Below the pieces are notes generated by a model. It saw only the letters and a program-made list of their open reading frames with translations, searched no databases and was not told the DNA's origin. Below are positions 1 through 64,000 of a DNA stretch of 64,000 bases, in pieces; positions within the stretch are counted from its first letter, which is position 1, and each line of letters begins with the position of its first letter. Origin of the DNA: Oscillospiraceae bacterium (GTDB lineage: Bacteria > Bacillota > Clostridia > Oscillospirales > Oscillospiraceae); NCBI GenBank assembly GCA_017395935.1, contig JAFQNL010000034.1, forward strand, positions 1 to 64,000, given 5' to 3'. The position numbers and the translations under genes were made by a program.

Positions 1-947
1 CCTCACGCTTTACGTTACACATTCGTGAACTAAAGGCACAAACCTTAACTACCGAAGGAAAAACGGAAATCCTAAAAACATTTACTGTGGATTCCCCGAT
101 CCCTTTTTTAATGAGCGATTTACTAACTCTCTTAAAAGACGATGATACAAGAAAAGGTGTTGGCAAAAATGGAGCGCCAGTAAAAGGCGACTGGGAAGGG
201 AAATTAACTCGTTTCATTTCGAGATTGGAAGCCAAACTGGATGATAAAACCTATGGTTTTATGTTTCAACCTGTCGAAGAAGCACAGAATTATACGTGGC
301 TTAGTGAAATGCTTTGTAAGTTGTTGGGATATTTTGATGGTTCCCCGGGAATTAAAATAATTGATTTCTCTGAGGTTCCTTCCGATGTTCTTCCTGTAGT
401 TACCGGAACATTGGCTCGCCTTCTCTACAATATACAGTTTTGGATGGAACCATCTATGCGTACGCCGTTCACACTTATTTGTGACGAGGCACATCTATAT
501 CTTCCTATCAAGGACGAGGCCGATGCAGTTCAAAAACAAGCTCTCTACAATTTTGAACGTATTGCTAAAGAAGGACGAAAATATGGTGTATCAATTCTGG
601 CCGTAAGCCAACGTCCAGCTGATGTTAGCAAAACAATTTTAAGCCAATGTAATAATTTCGTGGTGCTAAGGTTGACGAACGAAAAAGATAAGGGTGTAAT
701 TAAAAACTTGTTGCCCGACTCCCTAAAAAGCACTATTGAATTTCTGCCTCTGCTTGATGTCGGTGAAGCACTTGTAGTCGGTGATGCAATTCTGCTACCG
801 AGCAAAATTTTATTAGATAAGCCTGCCGAAGATCATCAGCCCGTCAGCGCCACTAAAGACTTTTGGGACGAATGGGATAGCAAAAAGCCTGATAACGAAG
901 CTGTAATCAAAGCTGTTGAATCTCTAAGAAGCCAAAGCAGGTTGTAA
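1..947 (+). CDS. HerA-like P-loop ATPase, C-terminal part (5' end outside window)
   Basis: The reading frame is open from base 3, so the gene begins left of the window; an internal GTG at 87 is not taken as the start. The visible part, about 314 residues, has the Walker B segment ICDEAHLYLP followed by a sensor-type strand (ILAVSQRPADVSKTIL) and an arginine-containing segment (NNFVVLRLTNEKDKG), the order found in HerA/DUF87 hexameric ATPases. Walker A must lie upstream and is not seen. HerA proteins pump DNA and work with a nuclease or NADase partner, in archaeal end-resection (NurA) or in bacterial phage-defence pairs; the partner would be upstream and is not visible. Base composition is clearly more A+T-rich than everything right of 1050, which suggests horizontally acquired DNA. 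The gene runs convergently into sigK. Confidence 0.8.
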   Translation, partial: SRFTLHIRELKAQTLTTEGKTEILKTFTVDSPIPFLMSDLLTLLKDDDTRKGVGKNGAPVKGDWEGKLTRFISRLEAKLDDKTYGFMFQPVEEAQNYTWLSEMLCKLLGYFDGSPGIKIIDFSEVPSDVLPVVTGTLARLLYNIQFWMEPSMRTPFTLICDEAHLYLPIKDEADAVQKQALYNFERIAKEGRKYGVSILAVSQRPADVSKTILSQCNNFVVLRLTNEKDKGVIKNLLPDSLKSTIEFLPLLDVGEALVVGDAILLPSKILLDKPAEDHQPVSATKDFWDEWDSKKPDNEAVIKAVESLRSQSRL

Positions 948-994
948 TTCTAACATTTTGATGAGTGGCCGCTTAACTAAATAATCTAAACACT

Positions 995-1029
995 GATGCC
1001 CGGGGAGCCTATCTGGCCCTCCAGGCATC
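995..1029. terminator. Hairpin between the HerA-like gene and sigK
   Basis: GATGCC at 995-1000 pairs with GGCATC at 1024-1029, with further GGAG/CTCC and GG/CC pairing inside. It lies between two convergent genes and is followed on either side by only short T/A runs, so it may be a bidirectional terminator. It also sits exactly where A+T-rich DNA meets G+C-rich DNA. Confidence 0.5.
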
Positions 1030-1048
1030 GTTTACATTAATGGCGGCG

Positions 1049-1681
1049 CTATACATAGCTCCTGGAGATGCCGCAGGCGGCTGCCGTCTCCCGCTGAGTT
1101 TGGGGCCTCTGCCCCCCAAGACCGTAGCGCCGGAGGATGATCTCCCGCTCCCGGGGGGTAAGGACGGCGTCGATGGCCGAGCGGATTTTTTCACAGGATT
1201 CCCGGTCGGCCAGCTCTTCCAGCATATGGTCCTCCACCCGGATCACATCCATCAGTGACAGCGAGCCGCTGCCGTCGTCTGCCTCCAGCGCCTCGGAGAG
1301 ACTGACCTCTCCGGACAGCTTCCGGGTCTTTCTCAGATACATGAGAATCTCGTTTTCAATGCACCGGGCGGCATACGTGGCCAGTCGGATTTTTTTGCCC
1401 TGCTGGTAGGTATTGACTGCCTTGATCAGGCCAATGGTTCCGATAGAGATCAGATCATCCGAGTCTCCCGATTGGGCGTAGTATTTTTTGGCGATATGGG
1501 CTGCCAGCCGGAGGTTGTGCTCTACCAGTTTGTTCCGGGCCTCCAGATCGCCCTGACTCCAGCGGCGGAGACATTCGGCCTCTTCCTCCTCGTTTAAGGG
1601 CCGGGGAAAGGAGGAGGGGGCGCTCAGCCGAAGGGTGAGCAGCTGCCCCTGCAGCAGCAGGGCGGCGAGAAGAGATAACAT
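1049..1681 (-). CDS. sigK: Sporulation sigma factor of the sigma-K type, missing its extreme C-terminus
   Basis: 210-residue sigma-70 family protein with the sigma-K hallmarks: a hydrophobic pro-sequence (MLSLLAALLLQGQLL), the core-binding region (NLRLAAHIAKKYY, DLISIGTIGLIKAVNTY) and region 2.4 (KIRLATYAARCIENEILMYL). Region 4 is present up to the recognition helix (TQRETAAACGISRSYV) and then meets TAG. Sigma-K proteins normally continue directly with SRIEKRAL and 15-30 further residues, and no such sequence occurs in any frame downstream. Start ATG at 1681 has AAAGGAG seven bases upstream. Sigma-K drives late mother-cell transcription during sporulation after removal of the pro-sequence by SpoIVFB. 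The loss of the tail at the border to foreign-looking DNA suggests an insertion, see findings. Confidence 0.85.
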   Translation of the reverse strand: MLSLLAALLLQGQLLTLRLSAPSSFPRPLNEEEEAECLRRWSQGDLEARNKLVEHNLRLAAHIAKKYYAQSGDSDDLISIGTIGLIKAVNTYQQGKKIRLATYAARCIENEILMYLRKTRKLSGEVSLSEALEADDGSGSLSLMDVIRVEDHMLEELADRESCEKIRSAIDAVLTPREREIILRRYGLGGQRPQTQRETAAACGISRSYV

Positions 1682-1814
1682 GGCGTCAGACTCCTTTCTG
1701 AATGCAGATGTAAGGAGTCTATTCCCCGCCGGGTCGTCCCTTGCCGGCAGAGTGAAGGGAGGCTGTAGGAATTTGGAAGGAAGTGGATATTTTACATTGT
1801 CACCGCTCTGTGAC

Positions 1815-1843
1815 TTGAAAGCAGCGGAAAGGGCTGATATAAT
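1815..1843 (+). promoter_or_regulatory. Sigma-A-type promoter of the M3 peptidase gene
   Basis: TTGAAA at 1815-1820, 17-base spacer, TATAAT at 1838-1843, giving a leader of about 95 bases before the ATG at 1946. Confidence 0.65.
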
Positions 1844-1945
1844 GAGGGAACGTACTTGCTGGGTGGACGAATGTGCGGGTTGTGTGGCCTGTCCGTGGTC
1901 GACGATCTGTGGTGCCTGGCTGATAGACAAAGGAGCAGAAGAACT

Positions 1946-3634
1946 ATGAAATTTTCCCAGATGCCTTATGCGCGGCCTGATCTGGCTGCCTTTCGCAGCC
2001 TGACCGAGAAGACTGTAGCCCGACTGAAGGAGGCCGGGAGTGCTCATGAGCAGATTGAGGCCTACCGAGCTTATGAAAAGGCCAGCAACACCATTGAGAC
2101 TATGGCCGCCATTATCACCATCCGCCATACCATTGATGCCAAGGACTCCTTCTACGCCGGCGAGCAGGACTGGCTGGATGAGTCCATGCCTCAGATTGAA
2201 GAGCTGAGTCAGCTGGTCAATCAGGCGCTGTTGGACTCTCCCTTCCGCGCCGAGCTGGCTGCGGAACTGGGAGAGGTGCTGTTCACCAATCTGGAGATCG
2301 CGGTGCGGGGATTTAAGCCTGAGCTCATGGAGCTGATGATGGAGGAGAACAAGCTGGTATCCGAGTACCAGAAGCTCTCTGCCTCTGCCACCGTGGAGTT
2401 CGACGGAAAGATCCTTCCCCTGACCAAGCTGGGCCCCTATAAGCAGAGCACCGACCGGGCTGTGCGCAAGGCTGCCTTTGTGGCTGAGGGCGAGTGCTAT
2501 GACCTGCATCGGGAGAAACTGGACGAGATCTTCGATAAGCTGGTCAAGAATCGTCACGCTCAGGGCAGACTGATGGGCTATGACAATTATCTCCCTCTGG
2601 CCTATGACCGGCTGGGCCGGAATTGCTACGGACCGGAAAAGGTAGCCGCCTTCCGTGCGCAGATCGCTCAGGATCTGGTTCCCATTGTAGCCAGAGTCAA
2701 GGAAGATCAGCGCCGCCGGCTGGGAGTGGATCACCTCTATTTCTATGACGATGGCCTGCTCTTTCCTGACGGCAACGCCGACCCTCAGGGCAGCGCCGAT
2801 GACATTCTCAGGGCCGGTCTGGAAATGTACCACAGTTTGAGCCCTGAGACGGCCGAGTTCATTGACTTCCTCTATGAAAATGAACTTTTGGACGTGCTGA
2901 GCAAGGAAGGTAAGGCTCCTGGCGGATACTGTATCTCCATTCCCGACTACGAGGCCCCCTTCATCTTCTCCAATTTCAACGGCACCTCCGGCGACGTGGA
3001 TGTGCTTACTCATGAGGCCGGTCACGCCTTTGCCGACTTCCGGGCAGCACGGAAGGGTTATATCCGGGCCCTTCAGAATCCCACTATTGAGGCCTGCGAA
3101 TGCCACTCCATGTCCATGGAGTTCCTGACTCAGGACTACCACAAGCTCTTCTTTGGTGACCTGACCCGGAAGTATGAGATCGGACATTGTGAAGACTCGC
3201 TGATCTTTGTCCCCTATGGTTGCATGGTCGATGAGTTCCAGCATCTGATCTACGAAAATCCGGAAATGACTCCCGAAGAGCGCAACCAGTGCTGGCTGGA
3301 GCTGGAAAAGAAGTACCGTCCCTGGATGGACTTCGAGGATCTGCCCTGCTTCAGCAGAGGCGGCGGCTGGCAGCGTCAGCAGCATATCTATATGAATCCC
3401 TTCTACTATATCGACTATGTTCTGGCACAGACGGTGGCCTTCCAGTTCTGGATTGTCTCCATGTCTGACCGGGAGGATGCCTGGAAGCGGTATCTGGCCT
3501 TCGTAGACAAGGGCGGCACCTGCACATTTGAGGATCTGGTCCGCAGCGCCGGCCTTCAGATCCCCTATGAGCCCGGCTGTGTCCGCCGGATCGGAGCTGC
3601 TATCGGCCGGTGGATTGAGGAAAATCCCCTCTGA
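1946..3634 (+). CDS. pepF: M3 family oligoendopeptidase (PepF-like)
   Basis: 562-residue zinc metallopeptidase. The zinc motif HEAGH (residues 356-360, in DVLTHEAGHAFADF) is preceded by the M3 substrate strand ISIPDYEAPFIFSNFNGTSG, and the third ligand region IEACECHSMSMEFLTQ follows. PepF-type enzymes are cytoplasmic and cut peptides of roughly 7-17 residues; no signal peptide is seen. ATG at 1946 is preceded by AGGAG at 1931-1935 and is preferred over an in-frame ATG further upstream whose added residues do not resemble the family. Its position directly upstream of an oligopeptide importer suggests that it digests the imported peptides, although it has its own promoter and a 433-base gap separates it from the importer genes. 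Confidence 0.9.
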   Translation: MKFSQMPYARPDLAAFRSLTEKTVARLKEAGSAHEQIEAYRAYEKASNTIETMAAIITIRHTIDAKDSFYAGEQDWLDESMPQIEELSQLVNQALLDSPFRAELAAELGEVLFTNLEIAVRGFKPELMELMMEENKLVSEYQKLSASATVEFDGKILPLTKLGPYKQSTDRAVRKAAFVAEGECYDLHREKLDEIFDKLVKNRHAQGRLMGYDNYLPLAYDRLGRNCYGPEKVAAFRAQIAQDLVPIVARVKEDQRRRLGVDHLYFYDDGLLFPDGNADPQGSADDILRAGLEMYHSLSPETAEFIDFLYENELLDVLSKEGKAPGGYCISIPDYEAPFIFSNFNGTSGDVDVLTHEAGHAFADFRAARKGYIRALQNPTIEACECHSMSMEFLTQDYHKLFFGDLTRKYEIGHCEDSLIFVPYGCMVDEFQHLIYENPEMTPEERNQCWLELEKKYRPWMDFEDLPCFSRGGGWQRQQHIYMNPFYYIDYVLAQTVAFQFWIVSMSDREDAWKRYLAFVDKGGTCTFEDLVRSAGLQIPYEPGCVRRIGAAIGRWIEENPL

Positions 3635-3835
3635 TCTCTGCAGGATAAATGGCGTGAGAATTTTACCCTCTGGTCGTATGGTATACAGGTTTATACATTT
3701 TGTGACCGAGTGTGCAAAGCTTGAAACAGTCCAATCTTTGACGAATTAAACAAATGGCGGATTAAAATAAAAAAAGCTTTCGTCAAAACGCACAATAGTG
3801 ACAAAGTGTTGCTCAATTGTAAACGTAGGAAAAAC

Positions 3836-3856
3836 AAATATTTTCCAGAAAAATTT
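3836..3856. promoter_or_regulatory. Possible CodY-like operator
   Basis: The inverted repeat ATTTTC-CA-GAAAAAT resembles the CodY box AATTTTCWGAAAATT but has one extra central base, which weakens the match. CodY commonly controls opp operons in Firmicutes; whether this organism has CodY is not known from the window. Confidence 0.25.
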
Positions 3857-3876
3857 GCCAAATTAAACTTTATTAG

Positions 3877-3905
3877 TTGAAAAATCTTCGGAGATATGTT
3901 AGGCT
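3877..3905 (+). promoter_or_regulatory. Candidate promoter of the opp operon
   Basis: TTGAAA at 3877-3882, 17-base spacer, TAGGCT at 3900-3905. The -10 is imperfect. The predicted transcript would begin just before the three tandem hairpins. Confidence 0.4.
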
Positions 3906-3920
3906 AAATAACAAATGTTT

Positions 3921-3992
3921 TTGCAGGAACGACTGCAAAGGACGGCTGGGCAAAACGCCATGGCGTTTTTTCATGGATCATTCTGATCCATG
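3921..3992 (+). promoter_or_regulatory. Three tandem hairpins in the opp leader
   Basis: TTGCAG/CTGCAA (3921-3926 with 3933-3938), the perfect palindrome AAAACGCCATGGCGTTTT (3952-3969) followed by two more T, and CATGGATCA/TGATCCATG (3972-3980 with 3984-3992, loop TTC). The second hairpin with its T-run looks like a weak terminator; together they could form an attenuator or mRNA-stabilising leader. Confidence 0.5.
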
Positions 3993-4067
3993 AATGGTCC
4001 TCGCCGCCAGTCAACGGTATTTTTTGGCGCTGCCATGAAATATAAAATTCAAATAGGAGGAAACACT

Positions 4068-6266
4068 ATGAAGAAGATCCTTGCTCTCCTGCTGGCTCTG
4101 GCAATGATGCTCTCTCTGGTCGCCTGCGGCGGTACTGATGCACCCGCTGAGGAGCCCGCTGAGGAGCCTGCTGCCACTGACGAGGAGACCCCCGCTGCTA
4201 GCGAAGCAGTCGAGTACGTCGATCCTTATGCCGATCTGGCTGAGGATTACACTGCCCAGTCCGAGGCTATCTATCATGATATCCTGGGCGAGTTCTATGA
4301 GGCCTATGAGGCTGCCAAGGCTGTTGAGAACGTCTCTGAGCGTTATGCTCTGATGGCTATCGCCGAGGCTAAGCTGATGGAATCCGCCGTCATGCTGCCC
4401 CTGACCTCCAACGGCGGCAACTATGCCATCTCCCGCGTTGTCCCCAACACCGCTACCTCCACCCTGTGGGGCAATGACTATGAGCGTTATCACAACGTTC
4501 TGGTCTGCACCGAGCCTCTGACCGCTGAGCACCGCGCCGAGCTGAAGGCTATGTGGGCTGAGCTGGCTGGCACCGGCACCTGGGTTGACTCCGCCAAGGC
4601 TTATGTCGAGGAGAAGGGCTACACCCTGAAGGACAGCTACACCTTCGGTTACTCCAGCGACCCCCTGACCTGGGACGTTCTGAACACCTCCCGCTCCGCT
4701 GACTCCGAGGCCATCATCAACACCTATGACGGCCTGCTGGAATACGATTCCGAGAACATTCTGCAGCCCGCTCTGGCTGAGAGCTATGAAGTTTCCCCCG
4801 ACGGCCTGACCTACACCTTCAAGATCCGTGAAGGCGCTGTCTGGACCGACTCTCAGGGCCGTAAGGTCGCTGACGTCGTCGCTGACGACTTCGTGGCCGG
4901 CATGCAGCACATGATGGACGCTCAGGGCGGTCTGGAATATCTGGTCCAGGGCATCATCGTCAATGCTACCGAGTACATCACCGGCGAGATCACCGACTTC
5001 TCTCAGGTCGGCGTCAAGGCTATTGATGACTACACCCTCGAGTACACCCTCTGCCAGCCCACCTCTTACTTCGTTACCATGCTGGGCTACGGCTGCTTCG
5101 CTCCCATGAGCAGAACCTACTACACCCAGTGCGGCGGCCAGTTCGGCGCTGACTTTGACAGCACCGCTGAAGGCTACACCTACGGCACCTCCCCCGACAC
5201 CATCGCTTACTGCGGCCCCTACACCGTCAGCAACTTCACCGCTGAGAACACCATCGTGTTCAAGGCCAACCCCTCTTACTGGAACGCTGACAACATCACC
5301 ATGAAGAGCCTGACCTGGCTGTACAACGACGGCGAGGACGCTACCAAGGCTTACAACGACACCATGTCCGGCGTGCTGGACGGCGCTGGCCTGAACGCTT
5401 CCGCTGTTGAGGCTGCCAAGTCCGACGGCGTGTTCGACACCTATGCTTATGTCGCCGCTACCGACGCCACCTCCTTCATGGCTTTCTACAACCTGAACCG
5501 TCTGGCTTTCTCCAACTTCAACGACGGCTCTGTTGCTTCTACCAAGACTCCCGAGGCTGCTGTCCGCGACACCGGCGCTCTGCGTAACGAGCACTTCCGT
5601 CGCGCTCTGTCCTTCGCTACCGACCGTGGCGCTTACAATGCCCAGACCGTCGGCGAAGAGCTGAAGTACACCTCCATGAGAAACTCCTACACCCCCGGCA
5701 CCTTCGTCTATCTGACTGAGGACGTCACCGTTGCCATCAACGGCACCGACACCACCTTCGAAGCCGGCACCTACTACGGCGAGATCATGCAGGCCCAGAT
5801 CGATGCTGACGGCGTCGAGATGATGGTTTGGGATCCCACCGCTGACGACGGCATCGGCTCCTCCGACGGTTTCGACGGCTGGTACAACCCCGAGGCTGCT
5901 CAGGCTGAGCTGGCTCTGGCTGTTGAGGAACTGGCTGCCATCGGCATCGAAGTTTCCGCTGAGAACCCCATCTACATCGACCTGCCCTACTTCTCCGGCT
6001 CCGAAGCTTACGGTAACCGCGCTAACGCCTACAAGCAGTCTCTCGAGACCGTTCTGGGCGGCGCTGTCATCGTCAACCTGGTTGAGTGCGTCGACTCTGC
6101 TGCCTGGTACTATGCTGGTTACTACACCACCTATGGCTACGAAGGCAACTACGATATGTACGACGTCTCTGGCTGGGGCCCTGACTACGGCGATCCCGCA
6201 ACTTATCTGGACACCTTCCTGCCCGACTACGCTGGCTACATGGTCAAGTGCATCGGCCTGTTCTAA
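4068..6266 (+). CDS. oppA: Oligopeptide ABC transporter substrate-binding lipoprotein, apparently circularly permuted (AmiA/OppA family)
   Basis: 732-residue lipoprotein: signal peptide with lipobox LVAC (Cys20), acidic Pro/Glu linker to residue 49. Residues 189-732 match the AmiA/OppA family in order from its normal N-terminus (SYTFGYSSDPLTWDVL, YDGLLEYDSENILQPALAES, SPDGLTYTFKIREGAVW) to SGWGPDYGDPATYLDTFL, and the protein ends soon after. The segment normally found after that point is instead at residues 50-163: ERYALMAIAEAKLMESAVML, SRVVPNT and LTAEHRAELKAMW resemble the C-terminal end of AmiA. The protein therefore looks like a circular permutation of the usual fold. ATG at 4068 has GGAGG seven bases upstream. 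It captures peptides outside the membrane for the permeases encoded downstream. Confidence 0.88.
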   Translation: MKKILALLLALAMMLSLVACGGTDAPAEEPAEEPAATDEETPAASEAVEYVDPYADLAEDYTAQSEAIYHDILGEFYEAYEAAKAVENVSERYALMAIAEAKLMESAVMLPLTSNGGNYAISRVVPNTATSTLWGNDYERYHNVLVCTEPLTAEHRAELKAMWAELAGTGTWVDSAKAYVEEKGYTLKDSYTFGYSSDPLTWDVLNTSRSADSEAIINTYDGLLEYDSENILQPALAESYEVSPDGLTYTFKIREGAVWTDSQGRKVADVVADDFVAGMQHMMDAQGGLEYLVQGIIVNATEYITGEITDFSQVGVKAIDDYTLEYTLCQPTSYFVTMLGYGCFAPMSRTYYTQCGGQFGADFDSTAEGYTYGTSPDTIAYCGPYTVSNFTAENTIVFKANPSYWNADNITMKSLTWLYNDGEDATKAYNDTMSGVLDGAGLNASAVEAAKSDGVFDTYAYVAATDATSFMAFYNLNRLAFSNFNDGSVASTKTPEAAVRDTGALRNEHFRRALSFATDRGAYNAQTVGEELKYTSMRNSYTPGTFVYLTEDVTVAINGTDTTFEAGTYYGEIMQAQIDADGVEMMVWDPTADDGIGSSDGFDGWYNPEAAQAELALAVEELAAIGIEVSAENPIYIDLPYFSGSEAYGNRANAYKQSLETVLGGAVIVNLVECVDSAAWYYAGYYTTYGYEGNYDMYDVSGWGPDYGDPATYLDTFLPDYAGYMVKCIGLF

Positions 6267-6293
6267 GGTCCATTAAGTTCATGTAAAACCCTT

Positions 6294-6323
6294 GGGAGGA
6301 TGGACTTTTTAGTCCATCCTCCC
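6294..6323 (+). terminator. Perfect stem-loop after oppA
   Basis: GGGAGGATGGACT (6294-6306) pairs without mismatch with AGTCCATCCTCCC (6311-6323) around a TTTT loop. There is no T-run afterwards, so it is better explained as a 3'-stabilising or partial-termination hairpin that keeps oppA mRNA more abundant than the downstream message. Confidence 0.6.
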
Positions 6324-6368
6324 GTCCGTACAAGTATGGCAGGCGCTGAAGAGACGGTGCAGGAAATG

Positions 6369-6467
6369 CTGCCCCCAGTATTTCGGCACAAACGGCCTTG
6401 AAATTGTTTTATATAAATTTAACGGTTTAAAGTGAAATGTCTTTTAATTCCGAAATGCTGTGGGCAG
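6369..6467 (+). repeat. Long-range inverted repeat in the oppA-oppB spacer
   Basis: Bases 6369-6386 (CTGCCCCCAGTATTTCGG) and 6450-6467 (CCGAAATGCTGTGGGCAG) are complementary at 16 of 18 positions, enclosing a 63-base A+T-rich loop. Function unknown. Confidence 0.55.
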
Positions 6468-6579
6468 TATTCTCTGCTGCCCTGCAGCAGCCCAGTTCCA
6501 ATTTTTCAGTGCCCTATCAACCGGAAGCAGCAGCCCCAAGGGCTGCGTTCATCGAAATCAAACGAGATGAGAGATTGAT

Positions 6580-8163
6580 ATGACGAAATATTTAGTAAAC
6601 AGAGTGCTGCGTGGTTTGGTCTCTGTGGTTATCGTTGTCGGTATCGTCATGGTGATGATCTATTCCTGTCTGGACAGAAACCTGATCTTCGCTGCCGACC
6701 CCAACTACAGCCATGTGAAGGCCAATGCCAAGGAAGTCTACATGATGCAGCAGTGGGAGAAATATGGTTATCTTGACTATGTGACCTACGCTGACTTCCT
6801 GATCCAGCTCAAGCGCGACGGTGAGATCGACCAGGAAACCTACGATCAGGCCGTCAAGATGGGCAACAAGGTTACCGGTGAGAACGATGTCGCTGCAGAG
6901 TACATCGCTCGCTTTACCGAGGAGTACGAGGCTAACGGCTATACCGTGGAGACGCTGGAAGCCAAGATGAAGGGTAAGACCAAAAAGTATCAGGACGGTG
7001 GTCAGCCCTACCTCTTCGCTTACAAGGATATTCCTCTGCCTGGCCGTCTGGTCAACTATATCACCGGCCTCATTACTGTGGACAATATCCACTATGTGCC
7101 CCCCGAGGAGGACATCGGTGAGCGCGGAATTACCTTCACCACTCACGACCCTGCCTACGGAGGAGAGAAGTTCTCGCCTGCCATTATGGGCAACGGTACC
7201 TATCATAAGTACCTCTTCTACTGCAACGATCAGTTCCCCTTTATCCATCAGAATCTGGTTAACATCAATCTGGGTACCTCTTACAGTATCCGCCGTGATA
7301 TCGACGTGTTCCAGATTATGACCGATACTCAGGGCTCCTATTCCTACTCTATCGTCACCTATCCCACCGGTCGTGTGGCAGAGAGCGCCGATGATCTCCA
7401 CTCCGCCACCTATTCCTTGGGATCTCTGTCCAGCGGCACCGACATCCTCCGTGCCAACTTCGTAGACGACTATACCAACGTCAACACCAACAAGAGCGGC
7501 CTGTCCAAGATGGGTTACTCCTTTACCATTGGTATTATCTCTGTTATCATGGCTTACCTTCTGGCCATTCCTCTGGGCACCCTGATGGCGCTGAAGAAGG
7601 ACAAGTTCATTGACAAGCTGGGTACCATCTACATCGTCTTCATTATTGCCGTTCCCTCTCTGGCTTATATCTTCCTGTTTAAGGCCATCGGCGGCAACTT
7701 CGGCCTGCCCACCACCTTCGATATGGAGAATCCCACCTGGCTCATGTATGTGCTGCCCATCATCTCTCTGGCACTGCCCTCCATTGCCAACCTGATGAAG
7801 TGGCTGCGCCGGTATATGATCGACCAGATGAACTCTGACTATGTCAAGTTCGCTCGCTCTGGCGGTCTGTCCGAGGGTGAGATCTTCTCCAAGCACATTC
7901 TGAAGAATGCCATCATTCCCATCGTCCACGGCATTCCTTCCAGCGTGCTCTTCGCTATGACCGGCGCCATCATCACTGAGCGTGTCTACGTTGTCCCCGG
8001 TGCCGGTAACCTGCTGACCCGAGCCATCAACGCCTATGATAACGGCGTCATCGTCGGCATGACCCTCTTCTATGCCCTGCTGACTGTGACCTCTGTCATC
8101 CTTGGCGACGTGCTCATGTCCGTGATGGATCCCAGAATTTCCTTCACATCCAAATCGAGGTGA
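6580..8163 (+). CDS. oppB: Oligopeptide ABC transporter permease (OppB/AmiC-like)
   Basis: 527-residue membrane protein. The first transmembrane helix (about residues 9-30) is followed by a large extracytoplasmic region to about residue 310, then a cluster of helices from YSFTIGIISVIMAYLLAIPL to the C-terminus. The EAA-type loop that contacts the ATPase is visible near residues 420-440 (YVKFARSGGLSEGEIFSKH). Ordinary OppB is near 310-340 residues; the long external domain resembles streptococcal AmiC. The start ATG has only a weak purine stretch upstream. Its stop overlaps the next gene's ribosome-binding region. Together with OppC it forms the peptide-conducting channel. Confidence 0.88.
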   Translation: MTKYLVNRVLRGLVSVVIVVGIVMVMIYSCLDRNLIFAADPNYSHVKANAKEVYMMQQWEKYGYLDYVTYADFLIQLKRDGEIDQETYDQAVKMGNKVTGENDVAAEYIARFTEEYEANGYTVETLEAKMKGKTKKYQDGGQPYLFAYKDIPLPGRLVNYITGLITVDNIHYVPPEEDIGERGITFTTHDPAYGGEKFSPAIMGNGTYHKYLFYCNDQFPFIHQNLVNINLGTSYSIRRDIDVFQIMTDTQGSYSYSIVTYPTGRVAESADDLHSATYSLGSLSSGTDILRANFVDDYTNVNTNKSGLSKMGYSFTIGIISVIMAYLLAIPLGTLMALKKDKFIDKLGTIYIVFIIAVPSLAYIFLFKAIGGNFGLPTTFDMENPTWLMYVLPIISLALPSIANLMKWLRRYMIDQMNSDYVKFARSGGLSEGEIFSKHILKNAIIPIVHGIPSSVLFAMTGAIITERVYVVPGAGNLLTRAINAYDNGVIVGMTLFYALLTVTSVILGDVLMSVMDPRISFTSKSR

Positions 8164-8168
8164 GAACT

Positions 8169-9158
8169 ATGGCTGATAAAATCATCAATCTGGACGAGTT
8201 TAACCTGTCCCAGGAGGAACTGTTCGCTCCCGTTGACCGTGACAGCCTGGATTCTGAGAAGATCACCGCCCCCAGATACTCCTACTGGCACTCCGTCTTC
8301 CGCGTCTTCTTCCGCAAGAAGCTCAATATCGTTATTCTGCTCCTGCTGGCCGTCATCATTGCCTTTACTTATATCTATCCCGCAGTGATCGGTTATGATG
8401 CCGCGGTGGATCCCTATATCAACCTGATGGACTCCTCCGCCAAGCATCTGACCCCCGCTGCCGCCATGGACAAGTTCGGGCACAACATTCACTGGATTCT
8501 GGGCGCCGGTGCCTCCGGCCAGTCTACCTTTGACGCAATTTGGTATGGTTCCAGCATCTCTGTCTCCATGGCTCTGATCTGCGCTCTGATCAATATGACT
8601 GTGGGCGTTGTCATCGGCGCTATCTGGGGCTTCTCCCGTAAGGTCGATATCGTCATGACCGAGGTCTACAATATCGTGGGCAACGTTCCCTACATTCTGC
8701 TGATCTCTGTCATCGTTCTGATCATGTCCGCCAGCTTCTGGACCATGGTCTTCGCCCTGACGATTACCGGCTGGCTGGCAATCGCTTACTTTATCCGTAC
8801 TCAGGTTATCATTATCCGTGACCGGGAGTACAATCTGGCTTCCCGCTGCCTGGGCACTCCCATCATGCGCATTGCCAGCAAGAACATTATGCCCTTCATG
8901 ACCTCTGTCATCGTGACTCTGGCTGCTACCGAGATCCCCTCCTATATCTCTTACGAGGTGTTCCTGTCCTATATCGGCATGGGTCTGAGCGATATGTCTC
9001 TGGGCCGACTGATCGAGGCTTCCCAGAGCGCCATGCAGACTCCCGGCTGGGAGATCGAGTTCTGGGCACCCGTTGCTGTGGCATCCATTATTACGGTCGT
9101 TCTGTACGTTGTTGGTCAGAATCTCGGTGACGCGTCCGACCCGAGAACTCATATGTAA
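8169..9158 (+). CDS. oppC: Oligopeptide ABC transporter permease (OppC)
   Basis: 329-residue permease with an N-terminal cytoplasmic segment of about 50 residues and six predicted membrane helices, beginning with LNIVILLLLAVIIAFTYIYP. The cytoplasmic coupling loop is around REYNLASRCLGTPIMRIASK, typical of the OppC/DppC family; length is close to normal. ATG at 8169 is preceded by GAGGTGAGA and is preferred over the GTG at 8160, which would overlap the oppB stop and lies inside that purine stretch. It follows oppB by five bases and precedes the ATPase gene by 14, so the importer subunits are translationally coupled. Confidence 0.9.
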   Translation: MADKIINLDEFNLSQEELFAPVDRDSLDSEKITAPRYSYWHSVFRVFFRKKLNIVILLLLAVIIAFTYIYPAVIGYDAAVDPYINLMDSSAKHLTPAAAMDKFGHNIHWILGAGASGQSTFDAIWYGSSISVSMALICALINMTVGVVIGAIWGFSRKVDIVMTEVYNIVGNVPYILLISVIVLIMSASFWTMVFALTITGWLAIAYFIRTQVIIIRDREYNLASRCLGTPIMRIASKNIMPFMTSVIVTLAATEIPSYISYEVFLSYIGMGLSDMSLGRLIEASQSAMQTPGWEIEFWAPVAVASIITVVLYVVGQNLGDASDPRTHM

Positions 9159-9172
9159 AAGAGGAACTTGAT

Positions 9173-10921
9173 ATGGAAGAGAAAAAAGTCTTATTGTCTG
9201 TCAAAGACCTGAATGTCAAGTTCCGTGTTCGTGGTCGGATCTTGACGGCTATCCGGGGCGTCTCGCTTGACTTCTATGAGAACGAGTCGGTAGCCATCGT
9301 CGGTGAGTCCGGTTCCGGTAAGAGCGTCTTTACCAAGACCTTTGCCGGTATGCTGGAGACCAACGGCTTTATTGACGAAGGCTCTATCATCTTCAACGAT
9401 GAGGAGCTCTCGGATACTAAGGTGACCCTGCGTGAAGCGGATAAGAAGCTTTTGGCTATGGCCACCGCCAAGCTCAACGAATATTCCAAGCTGGAATTCG
9501 GCAGCGAGACCTACAAAGCCATGCTCCAGCTGGAGAGCGAAAAGAAGGCCAAGTTCTTCCTCAGCGAGGAAGAGGAGAAGGCCCTGAACGGCGAGATCAG
9601 CGAGCTGACCTATAAGCGGACTGAGCTGTTTAATCTGAAGCAGACGGTGGACGGCTCCAAGGAGCGTGAGCGCCTGAGAGAGATGGACGCCGAGCTGAAG
9701 AAGATGGACGCCGAGATCAAGGCTCTGGAGAAGAAGAAGGCCGACACCATCGCTGAGCATAAGAAGAAGGCTGAGCAGGATTCCCAGTATAAGGAATACT
9801 TCAACTCCAGAATGACTCAGCTCAAGAGCGACTACAATCGCCGGATTCAGGCTGAGATTTCTCCGGAGACCCGGAAGAGAAACGAGATCCTTGCCAAGGA
9901 GATCTATCTCTCGATCGGACGCTATGACACCCGTACCCGTAAGAAGCTGCTCAAGCAGCTGCTGGAGTGTATGAAGAAGGCTATGCAGATGGGCGTGGAT
10001 CTGGACAGCGACGAAATCCGGAACACCATCTTCGACGAGGTCGCCTTCCGTGTTCGCTATCTGGACGAAGAGGGCGATACTCTCCACGGCCACTGCATCC
10101 TGAACCTGGCCAAGGTCAACTATTCTAAGGACTGGACCAAGATCCGCGGCGGCAAGATTGCCACCGTCTTCCAGGACCCCATGACCTCCCTGAACCCCAT
10201 CATTACCATCGGCAAGCAGATTACCTCCGTCATTCTCAAGCATCAGGACTGCTCTGAGCTGGAAGCCCGGCTCCGTGCCCTTGAGCTGATGAAGAAGGTG
10301 GGCATTCCCAACGCTGAGGCCCGGTTTGATGACTATCCCTTCCAGTATTCCGGCGGCATGAGACAGCGTATTGTTATCGCTATCGCTCTGTCCTGCCAGC
10401 CCAAGATTCTGATCTGCGACGAGCCCACTACCGCTCTTGACGTCACCATTCAGGCCCAGATCCTCAAGCTGATCAAGGATCTGCAGAAGGAGTTCAAGTA
10501 CACCATCGTCTTTATCACCCATGACCTTGGTGTGGTCGCCAATATTGCCGACCGCGTGGCTGTTATGTACGCCGGCCAGATCATTGAGCTGGGCACGGTA
10601 GAAGAGGTCTTCTATGATCCCCGCCATCCCTACACCTGGGCTCTGCTGTCCTCCCTGCCCCAGCTGGCGCAGAGAAACACCAAGCTCTACTCCATCACCG
10701 GCACTCCTCCCTCCCTGTATAACAAGATCGTGGGCGACGCCTTTGCTCCCCGTAATCCCTACTGCCTGAAGGTGGACACCCTGAAGGAACCCCCCATGTT
10801 CCAGATCTCCGAGACCCACTTTGCCAAGACCTGGCTGTGTGATCCCAGAGCTCCCAAGGTGGAGAAGCCCGAGGCCATTCAGGGTATCCACGAAAAGCTG
10901 CTGAAAGCATTCAATATTTAG
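9173..10921 (+). CDS. oppD: Oligopeptide ABC transporter ATP-binding protein with a large coiled-coil insertion (OppD)
   Basis: 582-residue ATPase. Walker A GESGSGKS is near residues 44-51, the Q-loop [12 protein letters not shown] near 330, signature YSGGMRQR near 391, Walker [13 protein letters not shown] near 412-423, the switch histidine in FITHD near 445, and the C-terminal peptide-transporter extension [15 protein letters not shown] follows. In ordinary OppD (about 330-360 residues) Walker A and Q-loop are some 50 residues apart; here about 230 extra residues, roughly 81-318, rich in Lys and Glu with heptad character ([20 protein letters not shown]), are inserted in the helical/antiparallel-beta region. 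All catalytic motifs remain, so it should hydrolyse ATP as one half of the OppD-OppF pair. Confidence 0.9.
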
Positions 10922-10932
10922 GAGGTCAGGTC

Positions 10933-12258
10933 GTGACAATGGATAAGAACAAGATGGGCGCAGCCCAATCTTCGCAGTTGCCGGAACATGGTCCTCTGGA
11001 TGCAAATGGCAGAGAGATCCTTCTGTCCCTGAAGAACGTGGACATCACCTTCGGCAAGGGTGAAGACGCTGTCAAGGCGGTTAAGAATGCCAGCTTTGAC
11101 ATCTATAAGGGAGAGACCTTCTCTCTGGTCGGTGAGTCCGGCTCCGGCAAGACTACCATCGGCCGCGCCGTTATCCGGGTCAACCCCTGTGCGGCAGGCG
11201 AGATCCAGTATAAGGGCGTCCGTATCTCCGGCAAGACCTCCAAGGCTCTTGACCGTGAGGTTATCCGCAATATCCAGATGGTCTTCCAGGACCCTGCCGC
11301 CTCTCTGAACGAGCGCGCTACCGTTGACTATATTGTCTCCGAGGGTCTGTACAACTTCCACCTGTATGAAAATGAGCAGGACCGTGTCCAGAAGGTGGAA
11401 AAGATCATCGAGCAGGTGGGTCTGCTTCCTGAGCATCTGACCCGCTACCCCCATGAGTTCTCCGGCGGTCAGCGCCAGAGAATCGGCCTGGCCCGTGCCA
11501 TGGTCATGGACCCTGAGCTGGTCATCGCTGACGAGCCCATCTCCGCTCTGGACGTCTCCATCCGTGCCCAGGTGCTCAATCTGATGAAGAAGTTCCAGGA
11601 GGAGAAAGGCATTACCTACCTCTTTATCGCCCATGACCTGTCCATTGTTCGGTTCATCTCCGACCGGATCGGCGTTATCTATAAGGGCGATATCGTTGAG
11701 GTCGCCGATGCCGAAGAGCTCTTCGACTTCCCCCTGCATCCCTATACCCGCTCTCTGATCTCGGCCATTCCCATTCCTGACCCCGCGTTGGAGAAGAACA
11801 AGGTGCTCTTCACCTATGACCCCTCCGTCCATGACTACAGCGTGGATAAGCCTGAGCTGGTGGATATCGGTCATAACCACTTTGTCTTCGGTAATCAGCA
11901 GGAAATCGAGGAGTACAAGGCCATCCGTGATAAGGGCGAGCCTCTGAAGTCTATCACCATTCTGGACCCCGACGATCCTCTTGCCGAGGAAAAGATGGCC
12001 CAGCAGCAGAAGGAATATGAGAAGGCCCACGAGGAGCAGTTCACCATGAATACGCCCCTCCATGATACCGGTAGCATCTGGTATACCATTATCTCCTTCA
12101 TTCTGCCCATTCTGGGTATTATCGCCGGTCTGGTCTTCAAACACTTTAAGCACTTTAACAACTTTAAGGCCTGTAAGAAGGGCGCCATTGCCGGTATCGT
12201 TGTGCTGCTGGTGATCATTCTCTTCTTTGCGGCGATGCTTGGCCTTGCGTTGGTATAA
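10933..12258 (+). CDS. oppF: Oligopeptide ABC transporter ATP-binding protein with C-terminal membrane helices (OppF)
   Basis: 441-residue ATPase: Walker [10 protein letters not shown] near residue 67, Q-loop [11 protein letters not shown], signature [15 protein letters not shown] near 177, Walker [13 protein letters not shown], switch histidine FIAHD. After the usual OppF end a charged helix ([17 protein letters not shown]) leads to two hydrophobic segments at about residues 384-405 and 419-440, separated by a basic stretch ([14 protein letters not shown]); such a tail is not part of the family. GTG at 10933 is seven bases from GGAGG at 10921-10925; ATG at 10939 is the alternative. The tail may tether the ATPase to the membrane. 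Confidence 0.88.
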
Positions 12259-12286
12259 GCGCTGCTGAATCGGAGCTTCCAACACT

Positions 12287-13537
12287 ATGAAACATCCACC
12301 CAGAAGGCCCTATATCCCCCCGGTTACTAAAATTGAGCTGTCCGAGCACAAGACCGGACTGCGTATGGTATTGATTGTCCTCTGCCTGATTGTTGGCGGC
12401 GTCGCGCTTGGCCATGCCCTTACCGGTGTGCTCAACGGCGAGTCCGGCTGGCAGACCGTGGAGATCTCCGCCACCGAGCGTAACCACAGCGAAGAGATCA
12501 CCTTCCAGTACAATTTCGGAGCCACTGGCGCTGCCTCTTCTGAGGAGCGCCGGCAGCTCTCCAGCCTCTATACAGAGGTCATGGAGCACGCCTACCGGAT
12601 CTTCACTGTTGATGAGGCGGTGGATACGGCGGATAATCTCTACGCCGTGAATGCCGCTGTCAATCAGCCGGTCAAGGTAGATCCTGTCCTATACCGTGCA
12701 CTGGAAAAGATCGTCCGCCACAACAGCCGCTACCTCTACTTGGCCCCCATCAACGACGAGTATGACCGGGTCTTCCTCAGCCAGACTGAAGAGGAGGCCG
12801 CCGGATATGACCCGACCAGAGGGGGAGAGGCGGGAGAATATGTGGCGCAGCTGGCCGGCTTTGTTTCCGACCCTGCCCATGTAGATCTCCTGCTGATGGA
12901 GGACAGTCAGGTGCAGCTCAACGTGTCTGAGGAATATCTGGCCTTCGCTCAGGAGTATGAGATCACCACCTTTTTGGATCTGGGCTGGATGCGTAACGCC
13001 TTCATTGTGGACTACGTGGCCGATTCTGCCGCTGAAAAGGGCTTTACCAGAGGCTATGTAGCCAGCTACGACGGCTTTACCCGGAATCTGGACAGCAGCG
13101 GAGACTACTCCATCAACCTCTTCATCCGGGAGGGGAAGGACCTTTATCTCCCTGCCCAGATGGATTACGACCGACCCATCAGCATGGTCATCTTCCGGGA
13201 TTACCCCGTCTCCGAGCGTGACCGCTGGCATTTCTTCGCCTACTCGGACGGCAGCTTTACCACCGCCTATCTGGATCCGGCCGATGGTATGAGCAAGAGC
13301 AGTATCCACGGTCTGACGGTCTACTCCTATGAGGAGAGCTGCGCTGATGTGATGCTCCGTGCTGCCCCCTGCTTTATTGCGGACCAACTGCCGGAAGAGG
13401 CTCTGGCCCGGTTGAAAGAGTCGGGTGTCTTTTCTGTCTGGAACGAGGGCATGACAGTCTGCTGGAATGACAGCGAACGGAATCTCATGCTTAACGAAGA
13501 CAATGGAGCGCTCTTTACCGCACGGCTGAGCGAATAA
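12287..13537 (+). CDS. Membrane-anchored protein resembling ApbE (FAD:protein FMN transferase), degenerate active site
   Basis: 416 residues with one membrane helix at about 27-48 and the remainder outside. The order of segments resembles ApbE: a mid-protein stretch LYAVNAAVNQPVKVDPVLYR (ApbE: LN...G.PV.VSPELY), later INLFIREGKDLY, then AYLDPADG where ApbE has H-I-I-D-P-R-T-G, and LTVYSYEESCADVMLRAA where ApbE has VTV..... ADALATAL. The substitutions at the flavin- and metal-binding positions make activity doubtful. The gene follows oppF by 28 bases and ends at a strong terminator, so it is the last gene of the opp transcript. Family membership is inferred from segment order, not from a search. 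Confidence 0.45.
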   Translation: MKHPPRRPYIPPVTKIELSEHKTGLRMVLIVLCLIVGGVALGHALTGVLNGESGWQTVEISATERNHSEEITFQYNFGATGAASSEERRQLSSLYTEVMEHAYRIFTVDEAVDTADNLYAVNAAVNQPVKVDPVLYRALEKIVRHNSRYLYLAPINDEYDRVFLSQTEEEAAGYDPTRGGEAGEYVAQLAGFVSDPAHVDLLLMEDSQVQLNVSEEYLAFAQEYEITTFLDLGWMRNAFIVDYVADSAAEKGFTRGYVASYDGFTRNLDSSGDYSINLFIREGKDLYLPAQMDYDRPISMVIFRDYPVSERDRWHFFAYSDGSFTTAYLDPADGMSKSSIHGLTVYSYEESCADVMLRAAPCFIADQLPEEALARLKESGVFSVWNEGMTVCWNDSERNLMLNEDNGALFTARLSE

Positions 13538-13546
13538 CTAAAACCT

Positions 13547-13580
13547 GAAATCCCGGGATCAGAGGATCCCGGGATTTTTT
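13547..13580 (+). terminator. Intrinsic terminator of the opp operon
   Basis: AATCCCGGGATC and GATCCCGGGATT form a stem with loop AGAG, followed by a run of T. Confidence 0.9.
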
Positions 13581-13660
13581 GTGAAACCAGACAAAAGGGT
13601 GGGAAAAAGATCTCAGGCATGATACAATAGCCGGAGAGAATAGAAAGAGAGGCATATATC

Positions 13661-14938
13661 ATGAAACTCAACTACAAGCGGACCTTCTTTATCGGCCTGG
13701 CATTCTTCTCTATCAGTGCCTTCTGGAATATGTATGACAATATTATTCCATTGATTCTCCAGAATACCTTCAATATGAATGAGGGTGTCACCGGCGTTAT
13801 TATGGCCATTGACAACGTGCTGGCAGTCTTCCTGCTGCCTGTGATCGGCGCCTTTTCTGACAAGGTGGATACCCCGCTGGGCAAGCGCACCCCCTTCATC
13901 ATCGGCGGTACTGCCGCCGCGGTCCTGTTTATGATGCTCATGCCCAAGGCGGACGCGAGTGGCAACCTGCTTCTCTTTGTGGCCGCGCTGGGAATGACGC
14001 TGCTCTCTATGGCCCTTTACCGTTCCCCGGCAGTGGCGCTGATGCCTGACCTGACCCCCAAGCCGCTGCGATCCTCGGCCAATGCCGTGATCAACCTCAT
14101 GGGTGCTTTGGGCGGCGTATACACGCTGATCCTGATCCGCGTTCTGGTCAAGAAGGGGGATAAGCCGGACTATCTGCCGGTATTCCTGGGTGTGGCGGCT
14201 ATTATGGTGCTGGCGGTGGCTCTGCTGGTGCTTACTACCCGGGAGAAGAAAATCGCCCGTCAGGTGGCAGAGGAATATCCCGACGAGGAGGAAGAGCAGT
14301 CTCTGCAGGCCGATAACGGCCAGCTTCGTCCTGAGGTCAAGCGGAGCCTGACCTTTATCCTTCTGTCTATCTTTCTCTGGTTTACCGCCTATAACGCCGT
14401 TACCACAGCCTTCTCCCGCTATGCTATTAATGTCTGGGGTATGGAAGGCGGCGGCTTTGCTGACTGTCTGATGGTGGCCACTGTGGCCGCAATTATCAGC
14501 TATATCCCCAACGGTGCGCTGGCCTCACGAATTGGCAGAAAAAAGGCCATTATTATGGGCCTCATTATGATGCTGATCAGCTATAGCGCTGTGTTCTTCT
14601 ATCCCACCTATCATGTGACGGCCAACTTCTTCTTCGCCCTGATCGGCGTTGGCTGGGCATCCGTGGGTGTCAACTCTCTGCCTATGGTGGTAGAGATGAG
14701 TCGGGGCAGTGAAATCGGCAAGTATACCGGCCTCTACTATACCTTCTCCATGGCGGCGCAGACCTTTACTCCGATCGCTTCCGGTCTGCTGCTGGAGTAT
14801 GTCTCCTATGATACCCTCTTCCCCTATGCCATCTTCTTTGTAATCTGCGCCATTATCACCATGACTCAGGTTAAGCACGGAGACTCCAAGCCCCAGAAGA
14901 AGGCCAAGGCATTGGAAAACTTTGACTTTGACGACTAA
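13661..14938 (+). CDS. MFS transporter, SLC45/GPH-like
   Basis: 425 residues with about twelve hydrophobic segments. The loop after the second helix contains GAFSDKVDTPLGKRTPFI, the conserved D-x-x-x-T-P-x-G-K-R-T-P signature of the sugar-cation symporter (GPH)/SLC45 branch, and the equivalent loop of the second half reads ASRIGRKKA. A charged cytoplasmic loop around residues 200-225 separates the two halves. Substrate is not predictable from sequence. ATG at 13661 follows GAGAGGCA. The glycerophosphodiesterase gene begins 35 bases downstream and shares the terminator, so the two are probably co-transcribed. Confidence 0.8.
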   Translation: MKLNYKRTFFIGLAFFSISAFWNMYDNIIPLILQNTFNMNEGVTGVIMAIDNVLAVFLLPVIGAFSDKVDTPLGKRTPFIIGGTAAAVLFMMLMPKADASGNLLLFVAALGMTLLSMALYRSPAVALMPDLTPKPLRSSANAVINLMGALGGVYTLILIRVLVKKGDKPDYLPVFLGVAAIMVLAVALLVLTTREKKIARQVAEEYPDEEEEQSLQADNGQLRPEVKRSLTFILLSIFLWFTAYNAVTTAFSRYAINVWGMEGGGFADCLMVATVAAIISYIPNGALASRIGRKKAIIMGLIMMLISYSAVFFYPTYHVTANFFFALIGVGWASVGVNSLPMVVEMSRGSEIGKYTGLYYTFSMAAQTFTPIASGLLLEYVSYDTLFPYAIFFVICAIITMTQVKHGDSKPQKKAKALENFDFDD

Positions 14939-14973
14939 CCGGCCTGCTGCCGGAGGAAAAACGAGGAAAAACT

Positions 14974-15783
14974 ATGATCCTACCTGTTCTGATCATCCTG
15001 CTCTATCTGCTGGCCATTGCTCCACGCATGGCCGGCCGGCCGGATTTTGAGCCGCTCTTTTCCAAGGGCATCTACTACGCTCATCGTGGCCTGCATGATA
15101 ACCGAAGTCAGGCTCCGGAGAACTCTATGGCTGCCTTCCAAAAGGCGGTGGAGGCTGGCTACGGGATCGAGCTGGATGTCCAGCTGACCCGGGACCGGAT
15201 TGCTGTGGTATTTCACGATGAGACCCTCAGCCGGGTCTGCGGTGTGGAAGGCAAGGTGAGGGACTATACCTACGAGCAGCTTCGGAGTTTTTATCTCTGC
15301 GGCACGCAGGAGCGGATTCCTCTCTTTGCGGACGTGCTGGCGCTGGTAGACGGACAGGTTCCTCTTATTATTGAGCTGAAAGCCTATGAAAATCCGGAGA
15401 CCGTCTGCCGACTGGCTGACCAGCTTATCAGCGCCTATCAGGGCCCTTACTGCATTGAGTCGTTCCATCCCTTTGCAGTCCGCTGGTATCGTAAGCATCG
15501 ACCTCAGGTCATTCGGGGACAGCTGGCCTCCAACTTCAATCGTCCCGAGCGGAGAGAGCCGGTCCATGAGGCTATGGTTCATCATCTTCTGACCAACTTT
15601 CTCTCCCGACCGGACTTTATCGCCTATGATCACCAGTACGAGGGAAACTTGTCCCGCCGGCTTTGTTGCCGACTCTTCCGGGCACTGGCAGTGACCTGGA
15701 CCATCAAGAGCCCGCAGCAGCTGGAGAAGGTCAAAGACAAGTTCCGGCTCTTTATCTTCGAGGGCTTCCGACCTGAAGCGTAA
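14974..15783 (+). CDS. Glycerophosphodiester phosphodiesterase, membrane-anchored
   Basis: 269 residues. An N-terminal hydrophobic helix (MILPVLIILLYLLAIAP) anchors the enzyme; the GDPD TIM-barrel follows with AHRGLHDN (catalytic His and Arg), PENSMAAF, the metal ligands IELDVQLTRD and FHDETLSRV, and LIIELK. Enzymes of this family hydrolyse glycerophosphodiesters to sn-glycerol 3-phosphate and an alcohol. The length is normal for the single-domain class. The start has AACGAGGAAAAACT upstream. Released glycerol phosphate may feed the same pool as the glycerol kinase gene further right, but that gene is about 14 kb away. Confidence 0.88.
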   Translation: MILPVLIILLYLLAIAPRMAGRPDFEPLFSKGIYYAHRGLHDNRSQAPENSMAAFQKAVEAGYGIELDVQLTRDRIAVVFHDETLSRVCGVEGKVRDYTYEQLRSFYLCGTQERIPLFADVLALVDGQVPLIIELKAYENPETVCRLADQLISAYQGPYCIESFHPFAVRWYRKHRPQVIRGQLASNFNRPERREPVHEAMVHHLLTNFLSRPDFIAYDHQYEGNLSRRLCCRLFRALAVTWTIKSPQQLEKVKDKFRLFIFEGFRPEA

Positions 15784-15790
15784 TAAAAAG

Positions 15791-15832
15791 ACACCGCGGG
15801 ATCCGGCCTGAGAGAGGCGGTTCCCGCGGTGT
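15791..15832. terminator. Bidirectional intrinsic terminator
   Basis: ACACCGCGGGA at 15791-15801 pairs with TCCCGCGGTGT at 15822-15832; T-runs follow on both strands. It serves the phosphodiesterase gene (+) and the HAD phosphatase gene (-). Confidence 0.88.
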
Positions 15833-15861
15833 TCTTTTGTTATGACCTGTGACCGGAAGGC

Positions 15862-16683
15862 TCAGCAGAGCTCCAGCTCCTCCAGCGTCCGGGCGACTCC
15901 ATCCTCGGCGCAGTGGGGACAGATCCGGTCAGCGATGGCCTTGACCTCCTCCTGTGCGTTTTCCATGGCGCAGCCCAGACCGGCGGCTTCGATCATAGCC
16001 GAGTCGTTGGTGCTGTCACCAAAAGCGATGGCATCCTCAGCTGTCTGACCAAAGTAGGCGCAGATGGCCTGGAGCGCCTTGCCCTTATCCACGCCGTGGC
16101 GGTTGAGCTCACCGGAGATGATATAGGGGTTAGGGAAGAGGTTATCGAAGACGGTAACGGAAAAGTCAGACTCCACCATTGGGCGGATGCGCTCCCAGTG
16201 CTCTCTGGAGGGGGCGACAAAGCAGATCTTGTATCCCACAGCGCCGGGATGCGAATCCCAGTCCGAGAGCTGGATAATATCCAGGAAGCCCTGAATATAG
16301 GGCAGTACATCCGAAGGCTGCTTTGCCTTGACAGCTTCGTTCTGGGCCGTATCGGTATAGTTGTCGTCTCCGCCCTGCAGGGCAAAGCAGACATCGTTCT
16401 CCCTCAGCAGAGCCAGCGTCCGGTCCAGCAGTTCTTTGGGCAGCGGCTCGTCCACCAGCATCCGATCTCCCACCTGTGCGCTGGCTCCGGCGTTGGTGAT
16501 ATAGCCGTCAAAGCCGATAGCACTCACTGCCTGAGGGACGCCGCTGAGATTTCTGCCGGTAGAGAGAAAGGCCTTATGGCCCTTGGCCCGGGCAGCGCGA
16601 ATGGTAGCTACCGTCCGGGGGGAAGGCTGAGTGCCGGGCATACACAGGGTACCGTCAATATCAAAGAAGAGAAGCTTTCTCAT
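15862..16683 (-). CDS. HAD superfamily phosphatase, Cof type
   Basis: 273 residues. HAD motif I FFDIDGTL (nucleophile Asp and acid/base Asp) is at the N-terminus, motif II is in FLSTGRN, and motifs III/IV are the lysine in RHGVDKGKAL and GDSTNDSAMIEAAG. A C2-type cap lies between motifs II and III, as in Cof/YbjI phosphatases that dephosphorylate sugar phosphates and cofactors such as FMN or PLP. ATG at 16683 is chosen because AAAGGAG lies six bases upstream and motif I then begins at residue 6; longer versions add unrelated residues. Substrate unknown. It lies downstream of the nucleoside operon on the same strand but after that operon's hairpin. Confidence 0.88.
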   Translation of the reverse strand: MRKLLFFDIDGTLCMPGTQPSPRTVATIRAARAKGHKAFLSTGRNLSGVPQAVSAIGFDGYITNAGASAQVGDRMLVDEPLPKELLDRTLALLRENDVCFALQGGDDNYTDTAQNEAVKAKQPSDVLPYIQGFLDIIQLSDWDSHPGAVGYKICFVAPSREHWERIRPMVESDFSVTVFDNLFPNPYIISGELNRHGVDKGKALQAICAYFGQTAEDAIAFGDSTNDSAMIEAAGLGCAMENAQEEVKAIADRICPHCAEDGVARTLEELELC

Positions 16684-16760
16684 ACTGGGCTCCTTTACTA
16701 GGATTAGAGCAATTGGAACAAAAGTTATTTTATCAGAGACGGCTGAAAATGACAAGGGAA

Positions 16761-16790
16761 ACCGTCCCGGCCCCGAAAGGCCGGAACGGT
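16761..16790 (-). terminator. Hairpin downstream of the nucleoside operon
   Basis: ACCGTCCCGGCC (16761-16772) and GGCCGGAACGGT (16779-16790) pair with one mismatch; on the minus strand a moderately T-rich stretch follows. Probable terminator after the last gene of the operon. Confidence 0.6.
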
Positions 16791-16914
16791 CAATTGATCC
16801 GCATTGTCCCAAAAACGCCCAGATGAGCTGGAGCGGGGAAAGGATGAGAGAGGCTCCCTTCCCTATGGGTCCAAAGAGGGCGGAATCTGATGGGTTGTAA
16901 GGGCTCAGAGAGGC

Positions 16915-18000
16915 TTATTTCAGCGCGGCGGCCATCTGCTCCAAAGCCTCCTGGAAGGAGTCGGCCTGATAGATGGGCATGGAGGCGGCAAACATGAGAT
17001 TGATCGGGAAGTCAAAGTTCTCGGCGTTGCAGCCGCAGGCGTCCCGATAGCCTCGTTCCGGGCCAAAAGAGGGAATACGCTCGATCATTCGCCGGGTGTC
17101 CTTCATATAGCCAAAGAGCTTTTTGCCCAGCTGAAAGGCCATACCGCACTCAAAGGAGGTATCGCTGTCCGGCTCCCAACCGTGGAAGTCGTTGAGATCG
17201 GCCAGCAGGATATCGCAATGGCGGACGTGCTGCTGCTGACGCAGGAAGGTCAGATAGGCGTCGGTATAGGGATCTCCGGTCTCGGCCGGAGGGATGCCGG
17301 GAATCGGATCGGTGGGGACGATGGGGTAGAGCCCATTGGCCAGACAGAGTTGCTTGAAGAGCTCATACCGCGCCGGGGCATCGGCTTCAAACCGGTCAGG
17401 GCCTGCCAGATAGACGATAGGCATTCCCTTGCTGTCCGGCTTGGAGCAAAGGGGGAGATTGGAAACGGGTGGGAAGAGCGCCAGTTTCCGTTTTTCCTCC
17501 ATATCCAGAGCAAAGACCTGCAGACAGTCGTCAAAGTCGCCTTCCACGATCTTACAGGCGCCGACCACGTTGGGGGAGAAGGGAAGCTGAGCGTAGGGGA
17601 GTGGGCGGCCCTTCTGGTCGTAAACGATCCCCTCTTTCAGCTGACTGCCCTGATATTTCCAAACCATAGGACGCTTGTCCCGCGTATAACCGTAACAATG
17701 GGCCCCCTTAGCGTAGGCCATGCCCATCTCATAGATGCTGCCCCCATCCACATCGGGGCCGCGATAGAACTCCAGATTGCAGATAATGGCGGTGGTCTCA
17801 TTCATCCACCGGGCGCAGTTGTTGAAGATAGTCACCGCGTTTTTCTGCAGATCCACCGGATCCATGATCAGATCGGACTCGTTGGGCATGGTGACGTCAA
17901 AACCCTTTACCTTGGCCCGATCCCGCATCAGATCCCAGCGGGGATAGCCGTCCTCATAGAAACACATGGGGCCGGCGATATAGATACGTTCTTTCTCCAT
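16915..18000 (-). CDS. Tandem nucleoside 2-deoxyribosyltransferase-like protein
   Basis: 361 residues made of two copies of the nucleoside 2-deoxyribosyltransferase fold. Copy 1: IYIAGPMCF (residues about 6-14), ...GPDVDGGSIYEMGMAYAKG. Copy 2: VYLAGPDRF (about 197), ...DSDTSFECGMAFQLGK. Each retains the Y/F-E-x-G-M-A segment that carries the catalytic glutamate in single-domain enzymes of about 150-170 residues. The family exchanges bases between 2'-deoxynucleosides or hydrolyses (deoxy)nucleotides. ATG at 18000 is preferred over GTG at 18006 because AGAGGTGG would overlap the latter. Last gene of the nucleoside locus, 12 bases behind a nucleoside hydrolase gene. Confidence 0.75.
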   Translation of the reverse strand: MEKERIYIAGPMCFYEDGYPRWDLMRDRAKVKGFDVTMPNESDLIMDPVDLQKNAVTIFNNCARWMNETTAIICNLEFYRGPDVDGGSIYEMGMAYAKGAHCYGYTRDKRPMVWKYQGSQLKEGIVYDQKGRPLPYAQLPFSPNVVGACKIVEGDFDDCLQVFALDMEEKRKLALFPPVSNLPLCSKPDSKGMPIVYLAGPDRFEADAPARYELFKQLCLANGLYPIVPTDPIPGIPPAETGDPYTDAYLTFLRQQQHVRHCDILLADLNDFHGWEPDSDTSFECGMAFQLGKKLFGYMKDTRRMIERIPSFGPERGYRDACGCNAENFDFPINLMFAASMPIYQADSFQEALEQMAAALK

Positions 18001-18012
18001 AGCCACCTCTGT

Positions 18013-18966
18013 TTATGCCAGAACCAGCTCTTTCAGCAGCTGCAGGAAACGGCCGCAGTCGGCCTTGGCTCCGATCTCGATGACAGGCAGATGAGTCCAG
18101 ACATGGTGGTGCCGTCCGTCCAGAACGGTCATGCCCCGGCACAGGACGCTCTCGGTCTCCACGCCCACATGGCCGGAGATGGTCTCCACCAGTGTGGGAT
18201 CAATGGCATAGCCCACTGCCATGCAGTCGATGATCGTGCAGTAAGCTTCAAAGCCCCGGTTGTGGACAAAGGAGATAGCCTGGTGGAGAAACTTTGCCTC
18301 AGGCCGGGAGCTGGTCCGAAAGGCCTCGATGTCTTCCTCGGAGAAGTTGACGTCGAAATGGGTGGCAACGTCAAGACCCAGCGCTACCAGCTTAATGCCA
18401 GACTCGTAGACGATCTTGGCTGCCTCAGGGTCTACATAGACGTTCCATTCGCTCTGGGGCGTGTCACCGGTAGCGTTGGCGAAGGCGTAGCGGTTGAGAC
18501 CAAAGGCGCCGGAGATGGCGATTACTTCGGCAATCAGGGGCTTGATCTCAGGCGCTTTGGTAATGGCCATGGCCAGATTGCTCATGGGGCCGGTACAGAG
18601 AATGGTGACCTCATGAGGATGGGCTTTGACAGTTTCAATTATCAGGTCCACAGCGTGAAGGGGAGAGAGGGGAGTGATGGGGTCGGGGAGAAAGTTCTCC
18701 GCCTGACCGTCCGCGCCGTGGGTGAAGGGGTCGCTGGGACAGGGACGGACCATAGGATTTGCCATGCCCCGGGCTACGGGGATATGGGCCTTGCCCAGCA
18801 GCTCCAGCATCTTTCGGGCGTTGACGCACGTCACGTCAACAGGATAGTTTCCGTTTACGGCAGTGACTGCCAGCAGTTCCAGCTGGGGCGCTTTGGCAGC
18901 CATGACAATGGCCATGGAGTCATCCATACCAGGATCGCAGTCCAGAATGATCTTCTTGGAAATCAC
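18013..18966 (-). CDS. Nucleoside hydrolase (IunH/RihA-like), first copy
   Basis: 317 residues. The calcium/ribose-binding N-terminal motif is DCDPGMDDSMAIVM, with the later family blocks LCTGPMSNLAMA and SEWNVYVDPEAAKIVY. Such enzymes split ribonucleosides into base and ribose. The C-terminal block, normally H-D-P, reads IIDCMAVGYAIDPTL: the calcium-binding Asp is kept but the neighbouring His of inosine-uridine hydrolases is Ile. The start is a GTG at 18966 with AGAGGTG upstream; a longer frame reaches 19077 but the added residues look like translated intergenic DNA containing the hairpin at 19010-19041. Substrate specificity is therefore uncertain. It resembles the second hydrolase in this locus closely enough to suggest duplication. 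Confidence 0.88.
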   Translation of the reverse strand: MISKKIILDCDPGMDDSMAIVMAAKAPQLELLAVTAVNGNYPVDVTCVNARKMLELLGKAHIPVARGMANPMVRPCPSDPFTHGADGQAENFLPDPITPLSPLHAVDLIIETVKAHPHEVTILCTGPMSNLAMAITKAPEIKPLIAEVIAISGAFGLNRYAFANATGDTPQSEWNVYVDPEAAKIVYESGIKLVALGLDVATHFDVNFSEEDIEAFRTSSRPEAKFLHQAISFVHNRGFEAYCTIIDCMAVGYAIDPTLVETISGHVGVETESVLCRGMTVLDGRHHHVWTHLPVIEIGAKADCGRFLQLLKELVLA

Positions 18967-19009
18967 GAAGTTACACCTCTTTCTGACGGTGGCAGATGTG
19001 TTTAGTAAA

Positions 19010-19041
19010 CGCCGCCCTGGATCTCCCGATCCGGGGCGGCG
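19010..19041 (-). terminator. Hairpin inside the nucleoside operon
   Basis: GCCGCCCTGGATC and GATCCGGGGCGGC form a stem around TCCC; on the minus strand TTTAC follows. It lies between the PfkB gene and the first hydrolase gene and may terminate part of the transcripts. Confidence 0.6.
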
Positions 19042-19076
19042 GTGGTGGTGCTTGAGATGCAGAGCGGGACGGATCA

Positions 19077-20015
19077 TCAGGCAATGGTCCTGACAGTTTG
19101 AGTCCGGCGAAGCTCCTCGGTGAGCTCGGCCACTTCCTGCCGGGCAAGCGCTTTGTTTTCAGCCGACAGCTCCATAGCGCCGTAGTAGCGCAGGTTCTGT
19201 GCAGCAGTCACGTTGGCATAGGCAGCGATCTCGTAGATGTCCTTTTCCTCGCACCAGGCATAAAAGGCGGCGGCAGTGGAACTGTTGCCGCAGCCGGTCA
19301 CGTCAACCACGGGATATTTCTTGTAGCTGGGAGCAAAGAGAACTTCCTGCTCTTTGATAATATAGATTCCACGCTTGCCCACACGGTAAATGATCAGCGG
19401 GCTGGCAAGGGTCCGCAGGCAGCGGATCGCGTCCTCATCATTGTCTACACCGAAGAGGGTAAAAGTCTCCGGCTGATTAATGGAGAAGGAGTCTACCTGC
19501 TGGAGCATTTCCCGCAGTTCAGGCAGATACTCCGGCACGGCATAGTCAGCCTTGATCTCCCAGTTGAGCTTGACGCCGAAGCGGCGGCGCAGGGCGAAAA
19601 TCTGCTGGAAGAAGTCGGGATTTCTGCCCCGGAAGATGGTCAGGCCTACAGTGCCTTCCAGATAGTCTTCCAGATGGTCCAGCCGGGGATTGCAGTCCAG
19701 ACTGTCGTAGTGCTCAACGCCGTAGACCGTCTTAGTGTCCCAGCCGCCCTCATCCCGGTAGAACATATAGTTCAGGGGATTGCGGGGATCGCGGACGTTG
19801 AAGGCCCGGCGGTCGATTTGATTGCGCTCCATCCACTGGCCCATCTGGTCCATATAGTCGGCGCCAAAACCGCCGCACATGAGCACGTCATCCGTCCAGA
19901 GCTGGATGCCTGTCAGTGCGAACAGCGTAGCGCCGCCCGGCACAAAGCCGGTACAGGTGCCGTCGGCAAAGGTGATGCAATCGGCGGCAGCACTTCCTGC
20001 TACTACGTATTTCAT
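19077..20015 (-). CDS. PfkB-family carbohydrate kinase-like protein
   Basis: 312 residues. The N-terminal beta-strand VVAGSAAADCITF with GGATLFAL and the GGFGADYMDQMGQW segment match the ribokinase fold. The C-terminal signature reads VDVTGCGNSSTAAAFYAW, where most family members have D-T-x-G-A-G-D; the catalytic Asp is replaced by Asn, as in the MAK32-like branch. In a nucleoside locus the natural role would be phosphorylating the released sugar, but the substitution leaves catalysis open. GGAAAGG lies seven bases upstream of ATG 20015. It follows the regulator gene by 18 bases. Confidence 0.78.
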   Translation of the reverse strand: MKYVVAGSAAADCITFADGTCTGFVPGGATLFALTGIQLWTDDVLMCGGFGADYMDQMGQWMERNQIDRRAFNVRDPRNPLNYMFYRDEGGWDTKTVYGVEHYDSLDCNPRLDHLEDYLEGTVGLTIFRGRNPDFFQQIFALRRRFGVKLNWEIKADYAVPEYLPELREMLQQVDSFSINQPETFTLFGVDNDEDAIRCLRTLASPLIIYRVGKRGIYIIKEQEVLFAPSYKKYPVVDVTGCGNSSTAAAFYAWCEEKDIYEIAAYANVTAAQNLRYYGAMELSAENKALARQEVAELTEELRRTQTVRTIA

Positions 20016-20033
20016 TTTGCTTCCTTTCCCGAG

Positions 20034-21041
20034 TCAATGCGGAATCTCCCGCACCGACTCGCGGCAAATCAATTTAGGGGTGACCTTGCAGACCCGGTCT
20101 GTCAGACTCTCCCCCTTGATCTGTTTCCGAATCATGAGAGCGGCTTTTTCTGCCAGCTGATCGACCAGCTGATCCACAGTGGTAAGCTGTGGCTCAATGA
20201 TCTTGGATTCAAGCGAGTTGTTGAAGCCCACAACAGACAGGTCGTCGGGGATGGAGATTCCCTGCTGACGGCAAACCTGATAGACACCGGCTGCCATCAG
20301 GTCGCTCTCGCAGATAATGGCAGAGAACCGGGCGCCGGAATCCAGCAGATCCCGGAACGCGGCCATAGCGCCCTCAATACTGAAGTCCTTGAACCGGATC
20401 AGCTCGGGCTTGACCGTCAGCCCATGGGAGAGCAGGGCACTCACATAGCCCTGATAACGATAATGCTCAAAGATACCTACCTGCAGGCCGGACAGATAGG
20501 CAATGTCCCGGTGTCCAAGCTGAATGAGATAGTTGGCCGCCTCGTACATACCGGCAGTACCGTCGGAAAAGACCAGCGCCGGCGCGTTGTACTCGGACAT
20601 ATAGCTGTCGAGCATGACAAAAGGTTTTTTCGCGTCACGAAGCAGCTCAATACAGTTCTCCTCAGAGGTGACGGTACTCATATAGATGATACCGGACACG
20701 CTGGGAGAGAGGAGGCTGCGGATGGCCTTGCGCTCCTGCTCAGCTGAGTCCTGAGTGATCTTGAGCAGCAGGGTGAAGCCTGCCGCCTCCAGGCGGATGG
20801 TGAGCTGCTCGATCAGAGAGGCGAAGTAAGGATCGGACAGACCGGGGATGACGGCGCCGATAACACCGGAGGACTTGGTGCGGGTATTGACATATCCGCT
20901 GCGCTCCACCACGTCGTGGATACGGGCTCTGGTGGCCATGCTCATAGAGCTGAAGTCCTGATTCAGATATCTGGATACCGTAGCGATGGAGACACCGCTC
21001 TCCTTGGCAATGTCCCGAACGGTTACCTTTTTGATACGCAT
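20034..21041 (-). CDS. LacI-family transcriptional regulator
   Basis: 335 residues. The N-terminal helix-turn-helix VTVRDIAKESGVSIATVSRYLNQ is followed by a hinge (TRARIHDVVERSGY) and a periplasmic-binding-protein-type sugar-binding domain (VIGAVIPGLSDPYFASLIEQ, IICESDLMAAGVYQ, DDLSVVGFNNS). Such regulators usually repress the genes around them and are released by a sugar or nucleoside. It sits inside the nucleoside locus between the phosphorylase and PfkB genes, with a 24-base inverted repeat 26 bases ahead of its start, so control of this locus, and autoregulation, are likely. ATG at 21041 is preceded by GGAAG. Confidence 0.92.
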   Translation of the reverse strand: MRIKKVTVRDIAKESGVSIATVSRYLNQDFSSMSMATRARIHDVVERSGYVNTRTKSSGVIGAVIPGLSDPYFASLIEQLTIRLEAAGFTLLLKITQDSAEQERKAIRSLLSPSVSGIIYMSTVTSEENCIELLRDAKKPFVMLDSYMSEYNAPALVFSDGTAGMYEAANYLIQLGHRDIAYLSGLQVGIFEHYRYQGYVSALLSHGLTVKPELIRFKDFSIEGAMAAFRDLLDSGARFSAIICESDLMAAGVYQVCRQQGISIPDDLSVVGFNNSLESKIIEPQLTTVDQLVDQLAEKAALMIRKQIKGESLTDRVCKVTPKLICRESVREIPH

Positions 21042-21066
21042 AGCCGATCTTCCTTCCTGCGTAAAA

Positions 21067-21090
21067 GACTAAGATAATAATATCATAGTC
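21067..21090. promoter_or_regulatory. Candidate operator upstream of the LacI-type gene
   Basis: A 24-base A+T-rich inverted repeat: GACTAAGATA and TATCATAGTC are complementary at 9 of 10 positions around AATA. It lies in the 72-base gap between the phosphorylase and regulator genes and overlaps a possible TTGACT -35 on the minus strand. Confidence 0.55.
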
Positions 21091-21113
21091 AATGGGAAAC
21101 GAAAAGGGTTTTG

Positions 21114-21824
21114 TTACCCAATTGCTACTTCCAGTGCCAGTGTGAGCATCTGGTCCAGAGAGGTCTGACGCTCTTCCACGCTGCAGTGACGGCCGTCGAA
21201 GACCATGTCGGTGACGGTGCAGAGGGCCAGAGCCTCCTTGCCGGCTTCCATAGCGTTCATATACAGCGCGGCAGACTCCATCTCTACCGCCAGAGCGCCC
21301 ATTCGAACCCATTTCTGAAGGAAGTCCTCGGAATAATGGAAGGCGCAGCCGGAGAAAAGCATACCGGCCTTGAGAGACAGACCCATCTCCTGGCCCTTAT
21401 CCCAGGCGGCTTTGGCCAGAGCGAAGGAGCAGCAGGGGTTGAAGGTGCCGGGCAGCTGGAACTGGGTAGCAAAGCCGGAGTCGGTACTGGAAGAGAGGCC
21501 CAGAACCATATCTCGCAGCTCCAGATCGGGATGCAGGCCGCCAGCAGTACCCACACGGATAATCCGTTCCACCTCGTAGTCGTGGTAGAGCTCGTGGGAA
21601 TAGATACCCATGGAGCCGGTACCCATACCGCTGGCCATGACGGAGACCCGCTTGCCCTTATACAGGCCGGTATAGACGGGGATGCCGCGGACATTGCTGA
21701 CGCACTGAACATCGGAGAGATACTTCTCGGCGATATAAGTGGCCCGCAGAGGGTCGCCGGGCATGAGGACGGTGGGTGCGATCTGGCCGGGAAGGGCCTT
21801 GTTGTGAATGGTAGGAGCTGCCAT
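21114..21824 (-). CDS. deoD: Purine-nucleoside phosphorylase, DeoD type
   Basis: 236 residues, the normal length of the hexameric bacterial enzyme. Recognised by TVLMPGDPLRATYIAE near the N-terminus, the phosphate-binding ASGMGTGSMGIYSHEL, IIRVGTAGGL, VEMESAALYMNA, and the active-site region CTVTDMVFD with EERQTSLDQML at the C-terminus. It cleaves purine (deoxy)nucleosides with phosphate to base and (deoxy)ribose 1-phosphate in the cytoplasm. The catalytic Asp in TD is kept, although the usual following His is Met. GAGGTG precedes ATG 21824. It starts two bases after the end of the second hydrolase gene, so the two are co-translated. Confidence 0.93.
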   Translation of the reverse strand: MAAPTIHNKALPGQIAPTVLMPGDPLRATYIAEKYLSDVQCVSNVRGIPVYTGLYKGKRVSVMASGMGTGSMGIYSHELYHDYEVERIIRVGTAGGLHPDLELRDMVLGLSSSTDSGFATQFQLPGTFNPCCSFALAKAAWDKGQEMGLSLKAGMLFSGCAFHYSEDFLQKWVRMGALAVEMESAALYMNAMEAGKEALALCTVTDMVFDGRHCSVEERQTSLDQMLTLALEVAIG

Positions 21825-21826
21825 GG

Positions 21827-22816
21827 TTACACCTCGTCGTACTTCAAACCGGTGATTGCCTCGAAGAAGACCCGGTTATACAGGGCGCTGTCGATGGTGT
21901 AGGCGGTCTGGATCTTGTGCAGGTTATCCCACATGAAGTGGTTCCGGCAGTCAACGATGGTCATGCCGCGGGTGAGCTGGCTGTCGGAGGTGTCGATGGC
22001 CACGTTGATCTCCTTGGTCTTAATGATCTCGGGGCAGATAACGGTGCACATGGAGACGGTGTCGATGGGGCCGTTGTTGAACAGGTCGGGCAGAGAGTTA
22101 TTGCGATCCACGTAGTCGATGATCTCCAGTGCATACCGGGCGGAAGTGGAGCCCACCTTTTCCAGCTTGGCCAGAGTTTCGGGGAGAATATTGACCCACT
22201 CAGGATTGAAGGCTACATCCAGACCGATGGTAGTCAGCTTGACGCCGGAGCCGTAGACGATGTCAGCGGCCTCGGGGTCTACGTAGACATTCCATTCGCT
22301 CATGGGGTTGTCGCCGGTGGCGTTGGAGAAGGCATAGTGAGTGACGCCGTAGGAGCCGCCCAGATGATAGACTTCCTTGACCATGGGGATAATCTCGGGA
22401 GCCAGCATAAAGGCCAGCGCTACATTGGTCAGAGGAGCGGTACAAAGGATGGTGACCTCGCCGGGATACTTTTTGACCTCGTCGATGATAACCAGAGCTG
22501 CGTGCTTGTCCACCACTTTGAGCTTGGGCTCGGGGAAGAAGTGGTTGCCCAGACCGTCCTGACCGTGGCTGTAAGGATCGGAGGGATGAGGCCGGACCAG
22601 AGGATGGAGCATGCCCCGGGCCACGGGGACGTCGCTGCGTCCCATCAGCTCCATGATCTTCAGGGCGTTGATGCTGCTCTTGTCGCTGGTCAGATTGCCG
22701 CTCTCGGCGGTGACGGCCAGCAGCTCAATGTCAGGGTGCATGAGCCCCATCACGATGCACAGGGAATCGTCGGTGCCGGGGTCACAGTTGAGGATGAGTT
22801 TTTTCTTTTCAGCCAT
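21827..22816 (-). CDS. Nucleoside hydrolase (IunH/RihA-like), second copy
   Basis: 329 residues. Motif NCDPGTDDSLCIVMGL at the N-terminus (first Asp of the usual D-x-D replaced by Asn, second Asp kept), then TILCTAPLTNVALAFM and SEWNVYVDPEAADIVY. The C-terminal active-site block reads GPIDTVSMCTVICPEI, with Ile before the calcium-binding Asp where inosine-uridine hydrolases have His. Shared blocks with the first hydrolase (VARGM..P.VRP.PSDP..HG.DG) point to a common specialised subfamily. ATG at 22816 follows AAAGGAGAAG; the extra N-terminal residues of a longer frame are not family-like. Expected to release base and pentose from an imported nucleoside. Confidence 0.88.
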   Translation of the reverse strand: MAEKKKLILNCDPGTDDSLCIVMGLMHPDIELLAVTAESGNLTSDKSSINALKIMELMGRSDVPVARGMLHPLVRPHPSDPYSHGQDGLGNHFFPEPKLKVVDKHAALVIIDEVKKYPGEVTILCTAPLTNVALAFMLAPEIIPMVKEVYHLGGSYGVTHYAFSNATGDNPMSEWNVYVDPEAADIVYGSGVKLTTIGLDVAFNPEWVNILPETLAKLEKVGSTSARYALEIIDYVDRNNSLPDLFNNGPIDTVSMCTVICPEIIKTKEINVAIDTSDSQLTRGMTIVDCRNHFMWDNLHKIQTAYTIDSALYNRVFFEAITGLKYDEV

Positions 22817-22832
22817 AGTGTCTTCTCCTTTC

Positions 22833-23237
22833 TCAGTCGGCAATGACCTTGACCACGCACTTGCGGCTCCGGGGACCGTCGAACTCCAGGAAGAAGATAC
22901 CCTGAGAACTGCCCAGAAGCAGTTTACCGCCTTCCACGATCAGGGTCATATTGCAGCCTACGAGAACAGACTTGATATGACCGGCGGCATCTTCGGGGGT
23001 GTCGAACTGGTGGAAGAAGTCAACACGGGTGGGAACAATACGGCGCATCTCGCTCTTGATGTCGGCGAAGTCGGTCTCGTCCCATTTGGAGGTGATGGTA
23101 ATGCCGGCAGTGGTGTGAGGGCTATGAATGATGCAGATGCCATCCTGAACGCCGCTCTCGGCGACGATACGTTCAATCTCTTCGGTCAGGGAGATGACAT
23201 CGTCCTTGCGGCTCTTAAGATTAATAGTTTGAGTCAT
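22833..23237 (-). CDS. YjbQ/UPF0047 family protein
   Basis: 134 residues, the usual length of this small trimeric family. Motifs CIIHSPHTTAGITI and DETDFADI, with the strand SVLVGCNMTLIVEGGKLLLG and the end GPRSRKCVVKVI, identify it. Members have been reported to show weak thiamine-phosphate-synthase-like activity but the physiological role is unclear. Here it lies between the SIS-domain gene and the second nucleoside hydrolase gene, 11 and 16 bases away, firmly inside the nucleoside operon, which suggests a role linked to sugar phosphates or to the base moiety. AGGAGG precedes the ATG. Confidence 0.88.
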   Translation of the reverse strand: MTQTINLKSRKDDVISLTEEIERIVAESGVQDGICIIHSPHTTAGITITSKWDETDFADIKSEMRRIVPTRVDFFHQFDTPEDAAGHIKSVLVGCNMTLIVEGGKLLLGSSQGIFFLEFDGPRSRKCVVKVIAD

Positions 23238-23248
23238 GGTCTTCCTCC

Positions 23249-24394
23249 TCAGATCATTACGATCTCGCTTTCGGTGAGAATACGGGTGCCGGCAATAAAG
23301 CTCCAGTCAGGCTGGCCGCTGCGGCCATAGGTCTCGCCCTTGAGCTCGCAGAGGTAGCCGCTGTACAGAGAGATGGGCAGGTAGTTGAGCAGAGGTGCCA
23401 GCCAGTCATACTCGGCCTTGGGGATCAGAATCCGGACAGCGGGCTCGGGCAGAGGCATATCGGCATCGTCGGTGACCACGAAGACGGTACCTCTGATATG
23501 GGTCATGGATTCCAGACATTCCAGTGCGCGGCTCCGGTCGGGACCGGCGCCGTTTGCGTTGACCATGATAACGCGCTTGTCGATGGGCCGGAAGAAGCAG
23601 TTCATATGGTTCCAAGCTTCCAGATCACTGAAGATGGCGGCATCGCCCGTGCACTCGACGATCTTGGCGTGGCTGAACCAGGCGGTGCCCAGATTGCCGC
23701 CGGAACCGGCGAAATCAAAGAGCTCTTTCTCCCGGGTCTGAACGGCCAGCTGCCACATTTGCTCGTCCAGCTGAGGCAAAATCTTCTCAAAGGCATCTGC
23801 GTAATTGCAGACGGCCCGGCGATAAGCCTCAGAGTCGGTCATCATATAGCGGCACTTGACCTCACCGATCCGGATAGCTACCAGAAGCAGAGAGAGCATG
23901 GAGATCAGGTAGCTGCGCACACCGTTGGCGCCGCCCGCGGCAAAGGGAGGGATCTGGATGGGGACGCGTTTCTTGGCGGCTTTGGCCAGCTTGGACTCGG
24001 GGTTTCCGGTAATGGCCAGCGTCAGGCAGCCGTAATTGCCGGCTCTCTGGACAGCCTCTGCCACCCGGGCCACGGCGCCGGAGTTGCTGACGGCCATGAC
24101 CAGTGTGCTGCCCGGCTTGCCAAAGACGGCGGGGTCCGAGTAGCGGGCAACGTGCATGGCGGGAAGCACTTCCACGGGCAGGCCGGTCAGATGCTCCATA
24201 GCCGGCTTCATGGAGAGACCGGCGGCATAGGAGTCGCCGCAGCCGATGATAATGATTCGGCGGAACTCGTAGATTTCGGGGGTGGTCAGGATCATCCGGC
24301 TGTCAGCTTCGATCTTGGCACACTGGCTGCGGCACAGGGAGGGAACGTCGTAGGCGCTCTCCCACATGGGATTATGAAGGGGAGTGAGGTTCAT
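23249..24394 (-). CDS. Double SIS-domain protein (phosphosugar isomerase/deglycase type)
   Basis: 381 residues with two sugar-isomerase (SIS) domains as in the C-terminal half of GlmS and in AgaS/FrlB. Domain 1 has RIIIIGCGDSYAAGLSMKPA and the phosphate-binding MAVSNSGAVARV; domain 2 has FDFAGSGGNLGTAWFSHAKI and FRPIDKRVIMVNANG. There is no glutaminase domain, so it would isomerise or deaminate a phosphosugar rather than make glucosamine. ATG at 24394 has AGGAGG ten bases upstream. Its place between the permeases and the nucleoside hydrolases suggests that the transported molecule carries a modified or amino sugar. The exact reaction cannot be read from the sequence. Confidence 0.85.
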   Translation of the reverse strand: MNLTPLHNPMWESAYDVPSLCRSQCAKIEADSRMILTTPEIYEFRRIIIIGCGDSYAAGLSMKPAMEHLTGLPVEVLPAMHVARYSDPAVFGKPGSTLVMAVSNSGAVARVAEAVQRAGNYGCLTLAITGNPESKLAKAAKKRVPIQIPPFAAGGANGVRSYLISMLSLLLVAIRIGEVKCRYMMTDSEAYRRAVCNYADAFEKILPQLDEQMWQLAVQTREKELFDFAGSGGNLGTAWFSHAKIVECTGDAAIFSDLEAWNHMNCFFRPIDKRVIMVNANGAGPDRSRALECLESMTHIRGTVFVVTDDADMPLPEPAVRILIPKAEYDWLAPLLNYLPISLYSGYLCELKGETYGRSGQPDWSFIAGTRILTESEIVMI

Positions 24395-24413
24395 CAGGGT
24401 ATCCTCCTTGAGA

Positions 24414-25244
24414 TTATTCCTTGACGGCGCCATTGGTCATGCCGTCAACAAAGTATTTCTGCAGGGACAGGAAGAAGATCAGAATGGGAACAATAATGAT
24501 CAGCGCGCCTGCCATCTTCATGCCCTGGTCGTGGGTGACCGAGCCACCGTTGAGAGAGAGGTAGCCCAGCGTGACGGTGAAGTTCTCGTTGCCCTGCAGG
24601 AAGGTGGAAGAGATCAGATACTCGTTCCAGGCGTTCAGGACTACCAGAACAGCTACCGTGATAATACCGGGTCGGACCATGGGGATAATGACGTAGCGCA
24701 GCAGCTGAGAGGTGGAAGCGCCGTCCAGACGGGCTGCTTCTTCGATGGTGACGGGGATACGCATAAAGAAGGTGCGCATGAGCATGACCGACAGCGGCAT
24801 ATTGATGGCCGCGATAATGAAGCAGACGGCATAGACGTTGCCGATCAGGCCCAGCTTGGACAGGGCGGCATAGAGGGGGAAGAGGAAGAGCTGAACCGGA
24901 ACGGTCATAGCCATCAGGAAGTAAATCTGAACGATCCGGTTACCCCGGAACTTACGCATACCCAATACATAGCCGGCCGGCAGGGAGGCGACCAGAACGA
25001 TCAGAGCGGTGACGGAGACCAGACGCAGACTGTTGAGGAAACCGTGGCCGAAGTCGGCGGTCTTCCAGGCGGTGGTAAAGTTCTGCCAGTAGACCTCAAT
25101 GGGGAAAGCGACCGGGTTGGCTACGATCTCGGCGTGGGTCTTGAAGGCGTTGATCAGTACCAGATACAGAGGGAAGAGGGAAATAAAGGCCATGATCACA
25201 GTGAGGATCCACTGCAGGGCCAGACTCCATTTCTTGGGTTTCAT
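24414..25244 (-). CDS. Carbohydrate-type ABC transporter permease (MalG-like)
   Basis: 276 residues, six predicted membrane helices beginning with ALQWILTVIMAFISLFPLYL. The EAA coupling motif is IEEAARLDGASTSQLLRYVI near residue 190, followed by the PRPGI-like MVRPGIITV. Length and topology fit MalG/LacG of the CUT1 group. It starts three bases after the stop of the partner permease gene. It forms the membrane channel for the solute captured by the lipoprotein encoded upstream. No ATPase gene lies in this locus, so a shared MsmX-type ATPase is presumably used. Confidence 0.92.
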   Translation of the reverse strand: MKPKKWSLALQWILTVIMAFISLFPLYLVLINAFKTHAEIVANPVAFPIEVYWQNFTTAWKTADFGHGFLNSLRLVSVTALIVLVASLPAGYVLGMRKFRGNRIVQIYFLMAMTVPVQLFLFPLYAALSKLGLIGNVYAVCFIIAAINMPLSVMLMRTFFMRIPVTIEEAARLDGASTSQLLRYVIIPMVRPGIITVAVLVVLNAWNEYLISSTFLQGNENFTVTLGYLSLNGGSVTHDQGMKMAGALIIIVPILIFFLSLQKYFVDGMTNGAVKE

Positions 25245-25246
25245 AA

Positions 25247-26125
25247 TCAGTCACGCTCCTCCTTCATGCTGGCTTTCGTGTAGAAGAACGCCGCGATCAA
25301 TCCGAAGACACTCATGATCACCGAGTAGGCCGAAGCCATACCGATCTTCCGTTCCGAGAAGGCGCTGGTGTAGGCCAGCGTGGCCAGCAGCTCTGTGTAG
25401 TGAGCTGGTCCGCCCTGGGTCATCAGGTTGACGTAGTCGAAGGCCAGGAAGGAGAAGATGACGATCATAATGCTCATCAGGTGGACGGTGGGTTTAATGT
25501 TGGGCAGATAGATGTGGAAGAACAGCTGGGGGAAGTTGGCGCCGTCCAGACGGGCAGCCTCCAACTGGTCGGCGGGGGTCTGGCGCAGAGCGGCCAGATA
25601 GATGATCATTAAGTAGCTCCAGAAGTGCCACATATCGACAGCTGCTACAGCGATAATACCGAATTCTCTGCTGGTCAGCGGGTTTTTCAGATCAAGGCCC
25701 ACATTCAGCTCGTTCAGGAAGTGGATCAGACCGGAAGTGGGGCTGTAAATAATGTTTTTGAAGATCATGGCAGTGACCACGGGGGCCAGCACATAAGGGA
25801 CCAGGAAGATCATCTGAAGGAAGTTCCTGCTCCGCTTGCGCTGGAGAAGCAGCAGAGCCATACCCATACCCACACAGACGGGTATGGTCAGGAAGAGGAG
25901 CATCCAGATGATATTATTCTTGATGGCGATATGGAAATAGCGGTCCTCAAAGATCTCCAGATAGTTGGCAAAGCCGATGAAGGTCTTTTCTGCCGCAAAG
26001 CCGTTCCAGCTGGTTAGAGAGTTATAGATCGTCTGGATCGAAGGGATAAGTACTACGCTGATGCTGATGAAAAGCGCAGGGAAGAGCAACACAATATCTG
26101 TGATCTTACCTTTTCTGTTTACCAT
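25247..26125 (-). CDS. Carbohydrate-type ABC transporter permease (MalF/UgpA-like)
   Basis: 292 residues, six predicted membrane helices; the N-terminus DIVLLFPALFISISVVLIPS and the sequence ADQLEAARLDGANFPQLFFH (EAA coupling motif) are typical of the MalF/UgpA branch of CUT1 importers without the extra periplasmic loop. AAGGAGG is nine bases ahead of ATG 26125. A strong hairpin separates this gene from the binding-protein gene, which would lower permease expression relative to the binding protein. Partner of the MalG-like permease next to it. Confidence 0.92.
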   Translation of the reverse strand: MVNRKGKITDIVLLFPALFISISVVLIPSIQTIYNSLTSWNGFAAEKTFIGFANYLEIFEDRYFHIAIKNNIIWMLLFLTIPVCVGMGMALLLLQRKRSRNFLQMIFLVPYVLAPVVTAMIFKNIIYSPTSGLIHFLNELNVGLDLKNPLTSREFGIIAVAAVDMWHFWSYLMIIYLAALRQTPADQLEAARLDGANFPQLFFHIYLPNIKPTVHLMSIMIVIFSFLAFDYVNLMTQGGPAHYTELLATLAYTSAFSERKIGMASAYSVIMSVFGLIAAFFYTKASMKEERD

Positions 26126-26181
26126 AGAACTTTTGCCTCCTTAGGGCAGTCTCTTGCCAATAAAGAGCGATTTGAGAGAAA

Positions 26182-26223
26182 AGTGGGCGGTTACCACAGA
26201 TAATCGCCGGGTAACCGCCCACT
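26182..26223 (-). terminator. Attenuating hairpin after the binding-protein gene
   Basis: AGTGGGCGGTTAC (26182-26194) pairs perfectly with GTAACCGCCCACT (26211-26223). On the minus strand TTTTCTCTC follows, so part of the transcripts should end here. Confidence 0.8.
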
Positions 26224-26252
26224 AAATTAGGTTAGGAAATTACAGATCCGAA

Positions 26253-27671
26253 TCAGAACTTGGGCATGGGGATCTGGCCGATAGAACCGGCCTCGACGTC
26301 CTCAGCATAAGCCTCGTCCAGAGAATCCAGATACTCCTCGACGCTCTGCTCACCGAACCAGACGGTGTCGATGTCGATGGAGGTCTCATAAGTCACAGCG
26401 GGGAAGCAGGTGGAGGCGGCATAACCGAAGTTGCCGGCGTCCAGAGCGGCTACAACGTCAGCACAGGCCTGAATGTAGGCAGCGTAGACACCCTCGTAGT
26501 CAGCGGGATCAACAGTGGTGAACTCGACAACGGGCATGCCCCAGTAGCCGGGCCACTCGGAGGACATACCAGAGGCAAACTCAGCGGTCAGCATGTAGTC
26601 CAGAACGGCAGCGGCGGCATCAGGATGCTCGCTCTTGGCGTTGATGGAGTAGGAGCAGACAGCACCCAGGGTAACAGGGGCATCGCCGCCGTTCTTGGCG
26701 GGCAGCAGCATGAAGCCGATGTTGTCCAGAGTAGCGTCATCGGGAGCAACGCCCTTGGCCCACTGGAAGCCGTTCAGAGGAGCGTAGCAGAAGGGGGTCT
26801 TCTCGTCGACCAGATACTGGAAGATCTCGTTGGCGTCCAGGCTCCAATAGTCCTCGCCGCCCATGTAGCCGTTGTTGTACCAGGTGACCATTTCGTTGGC
26901 AGCTTCCACGATCTCGGGGGAGTTCCACTTCTGCTCACCGGTCAGCACCTTGTAGACAGCCTCGGGACCAGCAACGGAGGTCAGCAGCATGCTGATGGGC
27001 CACTCGTTGGTGTATCTCCAGTCCTTGGCACCGATCAGACCGCCATACAGACCGGCCTCGATGGCCTTGTCCATGGTAGCAGTCAGCTCTTCATAAGTAG
27101 TGGGGACGGCCCAGCCGTTGTCCTCCAGCACCTTCTTGTTGTAGAAGACGCCGAAGTTGCTCATGCCGCCGGGAATGCTGTACAGGCTGCCTTCGACAGT
27201 GCACAGATCATAGAAAGCGCCGACCAGACGGTCCTTCCAGCCATACTGCTCAGCATAGGAGTCCAGGTTGACGAACAGACCTTCAGCGGCATAGCCAGCG
27301 ACGAAGGCGGGGCCGGAACCGTAGACGATGTCGGGGCCGCCGCCACCGGACAGAGCGACTGCGATGTCGCTGTCAACGGAAGAACGGAACTCGACGACCA
27401 GCTCATACTCTTCCTGAGAGTTGTTGTAGGCGTCGATCAGCCACTTCTGCATAGCGTTGCGCTGATAGTCAGAGGCGCCCCAGAACCACATGGTGATCTG
27501 CTTGCGCTCGGCGGCGGGCTCGTCTTCAGCGGGGGTTTCCTCAGCGGGTTCCTCGGCGGCGGGCTCGTCAGCAGGTTCCTCGGCGGGCTCTTCAGCAGCG
27601 CCGCAGGCGACCAGAGACAGGACCATGACCAGAGCCAGGAGCAGGCTGAGAAGCTTCTTCAGGTTTGTCAT
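26253..27671 (-). CDS. ABC transporter substrate-binding lipoprotein (family 1 type)
   Basis: 472 residues: signal peptide with lipobox LVAC (Cys20), an acidic Glu/Pro/Ala-repeat linker to about residue 50, then a bilobed binding domain with ITMWFWGASDYQRNAM, GGGGPDIVYGSGP, LYSIPGGMSNFGVFYNKKVL and the lobe closure WPGYWGMPVV, the pattern of CUT1 sugar-binding proteins. The start ATG at 27671 has GGAGGAG nine bases upstream. The ligand cannot be read off, but all downstream enzymes act on nucleosides or pentoses. A perfect-spacing promoter lies 55 bases upstream. First gene of the eleven-gene locus. Confidence 0.9.
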   Translation of the reverse strand: MTNLKKLLSLLLALVMVLSLVACGAAEEPAEEPADEPAAEEPAEETPAEDEPAAERKQITMWFWGASDYQRNAMQKWLIDAYNNSQEEYELVVEFRSSVDSDIAVALSGGGGPDIVYGSGPAFVAGYAAEGLFVNLDSYAEQYGWKDRLVGAFYDLCTVEGSLYSIPGGMSNFGVFYNKKVLEDNGWAVPTTYEELTATMDKAIEAGLYGGLIGAKDWRYTNEWPISMLLTSVAGPEAVYKVLTGEQKWNSPEIVEAANEMVTWYNNGYMGGEDYWSLDANEIFQYLVDEKTPFCYAPLNGFQWAKGVAPDDATLDNIGFMLLPAKNGGDAPVTLGAVCSYSINAKSEHPDAAAAVLDYMLTAEFASGMSSEWPGYWGMPVVEFTTVDPADYEGVYAAYIQACADVVAALDAGNFGYAASTCFPAVTYETSIDIDTVWFGEQSVEEYLDSLDEAYAEDVEAGSIGQIPMPKF

Positions 27672-27725
27672 TGTTTTCTCCTCCATTTCAGAATTTTAGG
27701 AAACAGTTTTGTTGCCGATAAACCA

Positions 27726-27754
27726 AGTATAGGGTTTTGAAACTTGATTGTCAA
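27726..27754 (-). promoter_or_regulatory. Promoter of the nucleoside ABC/salvage locus
   Basis: On the minus strand TTGACA (27754-27749), 17-base spacer, TATACT (27731-27726): close to the sigma-A consensus. Confidence 0.8.
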
Positions 27755-27962
27755 TACTGTTTTCTGGCTTTTTCAAATTCTGCTTTTTATACAATCGGAG
27801 AAAAAGAAAGAATGTTCTCAAAGTTAAATATTGGATAATATATAACTAAATACCTATAAATAATGTAAAATAAGGAATTTTTGCGGGTCATTTTTCTGCT
27901 GTCTGGAAAGGGGATGGAAACGAAACCAGCTCTGGCGGACGGAAGAGAGCGCTGGAGGGCGA

Positions 27963-27991
27963 TTGACTTTTTGCGCTTACTGCATTACAAT
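27963..27991 (+). promoter_or_regulatory. Promoter of the amidohydrolase gene
   Basis: TTGACT at 27963-27968, 17-base spacer, TACAAT at 27986-27991. Confidence 0.7.
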
Positions 27992-28035
27992 TTTAGAGTA
28001 ACAAAAGCAATTTGTTTACGAAACGGAGAGTAACG

Positions 28036-29325
28036 ATGAATCGAATTCTATTGAAGAACGCGCTGGTGCTTACGCTGGATCCCCAGTGCCCGCTGGTAAG
28101 AGACTGTGACTTGGTCATCTCTGGCGGAAAGGTGGAGTTTCTTGGGAAACAGGCAGAAGGCCGGTTCGACCGTGTGCTGGATGCCAGCCATTGGGTTGTT
28201 TTGCCCGGACTGGTCAACGCCCATACCCATACGCCAATGACGCTGCTGCGGGGGTTGAAGGACGACTGCGATCTGGACGTCTGGCTCCGGGACTATATCT
28301 GGCCGGCGGAGAATGCGCTGACCAGAGAGGACTACTATGTGGGCGCTCTGCTGGGTATGGCGGAAGCCATTGCCACCGGCTCCACCTCCATCACCGATAT
28401 GTACCGGGCCTCCGGCGAGAGCATCCGGGCGGCGGTTGAGTGCGGTATCAAGGCCAATATCTGCGAGAGCATCTTGGCTGACGAGAGTTTTTCCCCTCTG
28501 ACTCATGCCGGCGTACTGGAATCTCACCAGACAGTCCGGGACTTCAATGGCTACGACGACGGCCGAATCCGGATTGACACCAGTGTACAGAGCTGCTGGC
28601 AGACGGTGCCCGCGCTCTGGGAGCATATTGCCGGCTTTGCCCGTGACGAAGGGATTGGTATCCATGTCCATCTGGCAGAGACCACCAGCGAGATCGACCA
28701 TTGCCGGAAGACCTATGGAGACTCGCCCGTCCGGCTGCTGGACAAGGCGGGTATCTTCCAAAACCGTGTGGCTGCTGCCCACTGTATCTATCTTGACGAC
28801 GAAGACCGGCAGATCCTTAAGGACCGGAAGGCGGTTATCGTCCATGACCCGGCCAGCAACCTGAAGTGCTGCTGCGGGTTTGCCCAGCTCAAGCCCTGCG
28901 TAGAACAGGGGATTCCCATTGCGCTGGCCACCGACGGCGTCTGCTCCAATAATACCGGCGATCTTTTTGACACCATTAAGCTGACCAGCCTTGTTCAGAA
29001 GATGCTGAGCAATGACCCGGCCTTCCTGACGGCTAACGAGCTGCTGGTCATGGCCACCCGGAACGGACTGCTCTCTCAGGGCAGAGCCGGGGAGGCGGGA
29101 ATGATCCGGCCGGGCATGGACGCCGATCTGATCGCCGTCAATATCGACCATCCCTCCATGCAGCCACTTATCTCCCCGGAGGGCAATCTGGTCTACTCCG
29201 CTTCGGGAGCCATGGTGGAGCTGACTATGGTCCGGGGCAGAATTCTCTATTACAAAGGAGAATTTACCACCATTGACATGGACCGGCTCCGCTGGCAGGT
29301 CAAGCAGATCGTGGACAGATATTAA
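28036..29325 (+). CDS. mtaD: Amidohydrolase, 5-methylthioadenosine/S-adenosylhomocysteine deaminase type
   Basis: 429 residues of the TIM-barrel amidohydrolase superfamily. Zinc ligands are visible as VNAHTHTPMTLLRG (H-x-H), GIHVHLAETTSEID (His), AAHCIYL (second His) and LATDGVCSNNTGDLF (Asp). This combination, with LLRGLKDDCDL and SVEL-like spacing, is that of MtaD/TrzF deaminases, which convert adenine nucleoside derivatives to the inosine forms; guanine-deaminase-like SsnA proteins are an alternative. ATG at 28036 is preceded by GGAGAG. It is divergent from the nucleoside locus and may act on its substrates, which is inference from position. Confidence 0.8.
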   Translation: MNRILLKNALVLTLDPQCPLVRDCDLVISGGKVEFLGKQAEGRFDRVLDASHWVVLPGLVNAHTHTPMTLLRGLKDDCDLDVWLRDYIWPAENALTREDYYVGALLGMAEAIATGSTSITDMYRASGESIRAAVECGIKANICESILADESFSPLTHAGVLESHQTVRDFNGYDDGRIRIDTSVQSCWQTVPALWEHIAGFARDEGIGIHVHLAETTSEIDHCRKTYGDSPVRLLDKAGIFQNRVAAAHCIYLDDEDRQILKDRKAVIVHDPASNLKCCCGFAQLKPCVEQGIPIALATDGVCSNNTGDLFDTIKLTSLVQKMLSNDPAFLTANELLVMATRNGLLSQGRAGEAGMIRPGMDADLIAVNIDHPSMQPLISPEGNLVYSASGAMVELTMVRGRILYYKGEFTTIDMDRLRWQVKQIVDRY

Positions 29326-29345
29326 CAGACTGACAGACAGAAAAA

Positions 29346-29380
29346 ATCCGCCGCCAGAAGCGTTGCTTCCGGCGGCGGAT
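29346..29380. terminator. Bidirectional terminator between mtaD and glpK
   Basis: ATCCGCCGCC (29346-29355) pairs with GGCGGCGGAT (29371-29380), with GAAGC/GCTTC inside. T6 follows on the minus strand, a weaker T-run on the plus strand. Confidence 0.88.
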
Positions 29381-29399
29381 GTATTTGCTTCAGGAGCGG

Positions 29400-30896
29400 T
29401 CAGTCCTCTCTGGCCCAGTCGTAGGCGCATTTGACTGCCTTGTTCCAGCCCCGGACCTTCTTGTCCCGCTGAGCGGAGTCGATCCCGGGAGTGAAGATCC
29501 GGTCAATGGCCCAGTTCTGCCGGACTTCCTCTCTGCTCTTCCAGTAGCCCACGGCAAGACCGGCCAGATAGGCGGCGCCCATAGCGGTGGTCTCTACACA
29601 GACCGGCCGGTGGACGGGGCCCTGAATGATGTCCGACTGGATTTGCATGAGCAGATCGTTGGCCGAAGCGCCGCCGTCCACTTTCAGAGCGGAGAGACGG
29701 ATGCCAGAGTCTGCCTCCATGGCCCCCAGTACGTCGAAGGTCTGATAGGCCAGCGACTCCAGAGTGGCCCGGATAATATGGTATTTGTTTACGCCCCGGG
29801 TCAGTCCTACAATGGCGCCCCGGGCATAAGCATCCCAGTGGGGGGCGCCGAGGCCGGTAAAGGCGGGGACAACATAGCATCCGTTGGTATCCGATACCTT
29901 ACGGGCGAAATATTCCGAGTCGGCGGCCGAGTCCACGATCTTCAGCTGATCCCGCAGCCACTGGATGGCCGATCCGGCTACAAAGATAGAGCCTTCCAGA
30001 GCGTAGGTTACTTTGCCGTCCAGACCCCAGGCGATGGTGGTGACCAGACCGTTGTGAGAGAAGACCGGAGTCTCGCCGGTGTTCATGAGCATAAAGCAGC
30101 CGGTGCCGTAAGTGTTCTTAGCCTCGCCCGGCTGGAAGCAGGTCTGGCCGAAGAGGGCTGACTGCTGGTCGCCGGCAGCGCCGGCAATGGGAATGGAGCC
30201 GCCGAAAAGATCAACCACCGTATGACCATAGACACAGCTGGAGGGCATAGCCTGAGGCAGCATGGCCCGGGGGATCTCCAGCTTGGTCAGAATTTCTTCG
30301 TCCCAGGTCAGATCAACGATATTGAACAGCATTGTCCGGGAGGCGTTAGAGTAGTCGGTCACATGGACTTTGCCGCCGGTCAGCTTCCAGATCAGCCAGG
30401 TTTCCACTGTTCCGAAGAGCAGCTGTCCGGCCTCAGCCTTCGCCCTGGCACCGGGCACATGCTCCAGCAGCCAGCGGATTTTGGTGGCGGAAAAATAGGG
30501 GTCAATGACCAGACCGGTTTTGGCCCGGAACGCGTCGGTGCAGCCTTCCAGTACCAGCTGGTCGCAGTATTCTGCCGTCCGGCGGTCCTGCCAGACGATG
30601 GCGTTATGGATGGGTTCACCGGTCTCCCGGTCCCAGACGATGGTGGTTTCCCGCTGATTGGTGATACCGATGGCGGCGATATCGGCAGCGGAAGCGCCGA
30701 TCTTGTTCAGAGCTTCGGCAGCCACGGCATACTGAGTCAGCCAGATCTCGGTGGCGTCGTGCTCCACCCAGCCGGGCTGGGGGAAATACTGAGTAAATTC
30801 CTTCTGGGCAACGCTGCACATCCGACCCTGCCGGTCGAAGAGGATACAACGATTGCTGGTAGTGCCCGAATCCAGCGCCATAATATACTTTGCCAT
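29400..30896 (-). CDS. glpK: Glycerol kinase
   Basis: 498 residues, normal length. Family hallmarks: [19 protein letters not shown] at the N-terminus, [38 protein letters not shown], the glycerol-contacting [26 protein letters not shown] and the ATP-binding [17 protein letters not shown]. It phosphorylates glycerol to sn-glycerol 3-phosphate in the cytoplasm. ATG at 30896 has AGGAGG eight bases upstream. No facilitator gene (glpF) or dehydrogenase gene is adjacent, so it is a single-gene unit between terminators with its own promoter. Confidence 0.96.
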
Positions 30897-30935
30897 AGGA
30901 CGACCTCCTGACTGATGGTTTCTGTCTGTAGGACC

Positions 30936-30964
30936 AGTATACATTAAGAAAAGAGATTTGTCAT
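30936..30964 (-). promoter_or_regulatory. Promoter of glpK
   Basis: On the minus strand ATGACA (30964-30959), 17-base spacer, TATACT (30941-30936). Confidence 0.6.
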
Positions 30965-31005
30965 TAGTCAACTGCCCGGCACTTCCCGGATTTGGCCATG
31001 TGTGC

Positions 31006-31011
31006 TATACT
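31006..31011 (+). promoter_or_regulatory. -10 element of the HAD phosphatase gene
   Basis: TATACT preceded by TGTGC; no convincing -35 at the expected distance. Lies 47 bases ahead of the start codon. Confidence 0.35.
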
Positions 31012-31057
31012 GAGGCAAAATGAACGGCCGTTTTGCCGGCGGCAAAGGAGCAGGACT

Positions 31058-31831
31058 ATGATCAAAGCGATCTTTTTTGATATTGACGGTACGCTGCTGT
31101 CTCACTCTATGGGCTGTATTCCGCTCGACACGCTGGAGGCGCTATGCCGGCTTCGGGAGAAAGGGATCCGGACGGCCATTGCCACCGGACGGCATCTGCT
31201 GGAGATGCGGGAACTGCCGGTCTGGCAGACACCGTATGACGGCTATGTGCTGCTCAATGGACAAATGGTACTGGGTAAGGAGCTGGAGCCTCTGTTTGAA
31301 GCGCCTTTTCTGCCGGCCGAGCGGGACTATCTGGTTCGGCTGTTTGAGGAAAAGAAGACTCCGCTCATTTTGGCTGACCGGCAGCGGATGTATATCAACT
31401 TTTCCACTCCGGCTGTAGAGCGGGCTCAGGCGGCCATCTCCACACCGGTCCCGCCGGTGGGACAGTACCGGGGAGAGAGCCTCTTTCAGGCCATTGCCTT
31501 TGCCGGTGCCGGAGCGGAGGAAACCCTCTCCCGGGCGCTGCCCGGCTGCGGACTTACCCGCTGGAATTCCTTTGGCATTGACGTGACGCCTCAAGGAGGG
31601 GGCAAAGTGACCGGGCTGCGGCTGCTGATGGAACGCTGGGGGATTTGCAGGGAGGAGACGATGGCTTTTGGAGACGGAGAGAACGACCTGGAAATGCTCC
31701 GTTTTGCCGGCATCGGCGTAGCTATGGGCAATGCCCCGGAGAGCGTGAAAGAGGCGGCTGACTATGTGACGTCAAGCGTGGATGATGGCGGAGTTGCCCG
31801 AGGACTGAAAGCGCTGGGGCTCCTCCCCTGA
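31058..31831 (+). CDS. HAD superfamily phosphatase, Cof type
   Basis: 257 residues. Motif I FFDIDGTLL near the N-terminus, motif II in TAIATGRHL, motif III lysine in GGGKVTGL, motif IV GDGENDLEMLRFAGIGVAMG. A C2B cap separates motifs II and III as in Cof-like hydrolases of sugar phosphates. It is a paralogue of the phosphatase at 15862-16683 but clearly diverged. AAAGGAG is ten bases upstream of ATG 31058. Single-gene unit, divergent from glpK; substrate not predictable. Confidence 0.88.
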   Translation: MIKAIFFDIDGTLLSHSMGCIPLDTLEALCRLREKGIRTAIATGRHLLEMRELPVWQTPYDGYVLLNGQMVLGKELEPLFEAPFLPAERDYLVRLFEEKKTPLILADRQRMYINFSTPAVERAQAAISTPVPPVGQYRGESLFQAIAFAGAGAEETLSRALPGCGLTRWNSFGIDVTPQGGGKVTGLRLLMERWGICREETMAFGDGENDLEMLRFAGIGVAMGNAPESVKEAADYVTSSVDDGGVARGLKALGLLP

Positions 31832-31970
31832 AGAAGCGGCGCTCGTGCAGAGCACGGGAGAGTTCTTTGCTGGAGAGGGCTTATCCTGAATGGCGGAACG
31901 GATTTTAGTGAATGGTGCTGGAAACGAAACGGTATTTATAATGTAGTGGGTTGGCTTTGCCCGGACAAAA

Positions 31971-31999
31971 GAGATGACACCGGTAACCGGTGTCATCTC
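31971..31999. terminator. Bidirectional terminator between the HAD gene and ruvX
   Basis: GAGATGACACCGGT (31971-31984) and ACCGGTGTCATCTC (31986-31999) are perfect complements; TTTT follows on the minus strand and a T-rich run on the plus strand. Confidence 0.85.
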
Positions 32000-32004
32000 T
32001 TCTT

Positions 32005-32430
32005 TCATCCGTTGGGATGCAGTCTTTTATAGGTCAGAAAACCCTCGAGAATGAGGGTGGCAGCGACGGCGTCTACGGTGTTCTTCCGCTTCTTGCCGTG
32101 GCGGCCGTTCTCCGTCAGGATCCGGTGGGCGTCTACCGTGGTCCGGCGCTCATCCCACATGGTGAGGGGGAGGCCGGTCTCGGCCTTGAGACGCTCACCC
32201 ATGGCAAGGCTCTTTTCCGAACGCTCGCCCAGCGTGGCATTCATATTCTTGGGCCAGCCCAGCACCAACTCGTCCACTCCGTGCTCGGCGATAATTTTCT
32301 TCAGCTCCTCTACCACTTTGTCCTGATTCCGGCTGTGGATGACGGTGGTAAAGCCGGCCAACATGCCGAAAGGGTCGGAGATGGCAACGCCGGTCCGGGC
32401 GTCACCGTAGTCAATGGCCATAATTCGCAT
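32005..32430 (-). CDS. ruvX: Putative Holliday junction resolvase / pre-16S rRNA nuclease (YqgF family)
   Basis: 141 residues, normal length. RNase H-like fold with MAIDYGDARTGVAISDPFG (first catalytic Asp and the D-x-G-x-x-x-G motif), VLGWPKNMNATLGERS, and the last catalytic residues in WDERRTTVDAH and NTVDAVAATLILEGFL. YqgF proteins process the 5' end of 16S rRNA precursor in E. coli and were first described as resolvase candidates. AGGGGAGG precedes the ATG by seven bases. It is usually next to alaS-linked genes in Firmicutes, but here it stands alone and divergent from the VanZ-like gene. Confidence 0.93.
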   Translation of the reverse strand: MRIMAIDYGDARTGVAISDPFGMLAGFTTVIHSRNQDKVVEELKKIIAEHGVDELVLGWPKNMNATLGERSEKSLAMGERLKAETGLPLTMWDERRTTVDAHRILTENGRHGKKRKNTVDAVAATLILEGFLTYKRLHPNG

Positions 32431-32631
32431 AAAAGGGACCTCCCCTGTGAGGATATGTTTCTCTTATCATATCACAGAGAAGGCTTTTTTGTCTATCGGC
32501 TACTTAACCGCCGATGCTGGCAGGATTCCTCCTCACGCTGATAGGGAAAGCTGTCATTGAGAGGAGAACCATTTTTTTCACTGGTCGAGCTTTGGAACAG
32601 GGACAAGGGCCTTTCTTCACAAATTGTTTAC

Positions 32632-32660
32632 TTGCCTTTTGGCTGCCCTTCGCCTATAAT
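32632..32660 (+). promoter_or_regulatory. Promoter of the VanZ-like gene
   Basis: TTGCCT at 32632-32637, 17-base spacer, TATAAT at 32655-32660, 26 bases ahead of the start codon. Confidence 0.65.
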
Positions 32661-32686
32661 GCAGCAAGCTCCAAAGGAGGGAAACT

Positions 32687-33205
32687 ATGACAGAACAGAC
32701 AAGAATGACCCTCGGAACGGTGCTTTTGGTCCTGTTCCGGATCCTGTTTACCGGCTTTGCCGTCTATACCACCTGGTTTATCTTCTCCAACTCCATGGAG
32801 GTGGCTGCTGTCTCCTCGGCTAAGAGCGCGCAGGTGCTCCAGAGTGTCAACGGCCTGATGACCCAGCTGGGGCTGGACAAACTGAGCAGCTATGAGATCC
32901 GAAAGCTGGCGCACTTTGCCGAGTTTGCTGTGCTGGGCTTCTGGTTTATGTGCTGCCTGCGGGTCTACACCAGAAAATATATCCGGCATATCAGCTGGCC
33001 GCTGCTGCTGGGACTGGTTATTGCCAACGTGGACGAGACCATCCAGCTCTATGTCGCCGGCCGCTCCTCCAGCGTCAGCGACGTCTGGATTGACTTTGGC
33101 GGCGTCTGCGCCGGTGTGCTGGCCGCTTTCTGCCTGCTGCTTCTGCTGGGCAGCCTGCTCTATCTGATGGGCTTCGGCAGGGGACGGGCCCGGCAACCGG
33201 CCTGA
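32687..33205 (+). CDS. VanZ-like family membrane protein
   Basis: 172 residues with about four membrane helices. Conserved polar motifs of the VanZ domain are present: RKLAHFAEFAVLGF after the first helix and NVDETIQLYVAGRSSSVSDVWIDFGG before the last. VanZ was named from a teicoplanin-resistance cluster, but most chromosomal homologues have no known function; no glycopeptide-resistance genes are seen here, so a resistance role is not supported. GGAGGG lies seven bases ahead of the ATG. It has its own promoter and is followed by the non-coding region ahead of rpmG. Confidence 0.88.
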   Translation: MTEQTRMTLGTVLLVLFRILFTGFAVYTTWFIFSNSMEVAAVSSAKSAQVLQSVNGLMTQLGLDKLSSYEIRKLAHFAEFAVLGFWFMCCLRVYTRKYIRHISWPLLLGLVIANVDETIQLYVAGRSSSVSDVWIDFGGVCAGVLAAFCLLLLLGSLLYLMGFGRGRARQPA

Positions 33206-33272
33206 AATAAGAAAAAGCGCTTTCCAAAAGGGAAAAGCCGGGATAATTCTCGAAAAAGATTTGAAATAATGC

Positions 33273-33301
33273 TTGACTGAGGACTTCGGTTGTGGTATTC
33301 T
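33273..33301 (+). promoter_or_regulatory. Promoter-like sequence upstream of rpmG
   Basis: TTGACT at 33273-33278, 17-base spacer, TATTCT at 33296-33301. It overlaps the left arms of two inverted repeats, so it either drives the rpmG operon or is part of a structured RNA transcribed from further upstream. Confidence 0.45.
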
Positions 33302-33416
33302 ATCTTCACCTGTGAAAGCGGGCTTTGTTGTGTTGCGTTTTTTAGCGTATCCTCACCCCGCTTGCCCCGCTTCGGTGGGAACACAGGGAGGCAGAATACC
33401 TTCTGTCGAAGTCCTC
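33279..33416 (+). ncRNA. Candidate structured RNA (unassigned; 6S-like layout possible)
   Basis: Four co-linear, nested complementary pairs: 33279-33288 with 33407-33416 (GAGGACTTCG), 33294-33301 with 33393-33400 (GGTATTCT), 33309-33314 with 33382-33387 (CCTGTG) and 33316-33322 with 33357-33363 (AAGCGGG). A long closing stem with internal bubbles recalls 6S RNA, but the element is shorter than usual 6S RNA and no family consensus was matched. Confidence 0.35.
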
Positions 33417-33452
33417 AAGTCATATCAGGGTCCCCTTGCGGGATCATGCCTT

Positions 33453-33506
33453 GCCGGTCTTTGACAGATGTTTGCCCCGTTTCGGGCCATCTGCCGGAGA
33501 ACCGGC
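33453..33506 (+). promoter_or_regulatory. Nested stem-loop in the rpmG leader
   Basis: GCCGGT/ACCGGC (33453-33458 with 33501-33506), CAGATG/CATCTG (33465-33470 with 33488-33493) and CCCG/CGGG (33476-33479 with 33483-33486) form one continuous interrupted stem. It ends about 35 bases before the rpmG ribosome-binding site and could control rpmG-secE-nusG. Confidence 0.5.
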
Positions 33507-33555
33507 ATTATTTGTGCCCGAGACAACCAAACACAAACTAAGGAGGTGCCGAACT

Positions 33556-33720
33556 ATGGCGAAGGCCGGCGCACGGGTGAAGATCACCCTGAGATGCAAA
33601 GAGTGCAAGCAGAGAAACTACAACACCAATAAGAACAAGAAGAACACTACCGACAAGCTGAAGCTGAACAAGTATTGTCCTTTCTGCCGCAAGCACACTG
33701 AACACGTCGAGACCAAGTAA
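33556..33720 (+). CDS. rpmG: 50S ribosomal protein L33, zinc-binding form
   Basis: 54 residues. Recognised by [20 protein letters not shown] and [18 protein letters not shown]; the four cysteines (C-x-x-C twice) bind zinc in the C+ form of L33. ATG at 33556 is nine bases behind AGGAGG; frames extending further upstream run through the structured leader. Component of the large ribosomal subunit near the E site. In Firmicutes rpmG commonly precedes secE and nusG, as here. Confidence 0.95.
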
Positions 33721-33743
33721 TCGGGAAGGAAGAGTGTTTGAAC

Positions 33744-33998
33744 ATGGCTGAGAATAAGGCAATCGAAAAGAAGGAGAAGAAGCCTAATTGGTTCGTTACC
33801 AAGTTCCAGTCCCTGAAGAGATGGGCAAAGGACGTTAAGGGCGAACTGAAGAAGGTCGTCTGGCCCGACAAGAAAGAGACCCTGACCAATACCGGCGTCG
33901 TTTTCGGCGTGGTAATGGGTATGGGTGCCTGCATCTGGATCTTTGATGCGGTTGCTGCCGGCGTGATTCGTGCCCTGATCAACCTGGTCGCAGGCTGA
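33744..33998 (+). CDS. secE: Preprotein translocase subunit SecE
   Basis: 84 residues, single-helix Gram-positive form. A charged N-terminus is followed by the conserved amphipathic segment KDVKGELKKVVWPDKKET and one transmembrane helix (VVFGVVMGMGACIWIFDAVA). SecE clamps the SecY channel. ATG at 33744 is chosen by similarity, but a TTG at 33738 is better spaced to GAAGGA at 33725-33730 and cannot be excluded. Lies between rpmG and nusG with 23- and 10-base gaps. Confidence 0.93.
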   Translation: MAENKAIEKKEKKPNWFVTKFQSLKRWAKDVKGELKKVVWPDKKETLTNTGVVFGVVMGMGACIWIFDAVAAGVIRALINLVAG

Positions 33999-34008
33999 GG
34001 AAACGAAC

Positions 34009-34533
34009 ATGGCTGAAAGCGCAAAGTGGTATGTGGTCCACACCTACTCCGGATATGAGAACACTGTAGCCAGTGCAATCATGAAGAACGTGGACAACCG
34101 CAATCTGCACGATCTGATCTGTGAGGTCACCATCCCCATGGAGACTGTCACCGAGATCACAGAAAACGGCCCCAAGACTGTCGAACGCAAAGTCTTCCCC
34201 GGCTATGTGCTGGTGAAGATGGTGCTGGACGATATGAGCTGGCACGTGATCCGCAATATCCGCGGTGTCACCGGTTTCGTCGGCTCCGGCAATAAGGCAA
34301 TTCCCCTCACTGACGAGGAAGTCATCGCTATGGGCGTTGAGAAGCATGAAGTACATGTCTCCTTCGCCGTTGGCGACAGCGTTAAGATCATTGACGGCGC
34401 TCTCTCCTCTTTCATCGGCACGGTGGAAGAGATGGACGTGGAAAAGAACAAGGTCCGCGTCGTGGTTTCCATGTTCGGTCGAGAGACCCCTGTGGAACTG
34501 GAACTGGATCAGGTAGAGCCTGTCGAACTGTAA
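34009..34533 (+). CDS. nusG: Transcription termination/antitermination factor NusG
   Basis: 174 residues. N-terminal NGN domain: KWYVVHTYSGYENTVASAI, FPGYVLVKMVLDDMSWHVIR and VTGFVG; C-terminal KOW domain: FAVGDSVKIIDGALSSFIGT followed by VEEMDVEKNKVRVVVSMFGR. It binds RNA polymerase and modulates pausing, and links transcription to translation. GAGGAAACGAAC precedes the ATG. Normal length and location for Firmicutes. Confidence 0.97.
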   Translation: MAESAKWYVVHTYSGYENTVASAIMKNVDNRNLHDLICEVTIPMETVTEITENGPKTVERKVFPGYVLVKMVLDDMSWHVIRNIRGVTGFVGSGNKAIPLTDEEVIAMGVEKHEVHVSFAVGDSVKIIDGALSSFIGTVEEMDVEKNKVRVVVSMFGRETPVELELDQVEPVEL

Positions 34534-34579
34534 ACAGAACAAAACTTGTTCATCTGAAGAATTTTAGGAGGTGCTCTTC

Positions 34580-35020
34580 GTGGCAGCTAAACCCAAGAAT
34601 AAGAAAATCACTGGCTATGTCAAACTGCAGATCCCCGCAGGCAAGGCTACTCCCGCTCCCCCTGTCGGTCCTGCTCTGGGCCAGCACGGCGTCAACATCG
34701 CCGCTTTTACCAAGGAATTCAATGAGCGTACCAAGAAGGATATCGGTCTGATCATCCCCGTTATCATCACTGTCTACGCTGACCGTTCCTACACCTTCAT
34801 TTGCAAGACCCCTCCCGCAGCCGTTCTGCTGAAGAAGGCCTGCAACCTGGAGTCTGCTTCCGGCGTGCCCAACAAGACCAAGGTCGCTACCATCTCCAAG
34901 GCTGAGATCCAGAAGATCGCTGAGCTGAAGATGCCCGACCTGAACGCTGCTTCTCTGGAGGCCGCTATGTCCATGATCGCCGGTACCGCCCGCTCCATGG
35001 GTATCGTCGTTGGCGAGTAA
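34580..35020 (+). CDS. rplK: 50S ribosomal protein L11
   Basis: 146 residues. N-terminal [20 protein letters not shown] and [18 protein letters not shown], and the rRNA-binding C-terminal domain with the SMGI-containing segment [13 protein letters not shown] identify it. Start GTG at 34580 has AGGAGG eight bases upstream; another GTG at 34571 overlaps that ribosome-binding site and is rejected. It forms the GTPase-associated centre together with 23S rRNA and L10-L12. Confidence 0.97.
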
Positions 35021-35034
35021 GGAGGTAACTAACT

Positions 35035-35727
35035 GTGTTTAAGGGTAAGAAATATCAGGACAGCGTTAAGCTGATCGAAAAAGGCAATCTGTATGAAGTC
35101 ACCGAGGCTATGGACCTGATCGGCAAGACCGCTAAGGCCAAGTTCGATGAGACCGTCGAGGTCCATCTGCGCCTCGGCGTCGATGGCCGTCATGCTGACC
35201 AGCAGGTCCGCGGCGCCATCGTCCTCCCCAACGGCACCGGTAAGACCGCCCGCGTTCTGGTCTTCGCCAAGGGCGCTCAGGCTGAGGCCGCCAAGGCTGC
35301 CGGCGCTGAGTATGTCGGCGAGATGGATCTGGTCGACAAGATCATGAAGGAAAACTGGTTTGACTACGATGTGGTCATCGCCACCCCCGATATGATGCGT
35401 TTCGTCGGCCGTCTGGGCCGCGTTCTGGGCCCCAAGGGCCTGATGCCCTCCCCCAAGTCCGGCACCGTCACCCCCGACGCCGGCAAGGCCGTTGCTGAAG
35501 CTAAGGCTGGTAAGGTCGAGTACCGTCTGGACAAGACCAACATCATCCACTGCCCCATCGGCAAGGTCTCCTTCGGCACTCAGAAGCTGGAAGAGAACTT
35601 CAACGCTCTGGTCGGCGCCGTTATCAAGGCTAAGCCCGCTGCCGCCAAGGGTCAGTATATCCGCTCCTGCACCGTGGCCTCCACCATGGGCCCTGGCATC
35701 CGCGTGAACCCCGCCAAGCTGGTGTAA
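35035..35727 (+). CDS. rplA: 50S ribosomal protein L1
   Basis: 230 residues, normal length. Motifs [55 protein letters not shown] and the C-terminal [11 protein letters not shown] are diagnostic. Start is GTG at 35035 preceded by AAGGAGG. It builds the mobile L1 stalk at the E site. rplK ends 14 bases before it. The next gene, rplJ, has its own promoter and leader. Confidence 0.97.
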
Positions 35728-35762
35728 TTCACTCCGGATAGGAGAAAAACTGTAAAATCCAC

Positions 35763-35795
35763 GGGAGAATGGGGTTGACAAAGCCTCATTCTCCC
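35763..35795. repeat. Inverted repeat around the rplJ -35 element
   Basis: GGGAGAATG (35763-35771) and CATTCTCCC (35787-35795) are perfect complements and the TTGACA of the rplJ promoter lies in the loop. No T-run follows, so a terminator role for rplA is doubtful; a regulator-binding site is possible. Confidence 0.5.
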
Positions 35796-35804
35796 TGGTA
35801 TAAT
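35775..35804 (+). promoter_or_regulatory. Promoter of rplJ-rplL
   Basis: TTGACA at 35775-35780, 18-base spacer, TATAAT at 35799-35804; both hexamers are consensus. Confidence 0.85.
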
Positions 35805-35814
35805 ACCACTTGCG

Positions 35815-35936
35815 TTCAAAGACAGCAGGAGCCCTATGCGTAACAGGCGAAAGCCATCCTGCCGAGAGTGCATAAAAGATCATAGCGATTTTTTGTGTTT
35901 ACTATCCTCCTGTCTTTTGACGCGGAGGATTTTTTC
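35815..35936 (+). promoter_or_regulatory. Ribosomal protein L10 leader with attenuator
   Basis: The leader contains the L10-binding core GGCGAAAGCCATCCTGCCGA near 35847-35866, paired with the upstream GACAGCAGGAGC, as in Firmicute L10 leaders. It ends in an intrinsic terminator, ATCCTCC (35904-35910) with GGAGGAT (35924-35930) and T6. The 5' arm of the terminator can alternatively pair within the leader, so excess L10(L12)4 complex would favour termination and reduce rplJL expression. Confidence 0.82.
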
Positions 35937-35958
35937 TGTTGTGAGGTGAAACGAAACT

Positions 35959-36471
35959 ATGGCTAACGTAAGCATTATCAATGAGAAGGCTGCTGTCGTC
36001 GCTGCTCTGAAGGAGCAGATCGGCAATGCTCAGGCTGGCGTTCTGGTCGACTACAAGGGCATCACCGTCGCTGAGGATACCGAGCTGCGTAACGAGCTGC
36101 GCAAGAACGGCGTTGAATACGGCGTCGTTAAGAACACCATGGTCCGCCGCGCTCTGAACGAGCTGGGCATTGAAGGCATGGATGCTGCTCTCAACGGCAA
36201 CACTTCTATGGCCACCGCTACCGACGATCCCATCGTTCCCATCCGTCTGCTGGCTGACGCTTCCAAGAAGATGGGCGAGAAGTTCCAGATCAAGGCCGCC
36301 TTCATGGAGGGCAAGGTTCTGTCCCAGGCCGAGATCGCTCAGCTGTCCGCTCTGACCAGCAAGAAGGATCTGTACGCTCAGCTGGTCGGCACCCTGATGG
36401 CTCCCGCCGCCAACCTGGCTGCTGTTATCAATGCTATCGCTGAGAAGCAGGAGGGCGGCGCTGCCGAGTAA
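35959..36471 (+). CDS. rplJ: 50S ribosomal protein L10
   Basis: 170 residues, normal length. Recognised by AGVLVDYKGITVAEDTELRN, LRKNGVEYGVVKNTMVRRAL and the C-terminal helix that docks L12 dimers. It anchors the L7/L12 stalk to 23S rRNA, and by binding its own leader represses its synthesis. GAGGTG precedes the ATG. rplL follows after 66 bases. Confidence 0.97.
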   Translation: MANVSIINEKAAVVAALKEQIGNAQAGVLVDYKGITVAEDTELRNELRKNGVEYGVVKNTMVRRALNELGIEGMDAALNGNTSMATATDDPIVPIRLLADASKKMGEKFQIKAAFMEGKVLSQAEIAQLSALTSKKDLYAQLVGTLMAPAANLAAVINAIAEKQEGGAAE

Positions 36472-36537
36472 TCGGATCCGTCCCCAAGGCAAAAACTAAA
36501 CTCAAAAGAAATTTTACTCGATTTGGAGGTAAATATC

Positions 36538-36909
36538 ATGTCTAAGATCGCTGCTATCGTTGATGAAATCAAGGCTCTGTCCCTGCTGGAAGTTAAGGAA
36601 CTGACCGACGCTCTGAAGGAAACCTTCGGTGTTGAGGCTATCGCTATGGGCGCTGGCGCTGGCGCCGCTGCCGCTGCTCCCGAGGTCGAGGAGAAGACCG
36701 AGTTCGACGTCGTCCTGGCTGGCTTCGACGCTGCTGCCAAGATCAAGGTCATCAAGGTCGTCCGTGAGGTCACCGGTCTGGGTCTGGCTGACGCCAAGAA
36801 GGCCGTTGAGGGCGCTCCCTACACCCTGAAGGAAGCCATGGCCAAGGAAGAGGCCGAGGCCCTGAAGGCCAAGCTGGAAGAGTCCGGCGCCAAGATCGAG
36901 CTGAAGTAA
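36538..36909 (+). CDS. rplL: 50S ribosomal protein L7/L12
   Basis: 123 residues. N-terminal dimerisation helices ([19 protein letters not shown]), Ala/Gly-rich hinge ([19 protein letters not shown]) and the globular C-terminal domain with [20 protein letters not shown] and the end IELK. It recruits translation factors to the ribosome. GGAGG is eight bases ahead of ATG 36538; a longer in-frame version beginning at 36523 would overlap that site. Strong codon bias, as expected for a highly expressed gene. Confidence 0.97.
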
Positions 36910-36940
36910 TTCGTCTCCCTCTTAACAACAAGGCTAAAAA

Positions 36941-36964
36941 ATCCCGCTCCATACGGAGCGGGAT
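36941..36964. terminator. Bidirectional terminator between rplL and the oxidoreductase operon
   Basis: ATCCCGCTCC (36941-36950) and GGAGCGGGAT (36955-36964) form a perfect stem with A-run on one side and T-run on the other. Confidence 0.93.
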
Positions 36965-36989
36965 TTTTGTTCTTTCAGAGCCTTCGTTT

Positions 36990-37529
36990 TCAGACGGCGA
37001 CAGAGTCCATGCCGGCAGACAACGCTGCAATGTTCAGATCGGCCAGCTTGGCCTTGGGGCCGGAGAAGATATGGTGGATCATCTTTTCCACCGTCTCCTT
37101 GCTGACAGCGCCTGTGGCTGCGATAACAGCGCCCAGCATGACCATGTTGGCGCACTTGACATTACCCAAGCCCCGGGCGATATCGTCGCAGGGTACCCGG
37201 TAGATGGTCACATCGGGCCGATCAAAGTCCTCGGTGATAATGGAGCTGTTAATGAAGATAATTCCCTCGGGGTCCACGGTGGGAGCAAACTTGAGCAGAG
37301 AGGGATAGTTCATGGCGATCAGCTCGGTGCAACGGGAAAAAACGGGAGCTGCCACGGGTCGATCAGACAGGGTGACCGAGCAGTTGGCGGTACCGCCGCG
37401 CATTTCGGGACCATAGGAGGGGACCCAGGAGACTTCCAGACCTTCCTCCATGCCGGCTTCCACCAGACTCTTGCCGATGGACATGACGCCCTGACCACCG
37501 AAGCCCGCGATCATGATCTTCTTTTTCAT
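36990..37529 (-). CDS. 2-oxoacid:ferredoxin oxidoreductase, gamma subunit
   Basis: 179 residues. The N-terminal IMIAGFGGQGVMSIGKSLVE and SYGPEMRGGTANCSVTLSD are the signatures of the gamma chain of pyruvate/ketoisovalerate/2-oxoglutarate ferredoxin oxidoreductases. ATG at 37529 is used because the motif then starts at residue 5 and GGAGG lies upstream; a longer frame to 37553 adds unrelated residues. Last gene of the operon. The substrate (2-oxoglutarate or branched-chain 2-oxoacids) cannot be fixed from this chain. Confidence 0.92.
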   Translation of the reverse strand: MKKKIMIAGFGGQGVMSIGKSLVEAGMEEGLEVSWVPSYGPEMRGGTANCSVTLSDRPVAAPVFSRCTELIAMNYPSLLKFAPTVDPEGIIFINSSIITEDFDRPDVTIYRVPCDDIARGLGNVKCANMVMLGAVIAATGAVSKETVEKMIHHIFSGPKAKLADLNIAALSAGMDSVAV

Positions 37530-37533
37530 GGCA

Positions 37534-38268
37534 TTACACCTCCTTGATGACACCCAGAGGATAATACTCAGCCATGGGACCCAGTACCCATTCGTTGGCC
37601 TTCCGGGTAGTCATGGCCCAGTTGGTGGGACAGGCAGCCAACACTTCCACAAAGGTGAAGCCTTCGTTGTTGAGCTGCTTGGTAAAGGCCTTCTTAATGG
37701 CTCTCTTGGCTTTAATGATGTGAGGCACATCAGCCACGCAGACACGCTCTGCATAGACCAGACCACCCAGACTCGACAGCATCTCGCACATCCGGATCGG
37801 CTCGCCATGGAGCTCCTTCTGACGACCAAGCGGAGCGGTGGTGGCCTTCTGACCGATGAGGGTGGTAGGAGCCATCTGGCCGCCGGTCATACCGTAGATA
37901 CCGTTGTTGATAAAGATGGTGGTGAACTTCTCGCCGCGCATAGCTGCGTGAACGATTTCAGCAATACCGATGGAAGCCAGATCGCCGTCGCCCTGATAGG
38001 TAAAGACAGGCTGGTCGGGGCAGGTGCGCTTGATGCCGGTGGCGACAGCGGGCGCTCTGCCGTGAGCGGCCTCAACTGCGTCGCAGGCCAAATAGTTGCC
38101 GGCAAAGACGCCGCAGCCGACGGGGCAGATGAGAACGGAGGTATCAATGATATTCAGTTCTTCCAGTGTCTCGGCAATGAGCTTATGAACGATGCCGTGG
38201 CTGCAGCCGGGGCAGTAGTGGAGCTCAGTATCCTGCAGGCCCTTGGATTTCACATAGACAGGTTTCAT
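37534..38268 (-). CDS. 2-oxoacid:ferredoxin oxidoreductase, beta subunit (thiamine diphosphate-binding)
   Basis: 244 residues. ELHYCPGCSHGIVHKLIAET at the N-terminus, then the thiamine diphosphate motif in FTYQGDGDLASIGIAEIVHA, followed by TTIFINNGIYGMTGGQMAPT. The chain binds the cofactor on which the 2-oxoacid is decarboxylated to acyl-CoA with transfer of electrons to ferredoxin. Its ATG overlaps the stop of the alpha gene (ATGA), so translation is coupled. The Cys residues around CPVGCG are present as in KorB/VorA. Confidence 0.94.
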   Translation of the reverse strand: MKPVYVKSKGLQDTELHYCPGCSHGIVHKLIAETLEELNIIDTSVLICPVGCGVFAGNYLACDAVEAAHGRAPAVATGIKRTCPDQPVFTYQGDGDLASIGIAEIVHAAMRGEKFTTIFINNGIYGMTGGQMAPTTLIGQKATTAPLGRQKELHGEPIRMCEMLSSLGGLVYAERVCVADVPHIIKAKRAIKKAFTKQLNNEGFTFVEVLAACPTNWAMTTRKANEWVLGPMAEYYPLGVIKEV

Positions 38269-39347
38269 TTGCCAGCGCCTCCTTTCACGACAGAAGCGGC
38301 AAAGTCGGCAACCTCGTCCACTGTGGGGATAGAGCCGCCGGCCCGACCGAAGAAGTGGACAGGTGCTGCGCCGTTGACGGCCAGCTTAACGTCGTCTACC
38401 ATCTGGCCCTGACTCATTTCCACCGAGATGACTGCTTTAACGCCGGGACGGCTGGCAATCTGGTGGAGCTGGTCATAGGGGAAGGGGAAGAGGGTAATGG
38501 GACGGAAGAGACCGGCTTTGATACCGTACTTCCGCTCCAGACGATTGATGGCCGACCAGCAGATCCGGGCGGTGGTGCCGTAAGAGGCGAGAATGATTTC
38601 AGGCTCCTGACCGTCGCAGCCGATGGTCTCATAGCGAAGCTCTTCCTCTGCCATGCGGTCATACTTGGACTGGATGTGGACATTGTGCAGCTCGCAGTCG
38701 GGAGCGTCAATCCGAAGAGAGGTAACAAAGTTGTTCTTCTCTCTGCCGTGACGGCCGGTGGCGGCCCAATCCTTGGGAGGAAGCTCTACGGAAGGCCGCT
38801 GCTTCCACTCGATGGGCTCCATCATCTGACCAATCATACCGTCAGCCAGAATGAGCACCGGGTTGCGATACTTATCAGCCAGATCAAAGGCGTCCTGAAC
38901 CAGATCCACAGCCTCCTGAATGCTCTGGGGGGCCAGAACCATAGTCCGGTAGTCGCCATTGCCGCCGCCCCGGGTGGACTGGAAGTAGTCAGCCTGAGAG
39001 GCCTGAATGGTACCCAGGCCGGGTCCGCCGCGGCTCATATTGATAATGACGGCGGGCAGCTCAGCGCCGGCGATATAGCTGATACCTTCCTGCTTCAGGC
39101 TGATGCCGGGAGAGGAGGAGGAGGTCATGGCCCGCTTGCCGGCAGCGGCAGCGCCATAGACCATATTGATGGCAGCGACCTCAGACTCGGCCTGAACAAA
39201 GACCTTGCCATGCTGAGGCATATGCAGCGACATATATTCCGGGATCTCGTTCTGAGGAGTGATGGGGTAACCGAAGAAGCAATCGCAGCCGGCCCGAATG
39301 GCGGCCTCGGCAATGGCCTCATTGCCTTTCCAGAGTTCTTTTGCCAT
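38265..39347 (-). CDS. 2-oxoacid:ferredoxin oxidoreductase, alpha subunit (VorB/KorA-like)
   Basis: 360 residues. GNEAIAEAAIRAGCDCFFGY, ITPQNEIPEYM, AESEVAAINMVYGAAAAGKR and TSSSSPGISLKQEGISYIAG are typical of the alpha chain; YGTTARICWSAI and FRPITLFPFP mark its C-terminal part. In Clostridia such four-subunit enzymes are commonly annotated as 3-methyl-2-oxobutanoate (branched-chain) or 2-oxoglutarate oxidoreductases, used for amino-acid fermentation or for glutamate synthesis. GGGGGAAG precedes the ATG. Follows the ferredoxin gene by 14 bases. Confidence 0.94.
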   Translation of the reverse strand: MAKELWKGNEAIAEAAIRAGCDCFFGYPITPQNEIPEYMSLHMPQHGKVFVQAESEVAAINMVYGAAAAGKRAMTSSSSPGISLKQEGISYIAGAELPAVIINMSRGGPGLGTIQASQADYFQSTRGGGNGDYRTMVLAPQSIQEAVDLVQDAFDLADKYRNPVLILADGMIGQMMEPIEWKQRPSVELPPKDWAATGRHGREKNNFVTSLRIDAPDCELHNVHIQSKYDRMAEEELRYETIGCDGQEPEIILASYGTTARICWSAINRLERKYGIKAGLFRPITLFPFPYDQLHQIASRPGVKAVISVEMSQGQMVDDVKLAVNGAAPVHFFGRAGGSIPTVDEVADFAASVVKGGAGK

Positions 39348-39361
39348 GTTACTTCCCCCTC

Positions 39362-39571
39362 TCAGTCACGGTAGACGGAAATGACCGAATCCGGGCAGAT
39401 CCGTGCGCAGCTGGCGCAGCCGATACATTTACTGGTATCAGTGCAGCCGGCAGGGTGATAACCTTTGCGGTTGGTGGATTCTTCCAGTGCCAGAATGTGG
39501 ACCGGACAGGCATCTACACAGAGCTCGCAGCCCTTGCAGCGATCCCGGTCGAAGATGACTTTGGCAGCCAT
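39362..39571 (-). CDS. 2-oxoacid:ferredoxin oxidoreductase, ferredoxin-like delta subunit
   Basis: 69 residues with two 4Fe-4S motifs, CKGCELCVDACPVHI and CIGCASCARICPDSV, each C-x2-C-x2-C-x3-C-P. It passes electrons from the thiamine diphosphate site to free ferredoxin. Such small delta chains are the first subunit gene in kor/vor operons, as here. GAGGAGG lies seven bases ahead of the ATG. Confidence 0.95.
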   Translation of the reverse strand: MAAKVIFDRDRCKGCELCVDACPVHILALEESTNRKGYHPAGCTDTSKCIGCASCARICPDSVISVYRD

Positions 39572-39626
39572 ATGCTTCGCCTCCTCTTAAATGACTATGG
39601 CTGATGGTGGTGTATGGTACAGGTGC

Positions 39627-40316
39627 TTAGAGTTCCCAGGGGTGTTTCATATATCGGGTCATTGGAAATACGGGGGAGCTTTGGGGCGGGAGCTGACAGG
39701 CCAGATGCGCTTCGGCAGAGTGGCAGAGGATGGGGACGCCGGTCTCCAGGGAAAGGGCCTCCGCCAGCGCGATACCATCAAGAATGGTCTCCACAGTGGT
39801 CTCGCAGCCCAGATGGGAGTTGTTGATGATACCGACTACAGGAAGTCCCATGATCTGGCTGATTCCCTCCATGGAGATCAGGGCGCCTTCCAGTGTGGAG
39901 GTGGCCGGCCGGCAGCCGTTAAGGACAAAATAGACGCCCTGAGACTGAGCCAGAATCCGAGGCCGATACCGGGCCAGCACCCGGGCTCCCTGGACGCTTC
40001 CGCCGATATCCAGAATGGCTGTCAGAGAAGGGTCATCAAAAACGGCGTTAAGCTGGGCCGGCATGGAAGGCAGGTCTGCGTCCAGACAGGCCTGAGAGCT
40101 GGCGATCAGTTCAATTCCCTTTTCTTTCAGCAGATCGCGCCGTTCTCGGGAGCGGTAATAGGGATTGACCACGTCCAGATCAGCCAGCACAGGTCTTGGA
40201 CAGTGCTCTGCCAGCGCCAGTGCCAGATTGACGGCAAACTCCGTCTTTCCGCTTCCGGTATGGCCGACGATAATAGAAATGCGGGGGAGAGAGAGGTCTC
40301 TGACCGAGAAATCCAT
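39627..40316 (-). CDS. P-loop NTPase of unknown function heading the 2-oxoacid oxidoreductase operon
   Basis: 229 residues. Walker A GHTGSGKTEFAVNLALALA near residues 18-36, switch I-like DLDVVNPYYRSRERRDLL with a deviant-Walker-like arrangement, Walker B AILDIGGSVQGARVL, and NNSHLG near residue 180 in place of an N-K-x-D base motif. This fits the SIMIBI/MinD-ParA group in a wide sense; no named family is recognised. It is the first gene after the GntR-controlled promoter and 55 bases ahead of the ferredoxin subunit gene, so a role in assembling or regulating the oxidoreductase is suggested by position only. AAAGGAGG precedes the ATG. Confidence 0.75.
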   Translation of the reverse strand: MDFSVRDLSLPRISIIVGHTGSGKTEFAVNLALALAEHCPRPVLADLDVVNPYYRSRERRDLLKEKGIELIASSQACLDADLPSMPAQLNAVFDDPSLTAILDIGGSVQGARVLARYRPRILAQSQGVYFVLNGCRPATSTLEGALISMEGISQIMGLPVVGIINNSHLGCETTVETILDGIALAEALSLETGVPILCHSAEAHLACQLPPQSSPVFPMTRYMKHPWEL

Positions 40317-40345
40317 AGACAGACCTCCTTTCAGAAAGGGGCGAG

Positions 40346-40385
40346 TTGTATGATGAAAGGTTTATTGTATGATGTCATGATACAA
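40346..40385. promoter_or_regulatory. Operator for the GntR regulator
   Basis: A 21-base inverted repeat, TTGTATGATG-T-CATGATACAA (40365-40385, one mismatched pair), overlaps the -10 of the minus-strand promoter; a direct copy of its left half, TTGTATGATG, lies at 40346-40355. The arrangement predicts repression of the oxidoreductase operon. Confidence 0.75.
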
Positions 40386-40405
40386 TAAAATTGATAATAT
40401 GTCAA
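40377..40405 (-). promoter_or_regulatory. Promoter of the 2-oxoacid oxidoreductase operon
   Basis: On the minus strand TTGACA (40405-40400), 17-base spacer, TATCAT (40382-40377), the latter inside the operator palindrome. Confidence 0.8.
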
Positions 40406-40409
40406 GGTC

Positions 40410-40438
40410 TTGAATAAAAGTGATTGCTGTGCTATACT
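40410..40438 (+). promoter_or_regulatory. Promoter of the GntR-type gene
   Basis: TTGAAT at 40410-40415, 17-base spacer, TATACT at 40433-40438; its -35 is only 25 bases from the operator, so autoregulation is possible. Confidence 0.75.
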
Positions 40439-40469
40439 ACAGAAAATCAGAAGAGAGGAAGTGAAGCGA

Positions 40470-41174
40470 ATGGCAGTGCCGGAGAAAAAACTGGCCGATC
40501 AGACGGCAGAGAAAATCTTTCAGATGATCATTTCCCAACCTCAGTATATCCCGGGAAGTAAGCTCCCCAATGAAGCAGAGCTCTGTCAGATCTTTCAGGT
40601 CAGCAGAACCACGTTGCGGGAAGCTATCCGGACACTGGTGACTCAGGGCTATCTGGAGGTCCAGCGGGGCAAGGGTACCTTTGTCTCCAAGCGAATGTCC
40701 ATTCGGGGCGATATTGGGCTGGGCCAACTCCATGCCGTCCAGATGCGTCTGCAGGAGCTCTTTGAGATCCGGCTCATGCTGGAACCCTCTACAGCCATGC
40801 TGGCCTGCGCCAGAGGCAGCGACGAGGAGATTGCCCATATTCTGTCCATTGGTGAGGAGGTAGCCAACCGGATCCATAACGGCGGCGACTGGGACAGCGC
40901 CGACCTCCGCTTCCATCAGGCCTTTGTGGAGGCTTGCCATAACCATTTTATGGCTCAGCTGATTCCTATTATCCACAGGGCAGTCTCTGAGACGTGGAAT
41001 ATGATTGGCGACTATCCACAGCTGCCGGACATGGTGCTTCGGGACAATGAGTTGATTATGAGCTTCCTTCAGGACCGGGACCCTCAGGGAGTTCGCTTGG
41101 CCATGTCGACCCACCTGCGTCATGTGATTGCGGCGCTGGACTTTGGTATGACCGACTTCATGCAGATGCTCTGA
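40470..41174 (+). CDS. GntR-family regulator, FadR/FCD subfamily
   Basis: 234 residues. Winged helix with GSKLPNEAELCQIFQVSRTT, LREAIRTLVTQGYLEVQRGK and GTFVS, followed by an all-helical FCD ligand domain (EIRLMLEPSTAMLACARG, FHQAFVEACHNHFMAQLI, HLRHVIAALDF) with the His/Asp residues that hold a metal and an organic acid in this subfamily. A 2-oxoacid or acyl-CoA-related effector is plausible. ATG at 40470 follows AGAGGAAGTG. Divergent from the oxidoreductase operon across the operator described above. Confidence 0.93.
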   Translation: MAVPEKKLADQTAEKIFQMIISQPQYIPGSKLPNEAELCQIFQVSRTTLREAIRTLVTQGYLEVQRGKGTFVSKRMSIRGDIGLGQLHAVQMRLQELFEIRLMLEPSTAMLACARGSDEEIAHILSIGEEVANRIHNGGDWDSADLRFHQAFVEACHNHFMAQLIPIIHRAVSETWNMIGDYPQLPDMVLRDNELIMSFLQDRDPQGVRLAMSTHLRHVIAALDFGMTDFMQML

Positions 41175-41190
41175 AAGAAAGAGAGCAAAA

Positions 41191-41217
41191 AAGCGCAATG
41201 CTGACAGCATTGCGCTT
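41191..41217. terminator. Bidirectional terminator
   Basis: AAGCGCAATGCT and AGCATTGCGCTT with loop GAC, flanked by A and T runs; ends the GntR gene and the opposing transglutaminase-like gene. Confidence 0.92.
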
Positions 41218-41242
41218 TTTTGCTTTATAAGCATTGGCGGGT

Positions 41243-42259
41243 TCAGAGCAGCTCACCCTCGTTGGCTTGCTGGGTGACGATCTCCTGAGCGGGGGCCTGG
41301 ACAGAGAAATCCGCCTGCAGGACGGCCTGCGGCCAGTTGAGGCTGATTTGAACGTGCTTTCCCTTTTCTGCAGCTGCCTGTTCCAGTTTCTCGCACAGAC
41401 AGAGCAGAACATCCCGGGTCAGATAGCTGCCCCGCCAGTGGAAGAGGAAGCTCCGGTTCTTCCGGATGGCCTGAGCGGCTCTCCTTACAACCTCTTCCTC
41501 CTTGGTAAAGGAGAGCTTCTTTTCCCGATAGTAGAAGCGGCTGCTGTCACTGCAGGGAGGGACAGAGAAGAGAACAGGTTCGTGGTCCCGGAAAATGGCC
41601 CTGTCATCCAGACAAAAGTAATCATAGCGGATCGGTCCTTCGCCGGTAAGAGTGTTGTCAAAGGTAGCGTCCAGATGGTAATACTTGCCGTCGAGCCTGA
41701 CGATATTCCATGTATGGCGATACTTAATCCCCTTTTCCGGGTTGTTGCCGCTGATAGGAATGACGCACCAGATCCCTAACTGGTCGCAGAGGGATTTGAC
41801 CGCCTTGGCGATCCCCTCGCAGACTGAGACGCCCTGTGTGAGCGGTCCGATTATTTCGTGGGAATAGGCTTTCTTCAGCTTGTCGTAGCGGACATTCTGG
41901 CAGATAAAGTCGTGGACAAAGAGGAGCTTATCCCACTCGCTCTTCTCCCTGACCGGGCGGCAGAGCTTCTCAATCCGGGCCGTCAGCGCCTCCCGGTGGG
42001 CGAGGATCTTTTTCTTCTCAAACAGATACTCCGGCACCAGCTCCACATGGGAGGCATCCCGGTAAAAGCGGTAGGAGTAATTGGTCACATAGAAGATCTC
42101 CGGATGATCCAGCCGGAGCTGCAGCAGAATCTCGGCCAGTTCCTGTCCCTCCAGTCGGGGGACGGGGAAGGCTGGGGCAACGGCACGCAAACCGGTGAGC
42201 ATGGCGTGATAGGCCTCCTGGTGGGCCTTGGAGAGGTGAGCGTAGTAGTAGGCCTCCAT
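41243..42259 (-). CDS. Transglutaminase-like (papain-fold) domain protein
   Basis: 338 residues. The catalytic triad of the transglutaminase-like fold is visible: Cys in GVSVCEGIAKAVKSLCDQLG, His in YRHTWNIVRLDGKYYHLDAT and Asp in LDATFDNT. N-terminal part resembles the domain often found ahead of it in clostridial proteins (HPEIFYVTNYSYRFYRD). There is no signal peptide or membrane helix, so it appears cytoplasmic or non-classically exported, whereas many relatives are secreted. Bacterial members act as peptidases, amidases or cross-linkers; the role is open. It starts four bases after the stop of the threonine-aldolase-type gene. Confidence 0.82.
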   Translation of the reverse strand: MEAYYYAHLSKAHQEAYHAMLTGLRAVAPAFPVPRLEGQELAEILLQLRLDHPEIFYVTNYSYRFYRDASHVELVPEYLFEKKKILAHREALTARIEKLCRPVREKSEWDKLLFVHDFICQNVRYDKLKKAYSHEIIGPLTQGVSVCEGIAKAVKSLCDQLGIWCVIPISGNNPEKGIKYRHTWNIVRLDGKYYHLDATFDNTLTGEGPIRYDYFCLDDRAIFRDHEPVLFSVPPCSDSSRFYYREKKLSFTKEEEVVRRAAQAIRKNRSFLFHWRGSYLTRDVLLCLCEKLEQAAAEKGKHVQISLNWPQAVLQADFSVQAPAQEIVTQQANEGELL

Positions 42260-42263
42260 GCTC

Positions 42264-43307
42264 TCAGCGGCCTCTCAGGGCGCGCAGATCGGACAGCAGG
42301 GCCTCGATGGCCTCGTCGGTGGTGGACCAGCTGGTGCAGAAGCGGACCGCGTCGTGCTGCTCGTCCACATGAGCCCAGTGCTCAAAACCGTGCCGCTGCC
42401 GGAGAGCGGCGATTTCGGCTTTGGTCAGGATGGGGAAGACCTGATTGGTGGGGGACTGGGCAAAGAGAGGAATATCCAGCTCAGAGAAGAGATCCCGGAG
42501 CTTCTGAGCGCAGGAAACGCCCCGGCGGCAGGCGGAGACATACAGATCGTTCTGGAAGAGCGCGCCAAACTGAATGCCCAGCAGACGGCCCTTGGCCAGC
42601 ATGCCGCCGTGCTGCTTGATGAAGTAGCGGAAGTCCAGATTGAGGGCGGGATGGGTGATAACCACTGCCTCGCCAAAGAGCAGACCGCACTTGGTGCCGC
42701 CGATATAGAAGGCATCGGTGAGCCGGGCCAGATCGGCCAGCGTCACGTCGCACTCGGGGGTGGCCAGAGCATAGCCCAGACGGGCGCCGTCCACAAAGAG
42801 GAAGAGTTCCCGCTGGCGGCAGACCCGGCTGATCTCCTCCAGCTCGGCCAGCGAGTAGAGAGTGCCCACCTCGGTGGACTGGGAGAGATAGACCATGCCG
42901 GGCTGAACCACGTGCTCATGGCTCTCGTCGTTCCAATGGGCCTGCCAGGCCTCTTCAATCTGAGCAGCGGTGATCTTGCCGTTTACTGCCGGGAGCGGGA
43001 GAACCTTGTGGCCGGTGGCCTCAATGGCGCCTGTCTCGTGGACATTGATATGGCCGCTCTGAGCGCAGAGAACCCCCTGGTGGGGCCGGAGGGCGGCGGC
43101 GATGACGGTGGTGTTGGTCTGGGTGCCGCCTACCAGAAAATGAACGTTGGCGGTGGGAGCCTTGCAGGCCTCCTTGATCAGCGCGGCAGCTTTGGCACAG
43201 TAGGGGTCACAGCCGTAGCCCACCGTGTTGTCGTCGTTGGTGGCGACCAGAGCCTCCAGCACTTGGGGAAGACAGCCGTTAACGTAGTCGGATTCGAAGA
43301 AATACAT
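42264..43307 (-). CDS. Threonine aldolase-type PLP enzyme
   Basis: 347 residues of PLP fold type I. The N-terminal FFESDYVNGCLPQVLEAL and VGYGCDPYCAKAAALI, HFLVGGTQTNTTVIAAAL, FLFVDGARLGYAL (cofactor Asp) and the lysine in FYIGGTKCGLLFGEAVV match low-specificity L-threonine aldolases and the related beta-eliminating lyases. It would cleave threonine or allo-threonine to glycine and acetaldehyde. ATG at 43307 follows TGAGGT; an in-frame start further upstream is not supported by a ribosome-binding site. The GntR regulator gene just upstream on the same strand may control it. Confidence 0.87.
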   Translation of the reverse strand: MYFFESDYVNGCLPQVLEALVATNDDNTVGYGCDPYCAKAAALIKEACKAPTANVHFLVGGTQTNTTVIAAALRPHQGVLCAQSGHINVHETGAIEATGHKVLPLPAVNGKITAAQIEEAWQAHWNDESHEHVVQPGMVYLSQSTEVGTLYSLAELEEISRVCRQRELFLFVDGARLGYALATPECDVTLADLARLTDAFYIGGTKCGLLFGEAVVITHPALNLDFRYFIKQHGGMLAKGRLLGIQFGALFQNDLYVSACRRGVSCAQKLRDLFSELDIPLFAQSPTNQVFPILTKAEIAALRQRHGFEHWAHVDEQHDAVRFCTSWSTTDEAIEALLSDLRALRGR

Positions 43308-43351
43308 GGTTATTACCTCACAGTACAGAAAAATGTAAAAGACAAAGGAGA

Positions 43352-44041
43352 TCAAAAGTCTGCCGGAGGGCGGAAGAAGCTCTCATGGCGCAGTCGGATC
43401 GAGACTTCGTCTACCTTATAGCGGCTCAGATGCTTTTCCACTGCCTGCTCGGCCCCAAGGGGATCCCGGGCCAGCAGGGCGTTTACCAGCTCACGGTGAT
43501 CGGAGAGCATCTTGGTGTTGTTTACCGGCGAAAGAGACAGCGTCCGGACCCGGTCGAAGTGGATGACAAAACCGCTGAGCAGCTGGTGGGCATGGACCAT
43601 ACCGGCCAGTTCAAAAAGGGCCTTGTGGAAAGCGTCGTCCAGAGCGAGGAAAAGATCGTTATTTCCTAACCTGATCGCGTCGGCTTGGCGGCTGATATAC
43701 TCCAGCAGCGGATCCAGCAGTTCCGGTTCTGTCATCTGACAAAGCTTTTTGCACACGGCAGTCTCCATGGCAAGACGCATGAACCGGGCCTCGTCCACCA
43801 GATCGTAGTTCAGGTAGGCGATTCGGCTGCCCCGCTGGGGCAGAACTTCCACAATGCCCACTTTGGACAGGTCGATCAGCGCTTCCCGGACAGGGGTACG
43901 GGAAAGCCCCATCTGGTCGGCCAGCTCTTTCTCGCTTACCAGCGCACCGGGAGGCAGCTCGGTCAGCACGATATTATCCCGAATGGTCCGGAAGGCGTAT
44001 TCCCTTCCGCTTTCGTAGGGAGATCTCTGGGTTAGCTTCAT
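43352..44041 (-). CDS. GntR-family regulator, FCD subfamily
   Basis: 229 residues. Winged helix GALVSEKELADQMGLSRTPV, REALIDLSKVGIVEVLPQRG; FCD domain with ARFMRLAMETAVCKKLCQM, LDDAFHKALFELAG and DHRELVNALLARDPLGAEQA. It is a second FCD regulator in the window but not closely similar to the first. It precedes the threonine-aldolase-type gene by 44 bases and is divergent from the deacetylase-like gene, so either may be a target. GGTGAT precedes the ATG. Confidence 0.92.
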   Translation of the reverse strand: MKLTQRSPYESGREYAFRTIRDNIVLTELPPGALVSEKELADQMGLSRTPVREALIDLSKVGIVEVLPQRGSRIAYLNYDLVDEARFMRLAMETAVCKKLCQMTEPELLDPLLEYISRQADAIRLGNNDLFLALDDAFHKALFELAGMVHAHQLLSGFVIHFDRVRTLSLSPVNNTKMLSDHRELVNALLARDPLGAEQAVEKHLSRYKVDEVSIRLRHESFFRPPADF

Positions 44042-44125
44042 CTTTTATCACCTTTTGAGCGCATACTGTAGGCAATATAACATATCTACCTTTTTTCGTC
44101 AACTGACGGACCGGTTTCAAAGACT

Positions 44126-44165
44126 GAAAAGAGTACTTTTCCGATAAAGGAAAGTGTGTTATACT
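44126..44165 (+). promoter_or_regulatory. Palindrome and -10 element between the GntR and deacetylase-like genes
   Basis: GAAAAG-AGTA-CTTTTC at 44126-44141 overlaps a second hairpin CTTTTCC/GGAAAG, and TATACT at 44160-44165 is a -10 for the plus-strand gene; the -35 at the expected distance is poor, so the promoter may need an activator. Confidence 0.45.
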
Positions 44166-44196
44166 CGCGGAAAAGAAGCTGAGAGGAGCGAGAGCG

Positions 44197-45015
44197 ATGA
44201 CCCTGACCAAATGTTGGCCGGGAGGAAAGACCAGGGCCTTTAATCTGACTTATGACGATGGCGTGGTACAGGATATCGGAATGGTGGAGCTGCTGAATGA
44301 GCTGGGTCTGAAAGGTACCTTTAACCTGAACTCCCAGCTCATGGCAGAGGACTTCCGGTGGCAGCATCCCTGCGGAATGTGGGTCTGCCGTCTTGGGCCG
44401 GAGCAGGCGGCAGCCCTCTATGAGGGCCATGAGGTGGCCTGCCATACCCTGACCCACCCCGATTTTTCTGCCCTCTCCCGGGAGGCCATGCTCTGGGAAA
44501 TGGGGGAGGACAAGCGCCGGCTGGAAGCGCTGTTTGGCCGGGAGATCCGAGGATTTGCGCTGCCCTTTCATCACTGGAGCAATCTTGCCAGATCTTGTGC
44601 CATTGAGTGCGGATTTTCCTATGCCCGTATCTCGGAGGAGAGCGGCGCTTACCGGCCGCCTGAAGATTACTATAGCTGGAAGGCGGGTATTTTCCATCTC
44701 AACGAGGGGCTCGACGACTATGTCGAGGGCTTTCTCCAGTGTGAAAATGAGATGGCGCTGGGTCAGATTGTGGGTCACAGCTATGATCTGGACGCCATTG
44801 GAGACTGGGAAACCATGGCCGGACACCTTCGGCGGATCTCCGAAGATTCGGATACCGTCTCCATGACCAATCTGGAACTGGCCGACTACCTCCGGGCTAT
44901 GGAACAGGCGGTGCTCTCCGATGGCCGGCTGGAAAACCGGAGCAGTCTTCCGCTCTGGTTCCGGCTGAATACAGAGAGGATTTGCCTGCTGCCGGGTGAG
45001 AGCCGGCAGCTGTAA
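44197..45015 (+). CDS. Polysaccharide deacetylase-like (NodB fold) protein
   Basis: 272 residues. NodB motif 1 is AFNLTYDDGVVQD (catalytic Asp pair), motif 2 is HEVACHTLTHPDFSAL (metal-binding H-x-x-x-H), and FALPFHHWSN and IVGHSYDLDAIGDWE stand in for later motifs. It is a carbohydrate esterase family 4-like fold; the absence of a signal peptide or membrane helix argues for a cytoplasmic substrate rather than peptidoglycan. GAGAGGAGCGAGAGCG precedes the ATG. Regulated perhaps by the divergent GntR protein. Confidence 0.83.
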   Translation: MTLTKCWPGGKTRAFNLTYDDGVVQDIGMVELLNELGLKGTFNLNSQLMAEDFRWQHPCGMWVCRLGPEQAAALYEGHEVACHTLTHPDFSALSREAMLWEMGEDKRRLEALFGREIRGFALPFHHWSNLARSCAIECGFSYARISEESGAYRPPEDYYSWKAGIFHLNEGLDDYVEGFLQCENEMALGQIVGHSYDLDAIGDWETMAGHLRRISEDSDTVSMTNLELADYLRAMEQAVLSDGRLENRSSLPLWFRLNTERICLLPGESRQL

Positions 45016-45023
45016 GGGAGAAA

Positions 45024-45054
45024 AACTGCCCCGCTCAAAAAGAGCGGGGCAGTT
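45024..45054. terminator. Bidirectional terminator
   Basis: AACTGCCCCGCTC and GAGCGGGGCAGTT around AAAAA; T-runs follow on both strands. Confidence 0.92.
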
Positions 45055-45081
45055 AAGTTTGGGATGAAATCAGCTATGGCC

Positions 45082-46218
45082 TTACTTCAGCAGCTCCTCC
45101 GGGACGGCTCCCGCCATCTGGAGATAGCCAAAGGCACTGGGATGGAGATGATCACCGCTGTCGCAGTCCTTACGGAAGGCGGCGGAATTGGCCGGGTCCC
45201 GCAGGGCTTTGTCAAAGTCAATGCAGCCGTCAATGAGGTTGGTGGTTCGGATCCAGTCGTTGTAGGCGTTTCTCAGCTCATCTCTGAAAGGGGCGTAAGT
45301 CCGCCAGCCCTCAATGGGCAGCAGGGTACCGACATAGACCTTGTAGCCAAAGGCACGACAGTAGTAGATGTAGCGCTTGAGACCGGTGATCATCTCTTCC
45401 ACCGTGGGCAGATCGCTCATGGGCCGGAAGGGATTGACATCGGTGCCTACGGGATGAATGATGTCATTGATTCCGTGCTGGATAATGACAGTATCTGCCC
45501 CGTCGGTAGGGACCTCATGATGGAAGCGGCGGCTGCCCTTGAGTCCGTAGGAGGCGTAAGTAATATTATCGTATTCCCGAAGGATCCGAGAGCCGCTGGT
45601 AGCTCGGCGGACAATGGCGGTGTGGTTTTTGCCCAGCTCCTTGCAGCGTAAAGTGAGATAATCGGGCCAGTCCTGAGCGGTAATGGAGTCGCCGTAGCAG
45701 ACGATGGTCCGGTTTTCTGTAGAGGTATAGACCGAAACGTTGGTCAGGAAGTAGAACAGGTGGGTGCTCTTGGAAAGCTCAATTGGGAAATCCTTTACCT
45801 CTGTCTGATCGCCCAGAGCATACTGACCGGTGGACAGAGGGCCTCTGGTAAAGACAGTAGAGCGCATGAGCGTATAGTCAGCCAGATAAAAGCTGATAGC
45901 AAAAGTGGACTGGGCCTGTACCTGGCATTCCAGAGAATCGGTGACGGCATAGCCCCGGGCAGGAATGGTGACGCCGGACTCACCTTTGAAGGAGAGACGA
46001 TAGAACGTGTCGCCGATCAGAACAGTGGCCTTGGAGATGGTGATAGGCTCGGTGCCGCAATAGTTATCGAAGGTCAGTCGGAGACCGGTGCCGCCAAACT
46101 GGCTGTAAATGGGATAGCGCATGGTGATGTTCTTGCTGTAGCTCTCCGGGCGGCTCTCGCCGATGGAAACGGCGTTGCCCCAGACAGAGGCCCAGTGCAT
46201 ATCGGGTCGTTCGGTCAT
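45082..46218 (-). CDS. SGNH/GDSL-type hydrolase
   Basis: 378 residues. The C-terminal half is an SGNH hydrolase: block I TIVCYGDSITAQDWPDYL, block II RRATSGSRIL, block III VIIQHGINDIIHP and block V GDHLHPSAFGYLQMAG supply the Ser, Gly, Asn and His/Asp residues. The N-terminal 150 residues form a beta-rich domain (GGTGLRLTFDNYCGTEPITI) as in two-domain carbohydrate acetyl-esterases. No signal peptide is visible. Likely an O-deacetylase or esterase acting on sugar derivatives. AGGTAGAAG precedes the ATG. Confidence 0.87.
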   Translation of the reverse strand: MTERPDMHWASVWGNAVSIGESRPESYSKNITMRYPIYSQFGGTGLRLTFDNYCGTEPITISKATVLIGDTFYRLSFKGESGVTIPARGYAVTDSLECQVQAQSTFAISFYLADYTLMRSTVFTRGPLSTGQYALGDQTEVKDFPIELSKSTHLFYFLTNVSVYTSTENRTIVCYGDSITAQDWPDYLTLRCKELGKNHTAIVRRATSGSRILREYDNITYASYGLKGSRRFHHEVPTDGADTVIIQHGINDIIHPVGTDVNPFRPMSDLPTVEEMITGLKRYIYYCRAFGYKVYVGTLLPIEGWRTYAPFRDELRNAYNDWIRTTNLIDGCIDFDKALRDPANSAAFRKDCDSGDHLHPSAFGYLQMAGAVPEELLK

Positions 46219-46356
46219 GATCTCTTCTACCTCCGATCAGCGTGTCATCCGGCCGTGGGGAATGAAACGGCCGAAAAGAAAGGATATTATTATTGTACTC
46301 AGAAAAAGAGGAAATGTAAAGAAAAAGCAGGGGTGGAAGAGAGAACGGCTTTCTGC

Positions 46357-46362
46357 TATAAT
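46357..46362 (+). promoter_or_regulatory. Extended -10 element of the radical SAM gene
   Basis: TATAAT preceded by CTGC; no good -35 match at 17 bases. 28 bases ahead of the start codon. Confidence 0.45.
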
Positions 46363-46389
46363 AGAGAAAATACTAAATGAGGTGGCCTG

Positions 46390-47217
46390 ATGTATTCCAA
46401 GGTCTATCTGGAGATTACCAATATCTGCAATAAGAACTGCTCTTTCTGTCCGGGGACCCTTCGGCCTCTCCGGCAGATGACCATGGAGGAGTTCCGGCTG
46501 CTCGCCGGTAAGCTCCAGGGGGTCACTGAGTATCTCTACTTCCATATTATGGGAGAGCCGCTGACCCACCCTCTGCTGCCGGACTTTGTCCGTGTTGCCC
46601 GAGCTATGGGGTTCCATCCGGCTATTACCACCAACGGCAGTCTGTTGCCCAGCCGGAGTCAGGCGCTGCTGGAGGCTATGCCCTATAAGGTCAATCTCTC
46701 TGTCCACAGCTTTGAAGAGGGGGATCGGGAGGCGTATCTGAGCTATATCAACGGCTGTCTGGACTTTGCTGACCGGGCCAGCCGGGCCGGAACGATTGCC
46801 GTGCTCCGGCTCTGGAACCGGGGCTATGATGAGGGCAGGAATGTGGATACCGAGGCGCTGATCCGCCAGCGCTTTGGCGGCCAGTGGCAGGAGGGCCGCC
46901 GGGGGATCCGGATCCGGGAGAAGCTCTTTCTGGAATACGGCGACCGCTTCCAGTGGCCGGACCTGCAGGCAGAGGACGGAGGAGAGCGGGTTTTCTGCTA
47001 TGGCCTGAAAGATCAGTTCGGCGTCCTCTGCGATGGCCGGGTGGTTCCCTGCTGTCTGGATCGGGAGGGAGCGATAACGCTGGGCAACCTCTTTGAAGAG
47101 GAGATTGGAGCGATCCTCTCCTCTCCCAGAGCCAGGGCTATGGCTCAGGGCTTCCGGGATCGGAAGGCCACTGAGGAGCTCTGCCGAAAGTGCGGCTATG
47201 CCCGACGCTTTGGCTGA
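46390..47217 (+). CDS. Radical SAM/SPASM-domain protein
   Basis: 275 residues. The radical SAM cluster motif is CNKNCSFC at residues 13-20 in LEITNICNKNCSFCPGTLRP, followed by YFHIMGEPLTHPLLPDF (GGEP-like SAM site) and ITTNGSLL. The C-terminal part has a short SPASM-type cysteine set: FCYGLKDQFGVLCDGRVVPC, CCLD and CRKCGYARRFG. Related proteins modify peptides or act in carbohydrate metabolism, but no precursor peptide gene is apparent nearby. GAGGTGG precedes the ATG. The membrane protein gene follows after 33 bases, probably in one operon. Confidence 0.88.
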   Translation: MYSKVYLEITNICNKNCSFCPGTLRPLRQMTMEEFRLLAGKLQGVTEYLYFHIMGEPLTHPLLPDFVRVARAMGFHPAITTNGSLLPSRSQALLEAMPYKVNLSVHSFEEGDREAYLSYINGCLDFADRASRAGTIAVLRLWNRGYDEGRNVDTEALIRQRFGGQWQEGRRGIRIREKLFLEYGDRFQWPDLQAEDGGERVFCYGLKDQFGVLCDGRVVPCCLDREGAITLGNLFEEEIGAILSSPRARAMAQGFRDRKATEELCRKCGYARRFG

Positions 47218-47250
47218 GTTTTGTTTGATCTTCCTGTGAGGAGGAGTTAT

Positions 47251-47871
47251 ATGGAAAAAATCAAAAAACTGTTTGGGCAGACGGAACTGTCCTGGAAGCA
47301 GATTTTCCTCTTCGCCCTGTTGGCCGGCGTCTATGCCGGTGTTGCCGATCTGATTCCTGCTCTGGAGGATACCTCCTTTTCGGATATTTCAGTGAGCTTT
47401 GAGTGGTGGATCCTTTTCGGGATCTTTCTGGTGGTCAACTGCACTACCCCCGGTGAGGCGGCAGCTAAGACGTTTCTCTTCCTGCTGATCAGTCAGCCAC
47501 TGTCCTGTCTGATTCAGCTGCCCTTTGTGGGCTGGTCCTCATTCGCCGGCTGGCCGGTTTGGACGGCCTTGACCGTACTCAGTTTCCCGCTGGGCTTTGC
47601 TATCTGGTATGTCCGGCAAAAGAACCTGCTCAGCGTCCTGCTGCTCATCCCGGTCAACGCTTTTCTGGCTCTGCACGCTATCTACTACCTCTGGGAAGCG
47701 GCAGAACGGTTCCCACGCCATCTGCTCTCCGGGCTCTTTTCCATCGCCCTTATTCTGGTTTTTGTTTTCTGCCTCTTTGAAGGGAAAGCGGCCCGCGTGG
47801 GCAGTCTGTTGGCCGCCGCCTTTTTCCTGTGTCTGTTTGCCTGGCTGCAGCTTAACGCGTCGGCAATCTGA
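47251..47871 (+). CDS. Integral membrane protein of unknown function
   Basis: 206 residues, about six hydrophobic segments beginning with IFLFALLAGVYAGVADLIPA and ending with SLLAAAFFLCLFAWLQLNAS. A short acidic loop (EDTSFSDISVSFEWW) separates the first two. No family motif is recognised. ATG at 47251 has GAGGAGG five bases upstream; an ATG at 47221 immediately after the radical SAM stop lacks one. Its place directly behind the radical SAM gene suggests related work. Confidence 0.75.
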   Translation: MEKIKKLFGQTELSWKQIFLFALLAGVYAGVADLIPALEDTSFSDISVSFEWWILFGIFLVVNCTTPGEAAAKTFLFLLISQPLSCLIQLPFVGWSSFAGWPVWTALTVLSFPLGFAIWYVRQKNLLSVLLLIPVNAFLALHAIYYLWEAAERFPRHLLSGLFSIALILVFVFCLFEGKAARVGSLLAAAFFLCLFAWLQLNASAI

Positions 47872-47900
47872 GCGGAGAAAAGATAAAAGATAAAAGATAC

Positions 47901-47937
47901 AAACGCCGGTCTTCCAACAAAGGAAGACCGGCGTTTT
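47901..47937. terminator. Bidirectional terminator
   Basis: AAACGCCGGTCTTCC and GGAAGACCGGCGTTTT around AACAAA; ends the membrane protein gene and rnc. Confidence 0.93.
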
Positions 47938-47940
47938 CTG

Positions 47941-48621
47941 TTACTTTTTTCGGCTCAGACGTTCCAGTGCTGCCCGGGCGGCAGTCTGCTCGGCGTCCTT
48001 CTTACTGCGGCCCTTTCCGCTGCCAACAGGCTTATCATTGAGCCTGACCTCCATTTCGAAGGTCTTGGCATGGTCGGGACCGGACTGCCCGATAAGATGA
48101 TAGGTGAGCACCTGTCCGCTCTTCTTCTGGACCAGCTCCTGCAGAGCGGTCTTGAAGTCCCGGCCAGCCTGACTCATCTGGGCAATATTGTCCAGAATAA
48201 AACGCTGAATGATCCGGCGGGCCTGAGCGATGCCGCTGTCAAGATAGACGGCGGCCAGAACAGCTTCCACGGCGTCGGCCTGAATGGAGGGACGCTCCCG
48301 GCCGCCGCAGCTCTCCTCACCCCGGCCCAGTTTCAGGTAAGAGCCCAGATCCCACATTTGGGCTACCACGACCAGATTGCCCTCGCAGACCAGATTGGCC
48401 CGCATCCGGGTCAGATCACCCTCGGGCAGGGTGGGGAAATTACGATAGAGATAATCGGCTACCACCATGCCCAGCACAGAGTCGCCCAGAAATTCCAACC
48501 GCTCATTACTCAGCAGCTTGGCTGCGTGATGCTCGTTGGCATAGGAGCTGTGAGTCAGGGCGTTGGCCAGCAGCGACGGGTCCTGAAAGCGGTAGCCCAG
48601 CTTTTCTTCCAATGTTTTCAT
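47941..48621 (-). CDS. rnc: Ribonuclease III
   Basis: 226 residues. The RNase III signature is NERLEFLGDSVLGMVVADYL (residues about 39-58), and the second acidic pair is in IQADAVEAVLAAVYLDSG. The double-stranded RNA-binding domain follows (DFKTALQELVQKKSGQVLTY, GSGKGRSKKDAEQTAARAAL). It cleaves rRNA precursors and structured mRNAs. ATG at 48621 is preceded by GGAG; longer frames add unrelated residues. It follows plsX by ten bases, a conserved Firmicute neighbourhood (plsX-rnc). Confidence 0.96.
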   Translation of the reverse strand: MKTLEEKLGYRFQDPSLLANALTHSSYANEHHAAKLLSNERLEFLGDSVLGMVVADYLYRNFPTLPEGDLTRMRANLVCEGNLVVVAQMWDLGSYLKLGRGEESCGGRERPSIQADAVEAVLAAVYLDSGIAQARRIIQRFILDNIAQMSQAGRDFKTALQELVQKKSGQVLTYHLIGQSGPDHAKTFEMEVRLNDKPVGSGKGRSKKDAEQTAARAALERLSRKK

Positions 48622-48631
48622 CTCCGGCTCC

Positions 48632-49663
48632 TTACTGCTCAGACAGGTTGAGCTGGATGCTGTCCACGTTTTCTGCGATGGCGTCAACAATACCGGCCTC
48701 CACAAAATCAGCGGCCTTACCAACGGCCCGGCAAATGGCGTAGGCGTCCGAGGAGCCATGGGCCTTGAAAACGGGCTTGCGCAGACCGAGGAAGGCGGTT
48801 CCGCCGGTCTCGCGGCTGTCGAGCATTTTCTTGAACTCGCCCATATTGTTCTTAATCATCAGATAGCCCATCTTGGTCTTGGCGTTGGTAGTAAAGATCT
48901 GCTTGAGACCTTTGACCAGGAAAGAGGCAGTGCCTTCCAGCGCCTTGAGGAAGATGTTGCCGGTAAAGCCATCGGCTACCAGTACATCGGGGGCGTCCTC
49001 GGTGGCAAAGACATTGGGCTCGGTGTTGCCCACGAAGTTCAGCTTGCCCTCTTCGGAGAGCTTGCGGAGCTGCTGATGGACTTCCTTGTAAAACTCGTTG
49101 CCCTTACTGGGTTCGGCGCCGATATTGAGCAGACCAACCTTGGCGTTCTTCCGGCCCAGGACCCGCTCAGCGTAGAAGGAGCCCATCATGGCAAACTGGC
49201 AGAGATATTCCAGCGTGCAGTCGCTGTTGGCACCTGCGTCGATGAGGACTGCGCCTCCCGCGCCGGTGGGCACGATAGGAGCTACGGCGGCCCGCTTAAT
49301 GCCGGGGATGCGCTTGACCAGCAGAGTGCCGCCGGAGAGCAGAGCGCCGGTGCTGCCGGCAGAGATAAAGGCGTCGCCCTTGCCGTCCCGAACCAGCTTC
49401 AGTCCTACGGTCATAGAGGAGTCCTTCTTCTCACGCCACGCGGTGGAGGGATTGTCACAGATCTCAATGGTCTGAGTGGCGTTGACAATGTCCACGCCGG
49501 GAGGAAGCTGTCCGATGCCGTCCTGCTCCAGGATCTTGCGGATGACTTCTTCCTTGCCGACCAGAGTGATCTCGCAGCCATACTCCTTTCGGGCCATGAG
49601 AGCGCCCCGGACAGGGGCCTGGGGGGCCAGATCGCCGCCCATTGCGTCGATAATGATTCTCAT
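48632..49663 (-). CDS. plsX: Phosphate acyltransferase PlsX
   Basis: 343 residues, normal length. IIIDAMGGDLAPQAPVRGAL at the N-terminus, ISAGSTGALLSGGTLL, RAAVAPIVPT, LIDAGANSDC and VGLLNIGAEPSKGNE are diagnostic. PlsX makes acyl-phosphate from acyl-ACP for phosphatidic acid synthesis by PlsY. ATG at 49663 is seven bases behind AAAGGAGG. fabD/acpP genes, frequent neighbours, are absent here; instead it lies between trmFO and rnc. Confidence 0.96.
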   Translation of the reverse strand: MRIIIDAMGGDLAPQAPVRGALMARKEYGCEITLVGKEEVIRKILEQDGIGQLPPGVDIVNATQTIEICDNPSTAWREKKDSSMTVGLKLVRDGKGDAFISAGSTGALLSGGTLLVKRIPGIKRAAVAPIVPTGAGGAVLIDAGANSDCTLEYLCQFAMMGSFYAERVLGRKNAKVGLLNIGAEPSKGNEFYKEVHQQLRKLSEEGKLNFVGNTEPNVFATEDAPDVLVADGFTGNIFLKALEGTASFLVKGLKQIFTTNAKTKMGYLMIKNNMGEFKKMLDSRETGGTAFLGLRKPVFKAHGSSDAYAICRAVGKAADFVEAGIVDAIAENVDSIQLNLSEQ

Positions 49664-49770
49664 TTGGGATCCTCCTTTGAAAGAGTGAAGGGGGGTAGGG
49701 CAGCCATACACGGCGGCCAGCCTTGACCGCAGCGTATCACTGCCTTACGCAGTGAAAGGGGGGAGTGGGA

Positions 49771-51075
49771 TCAGAACTGAAGCTGATCCAGCGCTTCCAG
49801 CGCCCGCTGAGCGATGACGGCATTCTTGTTCCGCTTGCCCCGGACCTTGTAGCCCAGAGGGGGAATGATGCCAAAGTTGACGTTCATAGGCTGGAAGTTA
49901 TAGATGGTGGTGTCGCTGATGTAGCAGGCCAGAGCGCCCAGAGCGGTCTCCTGAGGGAAGTCCACCGGGTCCTTGCCCAACAGTCGGTGAGCCAGCTCGA
50001 TGCCGGCTACCAGACCGGAGGCAGCCGACTCCACATAGCCCTCGACGCCGGTGATCTGACCGGCGAAGGTGAGGCGGGGCTGATCAATGACCTGATAGTA
50101 GCGATTGAGGAAGCGGGGGGAGTTCAGATAGGTGTTGCGGTGCATGACACCGTAACGGAGAAACTCTGCCTGCTCCAGACCGGGAATCATAGAGAAGACT
50201 CTCTTCTGCTCCGGCCATTTCAGATGGGTCTGGAACCCGACGATATTGTACACCGTGCCCATGGCGTTGTCCTTTCTCAGCTGGACGACGGCATAGGGTC
50301 GGCTTTCCGGATTGTGCGGATTGGTGAGTCCTACCGGTTTCAGAGGCCCGTAGCAGAGGGTATCCCGGCCGCGGCGGGCCATAACCTCTACCGGCATACA
50401 GCCTTCAAAGACCGACCGATCCTCAAACCCGTGGAGCTCAGCTTCCTGAGCAGAGACCAGCTCAGTCCAGAAAGCCTCGTATTCCTCTCGGGTCATGGGG
50501 CAGTTGATATAGTCGGCCGTTCCCTTGTCGTAGCGGGACCCAAACCAGGCCTTGTCCATATTAATGCTCTCAAAGCTGACAAGAGGAGCAACAGCGTCAA
50601 AGAAGTGGAGATTGTCCTGGCCGGGGAAACGGGCCTGAATGTCCTGAGTCAGGGCGTCCGAGGCCAGAGGGCCGGCGGCGATTATGACCTGCCCTTCTTC
50701 GGGGATGGAGGTGACCTCCTGATGGAGGACGGTGATCAGGGGGTGAGATTTGACAGCCTGGGTGACAGCTCCGGAGAAGCCATAACGGTCCACCGCCAGC
50801 GCGCCGCCGGCAGGAACCTGATGGGCATCAGCACAGGCCATGATCAGAGAACGGCTCCGTCGCATCTCCTCCTTGAGCAGACCCACCGCGTTTTCCACAT
50901 TGTTGGCCCGGAGAGAGTTGGAGCAGACCAGCTCGGCAAAGTCAGCCGTCTGATGGACGGGACTGCTCTTGACCGGACGCATCTCATAAAGTTTAACCGG
51001 GATGCCCCGTTCTGCCAGCTGCCACGCAGCTTCGCAACCGGCCAGACCGGCGCCGATGACAATGACCTGTTCCAT
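49771..51075 (-). CDS. trmFO: Folate-dependent tRNA (uracil-5-)-methyltransferase TrmFO
   Basis: 434 residues. FAD-binding [20 protein letters not shown] at the N-terminus, [40 protein letters not shown] and [19 protein letters not shown] are characteristic of TrmFO (the Gid protein). It uses methylenetetrahydrofolate and FADH2 to make ribothymidine at position 54 of tRNA. AAGGAG precedes the ATG. Located nine bases after topA, as in many Firmicutes. Confidence 0.96.
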
Positions 51076-51084
51076 AGTCGCTCC

Positions 51085-53457
51085 TTACTCTTCCGCCTTG
51101 GACGTCTTAGTCCCGGCAGTTTTTCGCCTGGTGGCGGTTTTCTTTTCGCCGGCCGCGGCTGAGCCAGCCTTCTTTGCCGCCGATTTCGCGGCGGTCTTTT
51201 TGGCGGACGTCTTTTTCTCGGCCGGCTTTTTGGCAGCGGGCTTCTTCTTGGCGCTGTCGCCGGAAGCGGCCTGCTGGTCAGCGCTCTGAGCAGTTTCCTC
51301 GCTGCCCTCAGGAGCCTCCTCGGTAGGAGACTTCTTCTTGTAGCCCCGCTGATCTTCGGGGAGGAAGTTGGGGCAGGTCTCGTTAATACAGAAGGGCTTC
51401 TTAAAGCCCCGGCCGGACTTCTTGAAGAGGGTCATGCCGCAGATGGTGCAGTTTTCCTTGACCGGTACGTCCCAGGTCATAAAACTGCAGGGCTCACCGG
51501 AGACGACCCGGTTGCGCTCGCAGCCGTAGTAGGTGTAGCCCTTGCGGCTGGTCTTTTTCAGGATCCGGCTGCCGCACTGAGGACACTTGCCGGGCATCTC
51601 AACAACAATGGGCTTGGTGAAGGTACACTCCGGCCAGCCGGGACAGGCCAAAAAGCGGCCGAACCGGCCGGTCTTGATGACCATTTTCTTGCCGCACAGA
51701 TCACAGACCTCGTCAGATTCTTCAGAGGGGATCTTCAAATAGACGCCTTCCAGCGCTTCCTCTGCTGCCTTGAGTTCGGAAGAGAAGCTGCCATAGAAGC
51801 GGGCCAGAACGTCCTTCCAATACTCCTTGCCCAGTTCCACGTTGTCCAGCTGGTTTTCCATATTGGCGGTAAAGCCGGGATCCACCAGATCGTTAAAACG
51901 CTCCATCATCAGTCCGTTTACTACCTCGCCCAGAGGAGTGGGACGGAGAACCTTGCCCTCCTTGAGCACATAGCCCCGGTCCAGAATGGTAGAGACGGTG
52001 GGTGCGTAGGTGGAGGGGCGGCCAATGCCCTTTTCTTCCAGCAGCTTGATCAGAGCGGCTTCGGTGAAGCGGGCAGGGGGCTGGGTGAAGTGCTGGGCCT
52101 TGCTGGTATCGGCCAGAGAAACCTGCTCCCGCTCTTCCAGATCGGGAAGGGGAGAGCCCATAGCCTCTTCGCCCTCGTCCTTGCCTTCCACATAGACGGC
52201 GGTAAAGCCGGAGAATTTGAGAGCCGAATGGGTGGCCCGGAAAAGATGGGAACCGGAATGAACGTCAATGGAGACGCTGTCAAAGACGGCGTTGGCCATC
52301 TGACAGGCCAGGAACCGGCTCCAGATCAGCTTGTACAACCGAAGCTGCTCTGCAGTCAGACTGCCCCGGACCGCCTCAGGCGTGAGAGCCACGTTGGTCG
52401 GGCGAATGGCTTCATGGGCGTCCTGAGCGCCAGACTTGGTCTTGAAGACCCGGGCCTTGGCGGGGAGATAATCCTTGCCGTAACGGCCGGAGATAAAGCT
52501 CCGGGCAGCGCTCACTGCCTCGTCAGACAGACGGAGCGAGTCGGTACGCATATAGGTGATCAGGCCCACAGTGCCTTCGCCCTCAATATCAACGCCTTCG
52601 TAGAGCTGCTGAGCGACGGACATGGTGCGCCGGGGAGTCATATTCAGCTTCCGGCTGGCCTCCTGTTGGAGCGTAGAGGTAGTAAAGGGGGGCGCAGGCT
52701 GCCGCTGCTTTTCCTTGCGGGTGACAGAGGAGACGATAAAGGGGGTGTGCTGAATGTCGTCGAGAATGGCCTGCACCTCTTCGGCGTTTTTCAGCTCTGT
52801 TTTCTTCTTGCCCTCGCCGTGATAGTGGGCCTTAAAACGCCCCAGCTTGGGAGCGATCCGATCCAGAGTGACCTCCAGAGACCAGTATTCCTCCGGTACA
52901 AAGCTCCGGATCTCATTCTCCCGGTCTATCACCAGCCGAGTGGCTACAGACTGGACCCGGCCGGCGGAAAGACCCCGACGGATCTTCTTCCATAGCAGGG
53001 GAGAGAGCTGATAGCCGATAATACGGTCCAGAATCCGGCGGGCCTGCTGGGCGTCTACCAGATCCTGATCAATGGCACGGGGATTGGCAATGGCCTCATT
53101 GACCACCTTTTTCGTGATCTCGTTGAAGGTGACCCGGTAGGTCTTGTCGTCCGGGATACCGAGCAGTTCCTTCAGATGCCAGGAGATGGCTTCGCCTTCC
53201 CGGTCCGGGTCGGTTGCCAGATAGACCTTACCGCTCTTTTTGGCAGCGCGGGTCAGGTCACTGATCACGTCTTCTTTGCCCTTAATGGGCTGATAATTGG
53301 GAACAAAGCCGTTATCGATATCCACGCTGATTTTGCTCTTGGGCAGATCCCGGATATGACCCATAGAGGCCTTGACCTGATAGCCGGGGCCCAGGTATTT
53401 GCCAATCGTTTTGGCTTTTGCGGGGGATTCTACGATAACCAGATCGGTTTTAGCCAT
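51085..53457 (-). CDS. topA: DNA topoisomerase I with extended Lys/Ala-rich tail
   Basis: 790 residues, type IA. TOPRIM domain VIVESPAKAKTIGKYLG with the acidic TDPDREGEAISWHL; active-site tyrosine in GLITYMRTDSLRLS; HEAIRPTNV; then three C-terminal Cys4 zinc ribbons (CDLCGKK...CPGWPEC, CPQCGSRI...GCE, CTICGMTL...CINETC). After about residue 700 a tail of roughly 85 residues is dominated by Lys, Ala and Pro (KKKPAAKKPAEKKTSAKKTA), histone-H1-like. It relaxes negative supercoils. GGAGG lies ten bases upstream of the ATG. Confidence 0.97.
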   Translation of the reverse strand: MAKTDLVIVESPAKAKTIGKYLGPGYQVKASMGHIRDLPKSKISVDIDNGFVPNYQPIKGKEDVISDLTRAAKKSGKVYLATDPDREGEAISWHLKELLGIPDDKTYRVTFNEITKKVVNEAIANPRAIDQDLVDAQQARRILDRIIGYQLSPLLWKKIRRGLSAGRVQSVATRLVIDRENEIRSFVPEEYWSLEVTLDRIAPKLGRFKAHYHGEGKKKTELKNAEEVQAILDDIQHTPFIVSSVTRKEKQRQPAPPFTTSTLQQEASRKLNMTPRRTMSVAQQLYEGVDIEGEGTVGLITYMRTDSLRLSDEAVSAARSFISGRYGKDYLPAKARVFKTKSGAQDAHEAIRPTNVALTPEAVRGSLTAEQLRLYKLIWSRFLACQMANAVFDSVSIDVHSGSHLFRATHSALKFSGFTAVYVEGKDEGEEAMGSPLPDLEEREQVSLADTSKAQHFTQPPARFTEAALIKLLEEKGIGRPSTYAPTVSTILDRGYVLKEGKVLRPTPLGEVVNGLMMERFNDLVDPGFTANMENQLDNVELGKEYWKDVLARFYGSFSSELKAAEEALEGVYLKIPSEESDEVCDLCGKKMVIKTGRFGRFLACPGWPECTFTKPIVVEMPGKCPQCGSRILKKTSRKGYTYYGCERNRVVSGEPCSFMTWDVPVKENCTICGMTLFKKSGRGFKKPFCINETCPNFLPEDQRGYKKKSPTEEAPEGSEETAQSADQQAASGDSAKKKPAAKKPAEKKTSAKKTAAKSAAKKAGSAAAGEKKTATRRKTAGTKTSKAEE

Positions 53458-53499
53458 GAAATGTTAGCCTCCGATATCAGAATAAAACAGACAGGTCCG

Positions 53500-54768
53500 T
53501 CAACTGCCCAGACGTTCTTCCAACAGCCGGTAGCGGCCGCCGGGGAGTTCCTCCACCGTGCCGGTCACTGCCAGCAAAGTCAGCGCGGCAGAGACGGAAG
53601 GGGCGGTCAGACCCGTCTGGGAGATGAGCGTTTCCACGGTAGCGGGGCCGGAAAGCAGGGCCTGCAGCAGCTTTCGCTCCTCTTCTGTGTACCGCTGAGG
53701 GTCGTTCAGTAATTCAATATAGCCGCTGTTTTGGGTGGTGTCAACCTTTTTTTCCTCCTCAGGAGAGGAAGAAGAGGCTTTCTTTCTGGCTTTTTCGATC
53801 ATTTCCGACAAAGAAGCATCCGGATCTTCCTTCGGATTCAGCCGGATGGAAGACCAGCGGGTCAGGTCGGGAGCGGCCTGCTTCTCCTGAATGAGGAAGG
53901 GATAGCGGCTGAGGATATCCTGAGGCCCGGTCACCGCCATGGCAAGTCCCTGCCGGAGCAGGTCGTTGGTGCCGGCCGACTGGCGGGAACCCAGATTGGC
54001 AGGAATGGCAAAGATATCCTTTCCCTGTTCGGCTGCCAGCGCGGCCACACCCAGAGTGCCGCTGCGCTCACCTGCCTCAACGCAGAGAAGGGCGACTGAG
54101 AGCGCGCAGAGGATGGTGTTTCTCCGGCGGAAGTAGCTGCCCTTATGGGGCGTGCCGGGAGGCAGCTCAGAGACAATCAGTCCCCGAGCGGCAATGTCCC
54201 GGAGCAGGGCGCGATTGTCCTCGGTGTCATAGTAAGGCAGATCCACGCCGCCGGCCATGACGCAGAGCAGGGGACCGCCAGCCTGAAGCGCGCCTCGGGC
54301 CGCTGCCTCGTCGCAGCCGGCGACCACGCCGGTGGCCACGATACCGCCGCCCTTGGTAATGGCAGCAGAGAACTGCCCTGCGTTCCGGACACCGTAGGGA
54401 GTAGCTTTCCGGGTGCCGGCAACGGCGATTACTGCCTGCTCATCCAGACGGAGCAGTCTGCCTCTGAGATAGAGAACGAGAGGAGGGACCTCAATATTGC
54501 GCAGCCGCTGCGGATAGTCTGTGTCAGCATAGGTGAGGATACGGATATTCTCCCGGTCGCATCGTTCCAGTACCTGCTCGGCCATGGCCGGAGACTTGTC
54601 CTCCAGCAGCTGGCGCTGACTGGGAGAGAGTCCTTCGATGCGCTCATATTCCTCCGGATCGGAGAAGTAAGCCTTTTCGGGGGAGCCAAAGTGACAGAAT
54701 ACCTTCCAAGCCGGAAGAGGATCCAGCTGAGTGGTCAGCCAGAGCCAGTATTTGATGGACGTCAGCAT
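53500..54768 (-). CDS. dprA: DNA-processing protein DprA
   Basis: 422 residues. An N-terminal helix-hairpin-helix-like/SAM region (YERIEGLSPSQRQLLEDKSP), the Rossmann core with YADTDYPQRLRNIEVPPLVL, VAGTRKATPYG, GGGIVATGVVAGCDEAAARG and SELPPGTPHKGSYFRRRNTI, and a C-terminal winged helix (LISQTGLTAPSVSAALTLLA). It loads RecA on incoming single-stranded DNA during transformation. The linker between core and winged helix (about 295-355) is Ser/Lys-rich. GGAGT precedes the ATG. Confidence 0.95.
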   Translation of the reverse strand: MLTSIKYWLWLTTQLDPLPAWKVFCHFGSPEKAYFSDPEEYERIEGLSPSQRQLLEDKSPAMAEQVLERCDRENIRILTYADTDYPQRLRNIEVPPLVLYLRGRLLRLDEQAVIAVAGTRKATPYGVRNAGQFSAAITKGGGIVATGVVAGCDEAAARGALQAGGPLLCVMAGGVDLPYYDTEDNRALLRDIAARGLIVSELPPGTPHKGSYFRRRNTILCALSVALLCVEAGERSGTLGVAALAAEQGKDIFAIPANLGSRQSAGTNDLLRQGLAMAVTGPQDILSRYPFLIQEKQAAPDLTRWSSIRLNPKEDPDASLSEMIEKARKKASSSSPEEEKKVDTTQNSGYIELLNDPQRYTEEERKLLQALLSGPATVETLISQTGLTAPSVSAALTLLAVTGTVEELPGGRYRLLEERLGS

Positions 54769-54804
54769 AGTGCAGCACTCCTTCCTGATGCAGGGGGAGA
54801 GGGC

Positions 54805-55578
54805 TCATTGAGCCCGATAAAGCTCCCAAAGAACTACAGCCGCCGCGGCCGCCGCGTTGAGCGACTCACATCTGGCCTCCATAGGGATCTTCCAGGTTTT
54901 ACGGCAGAGAGAGAGCATCTCCCGGGAGATTCCCTGTCCTTCGCTGCCGATGACCACGGCGGCTCTTCCGCCGTCGTAGCTGCGCAGATCCTCTGTGTCC
55001 TCCAGCAAAGCGGTGCCGTAGAGGGGGATGTCCGAGCGGGCCAGCAGGGAGGCGATCTCCTCCGGCTCTGCCTCCCAGACTGGAAGCCGAAAAGCGGCCC
55101 CCATGGTGGCCCGGACAGTCTTCCAGTGCCAAGGGTCGGCAGAGTGATGGGTAAGGATAAGTCCGTCAGCTCCGAAGGCGTCGGCTGTGCGCCAGATGGT
55201 ACCCACATTGCCCGGATCCTGAAGCCCGTCGAGAATGAGATAGCATCTGCCGTCCAGCCGCTCCGGAAGCGTCAGCCGGGGAATCCGGCAGAGAAAGAGC
55301 AGACCCTGGGGGGTCTTGGCCGGAGAGATGGACGACATGAGACTGTCAGGTACCTGAACGGCCCGAACACCCCGGGGCAGAGACGGGGGCAGTTGCTCTC
55401 CGGTAAAGAGAACGGTGGTCACCTGTGCCTGCCAGCGCAGAGCCTCGGCGCAGAGCTTGGTGCCGTCGCAGAGAAAGAGCCCGGTTTCCCGGCGAAAGGA
55501 CCGATCCTTCTCCAGCTTTCTGATCTGGGAGATGAGGGGGTTGGTCCGGCTGGTGATCACTTCAAAGTTGGGGGCCAT
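54805..55578 (-). CDS. TrmH/SpoU family RNA 2'-O-methyltransferase
   Basis: 257 residues. N-terminal substrate-binding part (ITSRTNPLISQIRKLEKDRS, RETGLFLCDGTKL) followed by the SPOUT knot motifs: YLILDGLQDPGNVGTIWRTA, ADGLILTHHSADPW, AVVIGSEGQGISREML and IPMEARCESLNAAAAAAVVL. It methylates ribose in rRNA or tRNA using S-adenosylmethionine; the exact nucleotide cannot be read off. ATG at 55578 has GAGGT nine bases upstream. First gene of the operon trmH-dprA-topA-trmFO-plsX-rnc. Confidence 0.92.
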   Translation of the reverse strand: MAPNFEVITSRTNPLISQIRKLEKDRSFRRETGLFLCDGTKLCAEALRWQAQVTTVLFTGEQLPPSLPRGVRAVQVPDSLMSSISPAKTPQGLLFLCRIPRLTLPERLDGRCYLILDGLQDPGNVGTIWRTADAFGADGLILTHHSADPWHWKTVRATMGAAFRLPVWEAEPEEIASLLARSDIPLYGTALLEDTEDLRSYDGGRAAVVIGSEGQGISREMLSLCRKTWKIPMEARCESLNAAAAAAVVLWELYRAQ

Positions 55579-55618
55579 AGGGTCATTACCTCGCAGTAAA
55601 GAAGAGTCATATACATTT

Positions 55619-55647
55619 AATATATACACCCTGTTGGCCCTTGTCAA
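55619..55647 (-). promoter_or_regulatory. Promoter of the trmH-dprA-topA-trmFO-plsX-rnc operon
   Basis: On the minus strand TTGACA (55647-55642), 17-base spacer, TATATT (55624-55619). Confidence 0.8.
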
Positions 55648-55712
55648 ATCCAATCGGCGGCAAAGAGGGAGAATAAATGGGAGCAGACGGGGGAAAATAA
55701 GCCGGGAATTGA

Positions 55713-55776
55713 ATTGTGAAACAATTATAAATAATGAACAGACTCCATTGACGGAGCGGTTGATTCATATTATGAT
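55713..55776 (+). promoter_or_regulatory. Promoter and upstream palindrome of the lipoprotein gene
   Basis: TTGACG at 55748-55753, 17-base spacer, TATGAT at 55771-55776. A 15-base palindrome AATTGT-GAA-ACAATT lies just upstream at 55713-55727 and may bind a regulator. Confidence 0.6.
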
Positions 55777-55837
55777 AGCTTTTACGGAGAAGAAATCTCC
55801 GTATTCAGGAAAATTACCACCAATCAAGGAGACTATT

Positions 55838-56458
55838 ATGAAGAAACTGATTGCGCTGCTGATGGCAGCAATTATGATGCTGAGTCTGGTAGCCTGCTCC
55901 TCTTCCGGTGAGCAGGAGCCTGTCGAAAACGAGACTCCTGTTGTTGATGAAGATGTCAGCGGCCCTGCTGCTGAGGGAGAAGGCCCCCTGGCCGACGATA
56001 TGACCGTTGTTCCCGATGCTGAGGGCGAGGGCGTGGATACCCCTGCGGTGGACGGCGAGACGCTGGGTACCCAGCTCAATGCTGAGTTTGTGGCCCAGAT
56101 GGTGGCAAACCCTGCCATTACCGCTCAGGAGATGGCAGATGCCATTCTGGCCCATGAGTCCATCCTCTTCTCCGGCGCTTCCATGCCTGTAGAGCCCGGT
56201 CTGCTTACCGGCTTCGGTGAGACCGAGATCACCGGCTTTGAAGAGGGCGTCATGTTCGCTCCCATGATCGGCACGATTCCCTTTGTAGGCTATATCTTCA
56301 CTCTGGCGGAAGACGCCGATGTGGACGCTTTTGTTCAGATGCTCTCTGACAACGCCAACCCTCGCTGGAACGTCTGCACCGAGGCAGAAGAAATGGTGAT
56401 CGATATGAACGGCTCCACCGTATTCTTCCTCATGTGCCCTCTGACTCTGGAGGAGTAA
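55838..56458 (+). CDS. Small lipoprotein of unknown function
   Basis: 206 residues. Signal peptide KKLIALLMAAIMMLSLVACS with lipobox LVAC, then an acidic Pro/Glu linker of some 50 residues and a compact C-terminal domain (TAQEMADAILAHESILFSGA, IFTLAEDADVDAFVQMLSDN). It may belong to the DUF4358 lipoproteins that often accompany MBOAT/DHHW genes in Clostridia, but this is a guess from layout. AAGGAG is nine bases ahead of ATG 55838. It lies 90 bases before the MBOAT gene, with a G+C-rich hairpin between. Confidence 0.7.
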   Translation: MKKLIALLMAAIMMLSLVACSSSGEQEPVENETPVVDEDVSGPAAEGEGPLADDMTVVPDAEGEGVDTPAVDGETLGTQLNAEFVAQMVANPAITAQEMADAILAHESILFSGASMPVEPGLLTGFGETEITGFEEGVMFAPMIGTIPFVGYIFTLAEDADVDAFVQMLSDNANPRWNVCTEAEEMVIDMNGSTVFFLMCPLTLEE

Positions 56459-56479
56459 TCGAATCAAACCACCCCTGAC

Positions 56480-56505
56480 GGCGGGCGCGGTCATCCGCGC
56501 CCGCC
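56480..56505 (+). terminator. G+C-rich hairpin between lipoprotein and MBOAT genes
   Basis: GGCGGGCGCGG and CCGCGCCCGCC pair perfectly around TCAT. No T-run follows, so termination would be partial at best. Confidence 0.55.
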
Positions 56506-56548
56506 AAAGTTATGAAATGACAAGCGCCGAAAAGTGAGGTGAAGACAG

Positions 56549-57943
56549 ATGGTCTTTTCCAGTATTCCCTTCCTGTACTATTACCTGCCGGCTGTACTGG
56601 CGGTCTATTTTCTGGTTCCGAGACAGGGGAAAAATCTGATCCTGCTGCTGGCCAGCCTCTTCTTTTATGGCTGGGGAGAGCCAGCCTGCCTGCCGCTGAT
56701 GGTGCTGTCTGTCGCTCAGGGATATGTCTTTGGCCTTGCCATGGAAAAGAGTAAACAGCAGCGGTGGAAGAAGCTCTGGCTTCTGCTTACGCTGGCTTGC
56801 TCGCTGGGGGCGCTGCTTTGGTTTAAGTATGCCGGCTTCTTCGTCGGGAGTTTTGCCGCCTTTACGGGAATCCCTGTGCCGGCGCTGAAGATTGCCCTTC
56901 CGATCGGTATCAGCTTTTATACCTTCCAGATCATGAGCTACAGCGTGGATGTCTATTGGGGAAAGACCGCTGCCCAGAAAAACCCCATCCATCTGGCGGC
57001 CTATGTGTCCATGTTTCCTCAGCTCATTGCCGGCCCCATCGTCCGCTATACGGATATCGCCCGGCAGCTTGAGCGGCGTACACATAGCTGGGAGAAGCTC
57101 TCACTGGGGATCCGGCGCTTTCTGCTGGGACTTGGCAAGAAGGTGCTCATTGCCAATCAGCTGGGCGCGCTCTGCGGGCAGTATCAGAGCCTCCATGAGC
57201 CCTCTGTGCTTTTCTGCTGGCTCTATGCCTGCGCCTTTACGCTGCAAATCTACTTTGACTTCTCCGGCTACAGCGATATGGCCATTGGCCTTGGACGTAT
57301 GCTGGGATTTGACTTTACAGAGAACTTTCATTACCCCTATGTCTCCCGGTCGGTGACCGAGTTCTGGCGGAGATGGCATATCTCGCTGGGCAGCTGGTTC
57401 CGGGACTATGTGTATATTCCTTTGGGGGGCAACCGGGTGAGCCGGGGAAAGTGGCTGAGAAATATTCTGGTGGTCTGGATGCTCACTGGATTCTGGCACG
57501 GCGCGGCATGGAACTTTGTCCTCTGGGGACTCTGGTACGGCCTACTCCTGCTGGGTGAGAAGCTGCTCTGGGGCAGAGGACTGGAGGGGAGACCGGTGCT
57601 CAGCCGGGTCTATGTGATGCTGGCAGTCATATTCGGCTTTGTTCTCTTCAATGCCGCCAGTCTGAGCGACGCGCTGGATTGTATGTCCGGTATGCTGGGA
57701 CTGGGGGGTCTGCCGCTCTGCTCTGGGGAGGCGCTGTACTATCTCAGAAGCTACGCGGTTGTGCTGATACTGGCTGTGGTGGGAGCGACTCCGCTTCCGG
57801 CCAGAGCCTTTCGTCGGCTGGGAGAACGCTTTGAGGGAGTGTTCACACTGCTGGAGCCGGTTGGCCTCGCGCTTATTCTGCTGCTCTCTACCGCCTATCT
57901 GGTGGACGGCTCTTTCAATCCCTTCCTCTATTTCCGGTTCTAA
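56549..57943 (+). CDS. MBOAT family O-acyltransferase (AlgI/DltB/PatA-like)
   Basis: 464 residues with about ten membrane helices. MBOAT signatures: LPIGISFYTFQIMSYSVDVY, the conserved FDFSGYSDMAIGLGRMLGF, FRDYVYIPLGGNRVS and the catalytic His in LTGFWHGAAWNFVLWG. Members pass acyl groups across the membrane to surface polymers. GAGGTGAAGACAG precedes the ATG. Directly followed by the DHHW gene, the usual partner for O-acetylation of exopolysaccharide or secondary wall polymers; which polymer is unknown. Confidence 0.92.
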   Translation: MVFSSIPFLYYYLPAVLAVYFLVPRQGKNLILLLASLFFYGWGEPACLPLMVLSVAQGYVFGLAMEKSKQQRWKKLWLLLTLACSLGALLWFKYAGFFVGSFAAFTGIPVPALKIALPIGISFYTFQIMSYSVDVYWGKTAAQKNPIHLAAYVSMFPQLIAGPIVRYTDIARQLERRTHSWEKLSLGIRRFLLGLGKKVLIANQLGALCGQYQSLHEPSVLFCWLYACAFTLQIYFDFSGYSDMAIGLGRMLGFDFTENFHYPYVSRSVTEFWRRWHISLGSWFRDYVYIPLGGNRVSRGKWLRNILVVWMLTGFWHGAAWNFVLWGLWYGLLLLGEKLLWGRGLEGRPVLSRVYVMLAVIFGFVLFNAASLSDALDCMSGMLGLGGLPLCSGEALYYLRSYAVVLILAVVGATPLPARAFRRLGERFEGVFTLLEPVGLALILLLSTAYLVDGSFNPFLYFRF

Positions 57944-57954
57944 GGAGGGCGGCC

Positions 57955-59064
57955 ATGATGAAACACTACAAACATCAGATTCAGACCATTCTCCTTGGCT
58001 TGCTCCTGCTGGTCATGGCTCTGCTCTGCTGGTTCCATCCGGAGCAGCTCTACTCTGACAGTGAGCGGCGTGTACTGGCCGGCGCCCCCGAGCTGAGCTG
58101 GGAGGAGATCCGGTCGGGGGACTATATGAGAGACTTTGAGGCCTATACGCTGGACCAGTTTCCCGGCCGGGACGGCTTTCGCCGCCTGAAAGCGGTCTCT
58201 GCGCTGGAGCTGTTCCGGCAGCTGGACAACAATGGGCTTTATTCTGCCATGGGCTATACTTCCAAACTGGAATACCCCATGCATCAGAATATGATGGACC
58301 ACGCTGCCGGCCGTTTCCAGCGCATCTGGGATCTCTATCTAAAGGACAGCGGCGGACCGGTCTGGCTGTCCATCATTCCGGATAAAAACTGTTGGCTGGC
58401 AGAGGAGAGCGGCCGCCTCTCTCTGGACTATGACCAGTTTATTCAGACTTTCCGGTCGCTGGCCGGGGAGGAGATGACCTATATTGATATCACTCCCTGC
58501 CTCTCGCTGGAAGACTATTACCGGACCGATACTCACTGGCGGCAGGAGTCTATTTCGGATGTGGCGCAGACGCTGGCTGCGGCAATGGGACGAGAGCTGA
58601 ACGGGGAGTACGAGACGGTAACGCTGGAAGAACCCTTCTATGGTGTCTATTACGGCCAGTCAGCCCTGCCGTTGCTGCCTGACCGGCTCAGCTATCTGAC
58701 CAATGAGACGCTGGAGAACTGTACTCTTACCAGTTATGACACAGGGAAGCCGGTTGACAAGGAGATCTATGACCTTTCTCAGGCCGGAAGCCGGGATCCT
58801 TATGAGCTCTTTCTCTCCGGTTCGGACGCGCTGCAGGTGCTGGAAAATCCCAATGCCGACACCGACCGGGAGCTTATTATCTTTCGGGATTCCTTTGCCA
58901 GCAGTCTCGTCCCTCTGTTGGCAGAGGGCTGGTCTTCTATCGTGCTGGTGGATATCCGCTATGTGGATCCCGCTATGCTGGGGGCCTTCATCGACTTCCA
59001 CGGTCAGGATGTGCTCTTTCTCTACTCCACTCTGCTGCTCAATAACAGTTTGGGCTTGCGGTGA
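57955..59064 (+). CDS. DHHW-family extracytoplasmic protein, partner of the MBOAT acyltransferase (AlgJ/AlgX-like)
   Basis: 369 residues. One N-terminal membrane helix (IQTILLGLLLLVMALLCWFH), then an SGNH-like extracytoplasmic domain: YTLDQFPGRDGFRRL near residue 65, the DHHW-type box YYRTDTHWRQESI near 196, and FRDSFASSLVPLLAEGWSSI, the nucleophile-serine region, near 310. Such proteins complete the transfer of acetyl groups received through the MBOAT channel to the polymer. AAGGAGG precedes the ATG, with a 11-base gap to the MBOAT gene. Confidence 0.88.
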   Translation: MMKHYKHQIQTILLGLLLLVMALLCWFHPEQLYSDSERRVLAGAPELSWEEIRSGDYMRDFEAYTLDQFPGRDGFRRLKAVSALELFRQLDNNGLYSAMGYTSKLEYPMHQNMMDHAAGRFQRIWDLYLKDSGGPVWLSIIPDKNCWLAEESGRLSLDYDQFIQTFRSLAGEEMTYIDITPCLSLEDYYRTDTHWRQESISDVAQTLAAAMGRELNGEYETVTLEEPFYGVYYGQSALPLLPDRLSYLTNETLENCTLTSYDTGKPVDKEIYDLSQAGSRDPYELFLSGSDALQVLENPNADTDRELIIFRDSFASSLVPLLAEGWSSIVLVDIRYVDPAMLGAFIDFHGQDVLFLYSTLLLNNSLGLR

Positions 59065-59070
59065 GAGAGC

Positions 59071-59099
59071 TTGTTTTTTCCGCCGGAAGAGACTATAAT
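59071..59099 (+). promoter_or_regulatory. Promoter of the sortase gene
   Basis: TTGTTT at 59071-59076, 17-base spacer, TATAAT at 59094-59099. Because the -10 overlaps an in-frame ATG at 59098, translation from that ATG is not possible from this promoter, which supports the start at 59140. Confidence 0.7.
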
Positions 59100-59139
59100 G
59101 CAGCTATCTGAAACGAAAGATTCCGGGAGGACAGAGACT

Positions 59140-60069
59140 ATGGCAGAACGAGGAAAACGCGCGGCCGCCAGCGGGCGAAGGAGCTTTGGGCCGGTCAGGG
59201 TGCTGCTCATCCTGATCTTTGCCGCAGTCTTTGTCTTCTCTGGCTATATGTTCCTCTCCACTTATCTGGAAGGACAGAAGGAACAGGGCGCCTTTGACCA
59301 GCTGACTCAGCTCAAGACCGAGATCCTGACCGGTGCCGGATCGGAAGAGATAGACATGAGCCTCTACTTCCCGGATGGAGACTACTCCACCGCCAGCGCT
59401 GAAGAGATTGCCGCTGCCGAGGAACGAGCCGCCGCTGAAGCGCTGGCCCGGGAACAGCAGGCAAAGCTGGACTGGTACAGCCAGATGAAGGAGGAATACC
59501 CCGATCTGATCGGCTGGGTCAGCGTGCCGGGCATGCTGATTGACTATCCGGTCATGTATACTCCGGAGGATCCGGATTACTATCTCCATCGCTCCTACGA
59601 CGGGAGCTATGCCCGCAGCGGTACCCCCTTCCTTGGCGAGGGCGGAGACGAGAACAGTGACTGCACCATCGTCTACGGCCACAATATGAAAAACGACACC
59701 ATGTTTGGCACTCTGGAGGAGTACAAGGAGGAGAGCTTTGGCCGGGCCAATCCGGTGGTCTATTTCGATTCCCTGGAGGAGATCCGGGCCTATACTGTCT
59801 TTGCGGCCGTAGAGTGCCGAGTGCTGACCGAGACGGAAAATGACCTGCGCTATTACCAGTATGCCGGTCCGCTGGACGAGCGTTCCTTTGATGAGCTCAA
59901 CGACTGGCTGATAGACCGGTCTATCTATGATCTGGGCGCCGCACCCCAGTTTGGAGATCAGATTGTCATCCTCTCTACCTGCAGCTATCACACCGAGGAC
60001 GGCCGCTTCATTGTCGCCGCCTTCCGGGAGAGACCGGAGGAGACAGAAGAAACAATACAGGCTGAATAA
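59140..60069 (+). CDS. srtB: Class B sortase
   Basis: 309 residues. N-terminal membrane helix (VRVLLILIFAAVFVFSGYMF), an Ala/Glu-rich helical spacer, then the sortase barrel: YPDLIGWVSVPGMLIDYPVM, catalytic His in IVYGHNMKNDTMFG, catalytic Cys in VILSTCSYHTEDGRF and Arg in the following DGRFIVAAFRE. The extra helix between strands (YDLGAAPQFGDQ region) marks class B. It attaches proteins with NPQTN-like signals to the wall or builds pili; no obvious substrate gene lies in the window. ATG at 59140 has GGGAGGA eight bases upstream. Confidence 0.92.
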   Translation: MAERGKRAAASGRRSFGPVRVLLILIFAAVFVFSGYMFLSTYLEGQKEQGAFDQLTQLKTEILTGAGSEEIDMSLYFPDGDYSTASAEEIAAAEERAAAEALAREQQAKLDWYSQMKEEYPDLIGWVSVPGMLIDYPVMYTPEDPDYYLHRSYDGSYARSGTPFLGEGGDENSDCTIVYGHNMKNDTMFGTLEEYKEESFGRANPVVYFDSLEEIRAYTVFAAVECRVLTETENDLRYYQYAGPLDERSFDELNDWLIDRSIYDLGAAPQFGDQIVILSTCSYHTEDGRFIVAAFRERPEETEETIQAE

Positions 60070-60077
60070 TGAGAAAA

Positions 60078-60109
60078 CCCCGAAGAAAGGAAAGTTCCTC
60101 TCTTCGGGG
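60078..60109. terminator. Bidirectional terminator
   Basis: CCCCGAAGA (60078-60086) and TCTTCGGGG (60101-60109), followed by T-runs on both strands. Confidence 0.9.
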
Positions 60110-60116
60110 CTTCTTT

Positions 60117-60638
60117 TTATCTGTAGTAGCTCAAACACCGCCGGACAGCGCCCAGCTCTTCAAAGTACATCTCGTATTCCTCCAGATACTGATAGCCGCG
60201 GCCCTCAATCAGTTTCTGGGAAGGCAGGTTATCCGAGAAATGGTCGCAGACGCAGTAGTCAAACCGCTCTTTCAGATACCGGGTAACCATCTCCAGCATT
60301 TCACTGCCCAGACCCTGCCTCTGGAAGCGGCTTCCAATCACAAAGCCCAGTCCAACGCATGCTCTTCCGGCCAGAGGAGGTGTGCTGCTTCGGTAGGGAT
60401 TGACATGGATATAACCGATCAGCTCCCCGTTTCGCAAAACGGCAAGAGCGGACCGGTAGGCGGTCAGAGACTGAAAGAACCGGTCAAAGGCTTCGTCGTT
60501 TTCTGCCGGAAGAAAGCCTGCCGGCTCGGTTACCGCCCTGCTGTCCAGCAGACAGGCCAGCGCCTGCCGATCCTGCCCGTCCAGCAGCCGACAGGTCAGC
60601 CGGGGCGAAGCGAGCGTCTTTCCGGTCATACCAATCAT
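60117..60638 (-). CDS. GNAT family N-acetyltransferase
   Basis: 173 residues. Acetyl-CoA-binding motif A is visible in VGLGFVIGSRFQRQGLGSEM (Q/R-x-x-G-x-G/A), preceded by LAVLRNGELIGYIHVNPYRS, and motif B-like SDNLPSQKLIEGRGYQYLEE follows. The RimJ/RimL-type layout suggests acetylation of a protein N-terminus or a small amine. Substrate unknown. GGAGG precedes the ATG by eight bases. Single-gene unit with its own terminator. Confidence 0.9.
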   Translation of the reverse strand: MIGMTGKTLASPRLTCRLLDGQDRQALACLLDSRAVTEPAGFLPAENDEAFDRFFQSLTAYRSALAVLRNGELIGYIHVNPYRSSTPPLAGRACVGLGFVIGSRFQRQGLGSEMLEMVTRYLKERFDYCVCDHFSDNLPSQKLIEGRGYQYLEEYEMYFEELGAVRRCLSYYR

Positions 60639-60741
60639 GTTCTAACCTCCTGTCTGTTTCTACTGTGATGATAGATTGAGGCGGCGAAAATGTCAAGATA
60701 AGAATGACATAATAACATATTATGTAAAATAAAAAACGGAA

Positions 60742-60767
60742 CCGCCGCACCCGGCTGGGTGCGGCGG
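60742..60767 (-). terminator. Terminator of greA-lysS
   Basis: CCGCCGCACCC and GGGTGCGGCGG around GGCT; on the minus strand TTCCGTTTTTTATTTT follows. Confidence 0.92.
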
Positions 60768-60784
60768 AAAGGTAATAGGTGAGA

Positions 60785-62719
60785 TCAGGAGATCCGGGTG
60801 CCCTCGGGGACAGAGTCATCGACCATGATGACCTGGCAGCCGCAGGCGCTGTTGGTTGCGGCCAGCAGCATACCGTTGCTCATGATGCCTACCAGCTTCT
60901 TGGGCTCAAGATTTGCAACGACAATGATCTTCTTGCCGATGAGCTGGTCGGGGGTATATTCGTTCTTGATGCTGGAGACGATGGTGCGCTCACCCAGACC
61001 GTCGTTCAGGGTCAGCTTCAGGCAGTTGCGGGAGCTTTCCACGCTGACGCAGTCAACTACCTTGCACACCCGCAGATCCAGCTTGGCGAAGTCGTCGATG
61101 CTGATATTGTCCTTCAGCTCGGCCACGGGATCGCCGGCCTTCTGCTCAGCGGGAGCAGACTCGGCCTTGGGAGCCTCAGCCTTGGGGGCGTCTGCCTTCT
61201 TCTCGGCGGGCTTGGCGGGCAGATCCAGAGGCTTCATGGTGGGGAAGAGGAGAACGTCCCGGATGGAATCGCTGCCGGACAGGAGCATGACGCAGCGGTC
61301 AATGCCGATGCCCATACCGCCGGTGGGAGGCATACCGTATTCCAGAGCGTTGATGAAGTCCTCGTCCATCATACCAGCCTCGTCGTCGCCCTTGGCGCGC
61401 ATCTCGACCTGCTTCTGGAAGCGTTCCTTCTGGTCGATGGGATCGTTGAGCTCGGAGAAGGCGTTGCACATCTCGCTGCGGCAGATGAACAGCTCGAAGC
61501 GTTCGGTCAGCCGGGGATCGGCGGGAGAACGCTTGGACAGGGGGGAGACATCCACGGGATGCATGGTGATAAAGGTGGGCTGGACCAGCAGACCTTCCAC
61601 CTTCTGATCGAAGCAGGCGTACAGGTAGTTGCCCCAGGTCTTATCCGTGGTCTCGCCCAACTCGACGCCCACGCTCTTGGCCAGAGCCTCGGCCTCTTCA
61701 TCGGTAGAGATGGACATGAAGTCAATACCCAGATACTGCTTGACAGCCTCGTGCATGGGCAGACGGGCCCAGCCGGGAGCCAGATCCACCTCTTCGCCCA
61801 GCCAGGAGACCTTGTAGGTGCCCAGCAGCTTCATGGCGGCAGAGGACAGGAAGTCTTCCATCAGATCCATCATGTCGTTGAAGTCGGCATAGGCCTCGTA
61901 CAGCTCCACGGTGGTAAACTCGGGATTATGACGGGTATCCATACCCTCGTTGCGGAAGATACGGCCCACTTCGTATACCCGCTCCAGACCGCCGACGATG
62001 AGGCGCTTCAGATGGAGCTCGGTGGCAATGCGCATGTACATATCAATGTCCAGCGTATTGTGGTGGGTGATAAAGGGACGGGCGGTAGCGCCGCCGGAGA
62101 TGGTATTGAGAACGGGAGTCTCTACCTCCATATAGCCCCGGTTATCCAGGAACTCGCGGAGATACTTGATGAACTGGCTGCGCAGAGCGAAGGTGTTGCG
62201 CACGTCGGGGTTCATGATCAGATCCACATAGCGCTGGCGATAGCGCAGCTCCTTGTCGGTCAGACCATGGAACTTTTCGGGCAGAGGCAGCAGGCTCTTG
62301 GACAGCAGCTTGACCTCGTCGGCCCGGACAGAGGTCTCGCCGGTCTTGGTCTTAAAGACATGGCCGGTGACACCGATGATATCGCCGATGTCACACTTCT
62401 TGAACCAGCTGTATTCCTCTTCGCCGATCAGATCCTTGCGGACATAGATCTGAATCTGGCCCACCTTGTCCTGCAGACCGCAGAAACAGACCTTACCCAT
62501 GCCCCGCTTGAACATGATACGGCCGGCCACGGAGACGACCTGCTCTTCCAGAGCTTCGTAGTGCTCCAGAATGTCGGTGGTGTGGTGAGTGACGTTGTAC
62601 TTGGTCAGGGTGAAGGGATCCCGACCGGCGTCCTGAAGGGCAGTCAGCTTATCCCGACGGATCTGAAGCAGTTCGCTCAGGCTCTGAGCCTCATCAGGGA
62701 TATTGTTCTTGTTTGCCAT
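60785..62719 (-). CDS. lysS: Lysyl-tRNA synthetase (class II) with a C-terminal tRNA-binding domain
   Basis: 644 residues. Residues 1 to about 500 form a normal class II LysRS: OB-fold (VVSVAGRIMFKRGMGKVCFC), motif 1 near RYRQRYVDLIMNP, motif 2 RVYEVGRIFRNEGMDTRHNP, motif 3 GMGIGIDRCVMLLSGSDSIR. A Pro/Ala/Lys-rich linker (about 501-536) then leads to a second OB-fold, residues 537-644 (DFAKLDLRVCKVVDCVSVES, IVVANLEPKKLVGIMSNGML), of the Trbp111/MetRS-C type that binds the tRNA elbow. Bacterial LysRS usually ends near 490-510. ATG at 62719 has AGAAGAGAAAC upstream; the gene is 25 bases behind greA. Confidence 0.96.
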   Translation of the reverse strand: MANKNNIPDEAQSLSELLQIRRDKLTALQDAGRDPFTLTKYNVTHHTTDILEHYEALEEQVVSVAGRIMFKRGMGKVCFCGLQDKVGQIQIYVRKDLIGEEEYSWFKKCDIGDIIGVTGHVFKTKTGETSVRADEVKLLSKSLLPLPEKFHGLTDKELRYRQRYVDLIMNPDVRNTFALRSQFIKYLREFLDNRGYMEVETPVLNTISGGATARPFITHHNTLDIDMYMRIATELHLKRLIVGGLERVYEVGRIFRNEGMDTRHNPEFTTVELYEAYADFNDMMDLMEDFLSSAAMKLLGTYKVSWLGEEVDLAPGWARLPMHEAVKQYLGIDFMSISTDEEAEALAKSVGVELGETTDKTWGNYLYACFDQKVEGLLVQPTFITMHPVDVSPLSKRSPADPRLTERFELFICRSEMCNAFSELNDPIDQKERFQKQVEMRAKGDDEAGMMDEDFINALEYGMPPTGGMGIGIDRCVMLLSGSDSIRDVLLFPTMKPLDLPAKPAEKKADAPKAEAPKAESAPAEQKAGDPVAELKDNISIDDFAKLDLRVCKVVDCVSVESSRNCLKLTLNDGLGERTIVSSIKNEYTPDQLIGKKIIVVANLEPKKLVGIMSNGMLLAATNSACGCQVIMVDDSVPEGTRIS

Positions 62720-62744
62720 AAATGTTTCTCTTCTTTCCAATAAT

Positions 62745-63224
62745 TTAGCGGTTGACAGTGATATTGACAACGCGGTAGGCGATAGCACCCATGGGAGCGT
62801 CCACGGTCACTTCGTCGCCGATTTCCTTGCCCATCAGGGCACGGCCGAAGGGGGATTCCTCGGAGATACGGCCGCTCATGGGGTCGGCTTCCTGAGAACC
62901 GACGATACGGTACTCCTCCTCTTCCTCCAGATCCAGATCCAGAACGGTGACGGTGCAGCCCAAACCCACTCTGGTATCGTCGGAAGCGCCCTCTTCGATA
63001 AGGATATAGTTATCCAGAATGGCCTGGACCTCGGCCTCACGGGAGTAGAGCTTACCCTGCTCGTTCTTGGCCTCGTCGTACTCGCTGTTTTCGGACAGGT
63101 CGCCGAAGGAACGGGCTTCCTTAATCTGCTCGGCCACTTCCTTCTCGCGGACGGTCTTCATCCATACCATTTCATCCTGCAGCTCTTTCAGACGGGCAGG
63201 GGTAAGCTTGACGGGATTTGCCAT
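62745..63224 (-). CDS. greA: Transcription elongation factor GreA
   Basis: 159 residues, normal length. N-terminal coiled-coil hairpin with FGDLSENSEYDEAKNEQGKL carrying the acidic tip, and the C-terminal FKBP-like domain with YRIVGSQEADPMSGRISEES and PFGRALMGKEIGDEVTV. It rescues backtracked RNA polymerase by stimulating transcript cleavage. AAAGGTGA precedes the ATG by eight bases. Co-transcribed with lysS, a frequent pairing in Firmicutes. Confidence 0.97.
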   Translation of the reverse strand: MANPVKLTPARLKELQDEMVWMKTVREKEVAEQIKEARSFGDLSENSEYDEAKNEQGKLYSREAEVQAILDNYILIEEGASDDTRVGLGCTVTVLDLDLEEEEEYRIVGSQEADPMSGRISEESPFGRALMGKEIGDEVTVDAPMGAIAYRVVNITVNR

Positions 63225-63338
63225 GATATATCACCTTTCTTCGATAAAAGTCAATAAAATACCCCATTTCTGAGAGGGGAATCCGGCGCCGCCGGAAACT
63301 TTCCTATCAAAAATGGCATAATTGTACATTATTGAAAC

Positions 63339-63367
63339 AGTATAGGCTCTTTTGCCCGGACTGTCAA
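63339..63367 (-). promoter_or_regulatory. Promoter of greA-lysS
   Basis: On the minus strand TTGACA (63367-63362), 17-base spacer, TATACT (63344-63339). The roughly 105-base leader behind it contains TCCGGC/GCCGGA and CCCC/GGGG hairpins, the latter followed by a T-rich stretch, so some premature termination is possible. Confidence 0.85.
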
Positions 63368-63496
63368 GGGGAAGATACCACAAAAGAGGGGGATAAAGAA
63401 GGGGAAAAACCGCCGATTCGCCTCTTTTTTGGAAAAAACCAGCTGCGTCTGGAAAAGTGACGCGTGTTGTGCTAAGCTATAAAATGGTGATGTATC

Positions 63497-64000
63497 ATGA
63501 TCCAAATCAGTAATATCCGCCTCCCATTGGGAAGCGACCGGCAGCTGCTGGAACGGAAGCTGGCAAAGCTGCTGCGGGTAGGACAAAGCGAGATCCGGGA
63601 GATCCAGCTGGTCAAGCAGTCCATTGATGCCCGAAAAAAGGAAGAACTGAAGCTGGTCTACACAGTCAACGTCTGCCTGAAGGACGAGGAACTGGCCCTC
63701 AAGCGGGCCGGCGGCGGGGCGAAACGACTGGAAAAGAAACCCTATCTCTTTCCGGAGACCAGCCCCTGGACGCACAAACCTCCGGTTATAGCCGGAATGG
63801 GACCTGCCGGTCTTTTTGCCGCTCTTTATCTGGCCAGAAACGGCATCCCCTCCATTGTCCTCGAGCGGGGTAAGCCGGTGGAGGAGCGCCAGCGGGATGT
63901 GGAGACATTTTGGAGAACAGGTGTGCTGGATACCCGGTCCAACGTCCAGTTCGGCGAGGGCGGAGCAGGCACCTTCTCTGACGGAAAGCTGACCACCGGA
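63497..64000 (+). CDS. FAD-dependent oxidoreductase (COG2509-like), 5' part only
   Basis: The first 168 codons are visible and the frame is open at the right edge. An N-terminal lysine/glutamate-rich domain of about 95 residues precedes the dinucleotide-binding motif PPVIAGMGPAGLFAALYLAR (G-x-G-x-x-G), then VLERGKPVEERQRDVE and SNVQFGEGGAGTFSDGKLTT. This is the layout of uncharacterised FAD-dependent dehydrogenases (COG2509) that are widespread in Firmicutes. ATG at 63497 is six bases behind GGTGA and gives the expected N-terminus; two nearby ATGs are in other frames. Reaction unknown. Confidence 0.88.
   Translation, partial: MIQISNIRLPLGSDRQLLERKLAKLLRVGQSEIREIQLVKQSIDARKKEELKLVYTVNVCLKDEELALKRAGGGAKRLEKKPYLFPETSPWTHKPPVIAGMGPAGLFAALYLARNGIPSIVLERGKPVEERQRDVETFWRTGVLDTRSNVQFGEGGAGTFSDGKLTTG

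Follow-up and report, generated by a model that had tools for sequence, protein, structure and literature searches.

A lipoprotein of the AmiA oligopeptide-binding family, probably circularly permuted once, encoded ahead of oppBCDF in an Oscillospiraceae genome

The window, by which we mean the whole stretch of 64,000 nucleotides analysed here from an Oscillospiraceae bacterium (contig JAFQNL010000034.1), carries at positions 4068–6266 of the forward strand an intact open reading frame of 732 residues, with a lipobox at residue 20, which heads an operon with the two permeases and two ATPases of an Opp-type ABC importer (Table 1). A re-reading of the translation agreed with the first-pass annotation on the reading frame, its coordinates and the quoted motifs, and the moved segment which that annotation placed at residues 50–163 is indeed found behind the lipobox, with bounds that are better set at about 61–163. 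Similarly, the chain does stop soon after the ...YLDTFL motif, 14 residues on rather than about 16.

Table 1. Features of the binding-protein gene and its operon, with positions in the window
Feature	Position	Strand	Basis or remark
M3-family peptidase gene	1946–3634	+	just upstream of opp operon
Signal peptide and lipobox (LVAC), residues 1–20	4068–4127	+	translation
Acidic low-complexity tether, residues 21–60	4128–4247	+	low pLDDT, low conservation
Permuted segment, residues 61–163	4248–4556	+	homology to AmiA/AliB C-terminal end, pLDDT
New junction, residues 164–188	4557–4631	+	conservation, predicted secondary structure
Body, residues 189–732	4632–6263	+	phmmer, Pfam, profile–profile, Foldseek
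W703–D706 (WGPD), counterpart of AmiA W504/D507	6174–6185	+	alignment
New C-terminus, residues 722–732 (AGYMVKCIGLF)	6231–6263	+	conserved alignment column, residue counting
13-pair hairpin	6294–6323	+	between binding-protein gene and oppB; z −4.16 versus shuffles
oppB, permease with large extracellular part, 527 aa	6580–8163	+	PF00528 at 329–521
oppC, permease, 332 aa	8160–9158	+	PF00528, OppC_N
oppD, ATPase with ~214-aa insertion at residues ~84–297	9173–10921	+	profile searches
oppF, ATPase	10933–12258	+	PF00005, oligo_HPY

Within the protein, SBP_bac_5 is the one Pfam family above cut-off (residues 232–719, 156.7 bits against a curated cut-off of 32.4), and nothing exceeds the cut-off in residues 1–188. 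The body comprises the start of domain I, domain II, domain I again and domain III as far as the cut, while the junction bridges the former C- and N-termini and has a predicted helix (172–182) following a GTGT turn. Mean residue conservation is 0.66 in the body, 0.65 in the junction and 0.60 in the segment, against 0.34 in residues 1–58 (signal and tether). W703, P705 and D706 are invariant in all 80 aligned permuted proteins, and K727 is kept in 70 of the 80.

Once identical rows had been removed, the relatives collected comprised 32 ordinary proteins and 101 permuted ones. Our own pattern detects a lipobox-like cysteine in 88 of the 101 distinct permuted proteins, and two cannot be judged; the remaining 11 (L038, L039, L043, L044, L049, L054, L055, L069, L093, L104 and L108) have a signal peptide that lacks the lipobox cysteine, and in several of them the mature chain would begin almost at the segment. 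At the other extreme, a permuted protein at L092:3819-7034 has a T/E/A/P repeat tether of about 370 residues between lipobox and segment, and another, at L118:928-3135, has a signal peptide with SRRDFMK before its cysteine, which we take to be a twin-arginine-like motif. Median tether lengths are 44 residues in permuted and 24.5 in ordinary proteins; we rejected longer tethers as evidence, given the wide overlap and a p of 0.03 obtained on related sequences with relatedness ignored.

As regards the operon, of the 76 permuted loci with at least 1.5 kb of downstream sequence, 75 have an oppB gene inside that distance (the exception being L045), and oppC, oppD and oppF stand behind it in most loci that reach far enough; an M3-type peptidase gene directly upstream recurs in 9 of 80 loci. 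The operon, together with the invariant W703 and D706, fits a putative role of the protein as the oligopeptide receptor of an Opp importer. The large extracellular part of OppB recalls AmiC, whose extracellular domains have been proposed, on an AlphaFold model, to clamp the receptor (available text of PMC11192437). A long OppB is also encoded beside the ordinary relatives L170 and L173, and is consequently independent of the permutation. The perfect hairpin in front of oppB may perhaps be an mRNA-stabilizing or processing element; a promoter and terminator scan of positions 3600–6700 gave nothing exceeding chance and did not score the hairpin as a terminator. Another feature of the operon is the OppD insertion (9422–10063), about 214 residues of which 41% are K, R, D or E, lying between Walker A and the Q-loop. 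Of the permuted loci, 66 have a complete OppD; a 60-bit rule detects the insertion in 65 of these, L172 giving a weak match, and in none of 18 ordinary operons; among the matches listed, only those of genomes G000 and G084 span it.

The order of the parts emerges from homology searches. With the whole protein as phmmer query against PDB sequences, AliB, AmiA, AliC and AliD rank top (E 9.2e-78 to 5.8e-72), and in each of the three alignments shown (AliB, AmiA and AliC) the match falls into two stretches whose order is swapped; for AliB, query residues 186–726 align with chain positions 4–497 and query residues 77–164 with chain positions 519–607. The segment alone, as a single sequence, finds the same four Ami/Ali chains first among 177,635 distinct PDB sequences (E 6e-4 to 0.012), the fifth match being unrelated (E 0.66), and a segment profile built from 25 permuted proteins retrieves AliC, AliD, AmiA and AliB from the same set at E 3.5e-10 to 1.8e-8. 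All of these profile matches are C-terminal, at chain positions 502–622 of 626–638. The first-pass annotation had proposed that segment and body be aligned separately to the family. When this is done against a profile of 24 ordinary relatives, the segment profile falls on columns 490–587 of 607 (probability 98.5, E 2.9e-15) and the whole permuted profile covers columns 5–478 of 607, stopping where the chain stops. Residues 61–163 are, as judged by these alignments, the counterpart of the end of domain III, the last domain I piece and the start of helix alpha19; the parts that end an ordinary chain are present but are placed N-terminally. The ordinary linear order of AmiA-type parts is absent from the window protein, which we consequently file as a permuted SBP_bac_5/AmiA-type variant.

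Controls gave the same picture. On the 32 ordinary proteins the segment profile, built from permuted ones, scores 14.4–47.7 bits (median 32.5), against a maximum of 7.2 bits on shuffled copies (3,200 made, 1,868 scored), −0.4 bits or less on reversed copies and 1.7 bits or less on the same 32 proteins deprived of their C-terminal part. Since these 32 were those among 55 non-permuted rows that already showed a C-terminal segment match, it is the PDB searches that constitute the unselected tests; of the other 23 rows three are cut by contig ends and the remainder are mostly more distant SBP_bac_5 proteins. The proposal of the first-pass annotation, a circular permutation that sets the former C-terminal segment beside the membrane anchor, is consequently upheld by the swapped phmmer stretches, the profile matches and the controls, and it also withstood the two objections that the annotation had raised against itself. 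First, residues 50–163 show no better alignment with an unrelated domain, having no Pfam match and, at E≤1 in the profile search of the 177,635 PDB sequences, no match beyond the four Ami/Ali C-termini. Second, residues 620–732 do not by themselves complete the C-terminal lobe: the profile ends at ordinary column 478, and from the tryptophan of GWGPDY to the chain end there are 28–32 residues in permuted proteins (100 of 101 measured) against 133–181 in ordinary ones (31 of 32 measured). We also looked for the missing C-terminus in another frame or past the stop and rejected this, as in positions 6267–6579 there is the hairpin, and none of the frames carries the family further.

Predicted structures bear on how the two parts fit together. 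AlphaFold2, a program that may recall the family fold, run on the full chain with 80 permuted sequences, predicts a single folded unit with high confidence (mean pLDDT 92.6, pTM 0.88), with blocks 61–190 at pLDDT 91–98 and values below 50 at residues 19–39 only. The lone segment (111 residues) reaches pLDDT 71.3 and pTM 0.42, on an alignment that is shallower (27 rows against 80); it shows no strand of three or more residues, whereas strands 109–113 and 119–122 are present in the full chain. With that shallower alignment kept in mind, the comparison suggests that the segment depends on the body to fold. One could formally suppose that the C-terminus has merely been lost and that the segment in front is a domain of unrelated or independent kind, as the lack of any Pfam domain called in the segment might suggest, yet the segment is homologous to the C-terminus of the AmiA family, which contradicts this idea, and is folded confidently in the full chain and not alone; we regard such an origin as most improbable.

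Foldseek places AliC, AmiA, AliB and AliD first (E 2.5e-38 to 5.5e-38), with TM-scores by target length of 0.39, 0.71, 0.74 and 0.69, respectively, in alignments that keep sequence order (545–561 columns to the Ami/Ali chains) and by which the segment is not placed. The best 50 of 204 matches are peptide-, nickel-, heme- or other binding proteins of what we take to be the cluster-C-type classes, and the type I/cluster B sugar-binding fold does not appear among them. For the two-lobed fold, with segment and body packed as in AmiA, the analysis covers the confident model and Foldseek matches in sequence order. The model suggests that the segment packs on the body of its own chain. A different arrangement, in which the N-terminal segment completes the lobe of a neighbour and the working unit is an intertwined dimer, has a precedent in AliC, crystallised as a domain-swapped dimer (available text of PMC11192437), and sequence alone cannot separate intrachain from interchain packing. 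Against such an oligomer stand the junction of about 25 residues, which is conserved and predicted to form a compact helix-turn-helix, and the modelling of a single chain at pTM 0.88, and we consider it distinctly unlikely.

The permuted order is far from confined to the window. A scan of the genome collection with two short peptide patterns gave 170 stretches, of which 126 are relatives; in all 80 loci kept (the best 80 of the 126) the segment precedes the body, and in 79 of them it does so in a single reading frame, L064 being interrupted by a run of N. The titles of the permuted loci name Lachnospiraceae, Oscillospiraceae and Erysipelotrichaceae among others, mostly as metagenome bins, and five loci come from RefSeq records titled with named strains: Roseburia hominis An869 (L041), Fusicatenibacter saccharivorans (L053), Butyrivibrio hungatei DSM 14810 (L071), Butyrivibrio sp. 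INlla18 (L075) and Acutalibacter sp. 1XD8-33 (L098). Matches occur in 2 of 32 genomes of a genus sample; in an order sample 29 of 394 genomes match at E≤1e-50 (24 permuted, 4 ordinary, 1 cut off), in a phylum sample 14 of 398 (permuted proteins in 2, one of which, G084, has an ordinary one as well; ordinary proteins alone in 11; 1 cut off) and in a class sample, for which an ordinary protein was the query, 11 of 291 (3 permuted, 8 ordinary). The permuted form is widespread in many gut Clostridia; a search for relatives in viral contigs found none. In the source genome the window protein is one of two SBP_bac_5 matches, and one other genome (G084) holds both kinds, a permuted and an ordinary AmiA-type protein (L126 and L140). 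The source genome is fragmented, in 46 contigs, and one might consequently suspect an assembly or sequencing artefact; this is contradicted by the spread of the same order over 101 distinct proteins, 94 of them ending at one alignment column, from metagenome-assembled genomes and from the five named-strain records alike, and we find it scarcely credible.

That common stopping point falls within a loop whose length varies, after the WGPDY...YLDT region and before the helix preceding ERYxLxAxAEA. Among 65 non-redundant permuted proteins 60 share the final column and five differ, and the residue in it is F, Y or W in 58 of the 65. In a quick, unrooted maximum-likelihood tree from body columns only, one branch (SH-aLRT 99) parts 62 permuted from 24 ordinary proteins, the nearest ordinary neighbours of the permuted clade being L005, L114, L127 and L139, of which L114 is a long branch. 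We regard the permuted order as the derived one, since the ordinary order is that of the known structures of AmiA/OppA type. Tandem duplication, the usual route to circular permutation, may have been the one taken; a segment at both the N- and the C-terminus was seen in none of 166 rows. The rearrangement looks like one old, working invention.

Taken together, we propose that the window gene very probably encodes a lipid-anchored AmiA-type oligopeptide-binding protein that was circularly permuted once, along the following lines. The ancestral order would have been anchor, domain I, domain II, domain I, domain III, last domain I piece and helix alpha19. The old C-terminus would have been joined to the old N-terminus through the new junction of about 25 residues, and the chain opened in the variable-length loop of domain III, about 26 residues past the aspartate to which the peptide's amino end is bound, so that the segment of about 100 residues behind the cut now comes first, right after the tether. 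The segment would pack back on the body and so restore the two lobes usual in this fold, and the protein, a putative peptide binder, would catch peptides outside the cell and pass them to the OppBCDF importer encoded directly behind.

What the cut may have changed can be judged from the pneumococcal proteins. In AliD, domain I consists of residues 29–63, 191–296 and 583–617, domain II of 64–190 and domain III of 297–582, with alpha19 at 622–652 (available text of PMC11192437), which fits the first-pass statement that the N- and C-terminus contribute to the same lobe, here that of domain I. In AmiA, W504 and D507 grip the bound peptide at its amino end, and regions R1 (523–530) and R2 (532–538) form pocket P2 for its second residue (PMC11192437, same text). 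The phmmer alignment equates D507 with D706; by gapless residue counting from D507, rather than by coordinates, residues 722–729 correspond to R1, with a helix predicted at 725–729, and the chain end at 732 to about AmiA 533, inside R2. The tethered old C-terminal part would thus start from domain III (lobe 2), and the lipid tether would leave from lobe 2 instead of lobe 1 (domain I), through which ordinary relatives are tethered. This shift of the anchor and the wide spread of the permuted form go beyond what the first-pass annotation had noticed.

As to why the permuted form persists, it may be real but neutral, with an ordinary AmiA fold, docking and specificity, and carried along with the operon by descent. 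This concerns the reason only and is compatible with the single permutation proposed above. The one origin on the tree, the operon order shared with the ordinary L170 and L173, the unchanged ligand residues and the tether lengths overlapping those of ordinary proteins all agree with it. Set against it are the conservation of the chain end to the residue (in the same 60 of 65), at the place where AmiA forms pocket P2, and the independent permutation of a second tethered binding-protein class, whose members come chiefly from treponemes and from Gram-positive bacteria, often of the gut (available text of PMC4990184). We judge the chances of neutrality to be evenly balanced. A bolder reading, compatible with the data, is that the permutation was selected: the anchor would have moved to lobe 2, the chain would have opened at the wall of P2, the last F, Y or W and the free carboxylate near K727 would join the binding site, and the parallel with TpMglB-2, the second class just mentioned, would be convergence. 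We put this forward tentatively and hold it to be possible, if rather doubtful; were it true, similar bacteria would have permuted a tethered binding protein twice independently, the other case being the TpMglB-2-type proteins, and the conserved chain end leads to a direct prediction on peptide specificity.

Whatever its cause, the permutation alters the layout of a transport receptor that many gut Clostridia carry, and in annotation such proteins look like an SBP_bac_5 domain that lacks its C-terminus and is preceded by an orphan N-terminal stretch. With operons so much alike, the two kinds of receptor, ordinary and permuted, form a matched set on which to ask if the place of the anchor affects docking and release. 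Natural circular permutations are rare, and in the open-access literature we found none for the SBP_bac_5/OppA family, although a subscription paper or preprint could exist. As far as that literature shows, permutation in the OppA family is new, and permutation of a tethered binding protein is already known from TpMglB-2.

Finally, considering known systems, the best matches in sequence and fold are AmiA, AliB, AliC and AliD of Streptococcus pneumoniae (PDB 8a42, 8qlj, 8qlh and 8qlc, respectively), which have in common with the window protein the W and D for the amino end of the peptide, a counterpart of alpha19 and a partner permease with a large extracellular part. They differ in their ordinary order, whereas in the window protein the C-terminal 100 or so residues come first, the chain ends in domain III, and alpha19 is replaced by the predicted helices 153–166 and 172–182 running into the old N-terminus. 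The nearest ordinary group on the tree is made up of AmiA-type proteins of Bacillota such as L005, L114, L127 and L139, again of ordinary order, and L170 and L173 share operon order and the large OppB with the window, whereas the OppD of ordinary relatives, where there was one to be seen, lacks the insertion. The Opp system of Mycoplasma (NCBIfam MMSYN1_0165 to 0169) offers a further comparison: the window OppD matches MMSYN1_0167 over the full length, the insertion being part of the match (730 bits, slightly short of the cut-off of 740; insertion alone E 1.3e-6), and the segment matches positions 784–880 of 896 in the OppA model MMSYN1_0169, that is its C-terminus, in the ordinary order, if weakly (E 0.002). 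The insertion need not, therefore, accompany the permutation; we argue against a functional link between the two, which coincide on one branch. The closest parallel for the rearrangement itself is TpMglB-2 (Tp0684) of Treponema pallidum, of 'Type Ic' or 'Cluster Bc', likewise an ABC binding protein that is tethered and naturally circularly permuted, with relatives in the bacteria named above; in contrast to the window protein it is a type I/cluster B glucose-binding protein whose first strands were moved to the end, of unrelated origin and with an unrelated break, and its authors suggest that the permutation may have to do with anchoring (PMC4990184, available text).
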